DNA from: Methylophilales bacterium
GTDB lineage: Bacteria > Pseudomonadota > Gammaproteobacteria > Burkholderiales > Methylophilaceae
NCBI GenBank assembly: GCA_019823025.1
Contig: CP081940.1
Span: 310,001-374,000, forward strand
Length of the DNA: 64,000 nucleotides
Direction of reading: 5' to 3'
Positions 1-64,000 of the stretch are shown piece after piece (position 1 is the first letter of the stretch; each line of letters opens with the position of its first letter). A program made the translations under genes and the position numbers. Below the pieces are notes generated by a model that worked only from the letters and a program-made list of their open reading frames with translations, was not told the DNA's origin and did not search any database.

Positions 1-2011
1 ACTCAGTGACATGTAAAAGCCCTTCGATATATATATCATCAAGCTCCATAAATAAACCAAAGCCCGTTACGCCTGCAACCGTACCCCAAAAACTCTCCCC
101 TACCTTATCTTGCATAAAGTAACACTTCAGCCAGGATTCAACATCCCTTGTGGCATCATCAGCTGTCCTTTCAGTAGTTGAACAATGCAATGCTATTGCT
201 TCAATATTTTTAATCTTAGGGTTCTTACCATCAAGTTGTGACTTAATTGCCCGATGAACCAGTAAATCAGGATATCTCCTAATAGGCGAAGTAAAGTGAG
301 TATATGCTGAATAGGCGAGACCAAAATGGCCTAGATTTTTACTGCTGTAAGCAGCTTGCTGCATTGACCTCAGTAAAACGGTTTGTAATAAATGTGCATC
401 AGGTCGATTAGCAATTTTTTTTAATATTTCCCCATAATCCTTAACTGTAGGTTCCGATCCACCTCCCAATGTAAGACCAAAATCAAGTAAAAAATCTCTT
501 AGGTTTGTTAATTTTTCTTCTGATGGGGTCTCATGATTTCGGTATATACCATCTCCAGGGTTATCTAATAGATAGTTTGCTGCACAAACATTTGCAGACA
601 ACATACATTCTTCTATGATTCGATGAGCCTCATTTCTATAAATGGGTTTTATAAAGTCTATTTTTCCCTTGTCATTGAAGACAATTGAAGTTTCAGTTGA
701 ATCAAAATCAATAGCGCCTCTTTTCTCCCTTTTTTTCGACAGAAGCTTAAATAGATTTTGTAAATTCACTAAATCCTTATATGATTTTTCATATTCTTTT
801 TTTAATGTCTGGTCGTTCTTATTGAGGATTTTATCAACAATAGTATAGGTTAGTCTTGCCTTTGAGTTCATTACGGAAGGATAAAATTTATACTTTGTTA
901 TATCTCCATTCAAATCAAAAGTCATATCACAGACCATGCACAATCGATCAACGTGCGGGTTTAGCGAACAAAGACCGTTTGAAAGCGCCTCAGGCAGCAT
1001 GGGTATAACACGCCTTGGAAAGTAAACCGAGTTACCTCTTTCAATTGCAGACTCATTTAACATTGAGGTCTCTTTAACATAAGTACTAACGTCAGCAATT
1101 GCAACAACCAACCGCCAACTATCTTTTTTTTGCTCTGCATAAACTGCGTCGTCAAAATCTCTTGCAGACTCACCATCAATAGTTACTAGAGGTAAATCTC
1201 TTATATCAATCCGGCCCTTGAAATCTTTTTCCTTTACCTCTTGATCAAAAGACTCAGCCTCATTGATAACCTCCTTTTTGAACTCATAGGGTAGATTATG
1301 TTTTCTTAAAGCAATTTCTATTTCAATGCCACTATCAGAGTAATTTCCGAGAATATTTATCACTTTACCCATAGGCTTACTTCTAAAGCTAGGTTGGGTT
1401 GTTATCTCTACCTCAACGACATCACCTGTTTTTGCATCAAGATCCAAATCATATGGAATTAATATATCTTGGCTTATTCTTTTATCTTCAGCTGAAACCA
1501 CTGTCACGCCCTGACCCTGAATAACCCTTCCCACTAAAACCTTATTTACTCTCTCCAATACTTCAACAATCTTCCCCTCCAACCTACCCCTTCTATCCTG
1601 GCCTGTTACCTGAACCATGACACGATCTTTATTAAATACTTGAGACATTTCTCTTGGAGATAGAAAAACATCATCCATTTCTTCGTCGTCTGGTATCAAA
1701 AAACCATAACCATCAGGGTGACCCATCACTCGACCCGAGCTTAAATTTATTTTTTTTGATATGCAAAGAACATCTTTGCGATTAATTAAGATTTGTCCTT
1801 GTCGTTCCATTGCTCGTATTCTTTTTTCAAAAAAAATAATTTCATCATCTTGAATCTCTAAAATTTTTATCAAGTCTAACTTTTTCACAGGAACTCCATG
1901 CTCATCCATCACTTGTAGGATTAGTTCTCTGCTCGGTATTGGGTTTTCATAAAGCTCAGATTCTCGAGCTAATTGAGGATCAAGCCTTCTGTTTTGTTTT
2001 TTATTTTTCAT
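1..2011 (-). CDS. rnr: Ribonuclease R (3'-5' exoribonuclease), C-terminus cut by window edge
   Basis: About 670 residues are visible and the reading frame runs off the left edge. The enzyme degrades structured RNA processively from the 3' end. The sequence shows an N-terminal winged-helix-like region, cold-shock RNA-binding domains with the motif GHPDGYGFLIPD near residue 95, and the RNB catalytic domain with ARDFDDAVY around residues 282-290, which holds the metal-binding aspartates. Further RNB motifs are PMLPEALSNGLCSLNP and HFTSPIRRYPDLLVHR, and the start of the S1 domain (GTVAGVTGFGLFMELD) lies at the edge. The ATG at 2011 overlaps the end of hpt by 11 bases, so it probably sits in the galU-hpt-rnr transcript. 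The missing end would be the rest of S1 and the basic tail. Confidence 0.95.
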   Translation of the reverse strand, partial: MKNKKQNRRLDPQLARESELYENPIPSRELILQVMDEHGVPVKKLDLIKILEIQDDEIIFFEKRIRAMERQGQILINRKDVLCISKKINLSSGRVMGHPDGYGFLIPDDEEMDDVFLSPREMSQVFNKDRVMVQVTGQDRRGRLEGKIVEVLERVNKVLVGRVIQGQGVTVVSAEDKRISQDILIPYDLDLDAKTGDVVEVEITTQPSFRSKPMGKVINILGNYSDSGIEIEIALRKHNLPYEFKKEVINEAESFDQEVKEKDFKGRIDIRDLPLVTIDGESARDFDDAVYAEQKKDSWRLVVAIADVSTYVKETSMLNESAIERGNSVYFPRRVIPMLPEALSNGLCSLNPHVDRLCMVCDMTFDLNGDITKYKFYPSVMNSKARLTYTIVDKILNKNDQTLKKEYEKSYKDLVNLQNLFKLLSKKREKRGAIDFDSTETSIVFNDKGKIDFIKPIYRNEAHRIIEECMLSANVCAANYLLDNPGDGIYRNHETPSEEKLTNLRDFLLDFGLTLGGGSEPTVKDYGEILKKIANRPDAHLLQTVLLRSMQQAAYSSKNLGHFGLAYSAYTHFTSPIRRYPDLLVHRAIKSQLDGKNPKIKNIEAIALHCSTTERTADDATRDVESWLKCYFMQDKVGESFWGTVAGVTGFGLFMELDDIYIEGLLHVTE

Positions 2012-2546
2012 TGAATGAATAGAGGTTAGGAAGGTTTCGCCCATTACCTTTAAAGTCTAAACCAAAACCATAAACATACTTATTAGGCACTGCTAAGCCT
2101 ACAAAGTCTGCATGCGTTGATTTTTTTTTATTGATTTTTTTATCGAATAAAACGGCTGTCACTATTGATCTTGCTCCCATTAATTTTAACTCATCTTTTA
2201 TATTTAGGAGTGTAATCCCCTCATCAAGAATATCATCCAAAACCAGTATAACCTTATCTTTGACAACACTTTTATTTGGCTTATAGATCCAAGAGCAATC
2301 TTTTGTTCCTATATTTTGGTGATATCGAGTCACGTGGATATACTCAATAATTGTATTAAATGAAAGCTGTGGAATAAGGTAACCTGCAAATGGAATCGCT
2401 CCTTTCATTACGGGTAAAACAGTTACGCAATCTTTTATACCTCTAAAATATTCGTTAATCGTACCTGCAATATTTGAAATACCAACTTTAATTTCATCAG
2501 ATGTATATAAGACTTTGGAGTTATTTACTATACCCTCAATCTTCAT
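2001..2546 (-). CDS. hpt: Hypoxanthine-guanine phosphoribosyltransferase
   Basis: A 181-residue purine salvage enzyme that transfers phosphoribose from PRPP to hypoxanthine or guanine. The PRPP-binding signature VILVLDDILDEGITL is at residues 99-113, with the two acidic residues of the family, and PVMKGAIPFAGYL near residues 45-57 is the N-terminal substrate loop. The length is normal for the family. Its ATG overlaps the galU stop as ATGA, and its end overlaps the rnr start, so the three genes look translationally coupled. The purine base preference cannot be settled from sequence alone; the betaproteobacterial Hpt-like subgroup is the best fit. Confidence 0.88.
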   Translation of the reverse strand: MKIEGIVNNSKVLYTSDEIKVGISNIAGTINEYFRGIKDCVTVLPVMKGAIPFAGYLIPQLSFNTIIEYIHVTRYHQNIGTKDCSWIYKPNKSVVKDKVILVLDDILDEGITLLNIKDELKLMGARSIVTAVLFDKKINKKKSTHADFVGLAVPNKYVYGFGLDFKGNGRNLPNLYSFNEK

Positions 2547-3406
2547 AATAGATTTTTAATAAATCCCTTCAATTCATTTTTAGTCTGATCATCCTTGAGG
2601 GCAAATGAAATATTGGCTTTTATAAAACCTAATTTAGATCCACAATCATATCTTGTTCCAGTAAATTCATAGCTATAAATAGGGTTTGTTTTTAATAATA
2701 ACTTGATAGCATCCGTAAGTTGAATTTCGTTACCTACCCCCACTGATATTTTTTCAAGATAAGAAAATATCTTATTACAGAATATGTACCTTCCTACAAC
2801 ACCAAAACTAGAGGGTGCATTTTCTGGTAAAGGTTTTTCAATAATATTTGTAGTTTTAATAAGTGCATTTTTATCATCCTTAAACTCTATAATTCCATAA
2901 TTCACTGACTCTGATTTTTTAATTTTTTGTACCGAAACAATTGATGAATTTTCATCCTCATAGCGATCTAGCATTTGCTGAAGAACGCCTTTTTTTGCTT
3001 CAATAAGATCGTCTGCCAGTACAACTGCAAAGGGCTCTTTACCAACTGCTTCTTTTGCCTGAAGAATTGCATGTCCAAGCCCAAGTGGCTCTTCTTGTAT
3101 AATATATTTACATGAAACATGATCAGGGATAATTTTATGCATTTCTGATAAATATTTTTTTTTATCTGTTGTTAGATTTGAAACAGTTAGGTCAGGATTA
3201 AATTCAAAATGATCTGTGATGGATTTTTTAGTTTCTCCCGTAATAAAAATTAATTCGGTGAATCCAGCATCAATTGCTTCTTCAACAGCATATTGAATTA
3301 AAGGCTTATCATTAATTGGTAACATTTCTTTTGGAATAGCTTTGGTCGCAGGTAAGAATCTTGAGCCTAAGCCAGCGACTGGGAATACCACTTTTTTTAT
3401 GTTCAT
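2543..3406 (-). CDS. galU: UTP-glucose-1-phosphate uridylyltransferase
   Basis: A 287-residue nucleotidyltransferase making UDP-glucose from UTP and glucose-1-phosphate, for envelope polysaccharide synthesis. The N-terminal nucleotide-binding signature VFPVAGLGSRFLPATKA starts at residue 7, followed by PKEMLPINDKPLIQYAVEEA. PFAVVLADDLI near residue 136 carries the metal-binding aspartate, and IIEKPLPENAPS is the sugar-phosphate region. The length matches bacterial GalU. It leads the galU-hpt-rnr run, with a 53-base gap to moaE where a promoter may lie. The related dTDP-glucose enzyme RmlA is excluded by the GalU-specific motifs. Confidence 0.95.
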   Translation of the reverse strand: MNIKKVVFPVAGLGSRFLPATKAIPKEMLPINDKPLIQYAVEEAIDAGFTELIFITGETKKSITDHFEFNPDLTVSNLTTDKKKYLSEMHKIIPDHVSCKYIIQEEPLGLGHAILQAKEAVGKEPFAVVLADDLIEAKKGVLQQMLDRYEDENSSIVSVQKIKKSESVNYGIIEFKDDKNALIKTTNIIEKPLPENAPSSFGVVGRYIFCNKIFSYLEKISVGVGNEIQLTDAIKLLLKTNPIYSYEFTGTRYDCGSKLGFIKANISFALKDDQTKNELKGFIKNLL

Positions 3407-3459
3407 ATTTAAAAAACTTATATTAGTTACAGGTGCAATTATGCTTGAAAAATGTAAAT

Positions 3460-3915
3460 TTAATCTAATTTATTCCAGTTTGTTTTCTTAACAACATCCT
3501 CCTGCCTTTCAGCAACCCATATTTCTCCCTCATCAGAAATTTCTTTCTTCCAAAATGGTGCATCTGTTTTTAGAAAATCAATAATAAATTCACAAGCCTT
3601 GAAGGCATTTGATCTGTGCTTACTTGAAACAATTACACCTACAATTATATCCTTAGGTAAAAGCTTGCCTACTCTATGAACAATGGTTACTTCCTGAATA
3701 TCCCAATGACTTTTGGCACTTTGCACAATATCTTCAAGAGCTTTTTCAGTCATACCTGGGTAATGCTCAAGTTCCATTGACTTTAATTGCCTCTCTTTTG
3801 AGAACTCGCGAACATAACCACTGAAACTTACTACAGCCCCCACATTTTCTTTTTTTGAGAACTCTGAAATAATTTTTGAGATAGAAAAGCTATTTTCTTG
3901 GATAATGATGTTCAT
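3460..3915 (-). CDS. moaE: Molybdopterin synthase catalytic subunit
   Basis: A 151-residue large subunit of molybdopterin synthase, which transfers two sulfurs from the MoaD thiocarboxylate to precursor Z in molybdenum cofactor synthesis. Family motifs are VGAVVSFSGYVREF near residues 25-38, the HRVGKLLPKD segment at 80-89, and KTDAPFWKKE at 116-125, which contains the conserved active-site lysines. Its ATG directly abuts the moaD stop, so the two subunits are co-translated. No other Moco genes lie in the window. A molybdenum-dependent formate dehydrogenase is a likely client in a methylotroph, but that is inference. Confidence 0.94.
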   Translation of the reverse strand: MNIIIQENSFSISKIISEFSKKENVGAVVSFSGYVREFSKERQLKSMELEHYPGMTEKALEDIVQSAKSHWDIQEVTIVHRVGKLLPKDIIVGVIVSSKHRSNAFKACEFIIDFLKTDAPFWKKEISDEGEIWVAERQEDVVKKTNWNKLD

Positions 3916-4176
3916 TTACCCGCCCGTTATCGGTGGAAAAATTGCAAGCTCATCTCCCTCATGAATGGGATCTTTCCATAAAGAAAGCTCTTGATTGATA
4001 GCTAACTTATACATGTTTTTATTCTCAAACAAGTTAACCCACTCTCCTCCACTTTGTTTACTCATGACCAACAAAAACTCCTCTGCTGTTCTTACTTCTT
4101 TTGTTAATGTAATTTCTTTTTGGCTAAACTCAAACAGCTCTCTAAGGGATGCAAAAAATAAAAGTTTAAGATTCAT
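3916..4176 (-). CDS. moaD: Molybdopterin synthase sulfur-carrier subunit
   Basis: An 86-residue ubiquitin-like sulfur carrier ending in ITGG. The C-terminal Gly-Gly is thiocarboxylated and inserted into the MoaE active site. The frame is open to a TTG at 4188, but I prefer the ATG at 4176: it gives MNLKLLFFASLREL, which aligns with the usual MoaD N-terminus, and it places the start inside the rmuC stop region. It sits between rmuC and moaE with no gap. Its length fits the family of about 80-90 residues. Confidence 0.9.
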   Translation of the reverse strand: MNLKLLFFASLRELFEFSQKEITLTKEVRTAEEFLLVMSKQSGGEWVNLFENKNMYKLAINQELSLWKDPIHEGDELAIFPPITGG

Positions 4177-5464
4177 TTTCTTTGCCAATCATAGGCTTTT
4201 CTTCGAAATCTAATACATTATTTGAGTCTTGTTCAAGCTCAACTTTCTCAATTTGGGTAAACCTTTGTGTTATTTTTTGACTTGTTATATGTACATCCTG
4301 AGCATTTTCATGTGCTTGACGAATGTTATCAGCCAGCTTTTTCATTCTGGTATCAAACCGATCAAACTCTTTACCTAGCTTACCAAGTTCAGATTTTATA
4401 ATATGCACTTGTTTTCTTGTTTCAACATCCTTTAGAACTGCCCTTGCAGTATTGAGAACGGCCATTAATGTTGTGGGTGAAACTAGCCAAACTTTTTTTG
4501 CCATTGCTTCTTGAATAAGTTCAGGGTGATAAGCATGTATTTCTGCAAAGACAGCTTCAGCTGGAAGAAACATAACAGCACCATCAGAAGTTTCATCTGT
4601 AATAATATATTTTGACGCGATATCATTGATATGTTTTTTGACATCTAATTTAAATTGTTTTTGGGCTTTAGCTTTATCTATATCTGTTAACTTTACATCA
4701 AACATTTTTTGATAATTTTCCATCGGAAATTTTGAATCAACGGCTACTGTTCCTGTAGGGTCTGGCAGAAATAATACGCAATCTGCCCTGACTCCTTTTG
4801 AGAAGGTATGCTGAAAACTGTATGAATCTGGTGGTAATATGTTTTTTATTAAACCTTCTAATTGGAGTTCTCCGAATGCCCCTCTAGATCTTTTATCTCC
4901 TAATAGCTCTTGCAGACTGACCATGTTGGTTGTTAAGCCATCAATCTTTTTCTGTGCTTCGTCAATCGTAGCTAATCGCTCCATGACACTTATAAAGGTT
5001 TGGTTTGTTTTCTTAAATCCCTCATCGAGCCTTTCCTGCACTTTTCCTGTGATGGCCTCAAGTCTTTTATCAACTGATTTAGTCAACGTTTCAACAGAGG
5101 CAATTAACTGCAGTGCTGTATTTTTAAGAGAGTTTTGAAGAGTTTCTTGTTGAGCCTTTCCTTGCTCAGAAAGTGTTTTATGTATTTTTTCAGTAATTTC
5201 TTCACGAATCTTTGATAAAGCTTCTTGTTGCGATAGCTGGAGGTCGTTTAATGACTTTCTTGTCGACTTTAATTCTTCTGTAACTGTTTTGTTTAGACGA
5301 TCAGATGATTTATTCAGGCTATCATTGATATCAAGAATCATCGCTCGATGCTTTTCCTCGAGAAGCTTATCTAGATGATTGCCTCCACCAGAACCTCCAT
5401 AGACTTTCCATAAGATAATGATGCTGACTAATAATATTAATCCTAAGATTATCTCAAGGAGCAT
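4166..5464 (-). CDS. rmuC: RmuC-family DNA recombination/repair protein
   Basis: A 432-residue protein with one N-terminal membrane segment (about residues 2-20, LLEIILGLILLVSIIILW), a long charged coiled coil over roughly residues 35-190, and a C-terminal RmuC domain with SRGAFGELQLEGLIKNILP and VAVDSKFPMENY. In E. coli, rmuC limits inversions at short inverted repeats, and the domain is a predicted PD-(D/E)XK-like nuclease. The biochemical role here is inferred from family only. Its ATG overlaps the stop of the upstream metY by one base, and its end overlaps moaD, suggesting a common transcript. Confidence 0.9.
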   Translation of the reverse strand: MLLEIILGLILLVSIIILWKVYGGSGGGNHLDKLLEEKHRAMILDINDSLNKSSDRLNKTVTEELKSTRKSLNDLQLSQQEALSKIREEITEKIHKTLSEQGKAQQETLQNSLKNTALQLIASVETLTKSVDKRLEAITGKVQERLDEGFKKTNQTFISVMERLATIDEAQKKIDGLTTNMVSLQELLGDKRSRGAFGELQLEGLIKNILPPDSYSFQHTFSKGVRADCVLFLPDPTGTVAVDSKFPMENYQKMFDVKLTDIDKAKAQKQFKLDVKKHINDIASKYIITDETSDGAVMFLPAEAVFAEIHAYHPELIQEAMAKKVWLVSPTTLMAVLNTARAVLKDVETRKQVHIIKSELGKLGKEFDRFDTRMKKLADNIRQAHENAQDVHITSQKITQRFTQIEKVELEQDSNNVLDFEEKPMIGKENES

Positions 5465-6741
5465 TATTTTTTTGAAGCTTCAATAGCTTGCTCAACATCC
5501 TGAATAATATCATCGATATGTTCAATGCCCACAGAAATTCTGATCATATCTTCACTAACGCCTGCCAGAGCTAACTCTTCTGGATTAAGTTGTCTATGAG
5601 TTGTAGAAGCAGGATGACAGGCGAGTGACTTAGCATCTCCAATATTCACTAACCTCAAAATCATTTGAAGTGCATCGATAAATTTAGTTCCTGCCTCAAT
5701 ACCGCCTTTTATTCCAAAACTAATAATGCCTGATGCTTGGCCGTTCGTAATTTTTTTACAAAGAGCGTTGTATTTATCATTAGGGAGTGCCGCGTAATTT
5801 ACCCATTCCACTGATTCATGACCTTCTAAATATTTGGCTAGTGCAAGAGCATTCTCGCAATGCTGCTTTATCCTTAAACCCAATGTCTCAAGTCCCTGCA
5901 TTATTAAAAAGGCACTATGAGGAGAGAGTGCTGCCCCAGTATTCCTTAAAGGAACAACTCTACATCGACCAATGAAGGCCGCCGGCCCTAACGCTTCCGT
6001 GTAAACAACGCCATGATAAGAGGGATCTGGCTCATTAAGCATAGGATATTTTTTAGGCTCCTTTGCCCAATCAAATTTTCCAGAATCAACAATGACTCCG
6101 CCAATTGTTGTTCCATGACCACCCATGTATTTTGTTAGCGAATGAATCACAATATCAGCTCCAAAATCGATAGGTCGACACAAATACGGAGTTGGGACGG
6201 TATTGTCGACTATCAAAGGAATACCATGCTTATGAGCGATGTCTGCAAGCTCTTTTAAGTCAATAATATTTCCCAAAGGGTTACCAATTGACTCACAATA
6301 TAATGCCTTCGTTTTTTCATCGATTGCCGCATCGATTGCCTTAAAATCAGCACCATCAACCATCTTTACATTTATTCCCTGCTGAGGAAAACTATGTGCG
6401 AATAAGTTATATGTCCCCCCATAAAGCTGATTGGTACTCACAATATTATCGCCCGTTCTCGTAATGCACTGAATAGCATAAGTAATTGCAGCCATACCAG
6501 AGGCAAGAGATAAGGCAGCAATTCCGCCTTCCATTTCAGCGACTCTTTGTTCCAGCACACCGTTAGTGGGGTTCATTATTCGGGTATAAATATTTCCCTC
6601 AACCTTAAGGTCAAATAAGTCTGCCCCATGTTTTGTATCATCAAATGTAAATGAGGTTGTTTGGTAAATTGGTGTTGTTGCTGACTTCGTAGTTTTTTCA
6701 GATTCATAACCATGATGAAGTGCTATCGATTCAAGTTTCAT
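5464..6741 (-). CDS. metY: O-acetylhomoserine sulfhydrylase (canonical copy)
   Basis: A 425-residue PLP enzyme of the Cys/Met metabolism family that makes homocysteine from O-acetylhomoserine and sulfide. The PLP lysine is K204 in HSLTKYMGGHG. Active-site segments match the usual MetY pattern: QTTSFTF at 27-33, YTRIMNPTN at 52-60, NTVPTPYLCRP at 180-190 and CHPASTTHRQL near the C-terminus. It lies 41 bases downstream of a close paralogue (6783-8063), and an AAGGAA ribosome-binding site precedes the ATG. Both copies end in the same 20-odd residues, showing a tandem duplication. It is probably the housekeeping copy because its motifs are unchanged. Confidence 0.92.
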   Translation of the reverse strand: MKLESIALHHGYESEKTTKSATTPIYQTTSFTFDDTKHGADLFDLKVEGNIYTRIMNPTNGVLEQRVAEMEGGIAALSLASGMAAITYAIQCITRTGDNIVSTNQLYGGTYNLFAHSFPQQGINVKMVDGADFKAIDAAIDEKTKALYCESIGNPLGNIIDLKELADIAHKHGIPLIVDNTVPTPYLCRPIDFGADIVIHSLTKYMGGHGTTIGGVIVDSGKFDWAKEPKKYPMLNEPDPSYHGVVYTEALGPAAFIGRCRVVPLRNTGAALSPHSAFLIMQGLETLGLRIKQHCENALALAKYLEGHESVEWVNYAALPNDKYNALCKKITNGQASGIISFGIKGGIEAGTKFIDALQMILRLVNIGDAKSLACHPASTTHRQLNPEELALAGVSEDMIRISVGIEHIDDIIQDVEQAIEASKK

Positions 6742-6782
6742 ATCTTAAAATTCCTTGTAATTGGTTTTAATAAAATTATGCC

Positions 6783-8063
6783 TTATTTTTTTGAAGCCTC
6801 AATTGCCTGCTCAACATCTTGAATAATGTCATCAATATGTTCAATACCTACAGAGATTCTTACCAAGTCCTCACTTACACCTGCTAAAACCTTCTGTTCT
6901 GGAGTTAATTGCCTATGTAATGTTGATGCTGGATGACAGGCAAGTGATTTTGCATCCCCCATACTGAGTACTCTCAAAATCATTTGAAGTGCGTCAATAA
7001 ATTTAGCGCCTGCATCTATTCCACCTTTGAGACCAAAACTAACAATGCCTGATGCCTGACCATTAGTAATTTTTTTACAAACATCATTGTATTTATCCTC
7101 AGGAAGAGCAGCATAATTTACCCATTCCACACGATCATGACTTTCTAAATATTTCGCTAACGCAAGTGCATTCTCACAATGTCGTTCCATTCTTACGCCT
7201 AGCGACTCAAGACCTAGCATAATAATGTAAGCATTATTGGGAGCTAAACATGCGCCTGTTTCTCTCAAAGGAACGACACGACAGCAACCAACAAATGCTG
7301 CGGCTCCAAATGTTTCGGTATATATCACACCATGATAAGAAGGGTCTGGTTCATTCAGCATAGGGTATTTTTTAGGATCTTTAGCCCAATCAAATTTTCC
7401 AGAATCTACAATAATTCCTCCAATCGTAGCTCCGTGACCATCTATATATTTTGTTAGGGAATGCACCACAATATCTGCGCCAAAGTCAATAGGTCTACAT
7501 AAATAAGGCGTTGCAACAGTATTATCAACAATCAAGGGAATGCCATGCCTATGGGCAATATCTGCAAACTTTTTTAAATCAATAATATTTCCTAGAGGAT
7601 TACCAATTGATTCACAATATAAAGCTTTAGTTTTCTCATCTATAGCTGCCTCAATCCCTTCATAATCAGCTCCATCAACCATTTTCACAGTAATGCCTTG
7701 CTTAGGGAAGCTATGTGTAAAACAGTTATATGTTCCACCATATAGTTGGTTTGTGCTTATGATATTATCGCCCGATCTTGTGATGGTCTGAATAGCATAA
7801 GTAATTGCAGCCATTCCAGAAGCAAGAGATAAACCAGCAATCCCACCTTCCATTTCTGCAACCCTTTTCTCAAGGACGTCGTTGGTAGGATTACCAATTC
7901 TTGTATAAATATTTCCTTCAACCTTCAAGTCGAACAAATCTGCACCATGTTGCGTATCATCAATAGTGAATCCTGAAGTTTGGTAAATTGGTACTGTTGC
8001 AGCTTTCTGGTCATTTTTTTTTGATTCATAACCGTGATGAAGTGCTATTGATTCAAGTTTCAT
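6783..8063 (-). CDS. O-acetylhomoserine sulfhydrylase paralogue, diverged active site
   Basis: A 426-residue paralogue of the adjacent MetY, by eye about four-fifths identical over its whole length. The PLP lysine is kept (K205 in HSLTKY). Several active-site positions that are constant in MetY differ: QTSGFTI instead of QTTSFTF, YTRIGNPT instead of YTRIMNPT, YIDGHGATIGG instead of YMGGHGTTIGG, and CHPASTLH instead of CHPASTTH. The fold and PLP chemistry should hold, but substrate preference may have shifted. An AGGA lies 7 bases before the ATG. The 115-base leader has a small inverted repeat but no SAM-II motif. It could be a second sulfhydrylase or a related gamma-replacement enzyme. Confidence 0.85.
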   Translation of the reverse strand: MKLESIALHHGYESKKNDQKAATVPIYQTSGFTIDDTQHGADLFDLKVEGNIYTRIGNPTNDVLEKRVAEMEGGIAGLSLASGMAAITYAIQTITRSGDNIISTNQLYGGTYNCFTHSFPKQGITVKMVDGADYEGIEAAIDEKTKALYCESIGNPLGNIIDLKKFADIAHRHGIPLIVDNTVATPYLCRPIDFGADIVVHSLTKYIDGHGATIGGIIVDSGKFDWAKDPKKYPMLNEPDPSYHGVIYTETFGAAAFVGCCRVVPLRETGACLAPNNAYIIMLGLESLGVRMERHCENALALAKYLESHDRVEWVNYAALPEDKYNDVCKKITNGQASGIVSFGLKGGIDAGAKFIDALQMILRVLSMGDAKSLACHPASTLHRQLTPEQKVLAGVSEDLVRISVGIEHIDDIIQDVEQAIEASKK

Positions 8064-8178
8064 TGGTATATTCCTAAGGTTGTTTTTATAATAAATAATA
8101 ACAGAATTACAACATAGATTTAACTATGGTGCTTAATGACTGAGGGTTTAACTTTTCAAATAAAAATAAAGAAAAAGT

Positions 8179-8760
8179 TTAGACTAATAATTGGATTTTA
8201 GCCGTTGGAAATTTTTTTTCTATCAGCGCCTTAGTTGAAGCACTTACCCTTATTTTAAGTGTAATATTTTGATCAAAGTTACGATCTAGTATGACACCTT
8301 TATTATCAAGTATTACTTTAGAAATAAAATCTAAACTACTGTATTTAAAGAATAATATATAATCATGTAATTCAATAAAATTATCTAACCTTGAGGCCAA
8401 AATTGCTTTTTCGCCTGCCTGACTGTAGGCTCTTGCAAGACCCCCCTTCCCTAAATTTATGCCACCATAATAACGAACAACCACGAGACCACCATTGATA
8501 ATTTTTTTAGATTCTAAAATGCTGATTAGTGGCCTTCCGCCTGTCCCGGATGGTTCACCATCATCACTAAAATGAGGTTCGATAGTATTTTTTTTGATGC
8601 GCAAGCCATAAACAGCATGGCTTGCTGATGGGTTATTTATTTTTATCTCTCTCACTTTATCTAAAAAGCCTTCTCTTGAATTTGCGATAACGCTATATCC
8701 AATGAACTTTGACTTATTTACGATTAACTCAGATTGCTCTTCTGAGATTAATATACGCAT
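8179..8760 (-). CDS. YigZ/IMPACT family protein
   Basis: A 193-residue protein of the YigZ (UPF0029/IMPACT) family. The diagnostic block is FSDDGEPSGTGGRPLISILE around residues 59-80, followed by NGGLVVVRYYGGINLGKGGLARAYSQA at about 89-115. An N-terminal ribosomal-protein-S5-like fold and a smaller C-terminal domain are expected. Bacterial members have no settled function; a link to translation or stress is suggested by the eukaryotic IMPACT homologue, but that cannot be carried over safely. It starts 2 bases after the fhs stop, so it is likely co-transcribed with fhs. Confidence 0.87.
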   Translation of the reverse strand: MRILISEEQSELIVNKSKFIGYSVIANSREGFLDKVREIKINNPSASHAVYGLRIKKNTIEPHFSDDGEPSGTGGRPLISILESKKIINGGLVVVRYYGGINLGKGGLARAYSQAGEKAILASRLDNFIELHDYILFFKYSSLDFISKVILDNKGVILDRNFDQNITLKIRVSASTKALIEKKFPTAKIQLLV

Positions 8761-8762
8761 AT

Positions 8763-10421
8763 TTAGCTTAGACCTTCGATCTCTCCACTTGAGTTGATTG
8801 CAATACCTTCACTCGCTGGCTTTAGTGGAAGCCCTGGCATCGTCATTACACTGCCGCAAATAGCAACAATAAATCCTGCGCCCCTTACCAACCTAATCTC
8901 TCTAATGGTTAATGTATGATCTAAAACAGCACCAATCTCTTTAGCATCTCCTGAGAATGAATATGGCGTTTTTGCAATACATACAGGAAAATGAGCATAT
9001 TCATCCTCGATAAGATTGAGCTGCTTTAAAGCCTCATCTTCAAACATCACATCTTTAGCTCGGTAAATATTTTGAGCAATTGTATTTAATTTGGATTTAA
9101 TAGAATCCTTTGTGTCATAAAGATATTTAAATTGATTTGGTTTGTCGACAAGATTGATTGCCTCTTTAGCTAATAATTCTGCACCTTTGGAACCCTCCCC
9201 CCAGTGCGAACATAAGATAGCCTTGAAGCCTAGTTTCTCTACTTTTTCTTGGATAAGTTTAATCTCTTCATCGGTATCCGTTTTAAAGTGATTGATTCCA
9301 ACTACTAAATTTAATCCATAATGTTGACTGCAATTTTCGATATGGCGCTCTAGGTTAGCGAAGCCTTTTTCAAGAGCATCCAAGTCCTCATTGTTAAGAT
9401 CTTCTACTTTTTTGCCGCCATGGTATTTCATAGCTCTAATGGTAGCAACGATAACAATCAAGCTTGGCTCGAGGCCTGTTTGTCTGCACTTGATATCAAT
9501 AAATTTTTCTGCCCCTAAGTCAGCACCAAAACCTGCTTCTGTTACAACATATTCAGCCATATTGGTTCCTAGCTGGGTAGCAATATATGAGTTACAACCA
9601 TGCGCAATATTAGCAAAAGGACCGCCGTGAATTAGTACCGGGTTATGCTCTAAGGTTTGGACCAAGTTTGGCATAAAAGCATCTTTTAACAATGCAGCCA
9701 TTGCTCCTTGCGCCTTTAAATCTTTTGCATATATCGGCGATTTAGTCTTATCAAGATTTTGAGCTACTTGAATTTCGCCTAACCTATTAGTCAAATCTTC
9801 TAATGACGAGGCTAAACAAAAAATTGCCATCACCTCACTTGCTACAGAAATATCAAACCCCCCTTGATATTGATAACGTGCGTTATCTATATTTACCTTT
9901 CTTAAGGATCTATCATTCATATCCAACCCTCTCTTAAAAGTAATTGCATCAAGATCAATCCCTAGCTCATTTCCATGGTAAATATGGTTATCTATTAAGG
10001 CTGAAAGAAGATTGTTTGCTGAAGTAATTGCGTGAAAATCGCCCGTAAAATGAAGGTTGATGTTTTCCATTGGTATTGCTTGAGCATATCCCCCCCCTGT
10101 AGCACCACCTTTCATACCAAATACAGGACCCAATGATGGCTCTCGCAAACATGCCACGACACTTTTACCTTGACTTGCGAGTGCATCTGTTAAACCAATA
10201 GTTGTTGTTGTCTTACCCTCACCCGCAGGTGTTGGGCTCATTGCAGTGACTAGAATTAGCTTTGCCTTCTTTTTTTCTTTATGACCCAATTCTTTTGAAT
10301 TAATTTTTGCCATAAATGGGCCAAAATTAATTAATGCATTTTGAGTGATATTTATTTTTTTTGCGACGTCTTCAATTTTTTCTAAGTGAGCACTTTGTGC
10401 TATTTCTAAATCTGATTTCAT
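8763..10421 (-). CDS. fhs: Formate-tetrahydrofolate ligase
   Basis: A 552-residue enzyme that activates formate with ATP to give 10-formyl-tetrahydrofolate. The ATP-binding signature AMSPTPAGEGKTTTTIGL is at residues 60-77. Other family blocks are REPSLGPVFGMKGGATGGGYAQ near 93-114 and VTEAGFGADLGAEKF near 290-305. The length matches the bacterial enzyme of about 555 residues. In a methylotroph it moves formate carbon into the folate C1 pool for serine, purine and methionine synthesis. It has its own long upstream region (10422-10727) with an 18-bp direct repeat, which suggests dedicated control. Confidence 0.96.
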   Translation of the reverse strand: MKSDLEIAQSAHLEKIEDVAKKINITQNALINFGPFMAKINSKELGHKEKKKAKLILVTAMSPTPAGEGKTTTTIGLTDALASQGKSVVACLREPSLGPVFGMKGGATGGGYAQAIPMENINLHFTGDFHAITSANNLLSALIDNHIYHGNELGIDLDAITFKRGLDMNDRSLRKVNIDNARYQYQGGFDISVASEVMAIFCLASSLEDLTNRLGEIQVAQNLDKTKSPIYAKDLKAQGAMAALLKDAFMPNLVQTLEHNPVLIHGGPFANIAHGCNSYIATQLGTNMAEYVVTEAGFGADLGAEKFIDIKCRQTGLEPSLIVIVATIRAMKYHGGKKVEDLNNEDLDALEKGFANLERHIENCSQHYGLNLVVGINHFKTDTDEEIKLIQEKVEKLGFKAILCSHWGEGSKGAELLAKEAINLVDKPNQFKYLYDTKDSIKSKLNTIAQNIYRAKDVMFEDEALKQLNLIEDEYAHFPVCIAKTPYSFSGDAKEIGAVLDHTLTIREIRLVRGAGFIVAICGSVMTMPGLPLKPASEGIAINSSGEIEGLS

Positions 10422-10727
10422 GATAGTAATTTATTCCCTAAAATTGTTTAATTAAAAAGTGATAATTAAAGTTAAATAACGTCAAATCTTTTATTTGATT
10501 GATCGTGATTTAATTATCAGGTTTTAAAACAAGAAGACTTTTGGTCATGATTTGTTTTTTGAAGACTTTTGGTCATGAATTACATTGACCGTAGTTAACA
10601 ATGGATAATGTTATGTGAACAGTCTTAAATTAAGTATATAGCAATATTTAAGATTCATCAATAGACTAACTTATTGATTATAATAGATATTTTTTAATAA
10701 AAAAAGATATTGGAGTAATTTATATAA
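10422..10727. other. 306-base gene-free region upstream of fhs
   Basis: The largest gap in the window, between fhs and the cysB-type gene, both on the minus strand. It holds an inverted repeat TCAAAT-N5-ATTTGA at 10482-10498, two copies of an 18-bp direct repeat at 10533-10578, and a perfect inverted repeat ATCAATA-N8-TATTGAT at 10657-10678. I see no open frame with coding character, no tRNA and no convincing intrinsic terminator for the cysB-type gene. The fhs promoter must lie here; a -35-like TTGACG is visible on the minus strand at 10479-10484, but no clear -10 follows at proper spacing. Confidence 0.6.
10533..10578. repeat. Two 18-bp direct repeats upstream of fhs
   Basis: GAAGACTTTTGGTCATGA occurs exactly at 10533-10550 and again at 10561-10578, a 28-bp period. 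The copies end about 112 bp upstream of the fhs start, a position suiting a tandem activator site. Flanking bases differ, so this is not a longer duplication. No mobile-element feature is present. The binding protein is unknown. Confidence 0.75.
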
Positions 10728-11657
10728 TTAAAGTGATTTTTTATTCAATATTTTTTTTAGTTCTTTTTTGCTTGTTTGCGGGATAAACATACAGATGAAG
10801 TCAGAGGTATATTTTCTTAAAAAATTCTCACGTCTAATCCCAATATAGGTCGTACTAAGAGGGAATAAATGACTGACATCTCTGCTGACCATTGGATGGT
10901 CAGTAGTTGAGTCATAAGCCATTTCAGCAATTAATCCTATGCCCATGTTCAGACTTACATAGGTTTTGATGACATCAGCATCAATCGCGGTCAACATAAT
11001 ATTTGGTTCTATATTGGCATTTTTAAAAACTTCAGAAACAATTGTGCTTCCAGTGAACGCATAGTCATAAGTTATCATCGGATATGAGGCTAAATCCTCC
11101 AAAGTAATTCGCCTTGCTTTTGTTAATGGGTGATTTTTTGGCATTACAATACAACGATTCCATTGATAACAAGGTATGGTATGTATATCTTCACTTAAAT
11201 TAATGGACTCCGTAGCAATACCTACATCGGCCTCACCACTGATAATCTGTTCAGTAACTTGCGACGGATTACCCTGGTGGATATTCAAATTAATTTTTGG
11301 ATATTTTTTTACAAATTCTTCAACGACCTTTGGAAGTTTGTATCTTGCCTGGGTATGTGTTGTAGCAATTGTAAAAGTACCTTGATCTTTTTGTATATAT
11401 TCCTCTGAAATAACTTTAATATTGTTTGACTCTTGAAGTATTGCCTCTATAGACCCCAAAACTTTTTTTCCTGGATCAGTCAAGCCAACGAGCCTCTTAC
11501 CATTTCTTTGGAAAATTTTAATTCCAATCTCCTCCTCTAGAAGCTTAATGTGCTTACTTACACCAGGTTGAGAAGTGTTCAAAATCTCTGATGCTTTTGA
11601 GATATTAAATTCAGATTGAACAATTTGAGAAATACATCTAAGTTGTTGTAATTTCAT
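10728..11657 (-). CDS. cysB: CysB-like LysR-family transcriptional regulator
   Basis: A 309-residue LysR-type regulator. The N-terminal winged helix-turn-helix (residues 1-62) contains the CysB/Cbl-type sequence MKLQQLRCISQI and NTSQPGVSKHIKLLEEE. The effector domain carries TTHTQARYKLP near residue 98, a CysB hallmark that contacts the acetylserine/sulfate ligand site in relatives. It is divergent from the sulfate assimilation operon with a 62-base shared upstream region, the standard arrangement for a LysR regulator and its target. It therefore most likely activates the cys operon under sulfur limitation. Cbl-like function is the alternative. Confidence 0.92.
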   Translation of the reverse strand: MKLQQLRCISQIVQSEFNISKASEILNTSQPGVSKHIKLLEEEIGIKIFQRNGKRLVGLTDPGKKVLGSIEAILQESNNIKVISEEYIQKDQGTFTIATTHTQARYKLPKVVEEFVKKYPKINLNIHQGNPSQVTEQIISGEADVGIATESINLSEDIHTIPCYQWNRCIVMPKNHPLTKARRITLEDLASYPMITYDYAFTGSTIVSEVFKNANIEPNIMLTAIDADVIKTYVSLNMGIGLIAEMAYDSTTDHPMVSRDVSHLFPLSTTYIGIRRENFLRKYTSDFICMFIPQTSKKELKKILNKKSL

Positions 11658-11719
11658 ATTCTTAAAAGTTATATAAATAGAATTTATTATTATTTTATAG
11701 TATATTAAAAACTGTTATA

Positions 11720-12541
11720 TTGCATGCAATTTTACAAATTTTCTTCAAATTATTTATCGTGATTTTTGAATATATTATTTCTGGTTTTGTAGTTGGGACT
11801 CTTGTTGGATTAACTGGTGTTGGTGGTGGGTCACTAATGACACCATTACTTGTATTATTTTTTAAATTCCCAACTGCTATTGCTGTTGGAACAGATCTTT
11901 TATATGCGGCTATTACTAAATCTGCAGGAGCTGTATCTCACCATAAACTAGGTAATGTTGATTGGAAAATTGTTAGGAATCTACTCCTTGGCAGCCTACC
12001 GTCATCTTACCTAGTAACTTATTATCTAAAAGATATTGACCTTTACTCATTGCAAAATGTTGAAATAATAAACTTCTCACTTGGAATAGCGCTTATTTTA
12101 ACTTCAATTGCAGTTTTATTTCAGCCAATAATTATTAAAAAGTCCGTAAAGCAGAAATTGAAAACAAGCCTAAATATAAATGTACTTACCGTTATATTGG
12201 GCATTTTTTTAGGAGCCGTTGTTACATTGACTTCGGTGGGCGCAGGTGCAATTGGAGTCACAGCCTTGCTTTTACTTTACCCTAAAATACAACTTAGGAA
12301 AATTATTGGAACTGATATCGCCCATGCTGTACCATTGACCCTTTTTGCAGGTATCGGCCATTATAATTTAGGTACAGTAGATATAAATTTATTGATAGCC
12401 CTTTTAATTGGTTCTGTTCCCGGCGTACTATTCGGCAGTAAACTGAGTGTAAGAATAGATGAAAAATTCTTACGATTCATATTGGTTATAATTCTACTTA
12501 TTGTAGGTATGCAATTAATGTTTAAGGCAAATTATGTATAA
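11720..12541 (+). CDS. TauE/SafE (TSUP) family sulfur-anion permease
   Basis: A 273-residue integral membrane protein with about eight hydrophobic segments and the two TSUP signatures VGLTGVGGGSLMTPLL (near residue 29) and VTLTSVGAGAIGVTALLLL (near 170). The family moves sulfite, sulfoacetate, sulfate and similar anions. It is the first gene of the cys operon and overlaps cysI by 8 bases, and no other sulfate transporter is present, so sulfate uptake is the most economical inference; sulfite export is the alternative. Start is uncertain: the frame opens with TTG at 11720, while a GTG at 11759 gives a more usual short N-terminus. Neither has a clear Shine-Dalgarno. Confidence 0.85.
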   Translation: MHAILQIFFKLFIVIFEYIISGFVVGTLVGLTGVGGGSLMTPLLVLFFKFPTAIAVGTDLLYAAITKSAGAVSHHKLGNVDWKIVRNLLLGSLPSSYLVTYYLKDIDLYSLQNVEIINFSLGIALILTSIAVLFQPIIIKKSVKQKLKTSLNINVLTVILGIFLGAVVTLTSVGAGAIGVTALLLLYPKIQLRKIIGTDIAHAVPLTLFAGIGHYNLGTVDINLLIALLIGSVPGVLFGSKLSVRIDEKFLRFILVIILLIVGMQLMFKANYV

Positions 12542-14192
12542 GTACGATTCATTAGATCAAACACTCGTAAATGAAAGAGTAAATCAATACGAGGGACAAC
12601 TCACACGCTTTTTAAATAAAGAATTAACCGAGGAGGAGTTTAGACCACTTAGGCTTCAAAACGGTCTTTACATCCAAAGACACGCCCCTATGCTTAGAGT
12701 TGCGATACCCTATGGCTTATTATCTTCAGCTCAACTTACAAAGCTTGCTGATATCGCAGATAAGTATGACCGAGGTTATGGTCATTTTAGTACTCGACAA
12801 AATATTCAATTTAATTGGCCGAAGTTAGAAAATACACCTAAAATTTTAAGAGAGCTTGCCACGGTTGAAATGCATGCAATACAAACATCTGGAAACTGTA
12901 TCAGGAACATTACCACCGATCAATTTGCAGGGGTTACACCCGATGAAATCATTGATCCCCGTTACTTAGCAGAAATTATAAGGCAATGGAGCACCTTTCA
13001 TCCTGAGTTTGCTCTGCTACCAAGAAAATTTAAAATTGCGGTAACTGGTTCATCAAAAGATCGCGCGATTGTTCAGGCACACGATATTGGACTTGAAGTT
13101 TTCTCTGACAAAAATAATGAAATGGCGATCAAAGTATGGGTTGGTGGTGGTCTAGGCCGCACGCCTATTCTAGGATCAGTTATCAGGGAAAATTTATCTT
13201 GGAAACATATACTCACTTATTGTGAGGCAATTCTTCGCGTCTATAACCTTTATGGACGAAGAGATAACATGTACAAAGCAAGAATTAAAATCTTGGTTAA
13301 GGCTCTTGGTATTGAAAAATTTAAACAATTAGTTGATAAGGAATGGGCTACAATTAAAAATGGCCCAAATACGATAGATAGTAAAGAAATTAATCGAGTT
13401 AAGGCTTTCTTCTCTGAGCCAAACTACAAGACTGATAAAAAAGATGATCTTAAAAAACACACTACAAATAAATCTTTTACCCAGTGGTTATTGAGGTGTA
13501 CGCATAGGCATAAAAAAGAAGGTTATAGATCGGTGACTTTGTCACTCAAAAGCAATGAGCAGGCACCTGGGGATGCAACATCAGACCAAATGAGAACGGT
13601 TGCTTCGCTAGCAGATCAATATAGCTTTGGTGAGATTCGTGTCTCTCATGAACAAAATCTTATCTTGTCAGATGTTTCGGAAGATAATCTTTTTGAGCTT
13701 TGGGAGAAAGCAAAAGTTAAGAAATTAACAACCCCTAATATTGGTTTACTCACTGATATTATTTGCTGTCCTGGTGGTGACTTTTGTTCACTCGCAAATG
13801 CTAAAAGTATTCCAATAGCAAAATCTATCCAAGATATCTTCGATGATATGGACTACCTTCACGATATAGGCGATATAAATTTAAATATTTCCGGGTGCAT
13901 GAATGCTTGTGGCCATCATCATGTTGGGCATATTGGTATTTTAGGAGTTGATAAAGATGGTAGTGAATGGTACCAGTTGACACTAGGTGGGAATCAAGGA
14001 AATTTTGCAAGTATCGGTAAAGTGATAGGGCCCTCTTTCTCAGAAGAAGAAATGCCTAAGGTCATAAAAAAAATTATTAATACCTATGTTAAAAATCGTC
14101 ATCCGGATGAAGTCTTCATTGATTGTGTTTCACGAATAGGACTTGAGCCATTTAAAGAAGAGGTTTACGGGAAAAAGGAAAAGACTGTATGA
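12534..14192 (+). CDS. cysI: Sulfite reductase hemoprotein (nitrite/sulfite reductase family)
   Basis: A 552-residue siroheme/[4Fe-4S] enzyme for the six-electron reduction of sulfite to sulfide. Duplicated ferredoxin-like half-domains are visible (LYIQRHAPMLRVAIPYG at the N-terminal half). The cluster/siroheme cysteines lie in CCPGGDFCSLAN near residue 410 and GCMNACGHHHVGHIG near residue 453. Substrate-binding positions fit in HFSTRQNIQFNW and SGNCIRNITTD. No CysJ flavoprotein is encoded nearby, so electrons probably come from ferredoxin, or through a partner outside the window. It overlaps both neighbours, and its position before DUF934, cysH, cysD and cysN supports the sulfite rather than nitrite role. 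Confidence 0.93.
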   Translation: MYKYDSLDQTLVNERVNQYEGQLTRFLNKELTEEEFRPLRLQNGLYIQRHAPMLRVAIPYGLLSSAQLTKLADIADKYDRGYGHFSTRQNIQFNWPKLENTPKILRELATVEMHAIQTSGNCIRNITTDQFAGVTPDEIIDPRYLAEIIRQWSTFHPEFALLPRKFKIAVTGSSKDRAIVQAHDIGLEVFSDKNNEMAIKVWVGGGLGRTPILGSVIRENLSWKHILTYCEAILRVYNLYGRRDNMYKARIKILVKALGIEKFKQLVDKEWATIKNGPNTIDSKEINRVKAFFSEPNYKTDKKDDLKKHTTNKSFTQWLLRCTHRHKKEGYRSVTLSLKSNEQAPGDATSDQMRTVASLADQYSFGEIRVSHEQNLILSDVSEDNLFELWEKAKVKKLTTPNIGLLTDIICCPGGDFCSLANAKSIPIAKSIQDIFDDMDYLHDIGDINLNISGCMNACGHHHVGHIGILGVDKDGSEWYQLTLGGNQGNFASIGKVIGPSFSEEEMPKVIKKIINTYVKNRHPDEVFIDCVSRIGLEPFKEEVYGKKEKTV

Positions 14193-14794
14193 GCTCACAA
14201 TTAATTAAAGATAATAGCATCGTAGATGATGATTGGCAGCAAATAATGCCTCCAGAGACTGAGATAGAGGTTAAAAAGCAGGCGGGCAAGGTTGTAATTT
14301 TCAAACTCACAGGGGAAGACTCATTAACAAGTGAGCAAATTGAAAAAACGCCAATTCCTAAAGAAGGAAAGCTATTGCTACCAGTTAAGGTTTTTTTGCA
14401 TCATCAAGATAATTTGAAGAGCAGAATATCAAACCAGGAAATCGGAATCTGGATAGAAACACATGAAGAAATTGATAGCTTTATAAATCAAATTGAAGAT
14501 ATGCATAATTTACCTTGCATTGCAGTAAGCACAAAAAAATTTGCAGACGGTAGAATTTTTTCAATAGGGAATCTATTGAGGATGAAATATAAATATAAAA
14601 ATGAACTAAGAGCTATTGGAGATGTGTTAAGGGACCAACTATTCTTCCTTAAGAGATCGGGTTTTAATAGCTTTCTAATTAGAAAAGATAAGGATGCCAA
14701 AGACGCATTATTAGGCCTGAGTGATTTCACCACCCCTTATCAGGGTGCCGTTGATCAAACAGAACCGGCATGGAAAATAATTAACAGAAATTAA
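14189..14794 (+). CDS. DUF934 protein linked to sulfite reduction
   Basis: A 201-residue DUF934 protein. The family's signature is seen as FADGRIFSIGNLLR followed by NELRAIGDVLRDQLFFLKRSGFNSFLIR, about residues 113-156. Members almost always follow cysI in proteobacteria and are annotated as probable oxidoreductase partners in sulfite reduction, but no activity is firmly established to my knowledge. The ATG overlaps the cysI stop as ATGA, so the two are coupled. No signal peptide or membrane segment is seen, so it is cytoplasmic. It may help electron delivery in the absence of a CysJ. Confidence 0.88.
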   Translation: MSSQLIKDNSIVDDDWQQIMPPETEIEVKKQAGKVVIFKLTGEDSLTSEQIEKTPIPKEGKLLLPVKVFLHHQDNLKSRISNQEIGIWIETHEEIDSFINQIEDMHNLPCIAVSTKKFADGRIFSIGNLLRMKYKYKNELRAIGDVLRDQLFFLKRSGFNSFLIRKDKDAKDALLGLSDFTTPYQGAVDQTEPAWKIINRN

Positions 14795-14802
14795 ATTTTA
14801 CG

Positions 14803-15429
14803 ATGGATAACTTAGTACAAATTAATAAAGAATTTAATAAAAAAACACCTGAAGATATTGTAGAGTGGGCATTTGCAGAAACAAAAAACCCTATCCTAAC
14901 AACAAACTTTAGACCCTACGAGGTTGCGATACTCCATCTATGCACCAAGCTCATGCCAAAATTAAAGATAGTTTGGTGTGACTCCGGTTATAACACCAAG
15001 GCTACCTATCTTTATGCTGAAAAAATTATTGGTGAATTGAGTTTAAATATAAAATTGTTCACTCCACTTCATACCTCAGCCTTTAGAGAGGCTGTAATGG
15101 GTGAAATGCCTGAAATTGATGATCCACGCCATGAATTATTTACAGAGCAAGTAAAACTTGAACCCTTCAGGAGAGCGATGGCAGAAATTCAACCTGATTT
15201 ATGGATTACAAACTTAAGAAAAGGGCAAACAGAATTTCGTGACGGGTTAGATATTATTAATAAAACTGAATCTGGCTTATTAAAAATAAGTCCCTTTTAC
15301 CACTGGACAGATAAAGACCTGGATACTTATATGGAAAAATATAAATTAGTGAATGAATATGACTACTTTGACCCAACAAAGGTGGATGAAAAACGTGAAT
15401 GTGGCCTCCACAATAGAGAAGGTAAGTAA
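14803..15429 (+). CDS. cysH: Phosphoadenylyl-sulfate reductase family protein
   Basis: A 208-residue member of the PAPS/APS reductase family, making sulfite from activated sulfate. The nucleotide-binding region is ILTTNFRPYEVAILHL, followed by WCDSGYNTKATYLYAE and LWITNLRKGQTEFR. The catalytic cysteine is in KRECGLH near the C-terminus. Only three cysteines are present, so the paired cysteines that bind a [4Fe-4S] cluster in APS reductases are missing, which fits a thioredoxin-type PAPS reductase. It is shorter than E. coli CysH (244 residues) and lacks the segment just before ECGLH. No APS kinase is seen in the window, so the true substrate is open. Confidence 0.85.
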   Translation: MDNLVQINKEFNKKTPEDIVEWAFAETKNPILTTNFRPYEVAILHLCTKLMPKLKIVWCDSGYNTKATYLYAEKIIGELSLNIKLFTPLHTSAFREAVMGEMPEIDDPRHELFTEQVKLEPFRRAMAEIQPDLWITNLRKGQTEFRDGLDIINKTESGLLKISPFYHWTDKDLDTYMEKYKLVNEYDYFDPTKVDEKRECGLHNREGK

Positions 15430-16331
15430 TGAAAAATAAATTAAGTCACCTTGACTGGCTAGAATCGGAAGCAATCCACATAATGAGAGAGGTAGCTGGC
15501 CAATGCTCGAACCCTGTTTTACTTTTCTCAGGTGGTAAGGATTCCTTATGTCTTCTCAGAATTGCTGAGAAAGCTTTTAGGCCTGGTCGCTTTCCATTCC
15601 CACTTATGCATATTGATACAGGCCATAACTATCCTGAAGTAATTAAATTTCGTGATAAAAAAACTAAAGAGCTGGGTGAAAGACTAATAGTGGCATCATT
15701 AGAAGATTCTATGAAGAAAGGCACGATCGTCTTAAAGACACCCAATGAGCCAAGGAATAAATATCAATCAATTACTTTGCTAGAAGCTATTGAGGAAAAT
15801 GAATTTGACTGCTGCATTGGTGGAGCCAGGAGAGACGAAGAAAAAGCGAGAGCAAAAGAAAGAATTATGAGTTTTCGTGATGAATTTGGTCAATGGGATC
15901 CAAAAAATCAACGCCCAGAATTATGGAATTTATATAACGCGAAGGTGCACAAAGGTGAAAATATTAGGGCCTTTCCTATATCTAATTGGACCGAGATGGA
16001 TGTCTGGCAGTACATAGAAAGGGAAAATTTAGAGCTTCCAAGTATCTACTTTGCTCACAAGAGAGATATTGTAAAAAGAAATGGGGCAATTGTCCCTATC
16101 ACTGACGTTACCCCCCCTACCCCTGATGAAAAAATAGAGAATATGATGGTTCGATTTAGAACTGTGGGTGATATTACCTGTACAGCACCGGTCGCAAGCT
16201 CAGCAGATTCAATCGAAAAAATAATTATGGAAACTGCTTCAACGGTGATCACAGAGAGGGGTGAAACTCGTTTAGATGATCAAGTATCAGAGGCCTCTAT
16301 GGAGCAAAGGAAAAAAGAAGGATATTTTTAA
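15429..16331 (+). CDS. cysD: Sulfate adenylyltransferase subunit 2
   Basis: A 300-residue catalytic subunit of ATP sulfurylase, making adenylyl-sulfate from sulfate and ATP. The PP-loop SGGKDSLCLLRIAEKAF lies near residues 36-52, followed by HIDTGHNYPEVIKFRD and the GGARRDEEKARAKER segment. The C-terminal region includes RFRTVGDITCTAPV. The length is standard. It overlaps cysH by one base (TAATG) and cysN by one base, so CysD and CysN are made in a coupled manner, matching their heterodimer. It is the entry step of the sulfate pathway encoded by this operon. Confidence 0.96.
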   Translation: MKNKLSHLDWLESEAIHIMREVAGQCSNPVLLFSGGKDSLCLLRIAEKAFRPGRFPFPLMHIDTGHNYPEVIKFRDKKTKELGERLIVASLEDSMKKGTIVLKTPNEPRNKYQSITLLEAIEENEFDCCIGGARRDEEKARAKERIMSFRDEFGQWDPKNQRPELWNLYNAKVHKGENIRAFPISNWTEMDVWQYIERENLELPSIYFAHKRDIVKRNGAIVPITDVTPPTPDEKIENMMVRFRTVGDITCTAPVASSADSIEKIIMETASTVITERGETRLDDQVSEASMEQRKKEGYF

Positions 16332-17620
16332 TGAATGATATGAATAAAAACAATTCGGTTTTAAGGTTCATGACGTGTGGTAGCGTTGATGATGGAAAAA
16401 GTACCCTGATAGGTAGGCTTCTGTATGATACGAAAACTATCCTAACGGATACTTTAAGCCAAATTGAGAAGACCTCAAAGAAAAAGGGTATGACAGTACT
16501 AGATTTATCCTTAATTACAGATGGGCTTCAAGCCGAAAGAGAGCAAGGAATAACTATTGACGTGGCCTATCGATATTTTAGTACCGGATCGAAAAAATAT
16601 ATCATTGCAGATGCACCTGGCCATGAGCAATACACAAGAAATATGGTTACTGCTGCCTCGACTGCTCAACTTGCGATCATCCTCGTTGATGCCAGAAAAG
16701 GGATGTTGACACAAACAAGACGCCATTCTTACTTAACAAAGCTTGTTGGGATTAAAAATATCATCGTTGCGGTCAATAAGATGGATTTAGTTAATTATGA
16801 TGAAAATGAATATCAAAATATATGTGAAGAATACAATTCTTTTGCATCTGCTATTAAATTAAATAAACCAGAAGCAAACATAAGCTTTATCCCCATGTCA
16901 GCTTTAAATGGCGATATGATTGTTGATAGAGGAGATTCCTTAAGTTGGTATAAAGGGGCAACGCTCTTAGAAACACTTGAAAATATTGACTCTACAGAAG
17001 AAACAAAAAATTCACGGTTACGATTCCCTATTCAGCTTGTTTGCCGACCTAGAGATTCAGCTAATGAAGCACTGCATGACTTTAGAGCTTTTATGGGAAA
17101 AATCGAGTCAGGCTCATTAAAAGTAAACGACAAAATAAAAGTGCTCCCATCAAGCTATGAATCAACCATCAAAGAGATTCGTATTGGAGAGGAGCTTATT
17201 TCTGAAGCAAACTATGAGCAGTCGGTAACCCTATCACTTAATGATGAAATTGATATTTCTAGGGGGGATATGATCGTTCAAAAAGATGACAACTTAATAA
17301 GCACTAAAAAATTTACAGCGAACGTTTGTTGGTTATCTGAATCAGATTTAAATATTAATAGAACCTATTTGATTATGCATACAACCAGATTATCTAAAGC
17401 AAAAATTTCAAGTATTAATAACAAAATTAATATAAATACTTTGGACAAGGAAAGGGCTAACGAGCTTAAAACTAATGATATTGCTAATATTAATTTCAAG
17501 TTAGCTCAACCCTTAATTGTTGATCAGTATGAACAAAATAGAAGTACCGGTGCATTCATCATCATCGATGAGACTACCTACCATACGGTTGGTGCCGGCA
17601 TGATTGAAACCATAGAATAA
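16331..17620 (+). CDS. cysN: Sulfate adenylyltransferase subunit 1 (GTPase)
   Basis: A 429-residue regulatory GTPase subunit of ATP sulfurylase. The G1 motif GSVDDGKST is at residues 17-25, the G3 motif DAPGHEQY near 97-104 and the G4 motif NKMD near 152-155. Two EF-Tu-like beta-barrel domains follow. GTP hydrolysis drives otherwise unfavourable APS formation by CysD. The protein stops at the usual end of CysN, so there is no fused APS kinase (CysC) domain, which matters for interpreting cysH. It ends the cys operon; a 44-base gap leads to fdxA. Confidence 0.95.
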   Translation: MNDMNKNNSVLRFMTCGSVDDGKSTLIGRLLYDTKTILTDTLSQIEKTSKKKGMTVLDLSLITDGLQAEREQGITIDVAYRYFSTGSKKYIIADAPGHEQYTRNMVTAASTAQLAIILVDARKGMLTQTRRHSYLTKLVGIKNIIVAVNKMDLVNYDENEYQNICEEYNSFASAIKLNKPEANISFIPMSALNGDMIVDRGDSLSWYKGATLLETLENIDSTEETKNSRLRFPIQLVCRPRDSANEALHDFRAFMGKIESGSLKVNDKIKVLPSSYESTIKEIRIGEELISEANYEQSVTLSLNDEIDISRGDMIVQKDDNLISTKKFTANVCWLSESDLNINRTYLIMHTTRLSKAKISSINNKININTLDKERANELKTNDIANINFKLAQPLIVDQYEQNRSTGAFIIIDETTYHTVGAGMIETIE

Positions 17621-17664
17621 TATTACAAAATAATTTAAAATTCACTTTTTAAAGGATATGAAAA

Positions 17665-17997
17665 ATGACGTATGTAGTAACACAAAGTTGTATTAAATGT
17701 AAATACACAGACTGTGTCGATGTCTGCCCAGTAGACTGCTTTGTTGAAGGACCTAATTTCTTGGCTATTGACCCTGAAGAGTGCATCGATTGCACATTAT
17801 GTGTGGCCGAGTGCCCTGTTGAGGCAATCTATGCTGATGATGATGTGCCTGAAGACCAACAAGAATTTATTGAAATCAATGCAAGATTATCTAAGGTATG
17901 GCCGATCATTACCTCAAGGAAAGACCCTTTACCAGAAGCTGAAAAGTTTTCTACAATAACTGATAAGCGATCTATGTTAATAGAGAATGAGGGGTAA
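17665..17997 (+). CDS. fdxA: 7Fe ferredoxin (3Fe-4S / 4Fe-4S)
   Basis: A 110-residue ferredoxin of the Azotobacter FdI type. Nine cysteines at 9, 12, 17, 21, 25, 40, 43, 46 and 50 have the exact spacing of that class, binding one [3Fe-4S] and one [4Fe-4S] cluster, and the acidic C-terminal extension is present. An AAGGAT Shine-Dalgarno precedes the ATG. Its place directly after the cys operon, which lacks a flavoprotein for CysI, makes it a candidate electron donor for sulfite reduction; that link is inference, since fdxA is widespread in proteobacteria in other contexts. Confidence 0.94.
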
Positions 17998-18002
17998 AAG
18001 TA

Positions 18003-18326
18003 ATGTTTCGTAAAAATAAAATTTTTAGTATTATATTTTTGTTACTGATATCTTGTGGTGGTGCAAAGTTTGTTCAGGAATCTCCTGGTTCAAGCGATGT
18101 AAATTTAGTCACAAGCGTTGATCAAAATAAATGTGAGTTCAAAGGTGAAGTAAGAAACAAAGTAAAAGGATACTCTGACTATAACGACATTTCGAAAAAA
18201 AACTTAATTCAACTAGGTAAAAATGCTGCAGTTGAAAAAAATGGTAACACTATTATAATGTCTCAATACAAACAATATAGAGGAACGCAGTCAGCCTTGT
18301 TTAAGATCTATGTTTGTAGATACTAA
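18003..18326 (+). CDS. Small DUF4156-like lipoprotein, first of a pair
   Basis: A 107-residue predicted lipoprotein. The N-terminus has positive residues, a hydrophobic stretch (IFSIIFLLLIS) and a lipobox cysteine at residue 18. The mature part has the sequence order V-x-S-V-D-Q-N-x-C, G-E-V, KNAAVEKNGNTI and a terminal YVC, which resembles the DUF4156 family (E. coli YjeI-like). Function is unknown. It starts 5 bases after fdxA, and a clear paralogue follows at 18347. The role is probably envelope-related, but nothing more specific can be supported. Confidence 0.75.
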   Translation: MFRKNKIFSIIFLLLISCGGAKFVQESPGSSDVNLVTSVDQNKCEFKGEVRNKVKGYSDYNDISKKNLIQLGKNAAVEKNGNTIIMSQYKQYRGTQSALFKIYVCRY

Positions 18327-18346
18327 TTTAAAATTTGGAGGAACTT

Positions 18347-18673
18347 ATGTTGAGTAACAAAATTATTATAACTGCTTTGGCACTCCCTTTTCTAATTGCC
18401 TGCAGTACATCATACGTAAAAGAAGAGCCAGGTTCAGAAAATGTAACTATTGTTGACTCAATTGACCAAAACAGCTGTGTACTAAAAGCTCAAGTTAAAG
18501 TTAGAATGACAGGCTATGCGGAACGAAGAGATGATTACACTATGCAAGATGAGATTCGACTAGCTAAAAATGCTGCTGTTGAGCAGGGTGGAAATACTTT
18601 GTATATGATAAGTGATCCTGAAGATGGAAAAGGTACACAATCAGGTGTTTACCAAATCTATAACTGTAGTTAA
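18347..18673 (+). CDS. Small DUF4156-like lipoprotein, second of a pair
   Basis: A 108-residue lipoprotein, paralogous to its neighbour. I choose the ATG at 18347 because a strong GGAGGA lies just upstream; the frame is open to a TTG at 18335, but that codon overlaps the Shine-Dalgarno. The signal peptide ends in LIAC with the lipid-modified cysteine at residue 19. Shared features with the first copy are EEPGSENV/ESPGSSDV, VDSIDQNSC/VTSVDQNKC, AKNAAVEQGGNT and GTQS near the end, closing with a cysteine. The two mature-domain cysteines could form a disulfide. The function is unknown. Confidence 0.77.
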   Translation: MLSNKIIITALALPFLIACSTSYVKEEPGSENVTIVDSIDQNSCVLKAQVKVRMTGYAERRDDYTMQDEIRLAKNAAVEQGGNTLYMISDPEDGKGTQSGVYQIYNCS

Positions 18674-18679
18674 GAATAT

Positions 18680-19870
18680 TTAGAACTTAGATCTATAAGC
18701 CCAAAGTTTTGTTCGGGTTATGCAAAATAACCCGAATATCAATATAAGAAATAATCCTAACGATAAGCCAAATGTTGAGAACCAACAAATTGGCACGATT
18801 ACGCCTGCTACTGCAGACGAAAAAAACATTTGCATAAAGGCTTGACCTGAAGCCGCAGTACCTCTCGCTTTTGGAAAACAATCAAGCGCAGCGATTGAGA
18901 TAATTGGCATAATCGCAGCCATACCAATGTTATAAAGGGCTATGAAACCTATATTAAATGTCGGGTTATTATCAAATAAATAACAATATATTAAATTTGA
19001 TAGCGCAATTAAAAACATCCAAAAATAACCAAGCCTTGCTACTCTCGATGGATTGATTACACCTGCTGTTTTTTTGGCAATAAACGAACCTATGATCATG
19101 CCGCAGACGGTTGGAACGAATAAGTATGCAAACTGTTTTTCAGTAAAGCCTAACAAATCAATCAGGAATATTGGGCTTGCAAGCACGTATAAAAAAAAGG
19201 CTGAAAAATTTGCTGAGAGAGATAGTATTAAAAGTAAAAATTCCTTATTTTTAAATATTGTACTATAGCGAGTTGCAATTGATTTTATGTCAAATGGAAG
19301 CCTATCTTTTAAAAGCATCGTTTCAGGTAATACCCTTGAGCTAAAGTAAATAGCAATTCCTGCGTAAAGAGCTAGAAAGATAAATATACTTTGCCATCCA
19401 TAATCAAGTAAAAAACCACCAAAAATAGGTGCTACTGCAGGGGCAATTCCAAATATTATCTGAATAGTTGCCATTACTCTTTGCGCTTGTGCACCCTCAT
19501 AGAGATCACGAACCATCGCACGAGCCACGACATTTCCTGCACCTCCTCCAATTCCTTGAAGAGCCCTAAAAAACCATAATTGTTCTACCGAAGTAGCTAC
19601 AGCACAACCAATTGAGGCAAAAAAGAATAAAGTCAGACCCCATTTGATGGTGGTAATCCGACCAATTGAATCAGATATTGCACCATGAAATAAAGTCATG
19701 ATGGTGTAAGGGATAAGATAAAAGGTCAAGCTTTGTTGAACATAAGCAGGTGTTGACGATAAATCAGTTGCGATTATATGAAAGCCGGGTAAATATGTAT
19801 CAATTGCAAATGGAGCGAGGCTTGCTAATACAGCAAGTGCAATGACTTTTGGGTTAAGAAAGAGATTCAT
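18680..19870 (-). CDS. Bcr/CflA-type MFS drug efflux transporter
   Basis: A 396-residue membrane protein with about twelve hydrophobic segments. The start FAIDTYLPGFHIIATDL and the block RALQGIGGGAGNVVARAMVRDLYEG are typical of the Bcr/CflA drug-resistance subfamily of the major facilitator superfamily. Proton-driven export of small molecules from the cytoplasm is expected; the substrate cannot be predicted. It begins 19 bases after the pqqE stop, so it may share the pqq transcript, which raises (but does not prove) a link with PQQ or a pathway intermediate. It converges with the lipoprotein gene pair. Confidence 0.88.
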   Translation of the reverse strand: MNLFLNPKVIALAVLASLAPFAIDTYLPGFHIIATDLSSTPAYVQQSLTFYLIPYTIMTLFHGAISDSIGRITTIKWGLTLFFFASIGCAVATSVEQLWFFRALQGIGGGAGNVVARAMVRDLYEGAQAQRVMATIQIIFGIAPAVAPIFGGFLLDYGWQSIFIFLALYAGIAIYFSSRVLPETMLLKDRLPFDIKSIATRYSTIFKNKEFLLLILSLSANFSAFFLYVLASPIFLIDLLGFTEKQFAYLFVPTVCGMIIGSFIAKKTAGVINPSRVARLGYFWMFLIALSNLIYCYLFDNNPTFNIGFIALYNIGMAAIMPIISIAALDCFPKARGTAASGQAFMQMFFSSAVAGVIVPICWFSTFGLSLGLFLILIFGLFCITRTKLWAYRSKF

Positions 19871-19889
19871 GCCTTTAATTATAGATTAA

Positions 19890-21074
19890 TTAAGGTAGAG
19901 CATGGAATTTTGCTAATCTCTCTTTTTCCTCTCCTTCAGAAATTTTCTTAGAATTTTTATTTGACCTAAACATTATCGGTTTGGCTTTAAGGCCAGGATT
20001 TTCAGTGTCTTTTATTGCTTGATCTATTAAATGGCGATTTGGTGACTTTGAACAAACTGGATCAGCACTCTCGGCATCACCGGCTAAGAGCATTGCCTGA
20101 CACCTACAACCACCCAAATCATTTTCTTTTTCAGAGCATGATCTGCACGGTTCCTTCATCCAATCAGTTCCCCGAAATTTATTAAAAGCGGGTGAGTCAT
20201 ACCAAATCTGTTTTACATCTGTATTTCTTACGTTAGGAAATTCTAAATTAGGGATTACTCTCGCTGAATGACACGGCAACACATCTCCATTGGCAGTGAC
20301 AATCATGAATACCTCTCCCCAACCATTCATACATTTTTTAGGTCGATCATCGTAATAATCAGGCACCACAAAAAATATTTTCATTTTATTGCCGATACGC
20401 TCTCTGAATTCATTTGTCACTTTTTCTGCATGCAGCACTTGTTCTTTTTTTGGCATAAGCTGATCTCTATTTACCAATGACCAACCATAATATTGGGTGT
20501 TTGCTAGCTCAATATAATCAGCTCCTAAACCCTCAGCCATTTCTAAAATCTCCTTAATATGATCAATATTATATCTATGCAAAACGACGTTAAGGACCAT
20601 CGGGTACCCCCTATCTTTAATCATCGCTGCTATTTTTTGTTTTAATTTAAAAGTTTTCGTATTGGTTATAAAATTATTTATTTCTTCTGTGATGTCATGC
20701 ATTGATAATTGAATATGATCAAGACCACCATCTTTTAACGCATCGATTCTTTTTTCATTCATCCCAGCGCCAGAGGTTATTAAGTTACTGTAGTAACCAA
20801 GCGAACTCGCTTCAGTTACAATTTCTTCAATGTCTTTTCTTAAAAGAGGTTCACCTCCCGAAATTCCAAGTTGCGCTGCGCCCAAATCTCTTGCTTGCCT
20901 TAGAATCTTAATCCAAGATTCCGTGTCTAGCTCATTTTGAGTATGCTTATCAAAATCTGTAGGGTTATAACAAAAAGCACATTGAAGTGGGCACTGATAG
21001 GTTATTTCAGCAAGCAACCAAAGCGGTTGCATTGCTGTTGTATTGCTTGAAACTCCATTATTTTTTTCAGCCAT
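19890..21074 (-). CDS. pqqE: PqqA peptide cyclase (radical SAM)
   Basis: A 394-residue radical SAM enzyme that joins the Glu and Tyr side chains of the PqqA peptide, the first step of pyrroloquinoline quinone synthesis. The radical SAM cysteines are C28, C32 and C35 in CPLQCAFC. The SPASM-type C-terminal region carries further cluster cysteines in NGDVLPCHSA, KEPCRSCSEKENDLGGCRC and DPVCSKSP. An ISGGEPLLRKD motif binds SAM. It follows pqqD by 10 bases. PqqD must present PqqA to this enzyme, yet no pqqA is seen nearby. Confidence 0.96.
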   Translation of the reverse strand: MAEKNNGVSSNTTAMQPLWLLAEITYQCPLQCAFCYNPTDFDKHTQNELDTESWIKILRQARDLGAAQLGISGGEPLLRKDIEEIVTEASSLGYYSNLITSGAGMNEKRIDALKDGGLDHIQLSMHDITEEINNFITNTKTFKLKQKIAAMIKDRGYPMVLNVVLHRYNIDHIKEILEMAEGLGADYIELANTQYYGWSLVNRDQLMPKKEQVLHAEKVTNEFRERIGNKMKIFFVVPDYYDDRPKKCMNGWGEVFMIVTANGDVLPCHSARVIPNLEFPNVRNTDVKQIWYDSPAFNKFRGTDWMKEPCRSCSEKENDLGGCRCQAMLLAGDAESADPVCSKSPNRHLIDQAIKDTENPGLKAKPIMFRSNKNSKKISEGEEKERLAKFHALP

Positions 21075-21084
21075 TTTTAACCTC

Positions 21085-21363
21085 TTAATTAGTCTTTTCT
21101 ATCCATGCTTTCTCAAGAGCCATCTCAATCATACCAATAATGTCCTTATCGATACCATCGGCATCTGGAAATTTTTTAGTTAGCGCTTCAGTGATTTTTT
21201 CAACAGAAAGGTTATCGTTAACCAAATTTAAAACTTCGCCCGCACCACCATTTAACTTAACCATACCCTCTGGAAATAAAATAACGTAGCAATCTTGAGC
21301 TTTTTCCCACTGAAATCTGTGATGTGGAGCAATTTTATAAATATCTTCTGGTTTGATTGTCAT
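21085..21363 (-). CDS. pqqD: PqqA-binding chaperone
   Basis: A 92-residue RiPP recognition element protein that binds the PqqA precursor and delivers it to PqqE. The family pattern is seen in PHHRFQWEKAQDCYVILFPEGMVKLNGGAGEVLNLV (residues 13-48, split here by words only), with the Gly-Gly turn typical of PqqD. The length is right for a stand-alone PqqD. It begins 1 base after pqqC and precedes pqqE, so the three genes are tightly coupled. Confidence 0.94.
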   Translation of the reverse strand: MTIKPEDIYKIAPHHRFQWEKAQDCYVILFPEGMVKLNGGAGEVLNLVNDNLSVEKITEALTKKFPDADGIDKDIIGMIEMALEKAWIEKTN

Positions 21364-21364
21364 T

Positions 21365-22096
21365 TTATTTAGGTTGCCTCATATAATCACGATCATCAAC
21401 TTTGATACTTGATGATGCTAACATAATTGAATCTGCAATAACCCATAGAACGTTAATTTTAAATTGTAGTATGTCCAATGCTTTTTCTTGCATTTCTCTT
21501 GATGTACTAAAATAATCCAAAGTTACCCCAAGCCCATGCTCGACATCTCTTCGAGCCTCAGTTAATCTTTTTTTAAAGTAACTCAAACCTGACTCATCAA
21601 TCCATGGGTACATTTCAGGCCACGAACTAATCCTTTGTTGATGTATGTGTGGGGCAAATAATTCGGTCAGTGATGAACAAACAGATTCTTGCCATGTTCT
21701 TTGTTTCGCAAAGTTGATGTATGCATCCACAGCAAATTTAACGCCTGGGCTAACTCCCTCCAGAGATGTTACTTCTTCTCTTTTCAAACCAACCGCACGC
21801 CCTAAATTTATCCATGCTTCAATACCTCCCTCGGCATCACCCTCACCATCATGATCTAAAATTCTAACTATCCACTCTTTCCTTATCTCTTTCACTGGGC
21901 AATTTGATAAAATTGCTGCGTCCTTCAACGGGATACTTATTTGATAGTAGAATCTGTTCATCACCCAACTTTGCAGCTGTTCTTTTGATAATTTACCCTC
22001 ATACATCATCACATGAAATGGATGATAAATATGATAGCCCTTCCCTTTCTCTCTTAACTTATCTTCAAACTCTTTTCTTGTCCAAGGTGCTGACAT
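21365..22096 (-). CDS. pqqC: Pyrroloquinoline-quinone synthase
   Basis: A 243-residue cofactor-free oxidase performing the final ring closure and eight-electron oxidation giving PQQ. The all-helical family blocks are present: [22 protein letters not shown] near residue 22, [19 protein letters not shown] near 47, and [20 protein letters not shown] around 145. The active-site histidines and arginines in these blocks are retained. It lies 11 bases after pqqB. The complete motif set suggests a working enzyme, consistent with a PQQ-dependent methanol dehydrogenase elsewhere in the genome. Confidence 0.96.
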
Positions 22097-22107
22097 TTAT
22101 ATTCCCT

Positions 22108-23022
22108 TTATAAAATAATATCCATCCCATCGTAAGAGACTTCGATTCCATTTTCCTCTAAAAGTTTACGCTCATCAGAATCTTCTCTTAAAATTGGATT
22201 TGTATTGTTAATATGGATTAAAATTTTTCTAGGCTTTTTCAGAGAGTTAAGTGTCTCCATTATTCCGCCCTTACTCGATTGATCGAGATGACCCATTTCA
22301 CTGGCTTTTTTATTATTAATTCCATGCTTTGACATTTCATCGTCCGTCCAGACTGTCCCATCAATAAGCACAACATCTGCATTTTTCATGTAGTCCAATA
22401 CATGATCTTCAATGACACCGAGTCCTGGGGCATAAAAAAGATTTTTACCCTTTTGCGTATCTTCTATTTTATATCCAACATTATCGCCTGGTACCGTATT
22501 ATGCCTATGTGGTGAATATGGTGGCGCTTCACTCTTTAATGGAACTGCAGTGAAAATAAGATTATCTGCTTTAGGAATTGTGTAGCTACTTTGATCGGTT
22601 TGGACCTCATGCCATTTTATACCCCTGAAATGTTCAAGGATGTTAAAGATAGGAAAGCCTGTTGTCATATCTTCATACACCTCCTTGGTGCAGTAGATAT
22701 CCCAAGGTTTATCATGCTCTCTTAGGATTAATAGTCCTGTTGTATGGTCAATCTGTCCATCGGTGATAACAATTGATGTTATTCCTGTATCTCTAATTTT
22801 TCTTGCTGGTTGAAGTGGTGGGAATGATTCTATTTGAGCTCTAATATCTGGTGAGGCATTAAATAAAATCCAATCTTCATCATTAGAACTTACTGTTATG
22901 GAAGATTGGTTTCTTGCCTTAAGGCATGGATTTTTTTTTCGAAGACCAGCGCAGTTTTCGCAATTACAGTTCCATTGTGGGAACCCGCCACCAGCGCCTG
23001 AACCTAAAACACGGATATGCAT
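22108..23022 (-). CDS. pqqB: PQQ biosynthesis metallo-hydrolase PqqB
   Basis: A 304-residue metallo-beta-lactamase-fold protein, proposed to hydroxylate the tyrosine of the PqqE-processed substrate. The start [19 protein letters not shown] is diagnostic, with zinc-site cysteines C19, C21 and C24 in CNCENC. The fold's metal region contains [11 protein letters not shown], with the altered histidine pattern usual for PqqB. It leads the visible pqqBCDE run, and its leader is short and carries an inverted repeat. In most operons a 23-29-codon pqqA precedes this gene, but it is not here. Confidence 0.96.
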
Positions 23023-23077
23023 TTTTTTCCAATCATTAAAATTTATTATGGTGAATAATGGATGAGAAATTAATTCA

Positions 23078-23097
23078 TAGACAGGGGAAAATGTCTA
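23078..23097. promoter_or_regulatory. Inverted repeat in the pqqB leader, candidate operator
   Basis: TAGACA-N8-TGTCTA is a perfect 6+6 inverted repeat with a GGGGAAAA spacer, placed between the terminator of the upstream gene and pqqB, about 55 bases before its start. The position suits a dimeric regulator site for pqqBCDE or the initially transcribed leader. It overlaps the T-tract of the preceding terminator by one base, and no clear -35/-10 pair is visible. The regulator is unknown. Confidence 0.4.
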
Positions 23098-23123
23098 AAA
23101 AAAACTCATGGATATCATGAGTT
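23097..23123 (-). terminator. Intrinsic terminator after the DAHP synthase gene
   Basis: On the minus strand AACTCATG, a five-base loop and CATGAGTT form a perfect 8-bp stem, followed directly by a run of eight T. The stem starts inside the stop codon of the aroF/G-type gene. It ends the gyrA-serC-pheA-hisC-DAHP synthase transcript and separates it from pqqBCDE. Confidence 0.85.
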
Positions 23124-24144
23124 ACTTAGATATATCTCTTCCTAAAATATTTGCAATAGCGCTAAGTTCTTTCATTAGTTTTTGTAATTCTGTTGGCGTT
23201 ATTGCTTGGTCAGCATCGCACCATGCCTCACTTGGGGTAGGGTGCATTTCAACAAGCAGTCCATCTGCTCCAGCAGCTATTCCTGCCCTAGATAAAGCAG
23301 CAACCATCCAGGCCTTTCCGCCCGCATGTGAGGGATCTATAATCACAGGAAGGTGAGTTTCTTTCTTAAGTACAGGTATCGCAGTCACATCTAAAACATT
23401 TCTATAGTACGTTTCAAAAGTCCTGATACCCCGCTCACAAAATATAATATTATGATTTCCACCTGAGGCAATATATTCAGCAGCCATTAGCCATTCAGAT
23501 ATTGTGGCAGACATACCTCTTTTTAATATAACAGGCAATTTTAATCTTCCAACTTCTCTTAATAATTCGAAGTTTTGCATGCTCCGTGTGCCAATTTGGA
23601 TCACATCAACCTTTTGCTCTAAAAATTTATCTAGGTGTCTGACATCTAGAAGCTCAGTAACTATAGGTAAACCTGCATTATCTGCAGCTTCTCGAAACAT
23701 CTCTAGGCCTTCAAATCCAGTCCCTTGAAAACTATAAGGACTTGTTCTTGGTTTGAATGCTCCACCTCTCATAATCTTAACCCCTGCCGCTTTTACACCT
23801 TCAGCTGCATTTTTCATTTGATCAGGAGTTTCCACAGAACAAGGGCCCGAGATAACTTGTATATTTTTTCCGCCAATTGGGTGACCATTAATTTCAATAA
23901 CAGTATCTTCAGGGTGCCATTCTCTTGCAACTATTTTATATGGCTTAACTATCCTTAGGGCCTGTTCTACACCAGGAAGGTTGTCTAGGAGCTTGGGGTC
24001 TAAGAGTCTCTCATCTCCAACAGCACCAATGACCGTTTTTTCTGTGCCTTTTGAGATGCTTGCATCTAAGCCTTTCTCTTTTATTCTTGAGACAACAAAA
24101 TTTATTTCTTCGTCCGTTGCTGAGTTGTTCATTACAATAATCAT
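23122..24144 (-). CDS. aroF: 3-deoxy-7-phosphoheptulonate (DAHP) synthase, type I-beta
   Basis: A 340-residue enzyme catalysing the first step of the shikimate pathway (PEP plus erythrose-4-phosphate). The N-terminal ferredoxin-like regulatory domain (about residues 1-70) precedes the barrel, as in the Thermotoga/Bacillus I-beta class rather than E. coli AroG. Barrel motifs are VISGPCSVETPDQM, MRGGAFKPRTSPYSFQG, ILKRGMSATISEW and VIIDPSHAGGKAWM, containing the metal and substrate ligands. An AGGAT precedes the ATG. It ends the aromatic amino-acid run; tyrA, aroA and cmk, which often follow in relatives, are absent. Confidence 0.93.
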   Translation of the reverse strand: MIIVMNNSATDEEINFVVSRIKEKGLDASISKGTEKTVIGAVGDERLLDPKLLDNLPGVEQALRIVKPYKIVAREWHPEDTVIEINGHPIGGKNIQVISGPCSVETPDQMKNAAEGVKAAGVKIMRGGAFKPRTSPYSFQGTGFEGLEMFREAADNAGLPIVTELLDVRHLDKFLEQKVDVIQIGTRSMQNFELLREVGRLKLPVILKRGMSATISEWLMAAEYIASGGNHNIIFCERGIRTFETYYRNVLDVTAIPVLKKETHLPVIIDPSHAGGKAWMVAALSRAGIAAGADGLLVEMHPTPSEAWCDADQAITPTELQKLMKELSAIANILGRDISK

Positions 24145-24154
24145 AATTATCCTA

Positions 24155-25255
24155 TTACTTAAAGCTTTTTAAATATTCAATAAAAGTATCATTTTCGTTT
24201 TTAAGACCTATGCTCACCCTCAACCATGAGGTCATCTCATAGTTTTGAATAGGTCTCACAATAACGCCATTTTTCAACAAATGCTGATAATACATCATTG
24301 CTTTTGTTTCGTCTCCTAAATTAAAACTAATAAAATTTCCATACGAGGGAACATATTTAATTTTAAGTGCCCTAAATGCATCTTCTAGCTGTAATCTGCC
24401 TTGGTCATTAATAACCCTACTTGTGTTAATGAAGTCATCATCCCCGAGAGAGGCTATAGCAGCAGCTTGAGCAATACTATTTACATTGAAGGGCTGCCTG
24501 ACCCTATTCATTAAATTAATAACTTTTTTACTTCCAACACCATAACCAATTCTTAATCCAGCTAAGCCATGCGCTTTAGAAAAACTTCGGGTTATTAATA
24601 AGTTTTTATAATCTGCAAGCCAGTTAAAAGCAATTGATTTATCCTCATCTCTTAAGTATTCATCATAGGCTTCATCAAGGACAATCAAAATATGTTTTGG
24701 TACTTTAGATAAAAAGGCTGATATTTTTGATTTTTCAATCAGATTTCCCGTAGGGTTATTTGGATTGGCAATAAAGATTAGTTTCGTCTTCTCTGAAATG
24801 AGCTTTATGAATTCGTCTAAGTTATGACCAAAGTCTTCCATTGGCTTTGCTTTAACGCCAATACCACCAACAGCATTCGTTACTATCTCATAGACAGCAA
24901 ATGCATGTTTTGAGTATATAACCTCCTCTCCTGGTGAGATAAAAGTTCTTGCTGCAAGCTCAAGGACATCATTAGACCCGTTGCCCAATATAATTTGGTC
25001 GGAATTTATTGAAAATTTATTGCACAGAGATAGTTTTAAATAATATCCATTTCCATCTGGATATCTATGAGATTCATTGATACTCTCATCAATTGCAATC
25101 TTAGCTTTTGGACTTACACCAAGCGGATTTTCATTTGAAGCGAGTTTTACAATTTTATTTGGAGATATTCCAAGCTCCCTTGAAACTTCCTTTATTGGTC
25201 TCCCGCCTTCATAGGGCTCCAATTCAGCAATATATTTTGGAGTAGTTATAGCCAT
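24155..25255 (-). CDS. hisC: Histidinol-phosphate / aromatic aminotransferase
   Basis: A 366-residue fold-type I PLP aminotransferase. The PLP lysine lies in TRSFSKAHGLAGLRIGYG, about residue 225, and KLASNENPLGVSP and NPNNPTGNL are family signatures. HisC converts imidazole acetol-phosphate to histidinol-phosphate. Its place between pheA and DAHP synthase, rather than in a his operon, matches the second HisC of betaproteobacteria, which is thought to act on aromatic oxoacids as well. Whether it serves histidine, phenylalanine/tyrosine or both cannot be told from sequence. Confidence 0.9.
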   Translation of the reverse strand: MAITTPKYIAELEPYEGGRPIKEVSRELGISPNKIVKLASNENPLGVSPKAKIAIDESINESHRYPDGNGYYLKLSLCNKFSINSDQIILGNGSNDVLELAARTFISPGEEVIYSKHAFAVYEIVTNAVGGIGVKAKPMEDFGHNLDEFIKLISEKTKLIFIANPNNPTGNLIEKSKISAFLSKVPKHILIVLDEAYDEYLRDEDKSIAFNWLADYKNLLITRSFSKAHGLAGLRIGYGVGSKKVINLMNRVRQPFNVNSIAQAAAIASLGDDDFINTSRVINDQGRLQLEDAFRALKIKYVPSYGNFISFNLGDETKAMMYYQHLLKNGVIVRPIQNYEMTSWLRVSIGLKNENDTFIEYLKSFK

Positions 25256-25268
25256 AGATAATTAAGAT

Positions 25269-26330
25269 TTAATTTTTTGGATAAGATCCTAAAAATTTCA
25301 TGAACGAAGATTTTTTTTCAATATCCTTGAGGCATAATTTAATTTTAGAATCATCCCTGTGTCCTTCAATATCAATAAAAAAAACATATTCCCACATACC
25401 AATCCTTGAGGGTCTAGATTCTAACTTAGTTAAACTAACTTTTCTTGAGGCGAATGGTTGTATTAAATCAACAATCGCACCCGGTTTATTTTTTGTAGCA
25501 ACCACTATTGATGTCTTATCGTTGCCTGATGGTGAAATCTCTTGGTCAGATAGAATTAAGAACCTTGTGGTATTGTTTGGTTCATCTTCAATATGATTTT
25601 GTAGTATATTAAGTTTGAATAGACTGGCTGCCCTAGCACTCGCAATAGCAGCAGAATGCTTCTCTTTTGATGCGATTTTTGCACCTTCTGCATTACTTAA
25701 CACTGTAATTTTCTCAGCGTTAGGAAGGTTGTTGGCTATCCAGTCATGACATTGAGCTAGTGATTGACCATGGGCATATATGCTTGTTATTTTTTTTAAA
25801 TCCTTAGATTTTGATATTAAGCAGTGATGAACGGGTAATGTTATCTCCCCACAAATTTTCAAGTCTTTCATCAACAATAAATCAAGAGTTCGGCTAATGC
25901 CGCCCTCCGTCGAATTCTCTATCGGAACAACACCATATTGTACTTTTTCTGATTGAACATTATTAAACACCTCATCAATACTGCTTGTTGGTATTGATTT
26001 TACATTTTCACCGAAATGCTTGATGGTTGCTTCTTCACTGAATGTGCCAGATGGACCCAGAAATGAAATAGCTAATTTTTTTTCTAATGCTCTACAATTT
26101 GAAATAATTGCCTTATAAATGTTTGTAACGCTATCATTTGAAAGTGGGCCTTTATTTTCTTTGATAAGCTTTGTTATGACCTGGGCTTCTCTTTCTGGTT
26201 TATATATAACACCATCATCTTTTAGGAGTCCAATTTCTTTTGCCAAGAGCCCCCTGCTAGATATAAGTTCTAAGAGCTTTTTATCAATATCATCAATGTT
26301 TTGCCTTAATTTTTCTAATTTTTTTGTCAT
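25269..26330 (-). CDS. pheA: Bifunctional chorismate mutase / prephenate dehydratase
   Basis: A 353-residue P-protein with three parts: an AroQ chorismate mutase domain (about 1-90; LRQNIDDIDKKLLELISSRG), a prephenate dehydratase domain (about 95-270; ISFLGPSGTFSEEATIKHFG and NSTEGGISRTLDLL), and an ACT regulatory domain (about 275-353; SIVVATKNKPGAIVDLI and LESRPSRIGMWEYVFFID). The ESRP motif in ACT is the phenylalanine-binding site, so feedback inhibition is expected. It overlaps serC by four bases and leads to hisC, giving a Phe branch in one transcript. Confidence 0.96.
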   Translation of the reverse strand: MTKKLEKLRQNIDDIDKKLLELISSRGLLAKEIGLLKDDGVIYKPEREAQVITKLIKENKGPLSNDSVTNIYKAIISNCRALEKKLAISFLGPSGTFSEEATIKHFGENVKSIPTSSIDEVFNNVQSEKVQYGVVPIENSTEGGISRTLDLLLMKDLKICGEITLPVHHCLISKSKDLKKITSIYAHGQSLAQCHDWIANNLPNAEKITVLSNAEGAKIASKEKHSAAIASARAASLFKLNILQNHIEDEPNNTTRFLILSDQEISPSGNDKTSIVVATKNKPGAIVDLIQPFASRKVSLTKLESRPSRIGMWEYVFFIDIEGHRDDSKIKLCLKDIEKKSSFMKFLGSYPKN

Positions 26331-27406
26331 GTATTATTTTTTTTAAAATCTTTCATAAACTCAACTAAACATTCTACCCCATCAAATGGCATAGCGTTAT
26401 ATAAGGAGGCTCTTAAACCTCCCACTACCCTATGTCCTTTTAGAGCATACAACCCCTTTTCCTCTGCTGTAGCAACAAATTTTTTGGTTAAGTCATCTTT
26501 TACTAGTCTAAAGGGCACATTCATTCTAGATCTATTTTTAATTTCAATATCATTAATATAAAAATCATCTGCATCAATGAAGTTGTATAGATAATTAGAT
26601 TTTTTAATATTTAATTCTTCCATTTTTTTTAAGCCACCCAATTTCAAAAGCCACTCAAAAACCAATCCAGCCATATAAATACTAAATGTAGTAGGAGTGT
26701 TAATCATTGAATTATTCTCTGATTGGATTTTCCAGTTTAAGGTTGATGGAGTTTTTTGGTCTGCGAATGCAAGTAAATCATCCCTAACTATTACTAAAGT
26801 TAGTCCAGAAGGGCCAATATTTTTTTGCGCTCCAGCATAGACCACTCCATAATCATCAATATTCACAGGTCTTGATAAAATCGTTGAAGACATGTCGCAA
26901 ACTAGAGGAACTGCTCCTATTTTAATTGAATCAAGATACTCAACGCCATGAACGGTTTCATTTTGACAAAAGTGAACATAAGCGTCATTTTTATCAAAAT
27001 TCCAAGATCCAACACTAGGCGCTTTTTTAAAGTTACTTTCCTCTGATGATCCCGCCAATTTTATTGTGCCAAAAGGTTGGGCATCATTATAAGTTCTCTT
27101 TGACCAATATCCTGAAACAACATAGCTTGCTGACCCGCTGTTAAGTAAATTCATTGGGACCATGAAGTTTTGAGTAATCGCACCCCCTTGTAAAAAAAGG
27201 ACCTTATAGTTATTTGGTATTTTAAGTAAAGTTCTTAAACTTTTTTCAGCTTTTTCCACGATTGGAAGATATTCTTTACTTCTGTGGGACATTTCCATTA
27301 CGGAAATTCCAGTCTCATTAAAATTTAAAAATTCTTGCTGTGCTTGCAACATTACCTCTTTTGGAATCATTGCTGGTCCAGCAGAGAAATTATATTGGTA
27401 GCTCAT
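26327..27406 (-). CDS. serC: Phosphoserine aminotransferase
   Basis: A 359-residue PLP enzyme converting 3-phosphohydroxypyruvate to phosphoserine for serine (and C1) supply, and usable in pyridoxine synthesis. The opening [17 protein letters not shown] is typical, the PLP lysine lies in [17 protein letters not shown] near residue 195, and [12 protein letters not shown] closes the protein. It overlaps gyrA by 17 bases at its start and pheA by 4 bases at its end. The gyrA-serC-pheA-hisC order is conserved across Betaproteobacteria. Confidence 0.96.
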
Positions 27407-29960
27407 CTTGATTCATTTCAATTTGTTCTGGTTCTACTATCTTGGCTAATCCTGATAGCTTCTCATCTTTGGTTAAGTTGATTAATGTCACACCTTGCGT
27501 TGCTCTTCCTAGCTCTCTAATTTCCGAAACACGGGTTCTTATTAATACCCCGCCAGTGGTAATTAACATGATTTCATCGGAATCACCAACTAATCTTGCA
27601 GCAACTACAATGCCATTTCGATCGCTTACCTGAATTGCTTTAACACCTTGTGTACCTCTACCAGACTTTCTAAAATCAGATAAGACTGTTCTCTTACCAT
27701 AACCATTTTCTGTTGCAACTAACACAGATTCATCTTCCGAGGACGCAATGAGAAGTGAAAGAGCTTGATTTTCATCTGGAATCTTCATGCCTCTTACACC
27801 TCTTGCATTTCTCCCCATACTTCTAACACTATTTTCATCAAACCATACTGCCTTACCACCATTGGAGACAAGGACGATATCGTTTTCCCCATTAGTAATT
27901 TCAGCGCCAATTAAATAATCTCCATTATCAAGCTTGATTGCGATGATCCCGTTCTTTCTAGGATTCGAAAAATCAGAGAGAGGTGTTTTCTTGACGGTGC
28001 CCTTAGAAGTTGCCATAAAAATAAACTTATCATCAACAAAGTCTTTGACTACCAGTGTTGCATTTATTTTTTCTCCAGGCATTAAGGGGAACAAGTTTAC
28101 AATTGGCTTACCTTTACTTACCCTGCTTCCCTGAGGAACTTCATAAACTTTTAACCAATAAACCTGACCTCTGCTTGAGAAGCATAAAATATTGTCGTGC
28201 GTATTGGCAACAAACATCTGCTCAATGAAGTCATCTTCTTTTGCAGTCATTGCCTGCTTTCCTCGCCCACCTCTTCGCTGAGCGCGATATTCATCAAGCA
28301 CTTGGGCTTTTATATAACCTGTATTAGATATAGTAACGACTAAGTCTTGAGGTGTAATTAGGTCTTCGATTGATAAATCAAATGCATCCTCAATAATCTC
28401 ACTCCTTCTATCATCAGCATATTGAGCTTTAATTTCATCAAGTTCTGTTTCAATTATCTTAGTAACTCTCTCAGCATTTCCTAATATATCTAAAAGGTCA
28501 CTTATTACTTCAAGAATATTTTTATATTCGCTAACAATTTTTTCTTGCTCAAGCCCTGTTAGCCTTTGTAATCTGAGTTGGAGTATTTCTTGAGCTTGGT
28601 TATCAGAGAGTTTATAACCTTTTTCTGTAAGGCCAAATTTATCAGATAAGCCATCAGGCTTTGAGAGACCTGTTGTAGTTTTTTGAAGCATACCCTCAAC
28701 TACAGTTGATTTCCATGTTTGCTTCATTAATTCAATTTTTGCTTCTGGAGGCGTCTTTGCGGATTTAATAATTTTAATCATTTCATCGACATTTTCTAAC
28801 GCCACTGCCAAACCTTCCAAAACATGCCCTCGGTCTCTAGCCTTTCTTAAGTCATAAACAGTTCTTCGTGTAATAACTTCTCTTCTATGCCTAAGAAAGG
28901 CATCTAGAATTTCTTTTAAATTTAGAAGTTTTGGCTGTCCATCTATTAGGGCAACCATATTCATACCAAAGCTATCCTGAAGTTGAGTTTGTTTGAACAA
29001 GTTATTAAGCACAACATCTGGAATTTCACCACGTTTTAACTCAATCACAACTCTCATCCCTGATTTGTCAGACTCATCTCTTAGGTCCGAGATTCCATCA
29101 ATTTTTTTACCATTTACAAGTTCGGCAATTTTTTCAATAAAATTCTTCTTATTTACCTGGTACGGGAGCTCATCGACAATAATAGCCTCCCTTTTTCCCC
29201 TATCAAGCTCTTCGATATGGGTCCTTCCTCTCATCACAACCCTGCCACGTCCTGTTCTATAACCATCTCTTACACCAGATATTCCATGAATTATTCCTGC
29301 TGTTGGAAAATCTGGAGCTGGTATTTTCTGGATAAGTTCGTCTATAGTAATTTCGGGTTTCTTTAAAAGTTCCTTCAATCCATCAATAACCTCTGTCAGG
29401 TTATGTGGTGGTATGTTTGTTGCCATACCTACAGCAATTCCAGAGCTTCCGTTAATAAGCAGATTAGGAAGCTTTGTTGGCATGATAAGAGGCTCATACT
29501 CTGAACCATCATAATTAGGACCAAAATCAACTGTCTCTTTTTCGATATCAGATAATAGTTCATGGGATATTTTGGACATTCTAATTTCGGTATAACGCAT
29601 TGCCGCGGCATTATCTCCATCAACAGAACCAAAATTTCCTTGGCCGTCAACTAGCATATATCTGAGACTGAAATCTTGTGCCATCCTAACAATGGTGTCA
29701 TAAACTGCCGTGTCTCCATGTGGATGATATTTACCAATTACATCACCTACAATTCTTGCAGATTTTTTATAGGGTCGATTAAAACTATTGCTTAGTTCGT
29801 GCATGGCATATAAAACGCGTCGATGTACAGGCTTTAATCCATCTCTGACATCAGGTAAAGCTCGCCCAACGATTACGCTCATTGCGTAATCCAGGTACGA
29901 TTTTTTCATCTCTCCGTCAAGGCTTACTGGGATTGTTTCTTTTGCGAATTGATCATCCAT
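27390..29960 (-). CDS. gyrA: DNA gyrase subunit A
   Basis: An 856-residue breakage-reunion subunit of gyrase. The catalytic tyrosine is Y123 in [13 protein letters not shown]. The quinolone region reads [14 protein letters not shown] with Thr at the position of E. coli Ser83, as is usual in this class. The GyrA-box QRRGGRGKQ, required to wrap DNA, is at the start of the C-terminal beta-pinwheel, and repeated pinwheel blades with ARGVRGM and GRGTQGVKA motifs follow. The length is normal. It starts a transcript that runs through serC, pheA, hisC and DAHP synthase. Confidence 0.98.
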
Positions 29961-29984
29961 AATTTATAAATTCTTTGGTTTACT

Positions 29985-30038
29985 TTAAAAAATATTTTAC
30001 CATGTATAGCATGGCCACTAAGTGCAAATGTTCACTTA
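29985..30038 (-). terminator. Two small hairpins after metZ, probable terminator
   Basis: Downstream of metZ the minus strand forms TAAGTG-N8-CACTTA (30019-30038) and then CCATG-N5-CATGG (30000-30014), followed by an A/T-rich tract with a run of six T. This could end the metZ transcript before gyrA, though the T-run is not directly attached to the stem. It may equally be part of the gyrA promoter region. Confidence 0.4.
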
Positions 30039-30042
30039 ATAT

Positions 30043-31212
30043 TTATTTAATATCTGCTTTTATATCATCAATATCCTCAAGGCCAACTGCAATTCTTATG
30101 AGGTTGTCAGTAATTCCTGCGAGATCTCTTTGGTCTTGATTTAACCTTGAATGCGTTGTTGTTGCGGGGTGAGTTATCGTAGATCTGGTATCACCTAAAT
30201 TTGCTGTTATTGATAATAATTTGGTGTTATTAATTAAACTCCATGCCTCTGATTTTCCACCCTTGACCTTGAATGAGACGATACCGCCACCAGTAGTTTG
30301 TTGTTTTTTTACTAATTCAAACTGAGGATGTGAATCCAAACCAGGATAGTAAACATGTTCAACATTTTTATTTTGTTCTAACCAAACCGCTAATTTATTT
30401 GCATTACTTGAATGGGCATCCATTCTTATCTTAAGCGTTTCAAGCCCTTTTAAAAAAACCCATGCATTAAAAGGGCTCATTGATGTCCCACCCGACCTTA
30501 AAAAACCCCTTACTTTTTTCATAAGATAACTATCACCTAAAACAGCCCCTCCCAGGCATCTGCCTTGTCCATCAAGATACTTGGTTGCTGAATGGATTAT
30601 TATATCTGCTCCGAATCTAGTGGGAATTTGATGAGCCGGGGTGCAAAAACAATTATCTACAACCAATAAACTTTTATTTTCATGGGCTAGGTCTGCTAAA
30701 AATTGGATATCACATACTTCCATGAGAGGATTCGAAGGAGTTTCAACAAAGAAAAGTTTTGTATTTTTCTTTAATGAATTCTGCCACTCATTTTTACTTG
30801 AAAGAGAAACGTAACTAACCTCCAGTCCCCATTCAGATAAAATATTATCGAATAACTTAACCGTGGTACCGAATACACTTCTAGAGACAATTACATGGTC
30901 TCCCGATTTACATAAACTCATGATGCATGACAAAATTGCTGACATCCCCGTTGAGGTAGCAACACATTCCTCAGCTTCCTCAAGGACAGCCAGCCTATCT
31001 TCAAACATCTTAACTGAGGGATTAGTAAATCTAGAATAAACATTACCTGTTTCTTGATTCAAAAATCTTTCAGCGGCCTGTTCAGCACTTTCGAAAATAA
31101 AACTTGAGGTTAAATAAAGAGATTCAGAATGTTCGCCCTGGCTTGAACGTATTGTCCCAGCTCTGACGGCATTTGTTTCAAATTTACTACTTCGTGATTT
31201 TTTTTTATTCAT
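30043..31212 (-). CDS. metZ: O-succinylhomoserine sulfhydrylase
   Basis: A 389-residue PLP enzyme forming homocysteine from an acylated homoserine and sulfide. The N-terminus FETNAVRAGTIRSSQGEHSESLYLTSSF is characteristic of MetZ, the PLP lysine is in IHSATKYLDGQGRCLGGAV near residue 207, and VYSRFTNPSVKMFEDRLA and THPATTTHSRL are family sites. It is clearly distinct from the two MetY-type genes at 5.5-8.1 kb, so the genome keeps both enzyme types. Translation is very likely controlled by a SAM-II riboswitch whose 3' strand contains the Shine-Dalgarno AAGGA, 7 bases before the ATG. It follows purF, as in other Betaproteobacteria. Confidence 0.93.
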   Translation of the reverse strand: MNKKKSRSSKFETNAVRAGTIRSSQGEHSESLYLTSSFIFESAEQAAERFLNQETGNVYSRFTNPSVKMFEDRLAVLEEAEECVATSTGMSAILSCIMSLCKSGDHVIVSRSVFGTTVKLFDNILSEWGLEVSYVSLSSKNEWQNSLKKNTKLFFVETPSNPLMEVCDIQFLADLAHENKSLLVVDNCFCTPAHQIPTRFGADIIIHSATKYLDGQGRCLGGAVLGDSYLMKKVRGFLRSGGTSMSPFNAWVFLKGLETLKIRMDAHSSNANKLAVWLEQNKNVEHVYYPGLDSHPQFELVKKQQTTGGGIVSFKVKGGKSEAWSLINNTKLLSITANLGDTRSTITHPATTTHSRLNQDQRDLAGITDNLIRIAVGLEDIDDIKADIK

Positions 31213-31217
31213 TAGCT

Positions 31218-31275
31218 TCCTTTTTAGCTTCTTTTTTTAGTATCGGGTGGAGCAAGTTGGACTAAATTCACCCAA
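31218..31275 (-). ncRNA. SAM-II riboswitch in the metZ leader
   Basis: On the minus strand, a P1 stem UUGGGUG/CACCCGA closes a loop that begins GAAUUUAGUCC and continues AACUUGCU. After the stem come GAUA, an A-rich linker and AGCUAAAAAGGA. Loop bases CC, UU and GC(U) can pair with GG, AA and (A)GC of that 3' strand, the H-type pseudoknot of SAM-II, and the conserved U-rich loop start and the UUGC and GCUAAAAAGG elements of the known class are all present. The pairing GG belongs to the AAGGA Shine-Dalgarno of metZ, so bound S-adenosylmethionine would block translation. The match was made by eye from memory of the class. Confidence 0.88.
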
Positions 31276-31318
31276 AATAACTTAAATTAACTTAAAATTA
31301 TTTACTTTATCTCTATAA

Positions 31319-31348
31319 ATTATACAGCCTTACAAAACACAATAGCAA
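31319..31348 (-). promoter_or_regulatory. Probable sigma-70 promoter of metZ
   Basis: On the minus strand TTGCTA (31343-31348) and a perfect TATAAT (31319-31324) are separated by 18 bases. The start of transcription would fall near 31312, about 37 bases before the SAM-II aptamer, giving a leader of about 100 bases. It means metZ is not only expressed from the purF transcript. Confidence 0.65.
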
Positions 31349-31355
31349 GGTGTTC

Positions 31356-32891
31356 TTATGCAGGCTCTTCCTCTTCAGATGTTGGATCAAGAATTAAATC
31401 AAGTTGAGATGTACTTTTTGATGGCTCATTCAAATTTTTATCTGACCTTAGCATTTCGATTCTATTAAGATAGGCATCATCAATATCATTAGTAACATAT
31501 TTCCCATCAAAACATGAGCAATCAAAGTCTTCAATTATATTTCCCTCTTGGAGAATGTTTCTCTTAAGCTCCTCAAGATCTTGGTAAATTAGAGCATCGG
31601 CTCCAATCTCTTTGCAAATTTGCTCATCATCTTTATTAAAAGCTACCAGCTCGTCTCGAGATGGCATATCAATCCCGTATACGTTAGGATATCTTACTGG
31701 TGGAGCAGCAGATGCAAAAAATACATTTTTTGCCCCAGCATCCCTAGCCATTTGAATTATCTCCCTTGATGTAGTCCCGCGAACAATTGAATCATCTATC
31801 AAAAGCACATTTTTGTCTTTAAACTCAACTTTAATTGGATTAAGTTTCTGTCTGACAGATTTTTTTCTTAATTCTTGACCTGGCATAATGAAAGTTCGTC
31901 CAATATATCTATTTTTAATGAATCCCTCTCTAAATTCAGCGTTAAGCACGAGTGCTACTTCATGTGCGCTTGGCCTGCTTGTATCTGGGATGGGTATCAC
32001 AACGTCTATGTCAAGATCTGCCCATTCACTCTTAATTTTTTTAGCAAGTGACCTGCCCATATTTAATCTTGTTTGGTAGACCGATATATTATCAATCATA
32101 GAGTCCGGACGCGCTAAGTAAACATATTCGAATATACAAGGTGTTTTCTTGACCACATCACAACAAATTTTTGAATAAAAATTTCCATCGAGGTCAATAA
32201 AAATTGCTTCTCCAGGCTCTACATCTCTGAGTAATTTAAACCCTAAAATATCAAGCGCGACTGTTTCAGAGGCAACAACATATTCTGGACCATCTTCAGA
32301 CTGCTTTATTCCAATAACTAACGGTCTAATTCCATGAGGATCTCTAAAGGCAAGCAGCCCGAAGTTATTTATCATTGAAACTACAGCGTAAGCCCCTTTA
32401 CATCTCTTATACACAGAGCTAACAGAATCAAAAATAATATCTGACGTTAATACATTTTTTTTTGTTGATTTTTCAATAGCATCGGCTAAAACATTTAGCA
32501 ACACCTCTGAATCCGAGTTTGTATTGATATGCCTTAAATCTTGTTTAAACATATCACCCTTCAGCTTTTCAGAATTAGTCAAATTTCCATTATGCCCAAG
32601 GACTAAGCCGTACGGTGAGTTCACATAAAATGGTTGCGCTTCTGCAGCAGAGGAAGATCCTGCTGTGGGATACCTAACATGTCCAATGCCAATATTTCCT
32701 GATAAATGCCTCATATGTCTCGTATGAAAAACATCTTTAACGAGGCCATTATTTTTGTACATTTTAATTCGACCATTATCACATGTCGCTATGCCGGCAG
32801 CATCTTGGCCTCTATGTTGAAGGACTAATAATCCATCATAGAGCATCTGATTTACAGGGCTATTTGAAACTATTCCAATTATCCCGCACAT
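31356..32891 (-). CDS. purF: Amidophosphoribosyltransferase
   Basis: A 511-residue enzyme starting purine synthesis by moving glutamine-derived ammonia to PRPP. The catalytic nucleophile is Cys2 (MCGIIGIV) of the class II glutamine amidotransferase domain, with LQHRGQDAAGI and HNGNLTNSEKL further on. The PRPP motif NVLLIDDSIVRGTTSREI lies near residues 364-381. It has an acidic C-terminal tail (TSEEEEPA). It follows cvpA by 11 bases, the standard cvpA-purF order. A weak hairpin at its end overlaps the metZ promoter. Confidence 0.97.
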   Translation of the reverse strand: MCGIIGIVSNSPVNQMLYDGLLVLQHRGQDAAGIATCDNGRIKMYKNNGLVKDVFHTRHMRHLSGNIGIGHVRYPTAGSSSAAEAQPFYVNSPYGLVLGHNGNLTNSEKLKGDMFKQDLRHINTNSDSEVLLNVLADAIEKSTKKNVLTSDIIFDSVSSVYKRCKGAYAVVSMINNFGLLAFRDPHGIRPLVIGIKQSEDGPEYVVASETVALDILGFKLLRDVEPGEAIFIDLDGNFYSKICCDVVKKTPCIFEYVYLARPDSMIDNISVYQTRLNMGRSLAKKIKSEWADLDIDVVIPIPDTSRPSAHEVALVLNAEFREGFIKNRYIGRTFIMPGQELRKKSVRQKLNPIKVEFKDKNVLLIDDSIVRGTTSREIIQMARDAGAKNVFFASAAPPVRYPNVYGIDMPSRDELVAFNKDDEQICKEIGADALIYQDLEELKRNILQEGNIIEDFDCSCFDGKYVTNDIDDAYLNRIEMLRSDKNLNEPSKSTSQLDLILDPTSEEEEPA

Positions 32892-32902
32892 ATAATTCTC
32901 AT

Positions 32903-33403
32903 CTAGATTGAATTCTCTTCATATTTTACATTGTTAACCCAGTCCTGGGGCAAATAAGGAAATGTTTTTTCTACTAAAAGTTTTATAAGAACTATTGAAT
33001 TTGCATGTTGCCATGATGCTTCTTCAGCGTAGGAGGTTTTTTCAATAACAAAAATCAATAAATAAACAACAATAACTCCTCTCAATATACCAAACAATCC
33101 ACCGAGAATAATATTTGATGCGCCTAAGCCAATTTTATGAATAAACGTACTTAAAAATTTTATCAATATAGATGAAACAATTAGAACGAAAATAAAAATT
33201 AGAACAAAGCTACCAACATACTTTATAGAGAATTCAGCTTCAAAAGGAAGAAATATAGCTACACTTGAAGAAAAATAATACGCCACAAAGAAAGCAAATG
33301 CCCAGGCCATGAGGCTGAGTAGCTCCTTAACAAAACCCCTAAAAAAACCAAAAATTAAGGAGGCAAATAAAACTAGTAAAACTATGATATCGATAAATGA
33401 CAT
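32903..33403 (-). CDS. cvpA: CvpA family membrane protein
   Basis: A 166-residue inner-membrane protein with four hydrophobic segments, beginning MSFIDIIVLLVLFASLIFGFFRG, and the family block GFVKELLSLMAWAFAFFVAYYF. In E. coli CvpA is needed for colicin V production and affects envelope resistance; its molecular activity is not settled. It is joined to purF (11-base gap) and follows dedD by 4 bases. Its place in the folC-dedD-cvpA-purF run supports the assignment, and nothing is unusual in length or composition. Confidence 0.92.
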   Translation of the reverse strand: MSFIDIIVLLVLFASLIFGFFRGFVKELLSLMAWAFAFFVAYYFSSSVAIFLPFEAEFSIKYVGSFVLIFIFVLIVSSILIKFLSTFIHKIGLGASNIILGGLFGILRGVIVVYLLIFVIEKTSYAEEASWQHANSIVLIKLLVEKTFPYLPQDWVNNVKYEENSI

Positions 33404-33407
33404 AAAT

Positions 33408-33911
33408 CTATGGGTGCTTTCTGATAAAACCAGATAAATTTGCCTTCTTAATTTCTTGAAGAATTAAACGCGCCTGTTTTTCATTTGAAAAAAATTCTGT
33501 TGTAAGTCTTATTTTTAGCTCATCATCGATTTTTATTGCTTCTGTATTTGTTTTGTAGCCCATTAAATTAACTTGATCTTTCACTCTTTTCATATTTATT
33601 TCATCCGAAAAAATACCTAACTGAACTGTAAAGCCTTTTTTTTTTGAAGAATTATGTTCAGTTGTTTGCTCTTCTTTTGCAGGCGAATTCTTACTTTCAA
33701 ACTTACTGATTACATTTTCAGAGGCAGCATATTGCTGAGTTGTCTCTAAGAAAGAAATTTTTGGGTTACTCTTCATGGCTTCTGTTTTAGTTTTTACAAA
33801 AAAAATAGATAAGGAAAATAAAATTATTAAAATTATTATCGCGCCCACAAGCCTTCTCTTCGCTCTCTTGATAAGAAGAAGGTTGGTTACTGAGTCTTTT
33901 GAATTTGACAT
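33408..33911 (-). CDS. dedD: DedD-like SPOR-domain cell-division protein
   Basis: A 167-residue single-pass membrane protein. A short cytoplasmic part ending in KRAKRRLVGA is followed by a membrane segment (IIILIILFSLSIFFV, near residues 20-36), a polar linker, and a C-terminal SPOR domain from about residue 90 (GFTVQLGIFSDEINMKRVKDQVNLMGY). SPOR domains bind denuded glycan at the division septum. Overlap with folC is 25 bases. The position between folC and cvpA is the conserved location of dedD. Confidence 0.87.
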   Translation of the reverse strand: MSNSKDSVTNLLLIKRAKRRLVGAIIILIILFSLSIFFVKTKTEAMKSNPKISFLETTQQYAASENVISKFESKNSPAKEEQTTEHNSSKKKGFTVQLGIFSDEINMKRVKDQVNLMGYKTNTEAIKIDDELKIRLTTEFFSNEKQARLILQEIKKANLSGFIRKHP

Positions 33912-35185
33912 ATTGAATTATCTTTTAAAATTTCACTTACAATAAAAAAGGAACCAAACGCTATTATATTATCATTATCATCACTATTTTTGTATGCGGC
34001 CGAAAAGGCCTTTTCAGTATTTTTAAAAGAATGATAGGTGACATCCTTTCTCTGCTTTTGAAGTGATGAAATTATTTCTTTTGCTTGTAATGCCCTAGGT
34101 GAATCAATTTCTGAAATATACCATTCATCTACATAATCAATAAATTGCTCAGTAATGTCCATGATATTTTTCCCTTTAAGGAGTGAAAAAACACAACGAA
34201 CTTTTCCTTTAAGCTTTTGTTTTATAAAAAATTGATTTAATGATTCAGCAGATTCTTTGTTGTGAGCAACATCTAAAATGATGAATGGATTTTTATTTAT
34301 ACAATGCAACCTACCAATTATATCTGTTTCTTTTATACCTTTCTTTAAGCTACTTTGAGTTATTGGATACTTTTTATAGATAAGCTCAACAACCCTTAGA
34401 GCTCCAGATAAGTTTTGAAGTTGTGTTTTACCAAAAAGCTTAGGTAATGGTAGGTTTAAAAAATTTTTTCTTTGGCCATAGAAGTCTATTTTTGAGCCAT
34501 CAACCTTTATAAAATAGTCAGAATTTAATTGCGATAAAATCGCATTAGAGGTATCTTTAAATTTTTTTAAAAATGCTTCCTTATTATTAAAATTTAAAAT
34601 AGCATTTTTATTTTCCCTAAAAATCCCTACTTTTTCTTTAAATATTTTTTCAATGGAGTCTCCTAAAAACTCTTGGTGATCTATTGATACAGAGGTGATT
34701 AATGAAACTTCTGGATCGAAAATATTCACAGCATCTAGTCTACCTCCTAATCCTACCTCCATTATGGCAATGTCGATATCACTCTCAACGAATATCAACA
34801 TTGCTGCCAATGTAGTCATTTCAAAATAGGTTAATGGTATATTTTTTCTTGCCTCATTAACCCTAAATAGAGCATTAACAATTTCTTCATTTGAGCAAGC
34901 AGTCTTATTAATCCTAACTCTTTCATTGAATTTAAAAAAATGTGGTGATGAATAACTTGCGACTTTATAGCTAGCACCATGATAAATAGATTCAAGAAAA
35001 GCACACGTAGAGCCTTTACCATTTGTCCCACCAACCATTACGATGGGGAATGATTGTTTTATGTTTAAATTTTTATAAGCTTGACGGACACGATCAAGGC
35101 CCAGCTCTATTTCATCTATGGTAATTTGATCAATGAAATCCAACCATTCATCAAGAGAGTCTGACTTATTTAACCCACGAGTCAC
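33887..35185 (-). CDS. folC: Bifunctional dihydrofolate / folylpolyglutamate synthase
   Basis: A 432-residue Mur-ligase-like enzyme adding glutamate to dihydropteroate and to folates. The P-loop VMVGGTNGKGSTCAFLE is near residues 49-65, with SYSSPHFFKFNERVRIN following and LGGRLDAVNI, SVSIDHQEFLGDS and LDVAHNKES further down. The frame starts with GTG at 35185, just after the accD stop. It lies in the accD-folC-dedD run. In this organism it would also supply the folate pool that Fhs uses. Confidence 0.94.
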   Translation of the reverse strand: MTRGLNKSDSLDEWLDFIDQITIDEIELGLDRVRQAYKNLNIKQSFPIVMVGGTNGKGSTCAFLESIYHGASYKVASYSSPHFFKFNERVRINKTACSNEEIVNALFRVNEARKNIPLTYFEMTTLAAMLIFVESDIDIAIMEVGLGGRLDAVNIFDPEVSLITSVSIDHQEFLGDSIEKIFKEKVGIFRENKNAILNFNNKEAFLKKFKDTSNAILSQLNSDYFIKVDGSKIDFYGQRKNFLNLPLPKLFGKTQLQNLSGALRVVELIYKKYPITQSSLKKGIKETDIIGRLHCINKNPFIILDVAHNKESAESLNQFFIKQKLKGKVRCVFSLLKGKNIMDITEQFIDYVDEWYISEIDSPRALQAKEIISSLQKQRKDVTYHSFKNTEKAFSAAYKNSDDNDNIIAFGSFFIVSEILKDNSICQIQKTQ

Positions 35186-35186
35186 T

Positions 35187-36038
35187 TCAATTTTTAAGGT
35201 TTACAATAAGGTCTGCCAATGTCTTTCTTAACTGCCTTCTGTCCACAATCATGTCGATAGCACCATGGGTTAACAAAAACTCAGACGTTTGGAATCCTTC
35301 TGGTAATTTTTCCCTTACCGTCTGCTCAATAACTCTAGGGCCAGCAAATCCAATTAATGCCTTTGGCTCGGCAATTATTATATCTCCGAGCATTGCAAAG
35401 CTGGCTGAGACTCCGCCCATAGTTGGGTCGGTCAACACTGATACAAAAGGTTGTTTTGCTTTGCTTAACTTTGTTAAGGCAGCACTAGTTTTTGCCATCT
35501 GAAACAAAGATAATAATCCCTCTTGCATTCTTGCACCTCCGCTTGAGGAGACACAGATGAAAGGACATTTAAACTTAATTGCGGTATTTACTGACTCTAC
35601 AAACTTTTCTCCGACAACTGAGCCCATTGACCCACCCATAAATTTAAATTCAAAACATGCAATTACCACTTCCAATGACTCTAAATGCCCCTTAACTGTA
35701 ACTAATGCATCATTCTCATTAGTTTGTTTTTGAGATGATTTAATTCTATCTTTATAGGGTTTCGAATCCTTAAAAGATAATGGATCAATAGGTTTAATAT
35801 CTTTTCCAAGCTCTATCTGGTCAGGGGTATCTAAAAGTAAACTAATTCTTTTTCTGGCGTTAATGCGGTGATGAAAATCGCAATTAGGACATACGTAGTT
35901 ATTTTTTTCTAAGTCGGTACCGTATAAAACTGTTTGGCATGACGGACATTTCTGCCACAGTCCTTCAGGGATATTTTTCTTAACCTTTCCTAAGATATTC
36001 TTGATTTTTGGAGGGATTGCTTTTTTTAACCAGCTCAT
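35187..36038 (-). CDS. accD: Acetyl-CoA carboxylase carboxyltransferase subunit beta
   Basis: A 283-residue subunit of the carboxyltransferase that makes malonyl-CoA for fatty-acid synthesis. The N-terminal zinc ribbon has cysteines C31, C34, C50 and C53 (CPSC and CPNC). The crotonase-like domain contains [21 protein letters not shown] and [20 protein letters not shown]. Its partner accA is not in the window. It lies 6 bases after trpA and just ahead of folC, the typical order. The ATG is the natural start because the zinc ribbon begins soon after. Confidence 0.97.
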
Positions 36039-36044
36039 ATGTAT

Positions 36045-36851
36045 TTAAGCACTCGAGGAATCAATTGCTGTCTTCATGCTATGCATCAATTTTTTTACAT
36101 TTGGAATAATTTCAACTTTGTCAGACTCTTCAATCTCTTTGACAATCCTACTACCAATAACAACTCCATCTGAGATTTTGGAAACAGCTTTTGCCGTTTT
36201 AGGGTCTCTTACCCCAAAACCTACCGCTACAGGAAGGTCTGAATATTTTTGAATATTCTTTACATTTTCAGATACTTGCTCAATATCAATATTCGCGGCA
36301 CCTGTTACCCCTTTTAGTGAAACATAATATAAAAAACCTGATGCTTGCTTTGCAATTAATTTGATTCTATCATCCTCTGTAGTAGGGGAAAGCAAAAAAA
36401 TACTGTCAATTTCTTCCTCATTCAGTCTTTTAACAAACTCCCCAGACTCCTCGGGAGGATAATCAACAGTAATAACCCCATCTATCTGTGCCTCTTTGAT
36501 TAAACCAATAAAATTATCTACCCCAATAGCTTCGATAGGATTTGCATATCCCATCAATATTAAAGGTGTTTTTTTATTTGTTTCTCTAAAACTTTTTGCA
36601 AGTTTTATAGTATCTTTAATCCCAACCTTATTTTTAAGCGCACGCTCACTAGCTCTTTGAATAACTGGTCCATCTGCCATTGGATCTGAAAAAGGAATAC
36701 CTAATTCAATCATATCGGCCCCATTTTCAACCAAAGTATTCATTAATGCGACTGTATCATCTGGAGATGGATCACCAGCAGTAATAAAAGGAATCAGAGC
36801 ACTTTTATTTAAATCTTTTAATTTTTCAAATGTAATTTTTATTTTCGACAT
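36045..36851 (-). CDS. trpA: Tryptophan synthase alpha subunit
   Basis: A 268-residue TIM-barrel subunit cleaving indole-3-glycerol phosphate to indole. The catalytic Glu49 and Asp60 are in MIELGIPFSDPMADGP. PFITAGDPSPDDT near residue 21 and the phosphate-binding VAVGFGVRDP and GVVIGSRIV segments are also present. It is 1 base from trpB, as expected for subunits made together. The length is normal. Confidence 0.97.
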   Translation of the reverse strand: MSKIKITFEKLKDLNKSALIPFITAGDPSPDDTVALMNTLVENGADMIELGIPFSDPMADGPVIQRASERALKNKVGIKDTIKLAKSFRETNKKTPLILMGYANPIEAIGVDNFIGLIKEAQIDGVITVDYPPEESGEFVKRLNEEEIDSIFLLSPTTEDDRIKLIAKQASGFLYYVSLKGVTGAANIDIEQVSENVKNIQKYSDLPVAVGFGVRDPKTAKAVSKISDGVVIGSRIVKEIEESDKVEIIPNVKKLMHSMKTAIDSSSA

Positions 36852-36852
36852 A

Positions 36853-38058
36853 TTATAAAGAAATTCCTGAAATATTAGCTACAGTATTAATATCCTTGTC
36901 GCCTCTTCCTGATAAATTAACCAAGATAACTTCCTCTGGTGACATATCGGTGGCCAATTTTTGCGCATAAGCAAGTGCATGGCTTGTTTCCAGTGCTGGA
37001 ATGATGCCCTCTACACGACATAAATTATGAAAAGCTTCCAGAGCTTCATCGTCTTTAATTGCGACATAGCTTGCTCTTCCTGAATCTTTAAGCCATGAAT
37101 GTTCAGGTCCAACGCCAGGATAGTCAAGACCCGCAGATACGGAATGTGTTTCAATTATTTGGCCCTCAGAGTTTTGCATTAAGTAAGTTCTATTGCCATG
37201 AAGAACACCTATTTTACTTTCTGATGTCAGGGGTGCTGCATGCTTTCCAGTCTCAATACCTTCGCCTGCTGCCTCAACACCAATTAACTTCACATTCTTA
37301 TGTTCTATGTAGGGATAAAAAATACCCATAGCATTTGACCCACCCCCGACACATGCTATAACAGCATCTGGTTGTTTGTTTGCAATTTTTGGCATTTGGA
37401 CCAAACACTCTTTTCCAACTACAGAGTTAAAATCTCTTACCATCATCGGGTAAGGGTGCGGTCCTGCAACCGTACCAATAATGTAAAAGGTATTTGAAAC
37501 ATTTGTCACCCAATCTCGTAAAGCTTCATTAAGTGCATCCTTTAATGTCTTTGAACCACTTTCAACAGGAACTACAGTCGCACCTAATAATTTCATTCTA
37601 TAAACATTTGGAGACTGCCTTTTGACATCCTCTGAACCCATATAAACAACGCATTCAAGACCTAATCTGGCCGCAATTGTTGCTGTAGCTACACCATGTT
37701 GCCCTGCACCTGTTTCAGCTATAACTCTTGGTTTTCCCATTCTCTTTGCTAACAATGCCTGTCCAACTGTATTATTTACCTTGTGCGCCCCTGTATGATT
37801 TAAGTCTTCTCTTTTTAAATAAATCTTAGCGCCACCTATTTGGTTTGTAAGTCGCTCTGCAAAATATATAGGACTCGGTCTTCCAACAAAATGTTTAAGG
37901 TCGCTGTGAAATTCTGCTAAAAATTCGGGGTCATCTTTATATTTTGAATACATTTCTCTGAGCTCATCGAGAGCCTCGATAAGCGTTTCAGCTACGAATG
38001 TTCCTCCAAACTGACCGAAATGTCCTAATTCATCAGGTAGATCATAGGGTTGCATCAT
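36853..38058 (-). CDS. trpB: Tryptophan synthase beta subunit
   Basis: A 401-residue PLP subunit joining indole and serine. The PLP lysine is K93 in [17 protein letters not shown]. The glycine-rich phosphate loop [15 protein letters not shown] and the motif [16 protein letters not shown] are those of the standard TrpB1 class. An ATG doublet starts the frame, which overlaps trpF by 17 bases. With trpF and trpA it covers the last steps of tryptophan synthesis; trpE, trpD and trpC must be elsewhere. Confidence 0.97.
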
Positions 38059-38665
38059 TTACTCCTATCATAAATTCTTTCATTTTTTCTTCATCCTTCA
38101 CTCCCTTAATACTCTCAACACCGCCACTCACATCCACACAAAATGGTCTTACTGTTTTAATTAGGTCTGAAATATTCTCAGAATTTAATCCACCCGCAAT
38201 AATGATTGGGAGACTTAACTTCTTAGGAATCTTTTTCCAATCAAAAACTTCACCAGTTCCACCTTTTAATTTTTCACTAAAAGTATCAAGTAAGAGTGCT
38301 GATGCAGATTTATAATCTCTACAACATTCTAACAAATTAATGCCTTCTTTCATTGTTATTGCTTTAATATAAGGTAAATTAAATTGATTACAATATTCCT
38401 CAGACTCATTCCCATGAAATTGTATGAGATTAATTTTTGATTTGCTAATTGAATCTCTAACGAATTCTGCATCAGCATCCACGAACAAACCAACTCGCAA
38501 AATAAAAGGGTGGAGAGATAAAATAATTTTTCTAGCTTTAATAGGGTCTATGTATCTTGGGCTTTCTTTGTAAAACACAAACCCCAGTGCATCAACTCCT
38601 AAATCAGAAGCAAGGATCGCATCTTTCACATTTGTAATGCCACAAATTTTTACTCTCGTTCTCAA
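38042..38665 (-). CDS. trpF: Phosphoribosylanthranilate isomerase
   Basis: A TIM-barrel isomerase of tryptophan synthesis, about 207 residues. There is no ATG at the N-terminus. The frame opens at TTG 38677, but the TTG at 38665 gives [16 protein letters not shown], which fits the usual TrpF start, and an AGG lies at a better distance. Either way translation begins at TTG. The catalytic cysteine is in KICGIT, and the catalytic aspartate lies in [11 protein letters not shown] near residue 175. It follows truA and overlaps trpB by 17 bases. Confidence 0.93.
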
Positions 38666-38678
38666 TATATTAAACAAC

Positions 38679-39461
38679 CTATGTATTAATGCTTATTTTG
38701 TTGTTACTCTTTGGTAATCCCCACTTGGAATCATACCTAATATTAGTAAGATATAAACCATTTGGCGAAAAAGTTGCTGGCACTAAACGTCGGTCATTTT
38801 GTAGTAAAAGAAAATCAATATGATCAGCATCTATAGACCCATAACCCACCTTAATAATTGTGCCCATCATATTTCTCACTTGATGCTGTAAAAAAGCATC
38901 AGCAACGAATGTAAATAAAAAATAATTTTTGTGTTGTTTTACACTTATTTTTGAAATCGTTCTAACCGATGATATAGCTTGACATTCTGAGGATCGAAAT
39001 GCATTAAAATCATGTTTTCCTTTAAATTTTAACAAAGATTTTTTCATCAATTCAAGATTTAAATTATAGAAAGACCATCCACAGTAATGACTCATGATGG
39101 CAGAATTAATTGATTGATTTAAGAGTAAATATTGATACTCCCGGCCTTTGGCAGAGAACCTTGCATGAAAATCAGGAGAGACTTCATACGCCCACTTAAT
39201 TCGAATTGAATGTGGTAGAAATGAATTAATACCTTTTACCCATGAATTCATGGGTCTTTTTAAATTAGTATCAAAATGAATTATCTGCCCTAGAGCATGA
39301 ACGCCTGCATCAGTTCTTCCTGCTGCTGTAGTTTCTATATTTTCATTAGTTATAGAAAAAATAGCTTTTTCAATTTCGCCTTGAATTGTTTTTATTTTGG
39401 GTTGTTTTTGCCAACCAGAAAAATCTTGGCCGGCATACTCTATTGAAGCTGCTATTCTCAT
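38679..39461 (-). CDS. truA: tRNA pseudouridine(38-40) synthase
   Basis: A 260-residue tRNA-modifying enzyme. The catalytic aspartate is D51 in AAGRTDAGVHALGQ. Other TruA blocks are SIEYAGQDFSGWQKQP at the N-terminus, ISSVRTISKISV in the middle and DAFLQHQVRNMMGTIIKVG near residue 195. It modifies positions 38-40 of the anticodon stem. Its place between fimV and trpF is the conserved arrangement in Betaproteobacteria, though the enzyme has no known functional tie to tryptophan synthesis. Confidence 0.96.
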   Translation of the reverse strand: MRIAASIEYAGQDFSGWQKQPKIKTIQGEIEKAIFSITNENIETTAAGRTDAGVHALGQIIHFDTNLKRPMNSWVKGINSFLPHSIRIKWAYEVSPDFHARFSAKGREYQYLLLNQSINSAIMSHYCGWSFYNLNLELMKKSLLKFKGKHDFNAFRSSECQAISSVRTISKISVKQHKNYFLFTFVADAFLQHQVRNMMGTIIKVGYGSIDADHIDFLLLQNDRRLVPATFSPNGLYLTNIRYDSKWGLPKSNNKISINT

Positions 39462-39486
39462 TTAGCTTATTACTAAAGATTAACTA

Positions 39487-40803
39487 TTAATTTTTTTTGT
39501 TCATTGATGCGATGTATCGATCCGTAGGCTTTGAAGGCTCTGCTGATTTGCTTGAAATCTCCTCATGCCCCATTTGATTGCTTGAATTTAGATCTAAATT
39601 TTCATTAAATAACATTGATGCTTGACGTTTTTTTCTTGAAAGAATGATTAATAAACCAATTAAGGCTACTAATAAAAGTGCTAGGAGAAGCGTATGCAGG
39701 GTAGTTAACCCTAGCTCTTCCTTATCTTTGATAATTACCTCGGTAATATTGTCATCAGCACTTGAAATAGATGATTTGAATGTTTTTGTGTTGATTTCAA
39801 CGCTAGGCTCTTTGACAACAAGTTCTTTTAAAGGCTCTGCTGGCTTAACTTCTTTTACAGGCTCTGCTGGCTTAACTTCTTTTACAGGCTCTGCTGGCTT
39901 AACTTCTTTTACAGGCTCTGCTGGCTTAACTTCTTTTACAGGCTCTGCTGGCTTAACTTCTTTTTTCTTATTTTTATTTTTAATTAATTCCCATGAGTCG
40001 TTATCTATTTTTAATATCTTTGAAGCATCCACATGAGAAAGATCTTCATAATATGCTCTATTTGGAAGTATTAATTTGTTACCAACTTCCAACCCGTTAA
40101 TATTGTTATCTGCAAACGCTTTTGGATTGGTTTGGTAAATTCCTACAACAATTTGCTGAAGTGTGACGCCCTCAAGCTTATTATTTCTTGCAATTTGATA
40201 CAAAGTCACACCTTTTTTTGAAACAACCGTCTTTTCTTCAGGTTCTGGTGCTGGCTCAGGTTCTGGTGCTGGCTCAGGTTCTGGTGCTGGCTCAGGTTCT
40301 GGTGCTGGCTCAGGTTCTGGTGCTGGCTCAGGTTCTGGTGCTGGCTCAGGTTCTGGTGCTGGCTCAGGTTCCACTAAACTCTCAACTTGTGATTGACTTG
40401 CAGGTAAGGGGTCAAGCAAAACTGTATATTCCCTGAAATTTCTTCCCTTTGGTGAATCAATTTGAATGAGTAAATCTAAAAAGGGATCAAGAACTGGTTT
40501 TTCAGAGCTAAGCTTTAATTTCGATTTTTCTTTATCTTTGATAACAGTAATTTTGATATCCTCATGTACAGGCACTCTTTCTATTGATTGCGCCTGATAA
40601 ATATCCTTACCTGCGATTTTTGCTTTTAATGAATCTAAATCATCTCTACTAGATACTACTAACTCGATTTCAGCATTTAAAGGCTGATCTTGTGTTGAGT
40701 TTACTGAAATTTGACCTAATTGAAGAGCTAAAGCGTGTGTTGAAAAAATTAAGAAAAATAAAGTGTATACAATTTGTTTTAATAAATTTGTCATCTTTAT
40801 CAT
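39487..40803 (-). CDS. fimV: FimV-like LysM membrane protein with tandem repeats
   Basis: A 438-residue reduced FimV. It has a signal peptide or anchor ([20 protein letters not shown]), the FimV N-terminal domain ([22 protein letters not shown]; about 26-140), seven EPEPAP repeats (about 147-188), a LysM-type peptidoglycan-binding domain ([21 protein letters not shown], about 198-250), five KEVKPAEPV repeats (about 280-325), and a membrane segment near the C-terminus ([21 protein letters not shown]). The large cytoplasmic TPR part of longer FimV proteins (often about 900 residues) is absent. It starts at 40803 on the asd stop; a second Met lies at 40794. FimV members organise polar pili and signalling. 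Confidence 0.85.
39832..39966. repeat. Five 27-bp tandem repeats inside fimV
   Basis: Five consecutive units of 27 bases, the last diverging at its end, encode the KEVKPAEPV repeat on the minus strand. The first four units are nearly identical at DNA level, including third codon positions, so the array expanded recently or is kept uniform by slippage. Unit number could vary between strains. Confidence 0.9.
40241..40366. repeat. Seven 18-bp tandem repeats inside fimV
   Basis: Seven identical copies of GGTTCTGGTGCTGGCTCA run without interruption, followed by a partial unit, and encode EPEPAP on the minus strand. Complete identity, including silent positions, indicates recent slippage expansion. 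The unit is a multiple of three, so copy-number changes keep the frame. Confidence 0.93.
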
Positions 40804-41915
40804 TATTTCTTATTCGTTAAAATGTTAAGCATTCGCCTTACTGGCTCTGCTGCACCCCATAATAATTGGTCGCCTACTGTGAATACAGACAGTAAATTTT
40901 CGCCAACATTCAGTTTTCTTACCCTTCCAACTGCAATAGAAAGTTTACCTGAAACAGCCGCAGGGCTTAAGTTTTTTATTGTTTTTTCTTTATTATTAGG
41001 AACAAAATGTACCCAAGGATTTGCTGAAGCTATTAATTCTTCAATTTCTTTAATTGGCAAATCTTTATTTAATTTAATTGTTAATGCTTGACTATGGGAT
41101 CTCATAGCTCCAATTCGAACACACAAACCGTCAACATTAAAAGCTTTATATCCATTTGATTTTAATATTTTATTTGTCTCGACACTACCTTTCCATTCCT
41201 CTCTGCTCTGACCATTCTCTAATTCTTCATCTATCCATGGAATCAAACTACCAGCAAGCGGAGCGGTAAATAACTTCCTTGTAAATTTTTCAGAATTCAT
41301 CGTCAACTGAACGTCTTTATCTAACTCAAGGATATTTGAATCAGGCTTTATATTATTTAAGGATCCTGAAAGTTCGCACATTTGCATTAAGAGTTCTTTC
41401 ATATTTTGCGCTCCAGCCCCACTGGCAGCTTGATAAGTCATGGAAGAAACCCATTCAACTAAATTATTTTTAAATAAGCCGTGAATTGCCAATAACATTA
41501 AAGAGACAGTGCAATTTCCACCAACCCAATTTTTATTGCCAGCTTTAATAGCTGTATTTATTGCGTCCTTATTAATGGGGTCAAGAACAATCATGGCATC
41601 TGAATCCATTCTCAGGGTTGATGCAGCATCAATCCAATGACCTGACCAGCCTTTCTCCCTTAAAGAATTGAGTATTTTTTTTGTATAATCTCCACCCTGA
41701 CATGACAACAAGATATCCATTTTTATTAATTCATCAATATCAAAAGCATCTAATAATGAAGATTCTTGAGAATTTAGTATATTAACTTTTTCACCAGACT
41801 GTGAAGTAGAGAAGAAATGAGCATCAATAGTTTCAAAGTCATTTTCCTCGAGCATCCTTTGGATTAAGACAGAGCCGACCATTCCCCTCCATCCAACTAT
41901 ACCTACCTTAAACAT
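40803..41915 (-). CDS. asd: Aspartate-semialdehyde dehydrogenase
   Basis: A 370-residue enzyme of the Gram-negative Asd type, making aspartate semialdehyde for lysine, threonine and methionine. The start [19 protein letters not shown] binds NADP, the catalytic cysteine is in [15 protein letters not shown] near residue 135, and [17 protein letters not shown] holds the substrate-binding arginine and catalytic histidine. The length fits. It overlaps leuB by 8 bases and fimV by one base. It supplies the homoserine branch used by the MetY and MetZ enzymes in this window. Confidence 0.97.
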
Positions 41916-42972
41916 GCTCTAATTCCTCAATAATTTTATTTCCCATCTCCTCGCAACCCACCAGTATATTATCATTTGAAAAAATATCTTTTGTCCTAAA
42001 TCTTTTTTTTAAAACATTTCTGACAGCATTTTCAATTTTTTCTGCCTTGTCATTATCGTTAAATGTATATTTAAACATCATTGATAACGACAAAATGGTA
42101 GCTAATGGATTTGCTATATCCTTTCCAGCAATATCAGGGGCTGAGCCATGACTTGGCTCATACATTCCTTTGTTGTTCTGGTCTAACGAAGCTGAGGGAA
42201 GCATTCCAATTGAGCCAGTCAGCATTGATGCCTCATCTGATAAAATATCTCCAAAGATATTTCCTGTGACCATCACATCAAATTGTTTGGGTCTGCTAAC
42301 AAGTTGCATGGCTGCATTATCAACATACATATGACTTAATTCCACCTCTGGATATTCCGAAGCGACTTCGCTAATCACTTTTCTCCATAATTCTGTAGAT
42401 TCTAGGACGTTTGCCTTATCAACTGAGCATAATTTTTTTGATCTTTTTGAAGCTGTCTTGAATGCGACATGTGAAATTCTTCTAATTTCAGACTCTGAAT
42501 AGCGCATCGTATTCAGCCCTTCTAGCTCACCTTTTTCATTTTTTGATATTCCTCGAGGCTCACCGAAATAAATATCACCCGTAAGCTCGCGAATAATCAT
42601 GATATCAAGTCCAGATACAATTTCAGGCTTTAAGCTTGATGCATCAACAAGCTCAGGAAACATTAAAGCTGGTCTTAAATTAGCGAATAAATTAAGCGCC
42701 TGCCTAATTCTTAGCAACCCTCTCTCTGGTCTCATCTCTCTTGGAAGTTCATCATACTTCCATCCACCAACCGCCCCAAGTAAAATGGCATCTGCCTCTT
42801 GAGCAACTTTTAAAGTTGCTTGTGGAAGGGGGTCTTTAAACTCATCGTAACCTGCCCCCCCGATTGAGGAATACGATAATGATTCACTTAAACCAAAAAA
42901 TTTTAATACTTTGACAGCTTGTGAAATAATTTCTGGCCCAATCCCATCACCAGGTAAAATCGCGATTTTCAT
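41908..42972 (-). CDS. leuB: 3-isopropylmalate dehydrogenase
   Basis: A 354-residue enzyme of leucine synthesis, oxidising and decarboxylating 3-isopropylmalate. The frame is open to GTG 42996, but the ATG at 42972 has AGGAG five bases upstream and gives the usual [15 protein letters not shown] start. [16 protein letters not shown] near residue 90, [14 protein letters not shown] and [20 protein letters not shown] are substrate and cofactor motifs. With this start it no longer overlaps leuD, leaving an 8-base gap, and it overlaps asd at its end. Confidence 0.96.
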
Positions 42973-42980
42973 TGTATCTC

Positions 42981-43616
42981 CTATTTTGTCAACCACGGGT
43001 ACTGTTTATAGTAATGTTTTTCAAAGTCTTTAATATCATCTCCGTACTCAAGAGTTAAGCCAATATCATCAAGCCCTTTCAAAAGGCAATGTTTTTTAAA
43101 TTCATCTATCTTAAAATCATGTTCATCACCATCATCAAGAATCATTTGCCTTTCTAGGTCAATTGTTAAATTTAAACCCTTTTCTGATAATGCTTTCTTA
43201 AAAAATAGATCAGTCAATTCATTGCTGATTTGAATTGGAAGGATTCCGTTTTTAAAACAATTTCCATAAAATATGTCAGCAAAACTTGGGGCCAAGATAA
43301 TTCTAATGCCGTAATCAAGCAATGCCCAGGGTGCATGTTCACGGCTAGAGCCACATCCAAAGTTCTCTCTTGTTAATAAAATAGTCCCTTCTCGATAGTT
43401 CTGTTTATTTAAAATAAAATCTGGATTAAGCTCCCTATTTTCTGGATTAATGCCTGGTTCACCATGGTCAAGATATCGCCATTCATCAAACAAGTTTGGG
43501 CCAAAACCGGATTTCTTGATAGATTTTAGAAATTGTTTAGGGATGATTGCATCAGTATCTACATTTGCTCTATCTAGTGGTATAACGATTCCTTGATGTT
43601 TATTAATGGGTAACAT
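42981..43616 (-). CDS. leuD: 3-isopropylmalate dehydratase small subunit
   Basis: A 211-residue swivelling subunit of isopropylmalate isomerase. Diagnostic parts are [21 protein letters not shown] near residue 11, [15 protein letters not shown] near 85 and [11 protein letters not shown] near 118. It overlaps leuC by one base. In many Betaproteobacteria a small lipoprotein gene lies between leuC and leuD, but here the two are directly joined. Confidence 0.97.
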
Positions 43617-45016
43617 TAAGAAGCTTCTCGGACATCAACAAATTTACCATGGATGGCTGCAGCGGCTGCCATTTCAGGGCTAACAAGATGTGTTCTGCCA
43701 CCCTGACCCTGCCTTCCTTCAAAATTTCTATTTGATGTAGATGCGCAACGCTCATAAGGTTCTAATCTGTCCGCGTTCATAGCGAGGCACATTGAACAAC
43801 CGGGATCCCGCCATTCAAAGCCTGCATTTATAAAAATCTTATCTAAGCCTTCTTCTTCCGCTTGGTTCTTTACCAACCCGGAACCTGGCACCACAAGGGC
43901 TAACTTAATATTTGTTGCTACCTTTTTTGTTTTAACGATATCAGCTGCTTTTCGGAGGTCTTCAATTCTTGAGTTTGTACAAGAGCCTATAAAAACTTTA
44001 TCTAATTTAATATCTTTTATGCTTGTTCCTTGTTTAAGCCCCATATATTCCAACGCACCCTGGTAACCCTTTTGGTTTGATAAACTCTTTTCTTGCAGAG
44101 GGTCGGGTATTTTGTCATTTATACTACATACCATCTCAGGTGAAGTCCCCCATGTGACTTGAGGTTCAATAGATGCAGCATCAATTTCAATTTTTTTATC
44201 GAATTGCGCATCCTTATCACTAACTAAATTTTTCCAGTCTGTAACAGCTTTTTGCCAACTCTCCCCAGTTGGTGCAAATGGTTTTGATTTTAAGTAATCA
44301 ATCGTTTTATTATCTACACCAATTAAGCCTGCTCTTGATCCAGCTTCAATAGCCATGTTGCATAAGGTCATTCTACCTTCCATACTTAAATTCTTAATAG
44401 CAGATCCAGCAAACTCGATTGCATGCCCTGTCCCTCCAGCCGTGCCAATCTGACCTATAATATGCAATGCTATATCTTTTGCTGAGACATGATCGCCTAA
44501 AATACCGTTTACATTAATAAGCATAGTTTTAAACTTTTTTAATATTAAGCACTGTGTTGCTAAAACATGCTCAACCTCTGAAGTTCCTATGCCAACTGCT
44601 AAAGCACCAAAAGCACCATGAGTACTCGTATGCGAATCTCCGCAAACAATTGTCATTCCAGGGAGTGTTGATCCCTGCTCAGGACCAATCACATGAACTA
44701 TCCCTTGCCTCACATCATCCATTTGAAACTGCATTAATTTATTTTTTTTACAATTATCATCCAAGGTGTCTATTTGAATTTTAGAGATGGGGTCAAGGAT
44801 TCCTTTTTCACGATCAGTGGTAGGAACATTATGGTCAGGAACAGCCAGTATAGAATTTGTTCGCCATATTTTTCTATCGGCCATTCTTAAGCCTTCAAAA
44901 GCTTGCGGACTAGTGACTTCATGAACTAAATGGCGATCAATATAAATCAAGTAAGTATCGTTGTCCTCACGAACTACGTGCCTATTAAAAATTTTTTCGT
45001 AAAGAGTTAGCGCCAT
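43616..45016 (-). CDS. leuC: 3-isopropylmalate dehydratase large subunit
   Basis: A 466-residue aconitase-family subunit. Cluster cysteines are seen in [18 protein letters not shown] near residue 345 and [17 protein letters not shown] near 405, with three [4Fe-4S] ligands. [15 protein letters not shown] near residue 128 is the family signature. It opens the long leu-asd-fimV-truA-trp-acc-fol run. The gap to yajQ upstream is only 6 bases, so the promoter of this run may lie further upstream, perhaps before argD or within argG/yajQ. Confidence 0.97.
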
Positions 45017-45022
45017 TTAAAA

Positions 45023-45517
45023 TTAATCTCTGAAGTTACCAAAATTTAACGGGAATTCATTATGCTTAGTCTTTATTAGTGCTATACATTCTTGTAATAC
45101 GTCCCTTTTTGGACCTTTAACCCTAAGCTCATCCCCCTGGATGCTGCATTGCACTTTTATTTTTGAATCCTTAACTGTCTTGATTATTTGCTTTGATAGC
45201 TCCATCGAGATTCCACTTTTAATGACTAGAGATTGTTTAAGCTTATTACCAGTGACGGTTTCAATATTTTCTGGACTCATTCTTTTAGAGCTATCAGGCT
45301 CTTTTTTTTCTAAAGCTGGAAAAAGGATATCCTTGATTTGGTCCATTTGAAATTCGGAATCAGCATTAATCTCTATCTTCATATCACTTTCATTTAAGCC
45401 TACCTTTGCGCTTGTCCCTTTAAAATCATAACGATTTACAATCATTTTCATTGCAACATCAACCGCATTTTTGATATTTTCAAGATTTGCTTTTGAGGTT
45501 ATATCGAAAGTTGGCAT
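45023..45517 (-). CDS. yajQ: YajQ family nucleotide-binding protein
   Basis: A 164-residue YajQ-family protein starting MPTFDITSKANLENIKNAV, with two ferredoxin-like repeats and the motif DELRVKGPKRDVLQECIALIK near the end. Family members bind cyclic di-GMP in Xanthomonas, or RNA/nucleotides in other bacteria. Which applies here is unknown, and no c-di-GMP enzyme is seen in the window. It is between argG (19 bases) and leuC (6 bases). Confidence 0.93.
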   Translation of the reverse strand: MPTFDITSKANLENIKNAVDVAMKMIVNRYDFKGTSAKVGLNESDMKIEINADSEFQMDQIKDILFPALEKKEPDSSKRMSPENIETVTGNKLKQSLVIKSGISMELSKQIIKTVKDSKIKVQCSIQGDELRVKGPKRDVLQECIALIKTKHNEFPLNFGNFRD

Positions 45518-45536
45518 TTTATTTGTGCTCCTATGA

Positions 45537-46748
45537 TTATTTTCTTTTCTTATTTAATCTTAATCTGAGGGCATTAAGCTTAATAAAACCGACTGCATCT
45601 TGGTGATCGAAGACACCATCGTCGTCCTCAAATGTAGCGACTTCGGGATCAAATAAAGAATGCTTACTGTCCCTGGCAACTAATATGACATTGCCCTTGT
45701 ATAAATTTAATTTCACCCATCCATTAACATTTTTCTGAGTGTGGTCTATGAGCGCCTGTAAGGCGATTCTTTCAGGACTCCACCAATAGCCATTATAAAT
45801 TAAGCATGCGTACCTCGGCATTAATTCATCTTTTAAATGAGCAACCTCCCTATCAAGTGTCAATGATTCAATGGCCCTATGTGCTTTTAAAAGTATTGTT
45901 CCTCCAGGTGTTTCGTAGCATCCTCTCGCCTTCATACCAATATATCTGTTTTCAACTAAATCTAATCTACCTATACCATTATCGCCGCCTAAGATATTTA
46001 ACTTCTCTAATATTTCATGTGGAAGTAATTTTTTACCGTTTAGACTGTTTGGGTCTCCGTTTTCAAAGCCAATCGTAATTTCTTGTGCTATATCAGGCGC
46101 ATTTTTTGGATCTACTGACCACCTCCACATAGATTCTTCTGGCTCATTTTTTGGGTCCTCAAGATGCCTTCCTTCGTATGAGATATGAAGTAAGTTTGCA
46201 TCCATACTGTACGGAGTTCCTCCAGATTTATGTTTCATTTCTACGGGTATGTTATTTTCAGTCGCATATTTAAGCAGTTTTTCCCTACTCAAAAGATCCC
46301 ATTCTCTCCAAGGTGCGATAATCTTAATGTCTGGATCAATAGCATAGGCTCCAAGCTCAAATCTCACTTGATCATTACCTTTACCCGTTGCACCGTGTGA
46401 AATAGCATTAGAACCAGTTTGGTGAGCTATTTCGACTAATCTTTTTGATATGAGCGGTCTTGCAATTGATGTGCCTAGAAGGTATTCGCCCTCATATAAG
46501 GCATTAGCCCTAAACATAGGGAATACATAATCCCTTACAAACTCCTCTCTGAGATCTTCTATGAAAATCTCTTTTACCCCTGCTGACTGCGCCTTAGCTC
46601 TTGCTGGCTCAATCTCCTCTTTCTGTCCCAGGTCTGCAGTAAATGTAACAACCTCACAATCATATTGATCTTGTAACCATTTTAAAATCACTGATGTATC
46701 AAGACCACCTGAATATGCCAATACAATTTTTTTTACGTCCTTGATCAT
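45537..46748 (-). CDS. argG: Argininosuccinate synthase
   Basis: A 403-residue ATP-dependent ligase joining citrulline and aspartate. The ATP-binding loop [18 protein letters not shown] is near residues 9-26. [19 protein letters not shown] near residue 115 and [14 protein letters not shown] [14 protein letters not shown] near 190 follow. The length is that of the short bacterial class. It is 2 bases after argF, so argD-argF-argG form an arginine transcript. Confidence 0.97.
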
Positions 46749-46750
46749 GT

Positions 46751-47662
46751 TTATTGTTTTCCTATTAACAAATACTCTAATAATGCTTTTTGAATATGAA
46801 GTCTATTTTCAGCCTCTTCCCAAACAATGCTTTGTGGTCCATCTATAACTTCACCTGAAACTTCTTCCCCTCTGTGTGCAGGCAAACAATGCATAAATAA
46901 TGCATCTTTTTTTGCGACACCCATCATTTTTTTATCCACTTGCCAACTTGCAAAATCCTTAAGTCTCTCTTTATTCTCAGATTCAAAACCCATGCTTGTC
47001 CAAACATCCGTAGTTACAATATCGGCATCTTTTGCAGCCTCCATTGGATCCTCATGCTGAAAAAAATAATTCTTGTTATCGATATTATCAAGTTGCACTT
47101 CATAACCTTTTGGTGTGGAGACATGTAATTCAAAACCCAATAGTTCTGCTGCTTGCAGCCATGTCATGCATACATTGTTTGAGTCTCCAATCCATGCCAC
47201 TTTTTTACCTTTGATTTCTCCTCTTTTCTCAATAAAAGTAAAAATATCAGCTAGAATTTGGCAGGGATGAAACTCATTAGTTAAACCATTTATAACAGGG
47301 ACTCTTGAATTTTTAGCAAACCTTTCAATAATATCTTGCTCAAAGGTCCTGATCATCACAATGTCAGACATTCTTGAAATTACCTGGGCAGCATCTTCAA
47401 CAGGCTCACCCCTTCCTAACTGCGAATCTCTCGTGTTTAAATAAACAGCGCTTCCTCCCATCTGATTCATTCCAGCCTCAAAAGAAAGCCTCGTTCTTGT
47501 GCTGGCCTTCTCAAAAATCATCACTAGAGTTCTGTCTTCGAGTGTCCAGGTTTTTTTATAGCTTTTATAGCTTGCTTTTATGATTGCGGCTCTTTCAAAA
47601 AGATAAGAGAGTTCATCAATATTTAAATCATTAAGCTTTAAGAAATGTTTAACTTTTGCCAT
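46751..47662 (-). CDS. argF: Ornithine carbamoyltransferase
   Basis: A 303-residue anabolic transcarbamylase making citrulline. The carbamoyl-phosphate loop STRTR is at residues 54-58, with [14 protein letters not shown] near 132 and [17 protein letters not shown] near 258 for ornithine and phosphate binding. An aspartate transcarbamylase is excluded by the HCLPAHRG motif. The gap to argD is 5 bases. Confidence 0.97.
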
Positions 47663-47667
47663 TTTTA

Positions 47668-48864
47668 TTATGTCTTTTTAAGGAATTCATCAATAGTTTT
47701 TATTAGTTTTCTAGCAACTAATTTAGCTTCATCATTATTCATTATTAAGGGAGGTAAAAGTCTAATCGTTTTGTCTGAAGTTACGTTTATCAATAATTTA
47801 TTATTCATTGCTAATTCAACCAATGCTGCGCAAGGATTTTTTAATTCAATCCCAATCATCAGACCCATATGCCTAATAGAGATTATTTTATCATTATGTT
47901 CAAATTCATTGTTTAAAAGTGAAACAATAAGTTGGCCTTGTTTCATTGCATTGCCTAACAAATCCTCTTCTTTCATAATTTCCAAGGTCTTCAAACCTGC
48001 AACCATTGCCAACGGGTTCCCACCAAAGGTAGAGCCATGCTTACCAGGTGAAATCAGACTAGAAGCCATCTCATTAGCTATGCATGCTCCAATAGGAACT
48101 CCTGAAGCCAGCCCCTTGGCTAGGGTAACAACATCAGGCTTTATACTGCTATTTTGATAGGCAAACCATTTTCCTGTCCTTCCAACACCACATTGCACTT
48201 CATCAAAAATTAATAGCCAGTTATTTTTATTACAAATATCTCTAAGTTCTTTTAAATAACTTTCGAAATCATCAGGTATATTTACACCACCCTCACCCTG
48301 AATTGGCTCAACAAATAAAGCTGAAATTTTATTTTTTTTACTAGCAATTTCTTGAATGGCATAAATATTATCAAATGGAACTCTGACAAATCCAGACATA
48401 AGTGGCTCAAAACCCGCTTGCACTTTTCTACTTCCTGAGGCGCTAAGTGTTGCCATTGTTCTTCCATGGAATGCATTATCCATGACAATGATTTCTGGTT
48501 CATGTATTTTTAAATCATGTCCATGTAACCTTGCAATTTTGATTGCAAGCTCATTTGCCTCGCAACCTGAATTACAGAAAAATGTAGCACTCAATTCTGA
48601 CAAAGATACTAATTCCTTTGCCAATAAACATTGTTCTTCAATATTGTATAAATTGGAAACATGGATCAAATTTTTTATTTGATCAGATATGGCTTTAACA
48701 AATTTCGGATGACTATAGCCTAATGTATTAACAGCAATGCCCGATAAAGCATCCAAATACTTATCTCCATTTTTTGCATGCAACCATACCCCCTCTCCTC
48801 TATTAAAAGAGATTGGAAGCCTCTGATATGTTGACATTAAGCTATTTGTTAATAGTTTTCTCAT
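47668..48864 (-). CDS. argD: Acetylornithine aminotransferase
   Basis: A 398-residue class III PLP aminotransferase of arginine synthesis that may also act in lysine synthesis. The PLP lysine is in PDVVTLAKGLASGVPIGAC near residue 251. LLIFDEVQCGVGRTGKW near 220 and FHGRTMATLSASGS near 135 are family segments. Another Met at about residue 10 (MSTYQRLPISF) would be a usual ArgD start. It lies just upstream of the strong terminator of the neighbouring membrane-protein gene, so the arg run must have its own promoter in the short gap. Confidence 0.95.
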   Translation of the reverse strand: MRKLLTNSLMSTYQRLPISFNRGEGVWLHAKNGDKYLDALSGIAVNTLGYSHPKFVKAISDQIKNLIHVSNLYNIEEQCLLAKELVSLSELSATFFCNSGCEANELAIKIARLHGHDLKIHEPEIIVMDNAFHGRTMATLSASGSRKVQAGFEPLMSGFVRVPFDNIYAIQEIASKKNKISALFVEPIQGEGGVNIPDDFESYLKELRDICNKNNWLLIFDEVQCGVGRTGKWFAYQNSSIKPDVVTLAKGLASGVPIGACIANEMASSLISPGKHGSTFGGNPLAMVAGLKTLEIMKEEDLLGNAMKQGQLIVSLLNNEFEHNDKIISIRHMGLMIGIELKNPCAALVELAMNNKLLINVTSDKTIRLLPPLIMNNDEAKLVARKLIKTIDEFLKKT

Positions 48865-48870
48865 AGTACA

Positions 48871-48899
48871 AACAAAAACGGCGACCTAAAGTCGCCGTT
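48871..48899 (-). terminator. Strong intrinsic terminator before argD
   Basis: AACGGCGAC and GTCGCCGTT form a perfect 9-bp GC-rich stem with a five-base loop; on the minus strand it is followed by five T and then GTT. It ends the transcript of the PuuD-like gene just upstream. The stem is the most GC-rich spot in this AT-rich region. Confidence 0.92.
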
Positions 48900-48917
48900 G
48901 AATCCTTTAGGTATTAA

Positions 48918-49520
48918 TTATAAGCCAAGAAGCGCTCGATGAGATAGTCCGTTTGTCATCAGAAGCAACATAGGTATAGATAGCAATGTATTTGTTCTTG
49001 AGGCTAACAAAGCAACCCTCCTTGCTTTTACCTTCTCCTCGTCTGTTGCTTTTTTCATGCCTAGAATTTTTTGTTGATTAGGCCAGATTAAGCCCCAGAC
49101 ATTAAATAACATGATAGTGCCAAGCCATGAACCAATTCCGATAGGCTCCCATCCAGGTTGCAATAAAAAGGCATTAGAAAAATTTGAACCTAATAAAGCT
49201 GCACCAGCTAACCAGGTAGCTAAAGCAGCCCATCTGAACCACAGTAACGCAAGAGGTGCGACGTGTTTAGTGATTCCACCGGCAGTTCCATCTGCCGCAG
49301 CATCCTTCAATGCAGGAACTTGTACGAAGTTAAAGTAATATAAAAGACCAATCCATGCAATACCAGCAATAGCATGAAACCACCTCATAAATCCAAGGTA
49401 TATATTATTTGCATCACTCATCAATCCAGGCTCTCCCAAATCAAGGATAGCGATAATTACAAACATCAAAACGACTCCTGCTATTATTGTGCCTTTGATA
49501 GAATCTAATGGATTTTTCAT
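48918..49520 (-). CDS. PuuD-like urate hydroxylase domain membrane protein
   Basis: A 200-residue membrane protein with about five hydrophobic segments. The order and motifs (LGFMRWFHAIAGIAWIGLLYYFNFVQVPALK, read as words; KHVAPLALLWFRWAAL; WEPIGIGSWLGTIMLFNVWGLIWPNQQKIL) match the PuuD/urate-oxidase N-terminal membrane domain. Full PuuD proteins carry a C-terminal cytochrome c domain, which is missing, and no purine-catabolism genes are near. A role in urate oxidation is therefore doubtful; conserved histidines in the first segments could bind heme. It is a single-gene transcript: own upstream gap, strong terminator behind. Confidence 0.7.
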   Translation of the reverse strand: MKNPLDSIKGTIIAGVVLMFVIIAILDLGEPGLMSDANNIYLGFMRWFHAIAGIAWIGLLYYFNFVQVPALKDAAADGTAGGITKHVAPLALLWFRWAALATWLAGAALLGSNFSNAFLLQPGWEPIGIGSWLGTIMLFNVWGLIWPNQQKILGMKKATDEEKVKARRVALLASRTNTLLSIPMLLLMTNGLSHRALLGL

Positions 49521-49647
49521 TAATTAACTCCTGGTAATATATAATTTAAAAAGAAGGTTATTACATATAATCAGATTTAGCAAGTAGCATAGGTTTTTAT
49601 CAACAATATCATCACATTATAATTTTTTTCAATAAATAAGGATTGAA

Positions 49648-50490
49648 ATGCCTCGAGTTCAAAATGGAATGATTTGGATGATCATAGCTACATTCTTTTT
49701 TGCATTTATGGGAATGTTTGTAAAGCTGGGTAGTCCTTATTTTTCTGAAATCGAACTTGTGTTTTATCGTTCTTTTATTAGCCTTATCTTCATTATTTTA
49801 ATTATAATAAATAAAAAAATAAGCCTTAAAACAAATTTCAAGAAATTACATTTTTATCGATCCTTTGTTGGATTTTTATCACTATTAGCATTTTTTTATG
49901 CAATCAGTCACTTACCTCTAAGCACAGCAATCTCTTTGAACTATACTTCCCCTTTATTTGTTGCACTTCTGATTCCCTTTTTCCTGCATAAGAAGCCAAG
50001 TTTTTATGTATGTTATTTATTGCTAATTGGCTTTTTTGGAGCTTTCTTAGTACTAAAACCCGTTCTGGTTGGAAGCGATGCGTATGCAGGCTTTATTGGT
50101 CTGTTATCTGGATTAGGTGCTGGCCTTGCATATTTGTTTATGGCTCAACTCGGGAAAGTAAACGAACCTGATACCCGAGTTGTTTTTTACTTCACCCTTC
50201 TATCTTCATTTGGCGCAGCATTTCTAATGTTGTTTGAAAATATTAATTCAGAAATTTTTGAGCATTGGTGGATACTTTTAGGGCTAGGTTTATCAGCCAC
50301 AATTGCTCAACTGGCCTTAACAAAAGCTTACAGGGTTGGTAATACATTGAAGAACGCAGGATTATCTTATTTAACGATCTTTTTTTCGACGCTTTTAGGA
50401 TTGATTGTTTTTTCAGAAATCCTCGATATATTTAGTTTTGTGGGTATTTTACTAATCATCATTTCAGGCATTTTTGTTTCAAAGAAATAG
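49648..50490 (+). CDS. EamA (DMT) family transporter
   Basis: A 280-residue membrane protein with about ten hydrophobic segments and two EamA repeats (MIWMIIATFFFAFMGMFVKLG near residue 8 and YAGFIGLLSGLGAGLAYLFMA near residue 150). Drug/metabolite transporters of this type export amino acids or similar compounds; the substrate is unknown. It is divergent from the PuuD-like gene with a 127-base shared upstream region, and converges with the response regulator with one base between them. No other family gives a comparable fit. Confidence 0.85.
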   Translation: MPRVQNGMIWMIIATFFFAFMGMFVKLGSPYFSEIELVFYRSFISLIFIILIIINKKISLKTNFKKLHFYRSFVGFLSLLAFFYAISHLPLSTAISLNYTSPLFVALLIPFFLHKKPSFYVCYLLLIGFFGAFLVLKPVLVGSDAYAGFIGLLSGLGAGLAYLFMAQLGKVNEPDTRVVFYFTLLSSFGAAFLMLFENINSEIFEHWWILLGLGLSATIAQLALTKAYRVGNTLKNAGLSYLTIFFSTLLGLIVFSEILDIFSFVGILLIIISGIFVSKK

Positions 50491-50491
50491 A

Positions 50492-51130
50492 TTATGGTTC
50501 AAGTAACCCACACCTAATCGCAATAAGAGCGATTTCTGCCGAATTATTTGCGTTAAGTTTTTGCTTTATATTGTACAGGTGAGTACCTACTGTCCTCGGA
50601 CTTAAGCACATTGTATCTGCAATTTCATTCGTACTTTTCCCTTTTGCAAGGGACATGAAAACCTCAAACTCCCTATCGGACAAAACTTCTATAGGGTTAT
50701 TTTCACCAGATAACTGCGTAATCGCCATTTGCTGGGCGATAATAGGTTCTAGGAACTTTTTGCCTGACTTGATTGTTCTTATGGCTTTAATTAATTCTTC
50801 TGCTGCACTCCTTTTTGTCACATAACCCAATGCACCTGCTGCTAATACCCTCTTTGGATGGACTGAGTCCTCATGGGCAGAGAGCACTAATATTTTAGCC
50901 GATTTATCATGAGCGCAAATCCGGTCAATGGCCTCAATACCTCCGATTCCTGGCATTGTGATATCCATAATAACAATATCTGGCTTATGCTCCTTAAAAG
51001 CTTTAATTCCTAGTTCCCCTGACTCTGCCTCTGCTATCACAGTCATATCAGGTTCTGCTTCGATAAGCATCTTAAAACCCATTCTGACAACGGCATGGTC
51101 ATCGACCAACAATATTTTAATATCACTCAT
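50492..51130 (-). CDS. NarL/FixJ-type response regulator
   Basis: A 212-residue response regulator. The receiver domain (1-120) holds the acidic pocket LLVDDH at 7-12 and phospho-acceptor D56 in IVIMDITMPG, with a conserved lysine in YVTKRSAAEEL. The LuxR-type HTH (about 147-210) includes LSDREFEVFMSLAKGKSTNEIADTM and SPRTVGTHLYNIKQKL. Its ATG overlaps the kinase stop as ATGA. The partner is the kinase just upstream. The 16-bp direct repeat in the kinase-acs intergenic region is a candidate target (inference). Confidence 0.92.
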   Translation of the reverse strand: MSDIKILLVDDHAVVRMGFKMLIEAEPDMTVIAEAESGELGIKAFKEHKPDIVIMDITMPGIGGIEAIDRICAHDKSAKILVLSAHEDSVHPKRVLAAGALGYVTKRSAAEELIKAIRTIKSGKKFLEPIIAQQMAITQLSGENNPIEVLSDREFEVFMSLAKGKSTNEIADTMCLSPRTVGTHLYNIKQKLNANNSAEIALIAIRCGLLEP

Positions 51131-52851
51131 TGCTTTTCCTTTTCCAATTTAGTCGGAATGACTATTGTGATACAGGTACCGTCATTTGCATTGGATCTGA
51201 TATCAAACCTCCCATTCAATGACTGCGCTCTTTCTTTAATTCCCATCAATCCAAATTGTTTGGTTTTTTTTAAGATTTTAAGATCAAAACCTTTGCCATC
51301 ATCAACACATTCAATTTTAAGGCTATCTTTTGTTTTTAGTAAAGATATTTTTATAGCTGAGGCCTTAGCATGTTTCACAACATTATTCATTGCTTCTTGA
51401 ATGATTCGATAAACATTAATATTTACGACCTCACCTAATAAATCAATATTACCTTTAATTATTAAATTTACTTTGAGAGAAGGATGTTGAGATTGCCATG
51501 AATTCATTTCATCTTTAATTGTTTCACTAAGGCCTAAATTATCTAAAGAACCAGGCCTAAGCTGTCTAATAATATTATGCATCCCATCATAAATTTGATT
51601 AGCAGCAGATGTCACCGATGAGGCACTAGTTTCAATTGCTTCATCCTTACCCTTTGAGCGATTTAGAATGTTTTGGGAAAAAATTTTAATAGCTGAAACA
51701 TACTGTCCTAATTCATCATGCAGCTCTCTAGCAAGACTCTTTCTTTCGTCTTCTACATGTTCTTGGATGATCGAGGTTAACTCCCTATTTTTCTGTAACT
51801 CCGCTTTAGATTTTTTTGCCACAATTTTTTCAGAAATGTCCCTCATGCTGACAATGTCACCTATCACTTTTTTTGTTGTAGGATCCATTAGCAATGAAGC
51901 AGATATTGAAACATCAACTAATTTACCAGTCTTAGTTTGTCTTTTCGACTCAAAGTTTTGAATGAAATTTTTACTTTTTAATTTTTTTAAATTTTTATTG
52001 AATTCCTCTAACAAAAATTCTGGGACAATTATTTTGGCAGATTTTCCTAAAATATCCTTTTTCTTATATTTAAAAATTCTCTCTGCTGATTTATTCCAAA
52101 AAGTTATTTTAAGCTTCTCATCATGAATCATCACTGCATCAGCAGTTTGTTCTGCAATCATTGCGAGTCGCTCATTTTCAAGAATTTGATTTTCTAGTGA
52201 ATCGCCCATCATATTAAAGTTATTTGCAATTGCAGAAAATTCTGGAACATTAAAATTAGGAATCCTTGACCCTAGATCGCCTTTACCCATTTTTTCAATA
52301 GCTTTAATCATTGGCTTTATAGGACGCAGCCATCCGCCAAGGGCTTTATATGCAATAAAGTTTATAAAAACAAATAACAGCATCGCGGTAAAAAAAATAG
52401 ATTTGATTTGAACCCATGCTTCTCGAATCGCTCCGGAGGGGTTAGATGCAACAATCAATCTTCCCGATCGAATATCTCTTGTTACTACCATTTTTTTTGG
52501 TGCAAGAAAGTTTGAAAACCATTCCGGTGGATGAACATCTAATCGATATGTTGAATGAGGAGTTTTATAAACAAGATTATTATCGGAATCATAAAGGTAT
52601 ATATCATTACTTCTTACATAACCCAGCTGAACAAGGAACTGTGCCATCACATTATTCGTTGTTTCCCAGTTTGGATTTTGAGCAGAGCTGACAATCACGG
52701 TATCTAATAACTGCATTGTAACTTTATGGGCTGATTCAACACCTTCAAGAATAGAGTTTTTAGATGATGTCATCATGACAAACATAAGCGTTAAAATAAA
52801 AACTAACATAATTAATGTAAGCAGGAGGTTAAATCTATATCTCAATCCCAT
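51127..52851 (-). CDS. Membrane sensor histidine kinase (HAMP-PAS-HisKA_3)
   Basis: A 574-residue kinase. Two membrane segments (about 7-28 and 148-170) flank a periplasmic region of about 120 residues. A HAMP domain follows (LRPIKPMIKAIEKMGKGDLGSRIP), then a PAS domain (VMIHDEKLKITFWNKSAERIF near 240), then a HisKA_3 dimerisation helix with the phospho-histidine in SLARELHDELGQYVSAIK near residue 375, and an HATPase domain with VNNVVKHAKAS, DDGKGFD and GLMGIKERAQ. This architecture is of the NarX/UhpB type. The signal is unknown. It is divergent from acs. Confidence 0.92.
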   Translation of the reverse strand: MGLRYRFNLLLTLIMLVFILTLMFVMMTSSKNSILEGVESAHKVTMQLLDTVIVSSAQNPNWETTNNVMAQFLVQLGYVRSNDIYLYDSDNNLVYKTPHSTYRLDVHPPEWFSNFLAPKKMVVTRDIRSGRLIVASNPSGAIREAWVQIKSIFFTAMLLFVFINFIAYKALGGWLRPIKPMIKAIEKMGKGDLGSRIPNFNVPEFSAIANNFNMMGDSLENQILENERLAMIAEQTADAVMIHDEKLKITFWNKSAERIFKYKKKDILGKSAKIIVPEFLLEEFNKNLKKLKSKNFIQNFESKRQTKTGKLVDVSISASLLMDPTTKKVIGDIVSMRDISEKIVAKKSKAELQKNRELTSIIQEHVEDERKSLARELHDELGQYVSAIKIFSQNILNRSKGKDEAIETSASSVTSAANQIYDGMHNIIRQLRPGSLDNLGLSETIKDEMNSWQSQHPSLKVNLIIKGNIDLLGEVVNINVYRIIQEAMNNVVKHAKASAIKISLLKTKDSLKIECVDDGKGFDLKILKKTKQFGLMGIKERAQSLNGRFDIRSNANDGTCITIVIPTKLEKEKQ

Positions 52852-52938
52852 ATATCTTTTCTTTAATTTAAATATTATTAATCTTTACATAGTAATCGAT
52901 CCCGATACAAGAGTTTATTCATGAGTTTTTTTAAAAAT

Positions 52939-52979
52939 AAAATTTAGATATGGTAAATTATTGAAAATTTAGATATGGT
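52939..52979. promoter_or_regulatory. Two 16-bp direct repeats between the two-component system and acs
   Basis: AAAATTTAGATATGGT is exact at 52939-52954 and 52964-52979, a 25-bp period. The second copy ends 65 bases before the acs ATG and just upstream of a TATAAA at 52998-53003. The arrangement looks like tandem activator sites, with the adjacent LuxR-type response regulator as the obvious candidate. Confidence 0.7.
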
Positions 52980-53044
52980 GCATTTTTGATGAAAAAGTAT
53001 AAAAAATGGAGATTATGTTTATTTATTTAAACTCTTAAACTCAA

Positions 53045-55018
53045 ATGTCAATAGAATCAATTCATACAGAAGATCGAATTTTTTATCCAAGCAAGCAATC
53101 GTCAAAAAATTCAAGGGTGAAAGACTTAGCTCAATACCAACAATTATGTGAAAGCTATAAGTCTGATTATGAAGGGACATGGGGCAAGCTTGCCAAAGAT
53201 CTTCTTATTTGGGATGAGCCTTTTACCAAAATATTAGATGATTCAACACCCCCTTTTTATAGGTGGTTTGATGATGGCAAATTAAATGCATCATTTAATT
53301 GCTTAGACAGACATGTTGATTCTCAACCAAACAAGACTGCAATTATTTTTGAAGCGGATGATGGTAATGTCACAAAAGTTACTTACCAAGAACTTTATGA
53401 GAGAGTATGCCAATTCTCAAATGGCCTAAAGACACTTAATCTGAATATTGGCGATAGAGTAATTGTCTATTTACCAATGGGTATTGAGGCCATTGTAGCT
53501 ATGCAAGCTTGCGTTAGATTAGGTCTAACACATTCGGTAGTATTTGGAGGTTTTTCAGCAAAGAGCCTACAAGAAAGAATATCGGATACCTCCGCAAAGC
53601 TTGTAATAACCGCAGATGGTCAATTTCGAGGGGGTAAAGTAATTCCTTTAAAATCAGCAATTGATGATGCAATTGAAATGGGAGATTGTGAATCGATTGA
53701 AAAAGTCATTGTGTTTAAAAGGACAAACGAACTCTTCTCTAAAAACAATAGAGATATCATGTGGGATGATTTGATTAGAAACCAATCAACTGAATGTCCT
53801 CCTGTATCAGTTCCTGCTGAGCATCCACTCTTTATCCTATATACCTCTGGATCAACAGGAAAACCAAAAGGAGTCCAACATTCAACGGCAGGGTTTTTGC
53901 TTCACGCAATTAACACATGTCGTCTTACATTTGATCTTCAGGATAACGATATTTATTGGTGCACCGCAGATGTTGGATGGATAACTGGACATACTTACGT
54001 TGCTTATGGACCAACTGCAATGGGGGTGACGCAAGTTATTTTTGAGGGTGTTCCGACTTATCCAGACGCAAGTCGGTTTTGGCAGCTTATTGAAAAACAT
54101 AAGGTCAGTGTTTTTTATACTGCACCAACTGCGATAAGAGCCCTAACAAAAGCATCTGATATAAATAAGGAAACGCATCCAAACAACTACAATCTTAGCT
54201 CTCTTAGAATATTAGGCACGGTTGGTGAGCCTATCAACCCTGAAGCTTGGATGTGGTACTACGAAAATGTGGGAAATAACCAATGTCCTATCGTGGATAC
54301 ATTTTGGCAAACCGAGACAGGAGGTCATGTAATTACTCCTCTGCCTGGTGCTACGCCCTTAATACCAGGATCCTGCACACTCCCCTTCCCAGGAATAAAT
54401 ATCGATGTTGTTGATGAAAATGGTGGCGATTTACAATGGGGTAACGGTGGGCTATTGGTAATAAAAAAACCATGGCCATCAATGATAAGAAATATATGGG
54501 GGGACCCAGATCGATTTAAAAAAAGCTACTTTCCTAAGGAGCTCGGCGGCAAACATTATCTAGCTGGAGATGGTGCTGTTAGGGACGAAAAAAGTGGATA
54601 CTTTACCATTATGGGTCGAATTGATGATGTCCTTAATGTGTCTGGTCACCGTTTGGGGACAATGGAGATTGAGTCGGCTCTTGTTTCAAATGAAATAGTA
54701 ACCGAAGCTGCCGTCGTTGGAAGGCCATGTGAACTTAAAGGTGAATCGATAGTTGCTTTTGTTGTGCTAAAAGGTGACCGTCCATCCAAAAAAAATTATA
54801 GTTCGATTGTTAATGAATTACGAAATTGGGTTGCAAAAGAAATTGGACCTATAGCTAAACCAGAGGAAATAAGGTTTGGTGACAACCTCCCCAAAACTCG
54901 TTCTGGAAAAATCATGCGACGCCTACTAAGAAATATTGCTAAGGGCGAAAAAATATCTGCTGATATCTCGACGCTAGAAAATCCTAAAATCCTAGATCAA
55001 CTCAGCGAAAAATTATAG
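53045..55018 (+). CDS. acs: Acetyl-CoA synthetase
   Basis: A 657-residue AMP-forming acetate-CoA ligase. The P-loop [20 protein letters not shown] is near residue 270, [17 protein letters not shown] lies near 420, and the C-terminal domain carries [15 protein letters not shown] with the lysine that is acetylated in relatives. The length is standard for Acs. It converts acetate to acetyl-CoA, of interest in a presumed obligate C1 user, where it would recycle acetate or use external acetate. No Shine-Dalgarno is apparent. A 193-base region with a direct repeat separates it from the two-component system. Confidence 0.96.
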
Positions 55019-55068
55019 ACAACCCCTCCAAAAGCATTAGAATGTAGAATAAAATTTAAATAATCTAC

Positions 55069-58000
55069 ATGAAAACAGTTCATTTCAAGCTCATCAAAAA
55101 AATATTGTTGACACTATCTGGGTTAATCATCAGTCTTTTTATCATTGGATATCTTGCATTTTATTTTTTTGTTCAAACAAACCTCGACTATTACAAGAAT
55201 GAACTCGTTCAAGAAATCTCAAAGGCAACTAACAAAAAGGTAACCATTGAAACCTTTGATGCTACCTGGAACATAACTAACCCTCGATTTATTATCAAAG
55301 ATTTCTCAATTTATGCCAACTCATCTGAAAAAGCCTTCACATTCGAAAAATTTGAGGTGGATGTGTCTTGGATGTCCTTATTAAAATTTGAATTAGTTTT
55401 AGATCAGGTTACTCTTTATGATTTAGCTGTTGAGATTCAAAAAAATAGTGAAACAGATTATCTAATTGGTGGATGGAATGTTTCATACGATCCTAATTCA
55501 AATGATGAGTTTGATGGAAAACTTATAAACTGGATTTTGAATCAAGATGAAGTACAAATGATCAATGCCAAAATTATTTGGATTGATAAAACTAGAGCAA
55601 ACAGTCCTCCACTTGTTTTAGATGATATAAATCTCTCCTACAGCACCTCAGATATTTTAAGTTATCTTGATCGTCACTTATTTTACCTTGACTTCTTCTC
55701 ATCTGCAGGCACAAAAGAAAAAGTCTCATTAAGCGGTCATTTTGACGCGGACTCTATTAATGAACTCCTAGAAGCCGATGGTGCGCTCTCATTTAAATTT
55801 GATGCTTTGAATTTATATGCCTTCACACCATGGATTGATTATCCATTAACGATTAAAGATGGAACCGGATCATTATCTATCAATATTGAATTTGAAAATG
55901 GAAAGTTAAAAGAAGGGGGAAGCTCCTTTTCTGTACAAAACCTTAATGCCAATATGATTGATAATGCTAAACAAGGTTTAGTTTTTAAGGATATCAGTGG
56001 TGAATTTGAATATGAGTTAGTTAATGATGATGTCAACATAATTTTAGATAATTTATTTCTAACTACCAACAGCAAGCTTCAATTCGAAGATTCAGCTGCA
56101 TCAATTAAATACAATTTTGAAAGAAACCAAATTAATAAAGCCACATTGGTTGTCGATAGATTCGACTTAGGATCGGTACAGGAGATATCAAATCAATTTT
56201 TACCAGAAGAACATATGGTGAATGTAATAATTAATGAGCTCTCAGCCAAGGGAGAGATAGATGATTTAAAATTAAAATGGGATAGAACAAGCGATGAAGA
56301 AGAGCCCAACTTAAAACTCAAAGCAAAATTTCTTGAACTTGAAATTAATGAATTTGAAAGTTTCCCTGGACTAAAAAATATAACTGGTGAGGTGAATATT
56401 GAAAATGAAAAAGGCATTATCAGATCTGTTTCTAGGGACGTAAAAATAACTAAGAAGGATGTCTTTAGGGCACCTCTTCATTTGAACCAATTTTCAGGAT
56501 CAGTCAATTGGAATAATCAGAAATATTCATTTAATGAAGTAACAATTAAAGACGATTACATGGAGGCCATATTTAATGGCACCGTTAAATATGAAAGTTT
56601 AGATAATCTTTATGTAGATATTAATATTGATAGCCCAACTTTAAATATTCCGTATTTCAAAGTCTACTACCCCAAACAAATTGGTGAAGATGGTCTTGGA
56701 TGGCTAGATACTTCACTTTTGGAAGGGACTGCTGAAAATACGAATATACAGATGAAGGGGAAGGTAAAAGATTTCCCATTCATCGATGAAAATAACGAAC
56801 CTGACTTAAGCAAAGGTTACTTCAGAGTGCGCACCTCAGTCAAAGACAGCTTTATAGAATATGGAGATAATTGGCCAGAAGTGGAAAAGTTTGATGCGGA
56901 GGTAAATGTAAATGGAGGTGATGTATTTATTACCAGCCAAAAAGGTGAATTAGATAAAAGTCAGATTAAAATTTTTAATGGTGCCATAACGCCATTTACA
57001 GCCGATGAGGTTGTTTTAAATATCGATTCAACCCTTGATAGCTCCGCGGAAAATATTATTTATGCCGTTAATAATAGCCCTATAAAAGAGGCCATGAAAG
57101 GTATGTCCGATGACATGGAAGGGAAAGGAGATGGTGAGTTAAAACTTGTCCTTAATATTGGTTTTGATGATCTTGATAATATTCCATTTAAAGGGACTTA
57201 TGAGTTTCTTGGGAGCACTCTTGAAAATCCACAACTTGAAATACCACCTATTTCAGACTTAAGGGGAGTCCTTGAGTTTAATAATAATGACGTAAAAATT
57301 ACTAATTTAGATGGCAAACTTTTCGGGGAACCATTAAATTTGAAACTTAAAAATGCGGATGGTGCAACCATTATCGACCTAAAAGGCATCATTGGTGAAA
57401 ATATGGTAAAGGAGCTTCTTGGAGAGAATTGGCTTAAAAACATTAATGGGCAAGCTGACTGGGAAGGACTGATTACCCTAGGTGAAAATAAAAGTGAATT
57501 TAAAATTACCAGTGACCTTTTAGGAATCCAAATTAAAAATTTGTCTTTTCTCGATAAAGCAAAAAATAAATCTGAAGACACTGCACTCAAACTCACTATT
57601 ATTAAAAAGTCTACTGGAGAAGATTCAGATGTCATCAATATTACTTTAGGTGATCATGTTAAAGGCGTAATTAATAGTGCTAATGATGAAAATGGAGATC
57701 CGTCTCTTACTAATGGTTTAATTGAAGTCAATTCAGACAAAAAAGCACAAATACCTGAGTCAGGTATTGTTTTTATAGCAAATCTAAATGAGGTTGATCT
57801 CGAAGAATTAGTAGCCTTAATTCCAGACAATGCTTCAGAAACCTCGAATACAGAAAGCTCTCAATCAAAATCTATGACTATCGAAGCAGTACTGAATATT
57901 AATGAACTCGATGCTTATGGCTATGTTTTTAATAACTTTAAATTAAAGTTGAGACCTGAAGATTCAGGGTTCATTGTTCAGCTTGATGGAAGAGGTGCCA

Positions 58001-59031
58001 TGGGAAACATACTTTGGAATCCTGAGAAAAATTTAATTAAGGCAAGGTTTGAGGAATTACATCTGATTGGGTCCGATGATTCAATTGAAGAATGGGATGG
58101 AGCATACGAATCTGAGGACCCTATCATAAAGGATCCCCCTAAAATTGATTTAAAAATTCAGGAGTTTTTACTGCAATCAAAATTTTTTGATAATGATTTG
58201 AATGGGAATTTAACTTTCCAAGCTAGTAAAAGTAATAACAAATGGTTTATCGATCTATTTAAATTCCTCAACCCTGACTATGCACTAAAAGTCACAGGGA
58301 TATGGCACGATGAATCTCCTAAGCCAGATACAGAAATTGATTTTGATTGGAAAATAACAGATCTAGATAAAACACTTGAGGAATTTAACCTTGATAAGCT
58401 CATGACGGGTGGCACAGGACAATTAAATGGAAAGCTTTCATGGCCAAAAAGCCCTTGGAAATTCGATAAAGAAAAAGCTTCAGGCTCTGTTTTAATTAAT
58501 ATCGATAAGGGTGTCATACTCGAAGCACAACCAGGGGCGATGGGAAGGCTCTTTGGCTTACTATCACTTCAATCACTACCCAGTCGACTTACTTTAGATT
58601 TTAGTGACATATTTGCGGATGGATTTGCTTTTGATTCCATTGATGGTCTAGCTGAGCTTGAAAATAGCAATATACATTCAGATAATTTTGAAATTAAAGG
58701 GCCCGCTGCTGATATCGTTATTGAGGGTGATGTCAATATCAAGGATGAAACACAAGACTTGGTTGTTACCATAACACCTAATGTCACAGATACAATGTCT
58801 ATCGCAGCGCTCGCAGGAGGGCCAATTGTTGGAGCGGCAGCTTTTGTATTTCAAAAGCTTCTAAATGATCCTTTGAATGAGGTCCTTACAGATCAGTATA
58901 GGCTAACCGGTTCATGGACTGATCCTCAAGAGACACCCATTGATAGAGATACATTGAAAAATGTCGGTGAGGGAATTACTGATCAGATAGACGAGCAAAT
59001 CATCAACCCAACGCAAGAGCTATTCAAATAA
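55069..59031 (+). CDS. yhdP: YhdP-family AsmA-like envelope lipid transport protein
   Basis: A 1320-residue protein anchored by an N-terminal membrane segment (ILLTLSGLIISLFIIGYLAFYFFV, residues 12-35), followed by a very long beta-rich periplasmic part. It has the YhdP/TIGR02099 start (LVQEISKATNKKVTIETFDATWNITNPRF) and the C-terminal block PGAMGRLFGLLSLQSLPSRLTLDFSDIFADGFAFD. Family members (YhdP, TamB, YdbH) form lipid-conducting bridges from inner to outer membrane. It is acidic and Asp/Asn-rich. It is 13 bases before tldD; in many Betaproteobacteria a nitrilase gene lies between the two. Confidence 0.92.
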   Translation: MKTVHFKLIKKILLTLSGLIISLFIIGYLAFYFFVQTNLDYYKNELVQEISKATNKKVTIETFDATWNITNPRFIIKDFSIYANSSEKAFTFEKFEVDVSWMSLLKFELVLDQVTLYDLAVEIQKNSETDYLIGGWNVSYDPNSNDEFDGKLINWILNQDEVQMINAKIIWIDKTRANSPPLVLDDINLSYSTSDILSYLDRHLFYLDFFSSAGTKEKVSLSGHFDADSINELLEADGALSFKFDALNLYAFTPWIDYPLTIKDGTGSLSINIEFENGKLKEGGSSFSVQNLNANMIDNAKQGLVFKDISGEFEYELVNDDVNIILDNLFLTTNSKLQFEDSAASIKYNFERNQINKATLVVDRFDLGSVQEISNQFLPEEHMVNVIINELSAKGEIDDLKLKWDRTSDEEEPNLKLKAKFLELEINEFESFPGLKNITGEVNIENEKGIIRSVSRDVKITKKDVFRAPLHLNQFSGSVNWNNQKYSFNEVTIKDDYMEAIFNGTVKYESLDNLYVDINIDSPTLNIPYFKVYYPKQIGEDGLGWLDTSLLEGTAENTNIQMKGKVKDFPFIDENNEPDLSKGYFRVRTSVKDSFIEYGDNWPEVEKFDAEVNVNGGDVFITSQKGELDKSQIKIFNGAITPFTADEVVLNIDSTLDSSAENIIYAVNNSPIKEAMKGMSDDMEGKGDGELKLVLNIGFDDLDNIPFKGTYEFLGSTLENPQLEIPPISDLRGVLEFNNNDVKITNLDGKLFGEPLNLKLKNADGATIIDLKGIIGENMVKELLGENWLKNINGQADWEGLITLGENKSEFKITSDLLGIQIKNLSFLDKAKNKSEDTALKLTIIKKSTGEDSDVINITLGDHVKGVINSANDENGDPSLTNGLIEVNSDKKAQIPESGIVFIANLNEVDLEELVALIPDNASETSNTESSQSKSMTIEAVLNINELDAYGYVFNNFKLKLRPEDSGFIVQLDGRGAMGNILWNPEKNLIKARFEELHLIGSDDSIEEWDGAYESEDPIIKDPPKIDLKIQEFLLQSKFFDNDLNGNLTFQASKSNNKWFIDLFKFLNPDYALKVTGIWHDESPKPDTEIDFDWKITDLDKTLEEFNLDKLMTGGTGQLNGKLSWPKSPWKFDKEKASGSVLINIDKGVILEAQPGAMGRLFGLLSLQSLPSRLTLDFSDIFADGFAFDSIDGLAELENSNIHSDNFEIKGPAADIVIEGDVNIKDETQDLVVTITPNVTDTMSIAALAGGPIVGAAAFVFQKLLNDPLNEVLTDQYRLTGSWTDPQETPIDRDTLKNVGEGITDQIDEQIINPTQELFK

Positions 59032-59044
59032 GACTATAAATAAT

Positions 59045-60478
59045 ATGCAAGACTTTCAATTTTCAAACAAATTTATTATTGATAAAAGTGACCTTAGTCA
59101 TCAAAATATTATTAAATATCTAGACGATATTAAAAATAATTCTGTTGATTATGCAGATATTTATTTCCAATATAGCAAAAATGAATTTTGGTCACTTGAA
59201 GATGGTGTGGTAAAAAATGGAAGTTATTCAATTGATCAGGGGGTGGGTATTCGATCAATTTCAGGCGAAAAAACGGCTTTCACCTACTCTGACGATATTT
59301 CAAATGCTGCATTAAAAGCGGCTGTCAAAGCTATAAATTCAATGGGCAGCCAAGGTAAAGGGACTATTTACCAACTACCTAAAGATAACACGCCTTCACA
59401 AAAATATATCGATGAAGATCCTACACAAAGCATTGAAAATAATGAAAAAATAATGATTTTAGAAAAAATTGATAGGCTTGCTAAAACTCTAAGCCCCTTA
59501 GTTTCAAAAATATCTGCCTCACTTGCTTGTAGCTACGATATTATTTTAATTCAAAATCATTTTGGCCATCTAGTCGAAGATGTTAGACCTTTGGTTCGTT
59601 TGTCAGTTTCGGTTATTGTTGAATCAAAAGGAAAGCGAGAGCAAGGCTCCTCGGGTGGAGGTGGAAGATATAGTCTTAATTATTTTGATGATGAAATATT
59701 ATCCAAGTATACAAAAGAGGCTGTAGATAGTGCGCTCATAAATTTAGAGGCTGACGCTTCTCCTGCCGGCTCGATGACTGTTGTATTAGGTTCAGGTTGG
59801 CCAGGAATACTGCTCCATGAAGCAATTGGACACGGTTTAGAGGGAGACTTCAATCGAAAAGGTACCTCCGCATTTAGTAATAAAATGGGGCAACAAGTAG
59901 CTGCCAAAGGGATTCACATTGTTGATGACGGGACCATTGATGATCGACGAGGGTCATTAAATGTTGATGATGAGGGTAATGCCACAAAAAATACAACGCT
60001 CATTGAAGATGGAAAGTTAGTTGGATATATCCAAGATGCGCAGAATGCAAAATTAATGAACATGGAGGTGACAGGCAATGGAAGAAGGGAGTCATATGCT
60101 CACCTGCCCATGCCAAGAATGACTAATACATATATGCTAAATGGAAATCATACCAAAGAAGAGATTATAAAGTCGGTAAAAAATGGTTTGTACGCCAATA
60201 ATTTTGGAGGTGGGCAAGTTGATATCACAAGCGGCAAATTTGTTTTTTCAGCCTCTGAGGCTTATTTAATTAAAGATGGTCGTATTAGCCATCCAGTAAA
60301 AGGAGCTACGATTATTGGAAACGGTCCAGACATCCTAAAACAAGTAAGTATGGTAGGCAATGACCTAAGTCTTGATTCTGGGGTGGGTACCTGCGGCAAG
60401 GATGGTCAGAGTGTTCCTGTCGGCGTTGGGCAGCCTACTTTGAAAATTGATAATATCGTAGTTGGTGGGACAAATTAA
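59045..60478 (+). CDS. tldD: TldD-type metalloprotease
   Basis: A 477-residue peptidase subunit of the TldD/TldE pair, which processes modified peptides in E. coli and degrades unfolded peptides. The zinc motif HEAIGHGLEGDFNRKG is near residues 257-272, with two histidines and acidic residues. The catalytic-region segments SGGGGRYSLNYF and FGGGQVDITSGKFVFSASEAYLI follow, and CGKDGQSVPVGVGQPTLKI forms the conserved end. Its partner TldE/PmbA is not in the window. It is joined to yhdP. Confidence 0.95.
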   Translation: MQDFQFSNKFIIDKSDLSHQNIIKYLDDIKNNSVDYADIYFQYSKNEFWSLEDGVVKNGSYSIDQGVGIRSISGEKTAFTYSDDISNAALKAAVKAINSMGSQGKGTIYQLPKDNTPSQKYIDEDPTQSIENNEKIMILEKIDRLAKTLSPLVSKISASLACSYDIILIQNHFGHLVEDVRPLVRLSVSVIVESKGKREQGSSGGGGRYSLNYFDDEILSKYTKEAVDSALINLEADASPAGSMTVVLGSGWPGILLHEAIGHGLEGDFNRKGTSAFSNKMGQQVAAKGIHIVDDGTIDDRRGSLNVDDEGNATKNTTLIEDGKLVGYIQDAQNAKLMNMEVTGNGRRESYAHLPMPRMTNTYMLNGNHTKEEIIKSVKNGLYANNFGGGQVDITSGKFVFSASEAYLIKDGRISHPVKGATIIGNGPDILKQVSMVGNDLSLDSGVGTCGKDGQSVPVGVGQPTLKIDNIVVGGTN

Positions 60479-60483
60479 AACCT

Positions 60484-61056
60484 TTATTTAACGCGATTTT
60501 TATATTCAAGCGTTCTTGTGTCAATCTCAATCTTGTCACCATTATCACAAAATATAGGGACCATAAGCTCAAAATCTGTACTTAGCTTTGCTGGCTTCAT
60601 AACCTTACCTGAAGTTGTGTCACCCTTTACAGCAGGTTCTGTATAGATTATTTCTCTAATTACTGAATTTGGAAGCTCTACTGATATCGGCCTTTGTTCA
60701 TAAAAAACGATTTCACAGGCCATGCCATCCTCTAGAAATTTTAATGTGCTCTCCATAGCATCCTGATCAATTTCATATTGATTAAAATCTGAATCCATAA
60801 ATATATAATTTGGGTCAGAAAAATAAGAGTACGTTACCTCTTTTTTTTCTAAGATAACTAAATCAAATTTATCCGTTGCTTGATAAATCTTTTCTGCCGC
60901 GTTATCAGTAAGCAAATTTTTCATTTTCATTTTAACAATAGCAGCATTCTGCCTTCGGCCCGACTTTGAAATATTATATTCTGACTTAAGAACCACCATA
61001 GGATCCCCATCAACAATAATTACATTACCCACCCTTACCTCTTGTGCTGTTTTCAT
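60484..61056 (-). CDS. efp: Elongation factor P
   Basis: A 190-residue translation factor that relieves ribosome stalling at polyproline. The N-terminal KOW-like domain has the tip loop [14 protein letters not shown], where the EarP-type EF-P has its rhamnosylated arginine (R34 here, with R35 next to it), instead of lysine. Two OB domains follow, ending [14 protein letters not shown]. The length fits. Strong GAGGGG precedes the ATG. The EarP gene, often adjacent, is not in the window. FimV in this window has runs of Pro-rich repeats that could need EF-P. Confidence 0.95.
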
Positions 61057-61085
61057 TGCAACCCCTCAAAATAAAAATTTTTTTG

Positions 61086-61091
61086 ATTATA
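61086..61091 (-). promoter_or_regulatory. Candidate -10 element of efp
   Basis: A perfect TATAAT sits on the minus strand just after the greB stop and 30 bases before the efp start. No good -35 lies 16-18 bases upstream within the greB end, so this is only a weak promoter candidate. Confidence 0.3.
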
Positions 61092-61096
61092 CCTTT

Positions 61097-61567
61097 TTAA
61101 TAATCAATCTTAATAATTGTATAGGTAGTATGAACGCCATTAATATCTACACTCACTACCTCTTCCCTTTCTCGACCTAATAATGATTTTCCCAAAGGCG
61201 ATACCCAGCTTATATATTGTTTATCATGTGTTGTTTCATGCTGACCGACAATCCTTAGATTTAATTTTTTTTTACTCTTTCCTTGACATAACTCAACATA
61301 GGCCCCAAAAAAAATCTTATCTGTATTTATTTGATCGTTTGGATAGATAATATTTGCATCTTCAATTATAGAAGTAAGAAACTTAATCCTAGAATCTATT
61401 TGTCTTAACTTTTTTTTCCCATAAATATAATCACCATTTTCGCTTCGATCTCCGTTTCCAGCTGCCCAACTTACAATCTGGACAATCTCTGGTCGTTCAG
61501 CTTTTATCAATTGATTAAGTTCATCCTGTAATTTTTTAAAACCTTCGGGTGTTATATAATTTTTAAT
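61097..61567 (-). CDS. greB: Transcription elongation factor GreB with AUU start
   Basis: A 156-residue GreA/GreB factor that rescues backtracked RNA polymerase. If only ATG, GTG or TTG are allowed, the first start is TTG 61510, which removes the front of the coiled coil. The same frame continues upstream as KNYITPEGFKKLQDELNQL, exactly the conserved Gre N-terminus, preceded by an ATT at 61567 and an in-frame TAG at 61579. AGGA lies 7 bases before the ATT. GreB traits are AERPEIVQIVSWAAGNGDRSENGDYIYGKKKLR in the coil (read as words) and the C-terminal FKBP-like domain. AUU is therefore the likely initiator. Confidence 0.88.
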   Translation of the reverse strand: MKNYITPEGFKKLQDELNQLIKAERPEIVQIVSWAAGNGDRSENGDYIYGKKKLRQIDSRIKFLTSIIEDANIIYPNDQINTDKIFFGAYVELCQGKSKKKLNLRIVGQHETTHDKQYISWVSPLGKSLLGREREEVVSVDINGVHTTYTIIKIDY

Positions 61568-61626
61568 AAATATTTCCTAATAATTTTAATTAAAACTAAT
61601 TCCTATTTGTCGAGTTACAATTATCC

Positions 61627-64000
61627 ATGATGTTTAACAATTCTTATAATGCGATTTTATGCCAGACTGAAAATCAAGTTCATGATATTCAGTTGATATT
61701 TCAGAATAAAAGTCAAAATAAAAATACCCCGATTCCAAAAATTAAAGTAATTGATCGTTGGCTATTTGAGCAATTTGAAGAATTCTGCATGATTAAATTT
61801 TCAGATAAAAATTTCAAATTACTTAATGGGATAGAAGAGAAGTTTATATGGGAAGAAATTATAAAAGCTGAAAATGATGTGGCAAAGAGAGATTTTACGC
61901 AACATACCATAGGAAGACTATGTCAGTTAGCGAGAGTGGCGAATAAACAAATTGAAGAATATTGCGTAAATAATGAGGATTTAGAAGCTAATACTGCAAC
62001 AAACGGAATTATTATGAAGTGGAGGGATAAATTTAAAGAAAGATGTAAGCATCTTAATGTAAATCCATTGTATGAATTCATACCCTTTTTTATTGAACAA
62101 CAAGAAGATAAAAATATTATTAATGGGCAGTCTCTATACATAATAGGTTCTGATACCAACATAACTATCTATAACAAATTAATTGAGGTGCTAAGTAGAA
62201 CAAATGAGGTAACAAAGCACGAAGTGATTAAAAAGGGTAGAAGTGAAATAAAAGTATATGCATGCCAGAACTATAAGAAAGAGTTATATGCTGTTACAGA
62301 GTGGATTAAGGAGAAACAAAAACAAAATCAAAACCGCCTTCTAATAATAAGCCCAGCGTTAGAACGATTTCAAATAAAGCTTCAAAACCATATCGATCGA
62401 GAAATTCAACCAAAAATATTTACAAGTATTGACCATGAAAATATCTACAACTCAAGCCTCCGAAGACCGCTATCAAAAGAGCCAATAATTTGTGCGACAT
62501 TTAATCTAATAAAACTTAATTTGAAAGCAGAAGTCACGACAGAAATTATTTGTGATTTACTAAAATTCAATAATTGGATTGACGCAGATGAGCAAAAAAA
62601 TAGAGAGAAATTAGCCCAGTATATTTCCAGTAAAAATATAAAAAAAATTAACCTTACTAAGTTAATGGGGATGATTCGAAATGATACTAAATTAAAAGAT
62701 TTAGATCTGAATAAACTTGAAATCGTCCTTAACGAAATCATAAAGAATCAAGCATTATGGGATAAATCTAATTCTATAAGTGAATGGGTAACTATTACAA
62801 GATTATTCTTAGAAACCATTAAATTAGGAGATATTAATAAATTATTAACATTTGAAATCAATAATTTAGAGAACTTCTATAAATTACTACATCAATTAAG
62901 TCTAAATAAAATATTTACAAAAAAAGTTATATTTTCAGAGTATATAGAGAAATTGAGCTTTTACTTAGAAGGTTTTGTTCCCGGGCCATTTAACGATAGT
63001 GCAACAGTAGATATATATGGATTTGATGAATACCCAATAAAAAAATATGATGCGATTTGGGTAATGAATATGAATGAAATTTACTACCCAGGAAACAATC
63101 AAGGCAATCCATTTTTATCAAATAAAATTCAAGATAAATACCATATTAATGACAAGCATAGTTTGAAAATTGACCTTGAGAATAAGTTTAAGAGAATTAG
63201 AAATTCTTCAGAAAACATAATAATTTCATACTCAAAAAATGATGAAGATTCAGTTATTGAAAAAACTAAATTACCAAAAGAAATTGAAATTATTTCTGAT
63301 GAGGAATATGTAAATAAAAAAGAATTGAGCAATCACAATGATAATCATGAATGGATAAAAGATCATATAGCACCAGCCCTGAACTCTAACTCCGTTAATC
63401 TTCATCAAGGGATTAAATGCTTAGAGGCTCAGCTAGTTTGCCCAGCATGGGCATTTTATAGCTTCAGACTTGGCGCAGAAAGCTTTGAATATGATTTAGA
63501 AGATGAAATATCACCAATGGCTAGAGGAAACCTTATACATAAATCATTAGAGCTTTTTTGGGGGTCTATGAAGAACTCAGATATACTTTTTAATACGCCA
63601 CTAGACCCTGATTTAGCATTAAAAATTGATAATGTTATTGACACTGTAATTGCTGACCATAAAAAAAAATATCCCATGATGCCAAAAGTTCTTATTGAAA
63701 CAGAAAGGAAGCAGCTTAAAGTTGCCTTAACTAATTGGCTAGACTTAGAAAAAAATCGTGACCATAATTTTGAAGTTATAAGCAGGGAAGAAAAACATCA
63801 AATAAGTATTAATCGTGTCCAATTTAATATAAAAATTGATCGAATTGATTTAATCAATTCAAATAAAAAAATTATTATTGATTACAAGACTGGAGAAACA
63901 GAATCAATCAATAGTCTCTATAATATGGATAGCTTAAAGAGTTTACAGCTTCCCATCTACGCATGCTTTAACAGTCATAAAGATATTGATGGAGTTGTGT
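61627..64000 (+). CDS. AddB-like PD-(D/E)XK nuclease repair protein, C-terminus cut by window edge
   Basis: At least 791 residues, frame open to the right edge. The N-terminal part resembles a degenerate superfamily I helicase (AddB/Rep-like) without a visible Walker A motif. The C-terminal part has the PD-(D/E)XK nuclease layout: CPAWAFYSFRLGAE near residue 608, ARGNLIHKSLELFW near 634, KIDRIDLINSNKKIIIDYKTG near 735-755, and LQLPIYACF near 775. This matches the 'probable DNA repair protein' family (TIGR03623) of Betaproteobacteria, whose gene usually precedes a UvrD-type helicase/nuclease. ATG 61627 is followed by a second ATG; no clear Shine-Dalgarno is seen. Divergent from greB, 59-base gap. 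Confidence 0.85.
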   Translation, partial: MMFNNSYNAILCQTENQVHDIQLIFQNKSQNKNTPIPKIKVIDRWLFEQFEEFCMIKFSDKNFKLLNGIEEKFIWEEIIKAENDVAKRDFTQHTIGRLCQLARVANKQIEEYCVNNEDLEANTATNGIIMKWRDKFKERCKHLNVNPLYEFIPFFIEQQEDKNIINGQSLYIIGSDTNITIYNKLIEVLSRTNEVTKHEVIKKGRSEIKVYACQNYKKELYAVTEWIKEKQKQNQNRLLIISPALERFQIKLQNHIDREIQPKIFTSIDHENIYNSSLRRPLSKEPIICATFNLIKLNLKAEVTTEIICDLLKFNNWIDADEQKNREKLAQYISSKNIKKINLTKLMGMIRNDTKLKDLDLNKLEIVLNEIIKNQALWDKSNSISEWVTITRLFLETIKLGDINKLLTFEINNLENFYKLLHQLSLNKIFTKKVIFSEYIEKLSFYLEGFVPGPFNDSATVDIYGFDEYPIKKYDAIWVMNMNEIYYPGNNQGNPFLSNKIQDKYHINDKHSLKIDLENKFKRIRNSSENIIISYSKNDEDSVIEKTKLPKEIEIISDEEYVNKKELSNHNDNHEWIKDHIAPALNSNSVNLHQGIKCLEAQLVCPAWAFYSFRLGAESFEYDLEDEISPMARGNLIHKSLELFWGSMKNSDILFNTPLDPDLALKIDNVIDTVIADHKKKYPMMPKVLIETERKQLKVALTNWLDLEKNRDHNFEVISREEKHQISINRVQFNIKIDRIDLINSNKKIIIDYKTGETESINSLYNMDSLKSLQLPIYACFNSHKDIDGVV

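Follow-up and report, generated by a model that had tools for sequence, protein, structure and literature searches.

The leader of metZ in a Methylophilales genome probably carries a translational OFF riboswitch for S-adenosylmethionine (SAM) of the SAM-II/SAM-V superfamily, its nearest kin being a SAM-V-like branch that occurs in Betaproteobacteria; we put the chance of this reading at roughly three in four. The sequence, its homology and conservation, the covariation in its relatives, the overlap with the Shine-Dalgarno and the tandem contexts in which relatives occur were observed; SAM binding, switching and the direction of switching are what we infer.

The metZ leader and its predicted riboswitch

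The window, by which we mean the whole stretch of 64,000 nucleotides that was analysed, comes from a methylotroph with a small genome of 1.34 Mb in a single contig. Judged by metZ, its closest named relatives, at 95 and 77% identity, are isolates of the Methylophilaceae known from single cells or metagenomes; we take this group of isolates to be OM43, a label given by us and not computed. The initial annotation, made from the letters alone, had described a SAM-riboswitch-like pseudoknot with putative translational control of metZ in a genome of this kind, and the nearest named relatives and the metZ identity support that description. The features of the locus are collected in Table 1; purF is located upstream of metZ.

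Table 1. Features of the metZ locus (window positions)
Feature	Position	Strand	Basis
metZ, O-succinylhomoserine sulfhydrylase, 389 aa, regulated gene	30043..31212	-	ORF; NCBIfam TIGR01325 549.5 bits, cut-off 510.05
SAM-V-like riboswitch (predicted), full extent	31215..31283	-	match of hold-out model R1, model positions 1-70 of 70, 48.8 bits
GGA, P2a 3' strand and part of the Shine-Dalgarno, 5 bases 5' of ATG	31218..31220	-	sequence
GAAGCUAAA, P2 3' side	31223..31231	-	GCUAAA invariant across 37 aligned relatives; P2 pairs counted
Joint at the place of the P3 hairpin of relatives; no P3 in the window copy	31232..31242	-	broken P3 pairs in R1 alignment; none found by the parse
P1 3' strand CACCCGA	31243..31249	-	sequence; P1 covariation across 37 relatives
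UUGCUC, pseudoknot P2 5' side	31250..31255	-	UUGC invariant across 37 aligned relatives
UCC, P2a 5' strand (anti-Shine-Dalgarno)	31259..31261	-	CC/GG pair intact in 91.9% of cells
Loop 1 UUUA, presumed third strand of the triplex	31263..31266	-	sequence; role by analogy with SAM-V (available text of PMC6061858)
P1 5' strand UUGGGUG	31269..31275	-	sequence
Promoter-like TTGCTA-18-TATAAT	31319..31348	-	not above shuffles on its own

A closed P1, a U-rich start of the loop, a CC...UUGCU strand and a 3' strand able to pair with it had all been claimed for the minus strand, and all are there. P1 consists of seven pairs (31275-31269 with 31243-31249), one being U-G, and is followed by UUU in loop 1 (31266-31264), CC (31260-31259) and UUGCU (31255-31251). 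The 3' strand of the element, GAAGCUAAAAAGGA, occupies 31231-31218 and includes AGCUAAAAAGG at 31229-31219. The P2 pairs are 31253-31227, 31252-31228 and 31251-31229, then 31250-31231 beyond a bulged A; P2 of the window copy is weakened, with an unpaired base or C-A mismatch. The paired GG lies, as had also been proposed, within the Shine-Dalgarno of metZ, the ATG of which is at 31212. Ordinary folding produced P1, with an energy of -12.8 kcal/mol and a z of -1.71; among 200 shuffles, 13 were equally good. The promoter TTGCTA-N18-TATAAT named earlier is present at 31348-31319 but is weak evidence when taken alone, because shuffles of the region yield 0.8 such sites on average. A terminator-like site was sought in 31190-31420 and none was found.

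If the element works as predicted, plentiful SAM would be held in a triplex in which the loop 1 UUU joins the P2 pseudoknot (UUGCU with AGCUAA), and the bound SAM would stabilise the short P2a helix between UCC (31261-31259) and GGA (31220-31218). P2a would then hide the Shine-Dalgarno and stop the synthesis of MetZ, and without SAM the GGA would be free and metZ translated. In the published SAM-V model, as given in the available text of PMC6061858, SAM in the triplex likewise stabilises P2a and conceals the Shine-Dalgarno.

Covariance models and class assignment

A search of the whole window with Rfam returned 0 families at or over their cut-offs. Under a relaxed search, SAM_alpha (RF00521) matched the element over the full model length at 14.4 bits (E 1.9 in 901 bases), against gathering cut-offs of 36 bits for SAM_alpha/SAM-II and 41 bits for SAM_V (RF01826); this match ranks second among 12 weak ones in the genome, and SAM_V, with E allowed up to 5, did not match the window copy. 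On some relatives of the kind collected in our model R1, described below, SAM_V reached 27-33 bits, all below 41, with best scores of 33.4 in the order and 32.6 in the genus, and it aligned end to end, P3 included, with two genus elements. A scan of 13 loci of the order with E allowed up to 1 placed SAM_V on the element in only four (29.1-33.4 bits), and in one it gave SAM_alpha at 24.1 instead. Six of the seven genus SAM_V matches examined are elements; the remaining one (L167) lies in coding-like sequence and was taken as chance. The covariance check against the Rfam SAM-II and SAM-V models, which the initial annotation had named as able to refute it, gave no above-threshold match, so as far as Rfam goes the proposal falls; the relatives rescue the riboswitch but not its SAM-II label.

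We built R1 from 11 translational elements, with the clade of the window excluded. As a hold-out it matched the window copy at 48.8 bits with an E of 1.4e-7 over 113 kb (1.7e-6 across the whole genome), values that are rough, given a short calibration and a warning from the tool itself; the runner-up in the window scored 16.0 bits. The SAM-V-like branch is defined here by R1, and this significant match places the window copy in it. In the genus, 13 of 31 genomes yielded a total of 22 R1 matches with an E of 0.1 or better; the training rows account for 11 of these, and two are broken copies without GCUAAA. In the order, 19 of 399 genomes yielded 25 matches with an E of 0.01 or better, a level at which about 4 genomes are expected by chance; 21 of the matches are outside the genome of the window. 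A further model, R3, made from 37 elements including that of the window, had matches in 17 of the 187 family genomes and, at the level of the class, in 2 of 369.

The counterpart, R2, was trained on 73 terminator-type SAM-II leaders, excluding the window clade (L009, L089-L094), the tandem loci (L010, L095, L097, L098), L119, the false parse L065, the duplicate L120, the misparsed L148 and L158 with its GCAAAA core. We regard R2 as a SAM-II model because L224, which is outside the training set, scores 73.7 bits with it where Rfam SAM_alpha passes its cut-off (45.4). Run over 23 sources, R2 matched the first element of each of the four tandem leaders, at 37-49 bits, and six leaders without evident terminator, at 25-38 bits; with E allowed up to 10 it gave nothing at the window copy. 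In the order, 291 of 399 genomes had R2 matches with an E of 0.001 or better, and the window's own genome had none. Eight of these loci were read: five precede metZ-like ORFs, one a MetH-like and one a MetK-like ORF (by eye), and one is a tandem. The leaders ahead of the MetH-like and MetK-like ORFs, L213 and L217, are themselves of the SAM-II type (by eye).

The element therefore most likely represents a translational SAM OFF switch of the SAM-V-like branch and not the SAM-II type common in the order, since R1 finds the window copy as a hold-out and R2 does not. The SAM-II class first assigned to it is not supported by these scores: 14.4 of the required 36 bits with SAM_alpha, silence of R2, and grouping with SAM-V-like relatives by R1. 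The class is less certain than the assignment as a riboswitch, and the border between SAM-II and SAM-V is not sharp, because R1 and R2 weakly match each other's elements (R1 four SAM-II-type leaders at 21-25 bits, R2 two SAM-V-like elements at 20.0 and 16.5 bits). By its parts, the window copy has the P1 and the pseudoknot with UUGC and GCUAAA of SAM-II, which are common to SAM-V too, and the short P2a including the Shine-Dalgarno of SAM-V; the P3 hairpin of SAM-V, which the nearest relatives beyond its clade do have, is missing from it. The element probably senses SAM and belongs to a SAM-V-like branch whose scores lie under the usual family cut-offs; more generally, it points to the existence of such a branch beneath present thresholds. 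The presence of SAM-II in such a genome had been thought worth noting; the prevalence found with R2 shows it to be ordinary in the order, and SAM-II is mentioned in Beta- and Gammaproteobacteria in the available text of PMC2704228 and PMC2258182.

Conservation and covariation

Across the six genomes of the window clade, invariant columns number 48 of 58 in the element and 14 of 62 in the adjoining spacer ahead of P1. Invariance is concentrated from P1 to CACCC (27 of 29 columns) and in AAGCUAAAAAGG (12 of 12), with 9 of 17 in the joint. That the window holds a decayed copy, a former SAM switch that has ceased to bind its ligand, would fit the loss of P3, the weakened P2 and the occurrence of a broken copy without the GCUAAA strand elsewhere in the genome (G000:1008323-1008380), but the persistence of those two blocks while the spacer drifts makes decay improbable.

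UUGC and GCUAAA do not vary across the 37 elements, an invariance partly imposed, in 17 genus rows, by the search pattern that found them. Paired cells amount to 91.1%. P1 and P2 covary, with 60 doubly changed cells against 18.2 (sd 4.3) in shuffles, none of 500 being as high, and the covariation score of 0.360 compares with at most 0.107 when the structure is slid; the numbers of doubly changed pairs (5) and further pair types (16) were not above shuffles. The P2 pairing in the matches of R1 is partly selected, because P2 was in the structure of R1, where P1 was not. In the relatives the outer pair of P1 is GC in 19, AU in 9 and other in 9, and the inner pair UA in 16, GC in 10, CG in 4, UG in one and other in 5. 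These counts rest on the alignment, in which P3 is shifted and hence uncounted; the automatic parse of the 37 rows is wrong for L226 and L230. The SAM-II-type leaders covary too, with 29 doubly changed cells against 10.3.

metZ leaders in the family and their history

Of the 187 family genomes, 173 gave a metZ match, and we read 70 of these leaders, namely the 30 best matches and 40 picked by hand. Fifty have a SAM-II-type element of the form GCGCY-GAUUUGA...CAGCUUGC...GGCGC...GCUAAAGCG (GCAAAA in one), as a rule followed by a terminator (by eye); in eight this element stands without evident terminator, in four it is followed by a terminator and then by a second, translational element, and in six, which are the window and its clade, the translational element is alone. 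The two others showed no element by reading and parse. A SAM-II-type or SAM-V-like element is thus visible in 68 of the 70. With this count, the hold-out score of R1 and the conservation in the clade against it, a chance resemblance in an AT-rich leader holding no regulatory RNA is hardly credible, even though the Rfam score is under the cut-off and not the best in the genome. A parse of 80 metZ loci from named genomes gave 25 of the terminator type, one of the window type and one tandem, the 53 with none or (one) a false parse being no proof of absence. One SAM-II leader without terminator, L118, folded no better than its shuffles. With a threshold of E 0.5, RF00521 matched 137 of the 187 family genomes, 2 of them over the cut-off; these weak matches were set aside as a mixture of real leaders and chance, 4 of 14 control genomes also matching. 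In L119 (G159:C29), positions 34-96 and 136-199 hold two successive SAM-II-like elements (17.6 and 70.2 bits with R2), a possible tandem, of which the second exceeds the Rfam SAM_alpha cut-off.

The metZ tree has 28 rows, 20 from the genus and 8 from other family members, and is drawn with a midpoint root that leaves those 8 on the far side. The window clade (6) has a support of 100/100 and the tandem clade (4) of 99/98, and the two are sisters (97/95). Rows with SAM-II without evident terminator come next (85/85, unstarred), and six terminator-only genus rows lie outside these. The second metZ elements of the tandem clade have a mean identity of 0.81, up to 0.91, with the island copies of the genus; the window clade has 0.70 with the second metZ elements, 0.67 with the island copies and 0.59 with the elements of other families. 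The tree suggests that the SAM-V-like element may have been gained behind a SAM-II terminator element before the clades split, and that the clade of the window would then have lost the SAM-II element and P3; with the tandem clade as sister, gain followed by loss is the simplest reading.

The metZ element could instead be a SAM-II riboswitch proper, if the usual SAM-II element of metZ had lost its terminator or doubled in place and become translational. Its pseudoknot core is identical in kind, most of the 70 family leaders examined have a SAM-II-type element ahead of metZ, R1 and R2 cross-match, and the available texts describe both translational SAM-II (PMC6061858) and SAM-II/SAM-II tandems of mixed platforms (PMC9481103). 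We nevertheless consider this unlikely, though the least so of the alternatives: R2 is silent at E up to 10, SAM_alpha stays at 14.4 bits, both types occur side by side in the sister clade, and the second type is found in other families and in islands too. The silence of R2 likewise speaks against a line of descent leading directly from the local SAM-II terminator element to the window copy. On the SAM-V-like reading, the riboswitch control of one gene has been rebuilt within one genus, which has SAM-II with terminator, SAM-II without evident terminator, a SAM-II/SAM-V-like tandem and SAM-V-like alone.

Relation to known systems

As described in the available text of PMC6061858 and PMC5069961, SAM-V (RF01826; SAR11 bhmT, mmuM and metY) resembles our element in its H-type pseudoknot, its UUG...CUAAA core, its two-pair P2a on the Shine-Dalgarno and its translational action. 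The window copy differs in lacking P3, in staying under the Rfam cut-off with no SAM_V match at E up to 5, and in its host, a betaproteobacterium, where SAM-V is known from marine Alphaproteobacteria and Bacteroidetes. With SAM-II (RF00521) the element shares the pseudoknot architecture and core, and the metX SAM-II of the crystal structure is translational too (available text of PMC6061858); it differs in its score (14.4 vs 36 bits), in being unreported by R2, and in that local SAM-II is usually linked to a terminator.

The available part of Leyn 2014 (PMC4239095) places SAM_alpha in Rhizobiales and Rhodobacterales only and describes as new the metXZ element, which has a pseudoknot and precedes metX or metZ in Betaproteobacteria, among them three Methylophilales, where it is at metZ. 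That element has a terminator and, equated by its description, matches our SAM-II-type leaders rather than the window copy; we infer that metXZ and these leaders are the same. Bi-mechanism tandems, in which a translational aptamer follows a terminator-type one, are reported in the available text of PMC9481103 as 149 SAM-II/SAM-V, 44 SAM-II doublets (some mixed) and 2 SAM-II after SAM-I/IV; in the window the translational aptamer is alone. The words Burkholderia and betaproteobacteri are absent from the available main text of that paper, and a literature search, mostly without subscription papers, found no report of this metZ element. For the OM43 strain H5P1 the available text of PMC9004378 reports only one cobalamin riboswitch; relatives of its kind may have a SAM-controlled metZ after all.

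Tandem arrangements, ligand and island copies

Outside the genus, 25 loci with SAM-V-like elements (27 elements) were fetched, and 12 of them have another SAM riboswitch just upstream on the same strand. It is SAM-II by R2 in L224, L233, L237, L238, L243, L244 and L245, and SAM-I/IV, directly upstream, in L227, L230, L235 and L236 (over the Rfam cut-off) and in L232 (just under, 39.8 of 41.1). The other 13 loci gave no upstream SAM riboswitch at the settings used, which for L242 and L246 were a scan with R2 only. Since SAM-V-like elements are paired with SAM-II or SAM-I/IV in 12 of 25 loci, SAM is supported as the ligand. The ORFs downstream vary: L236 has a Cys/Met PLP enzyme, L227 a carbonic anhydrase-like protein (as, by eye, does L230) and L222 a DUF3293 protein, and several are small ORFs that match nothing in Pfam. 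A riboswitch of the same fold for another ligand such as SAH would suit the several relatives that precede genes not known as methionine genes, but the tandems with known SAM classes and the placement at metZ, a methionine gene, leave it very little room. Such natural pairs of differing SAM aptamers in a single leader offer test material for two-step control. DUF3293 genes stand beside SAM-V-like elements in L222 by Pfam and in L221, L225, L229, L234 and L239 by eye.

The window's genome (G000:C1) has two further SAM-V-like copies outside the window, at 1277578-1277647 and 1277845-1277914 (L161, L174), both in an island, each ahead of a 62-aa ORF and 11-12 kb from an integrase gene that adjoins a tRNA-Arg gene. 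We do not call the island a phage because, in spite of tRNA-Arg and integrase, no phage structural family was found among nine of its proteins. A phage origin of the copies was pursued with one pattern scan of viral contigs and dropped: the sole match was taken as chance because it lies inside an ORF (193 aa, peroxiredoxin-like by eye) with no GCUAAA strand in place. We tentatively propose, at somewhat less than even odds, that the SAM-V-like riboswitch may be a transferable cassette of Betaproteobacteria, borne by islands and set behind older SAM-II or SAM-I/IV switches as a second, translational checkpoint. Where the older switch disappears, the cassette could assume control of the gene, as would have happened to metZ in the window clade.

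In the island of the window's genome, the 81 bases at L161:1414-1494 match the tmRNA model at both its ends, with 57.4 bits against a cut-off of 47; ARAGORN called no tmRNA on L174. Truncated SAM-V-like copies at G000:C1:1008323-1008380 (L201) and G026:C1:37048 (L198) retain P1 and UUGC without GCUAAA, and have tRNA-like sequence near them (by eye).
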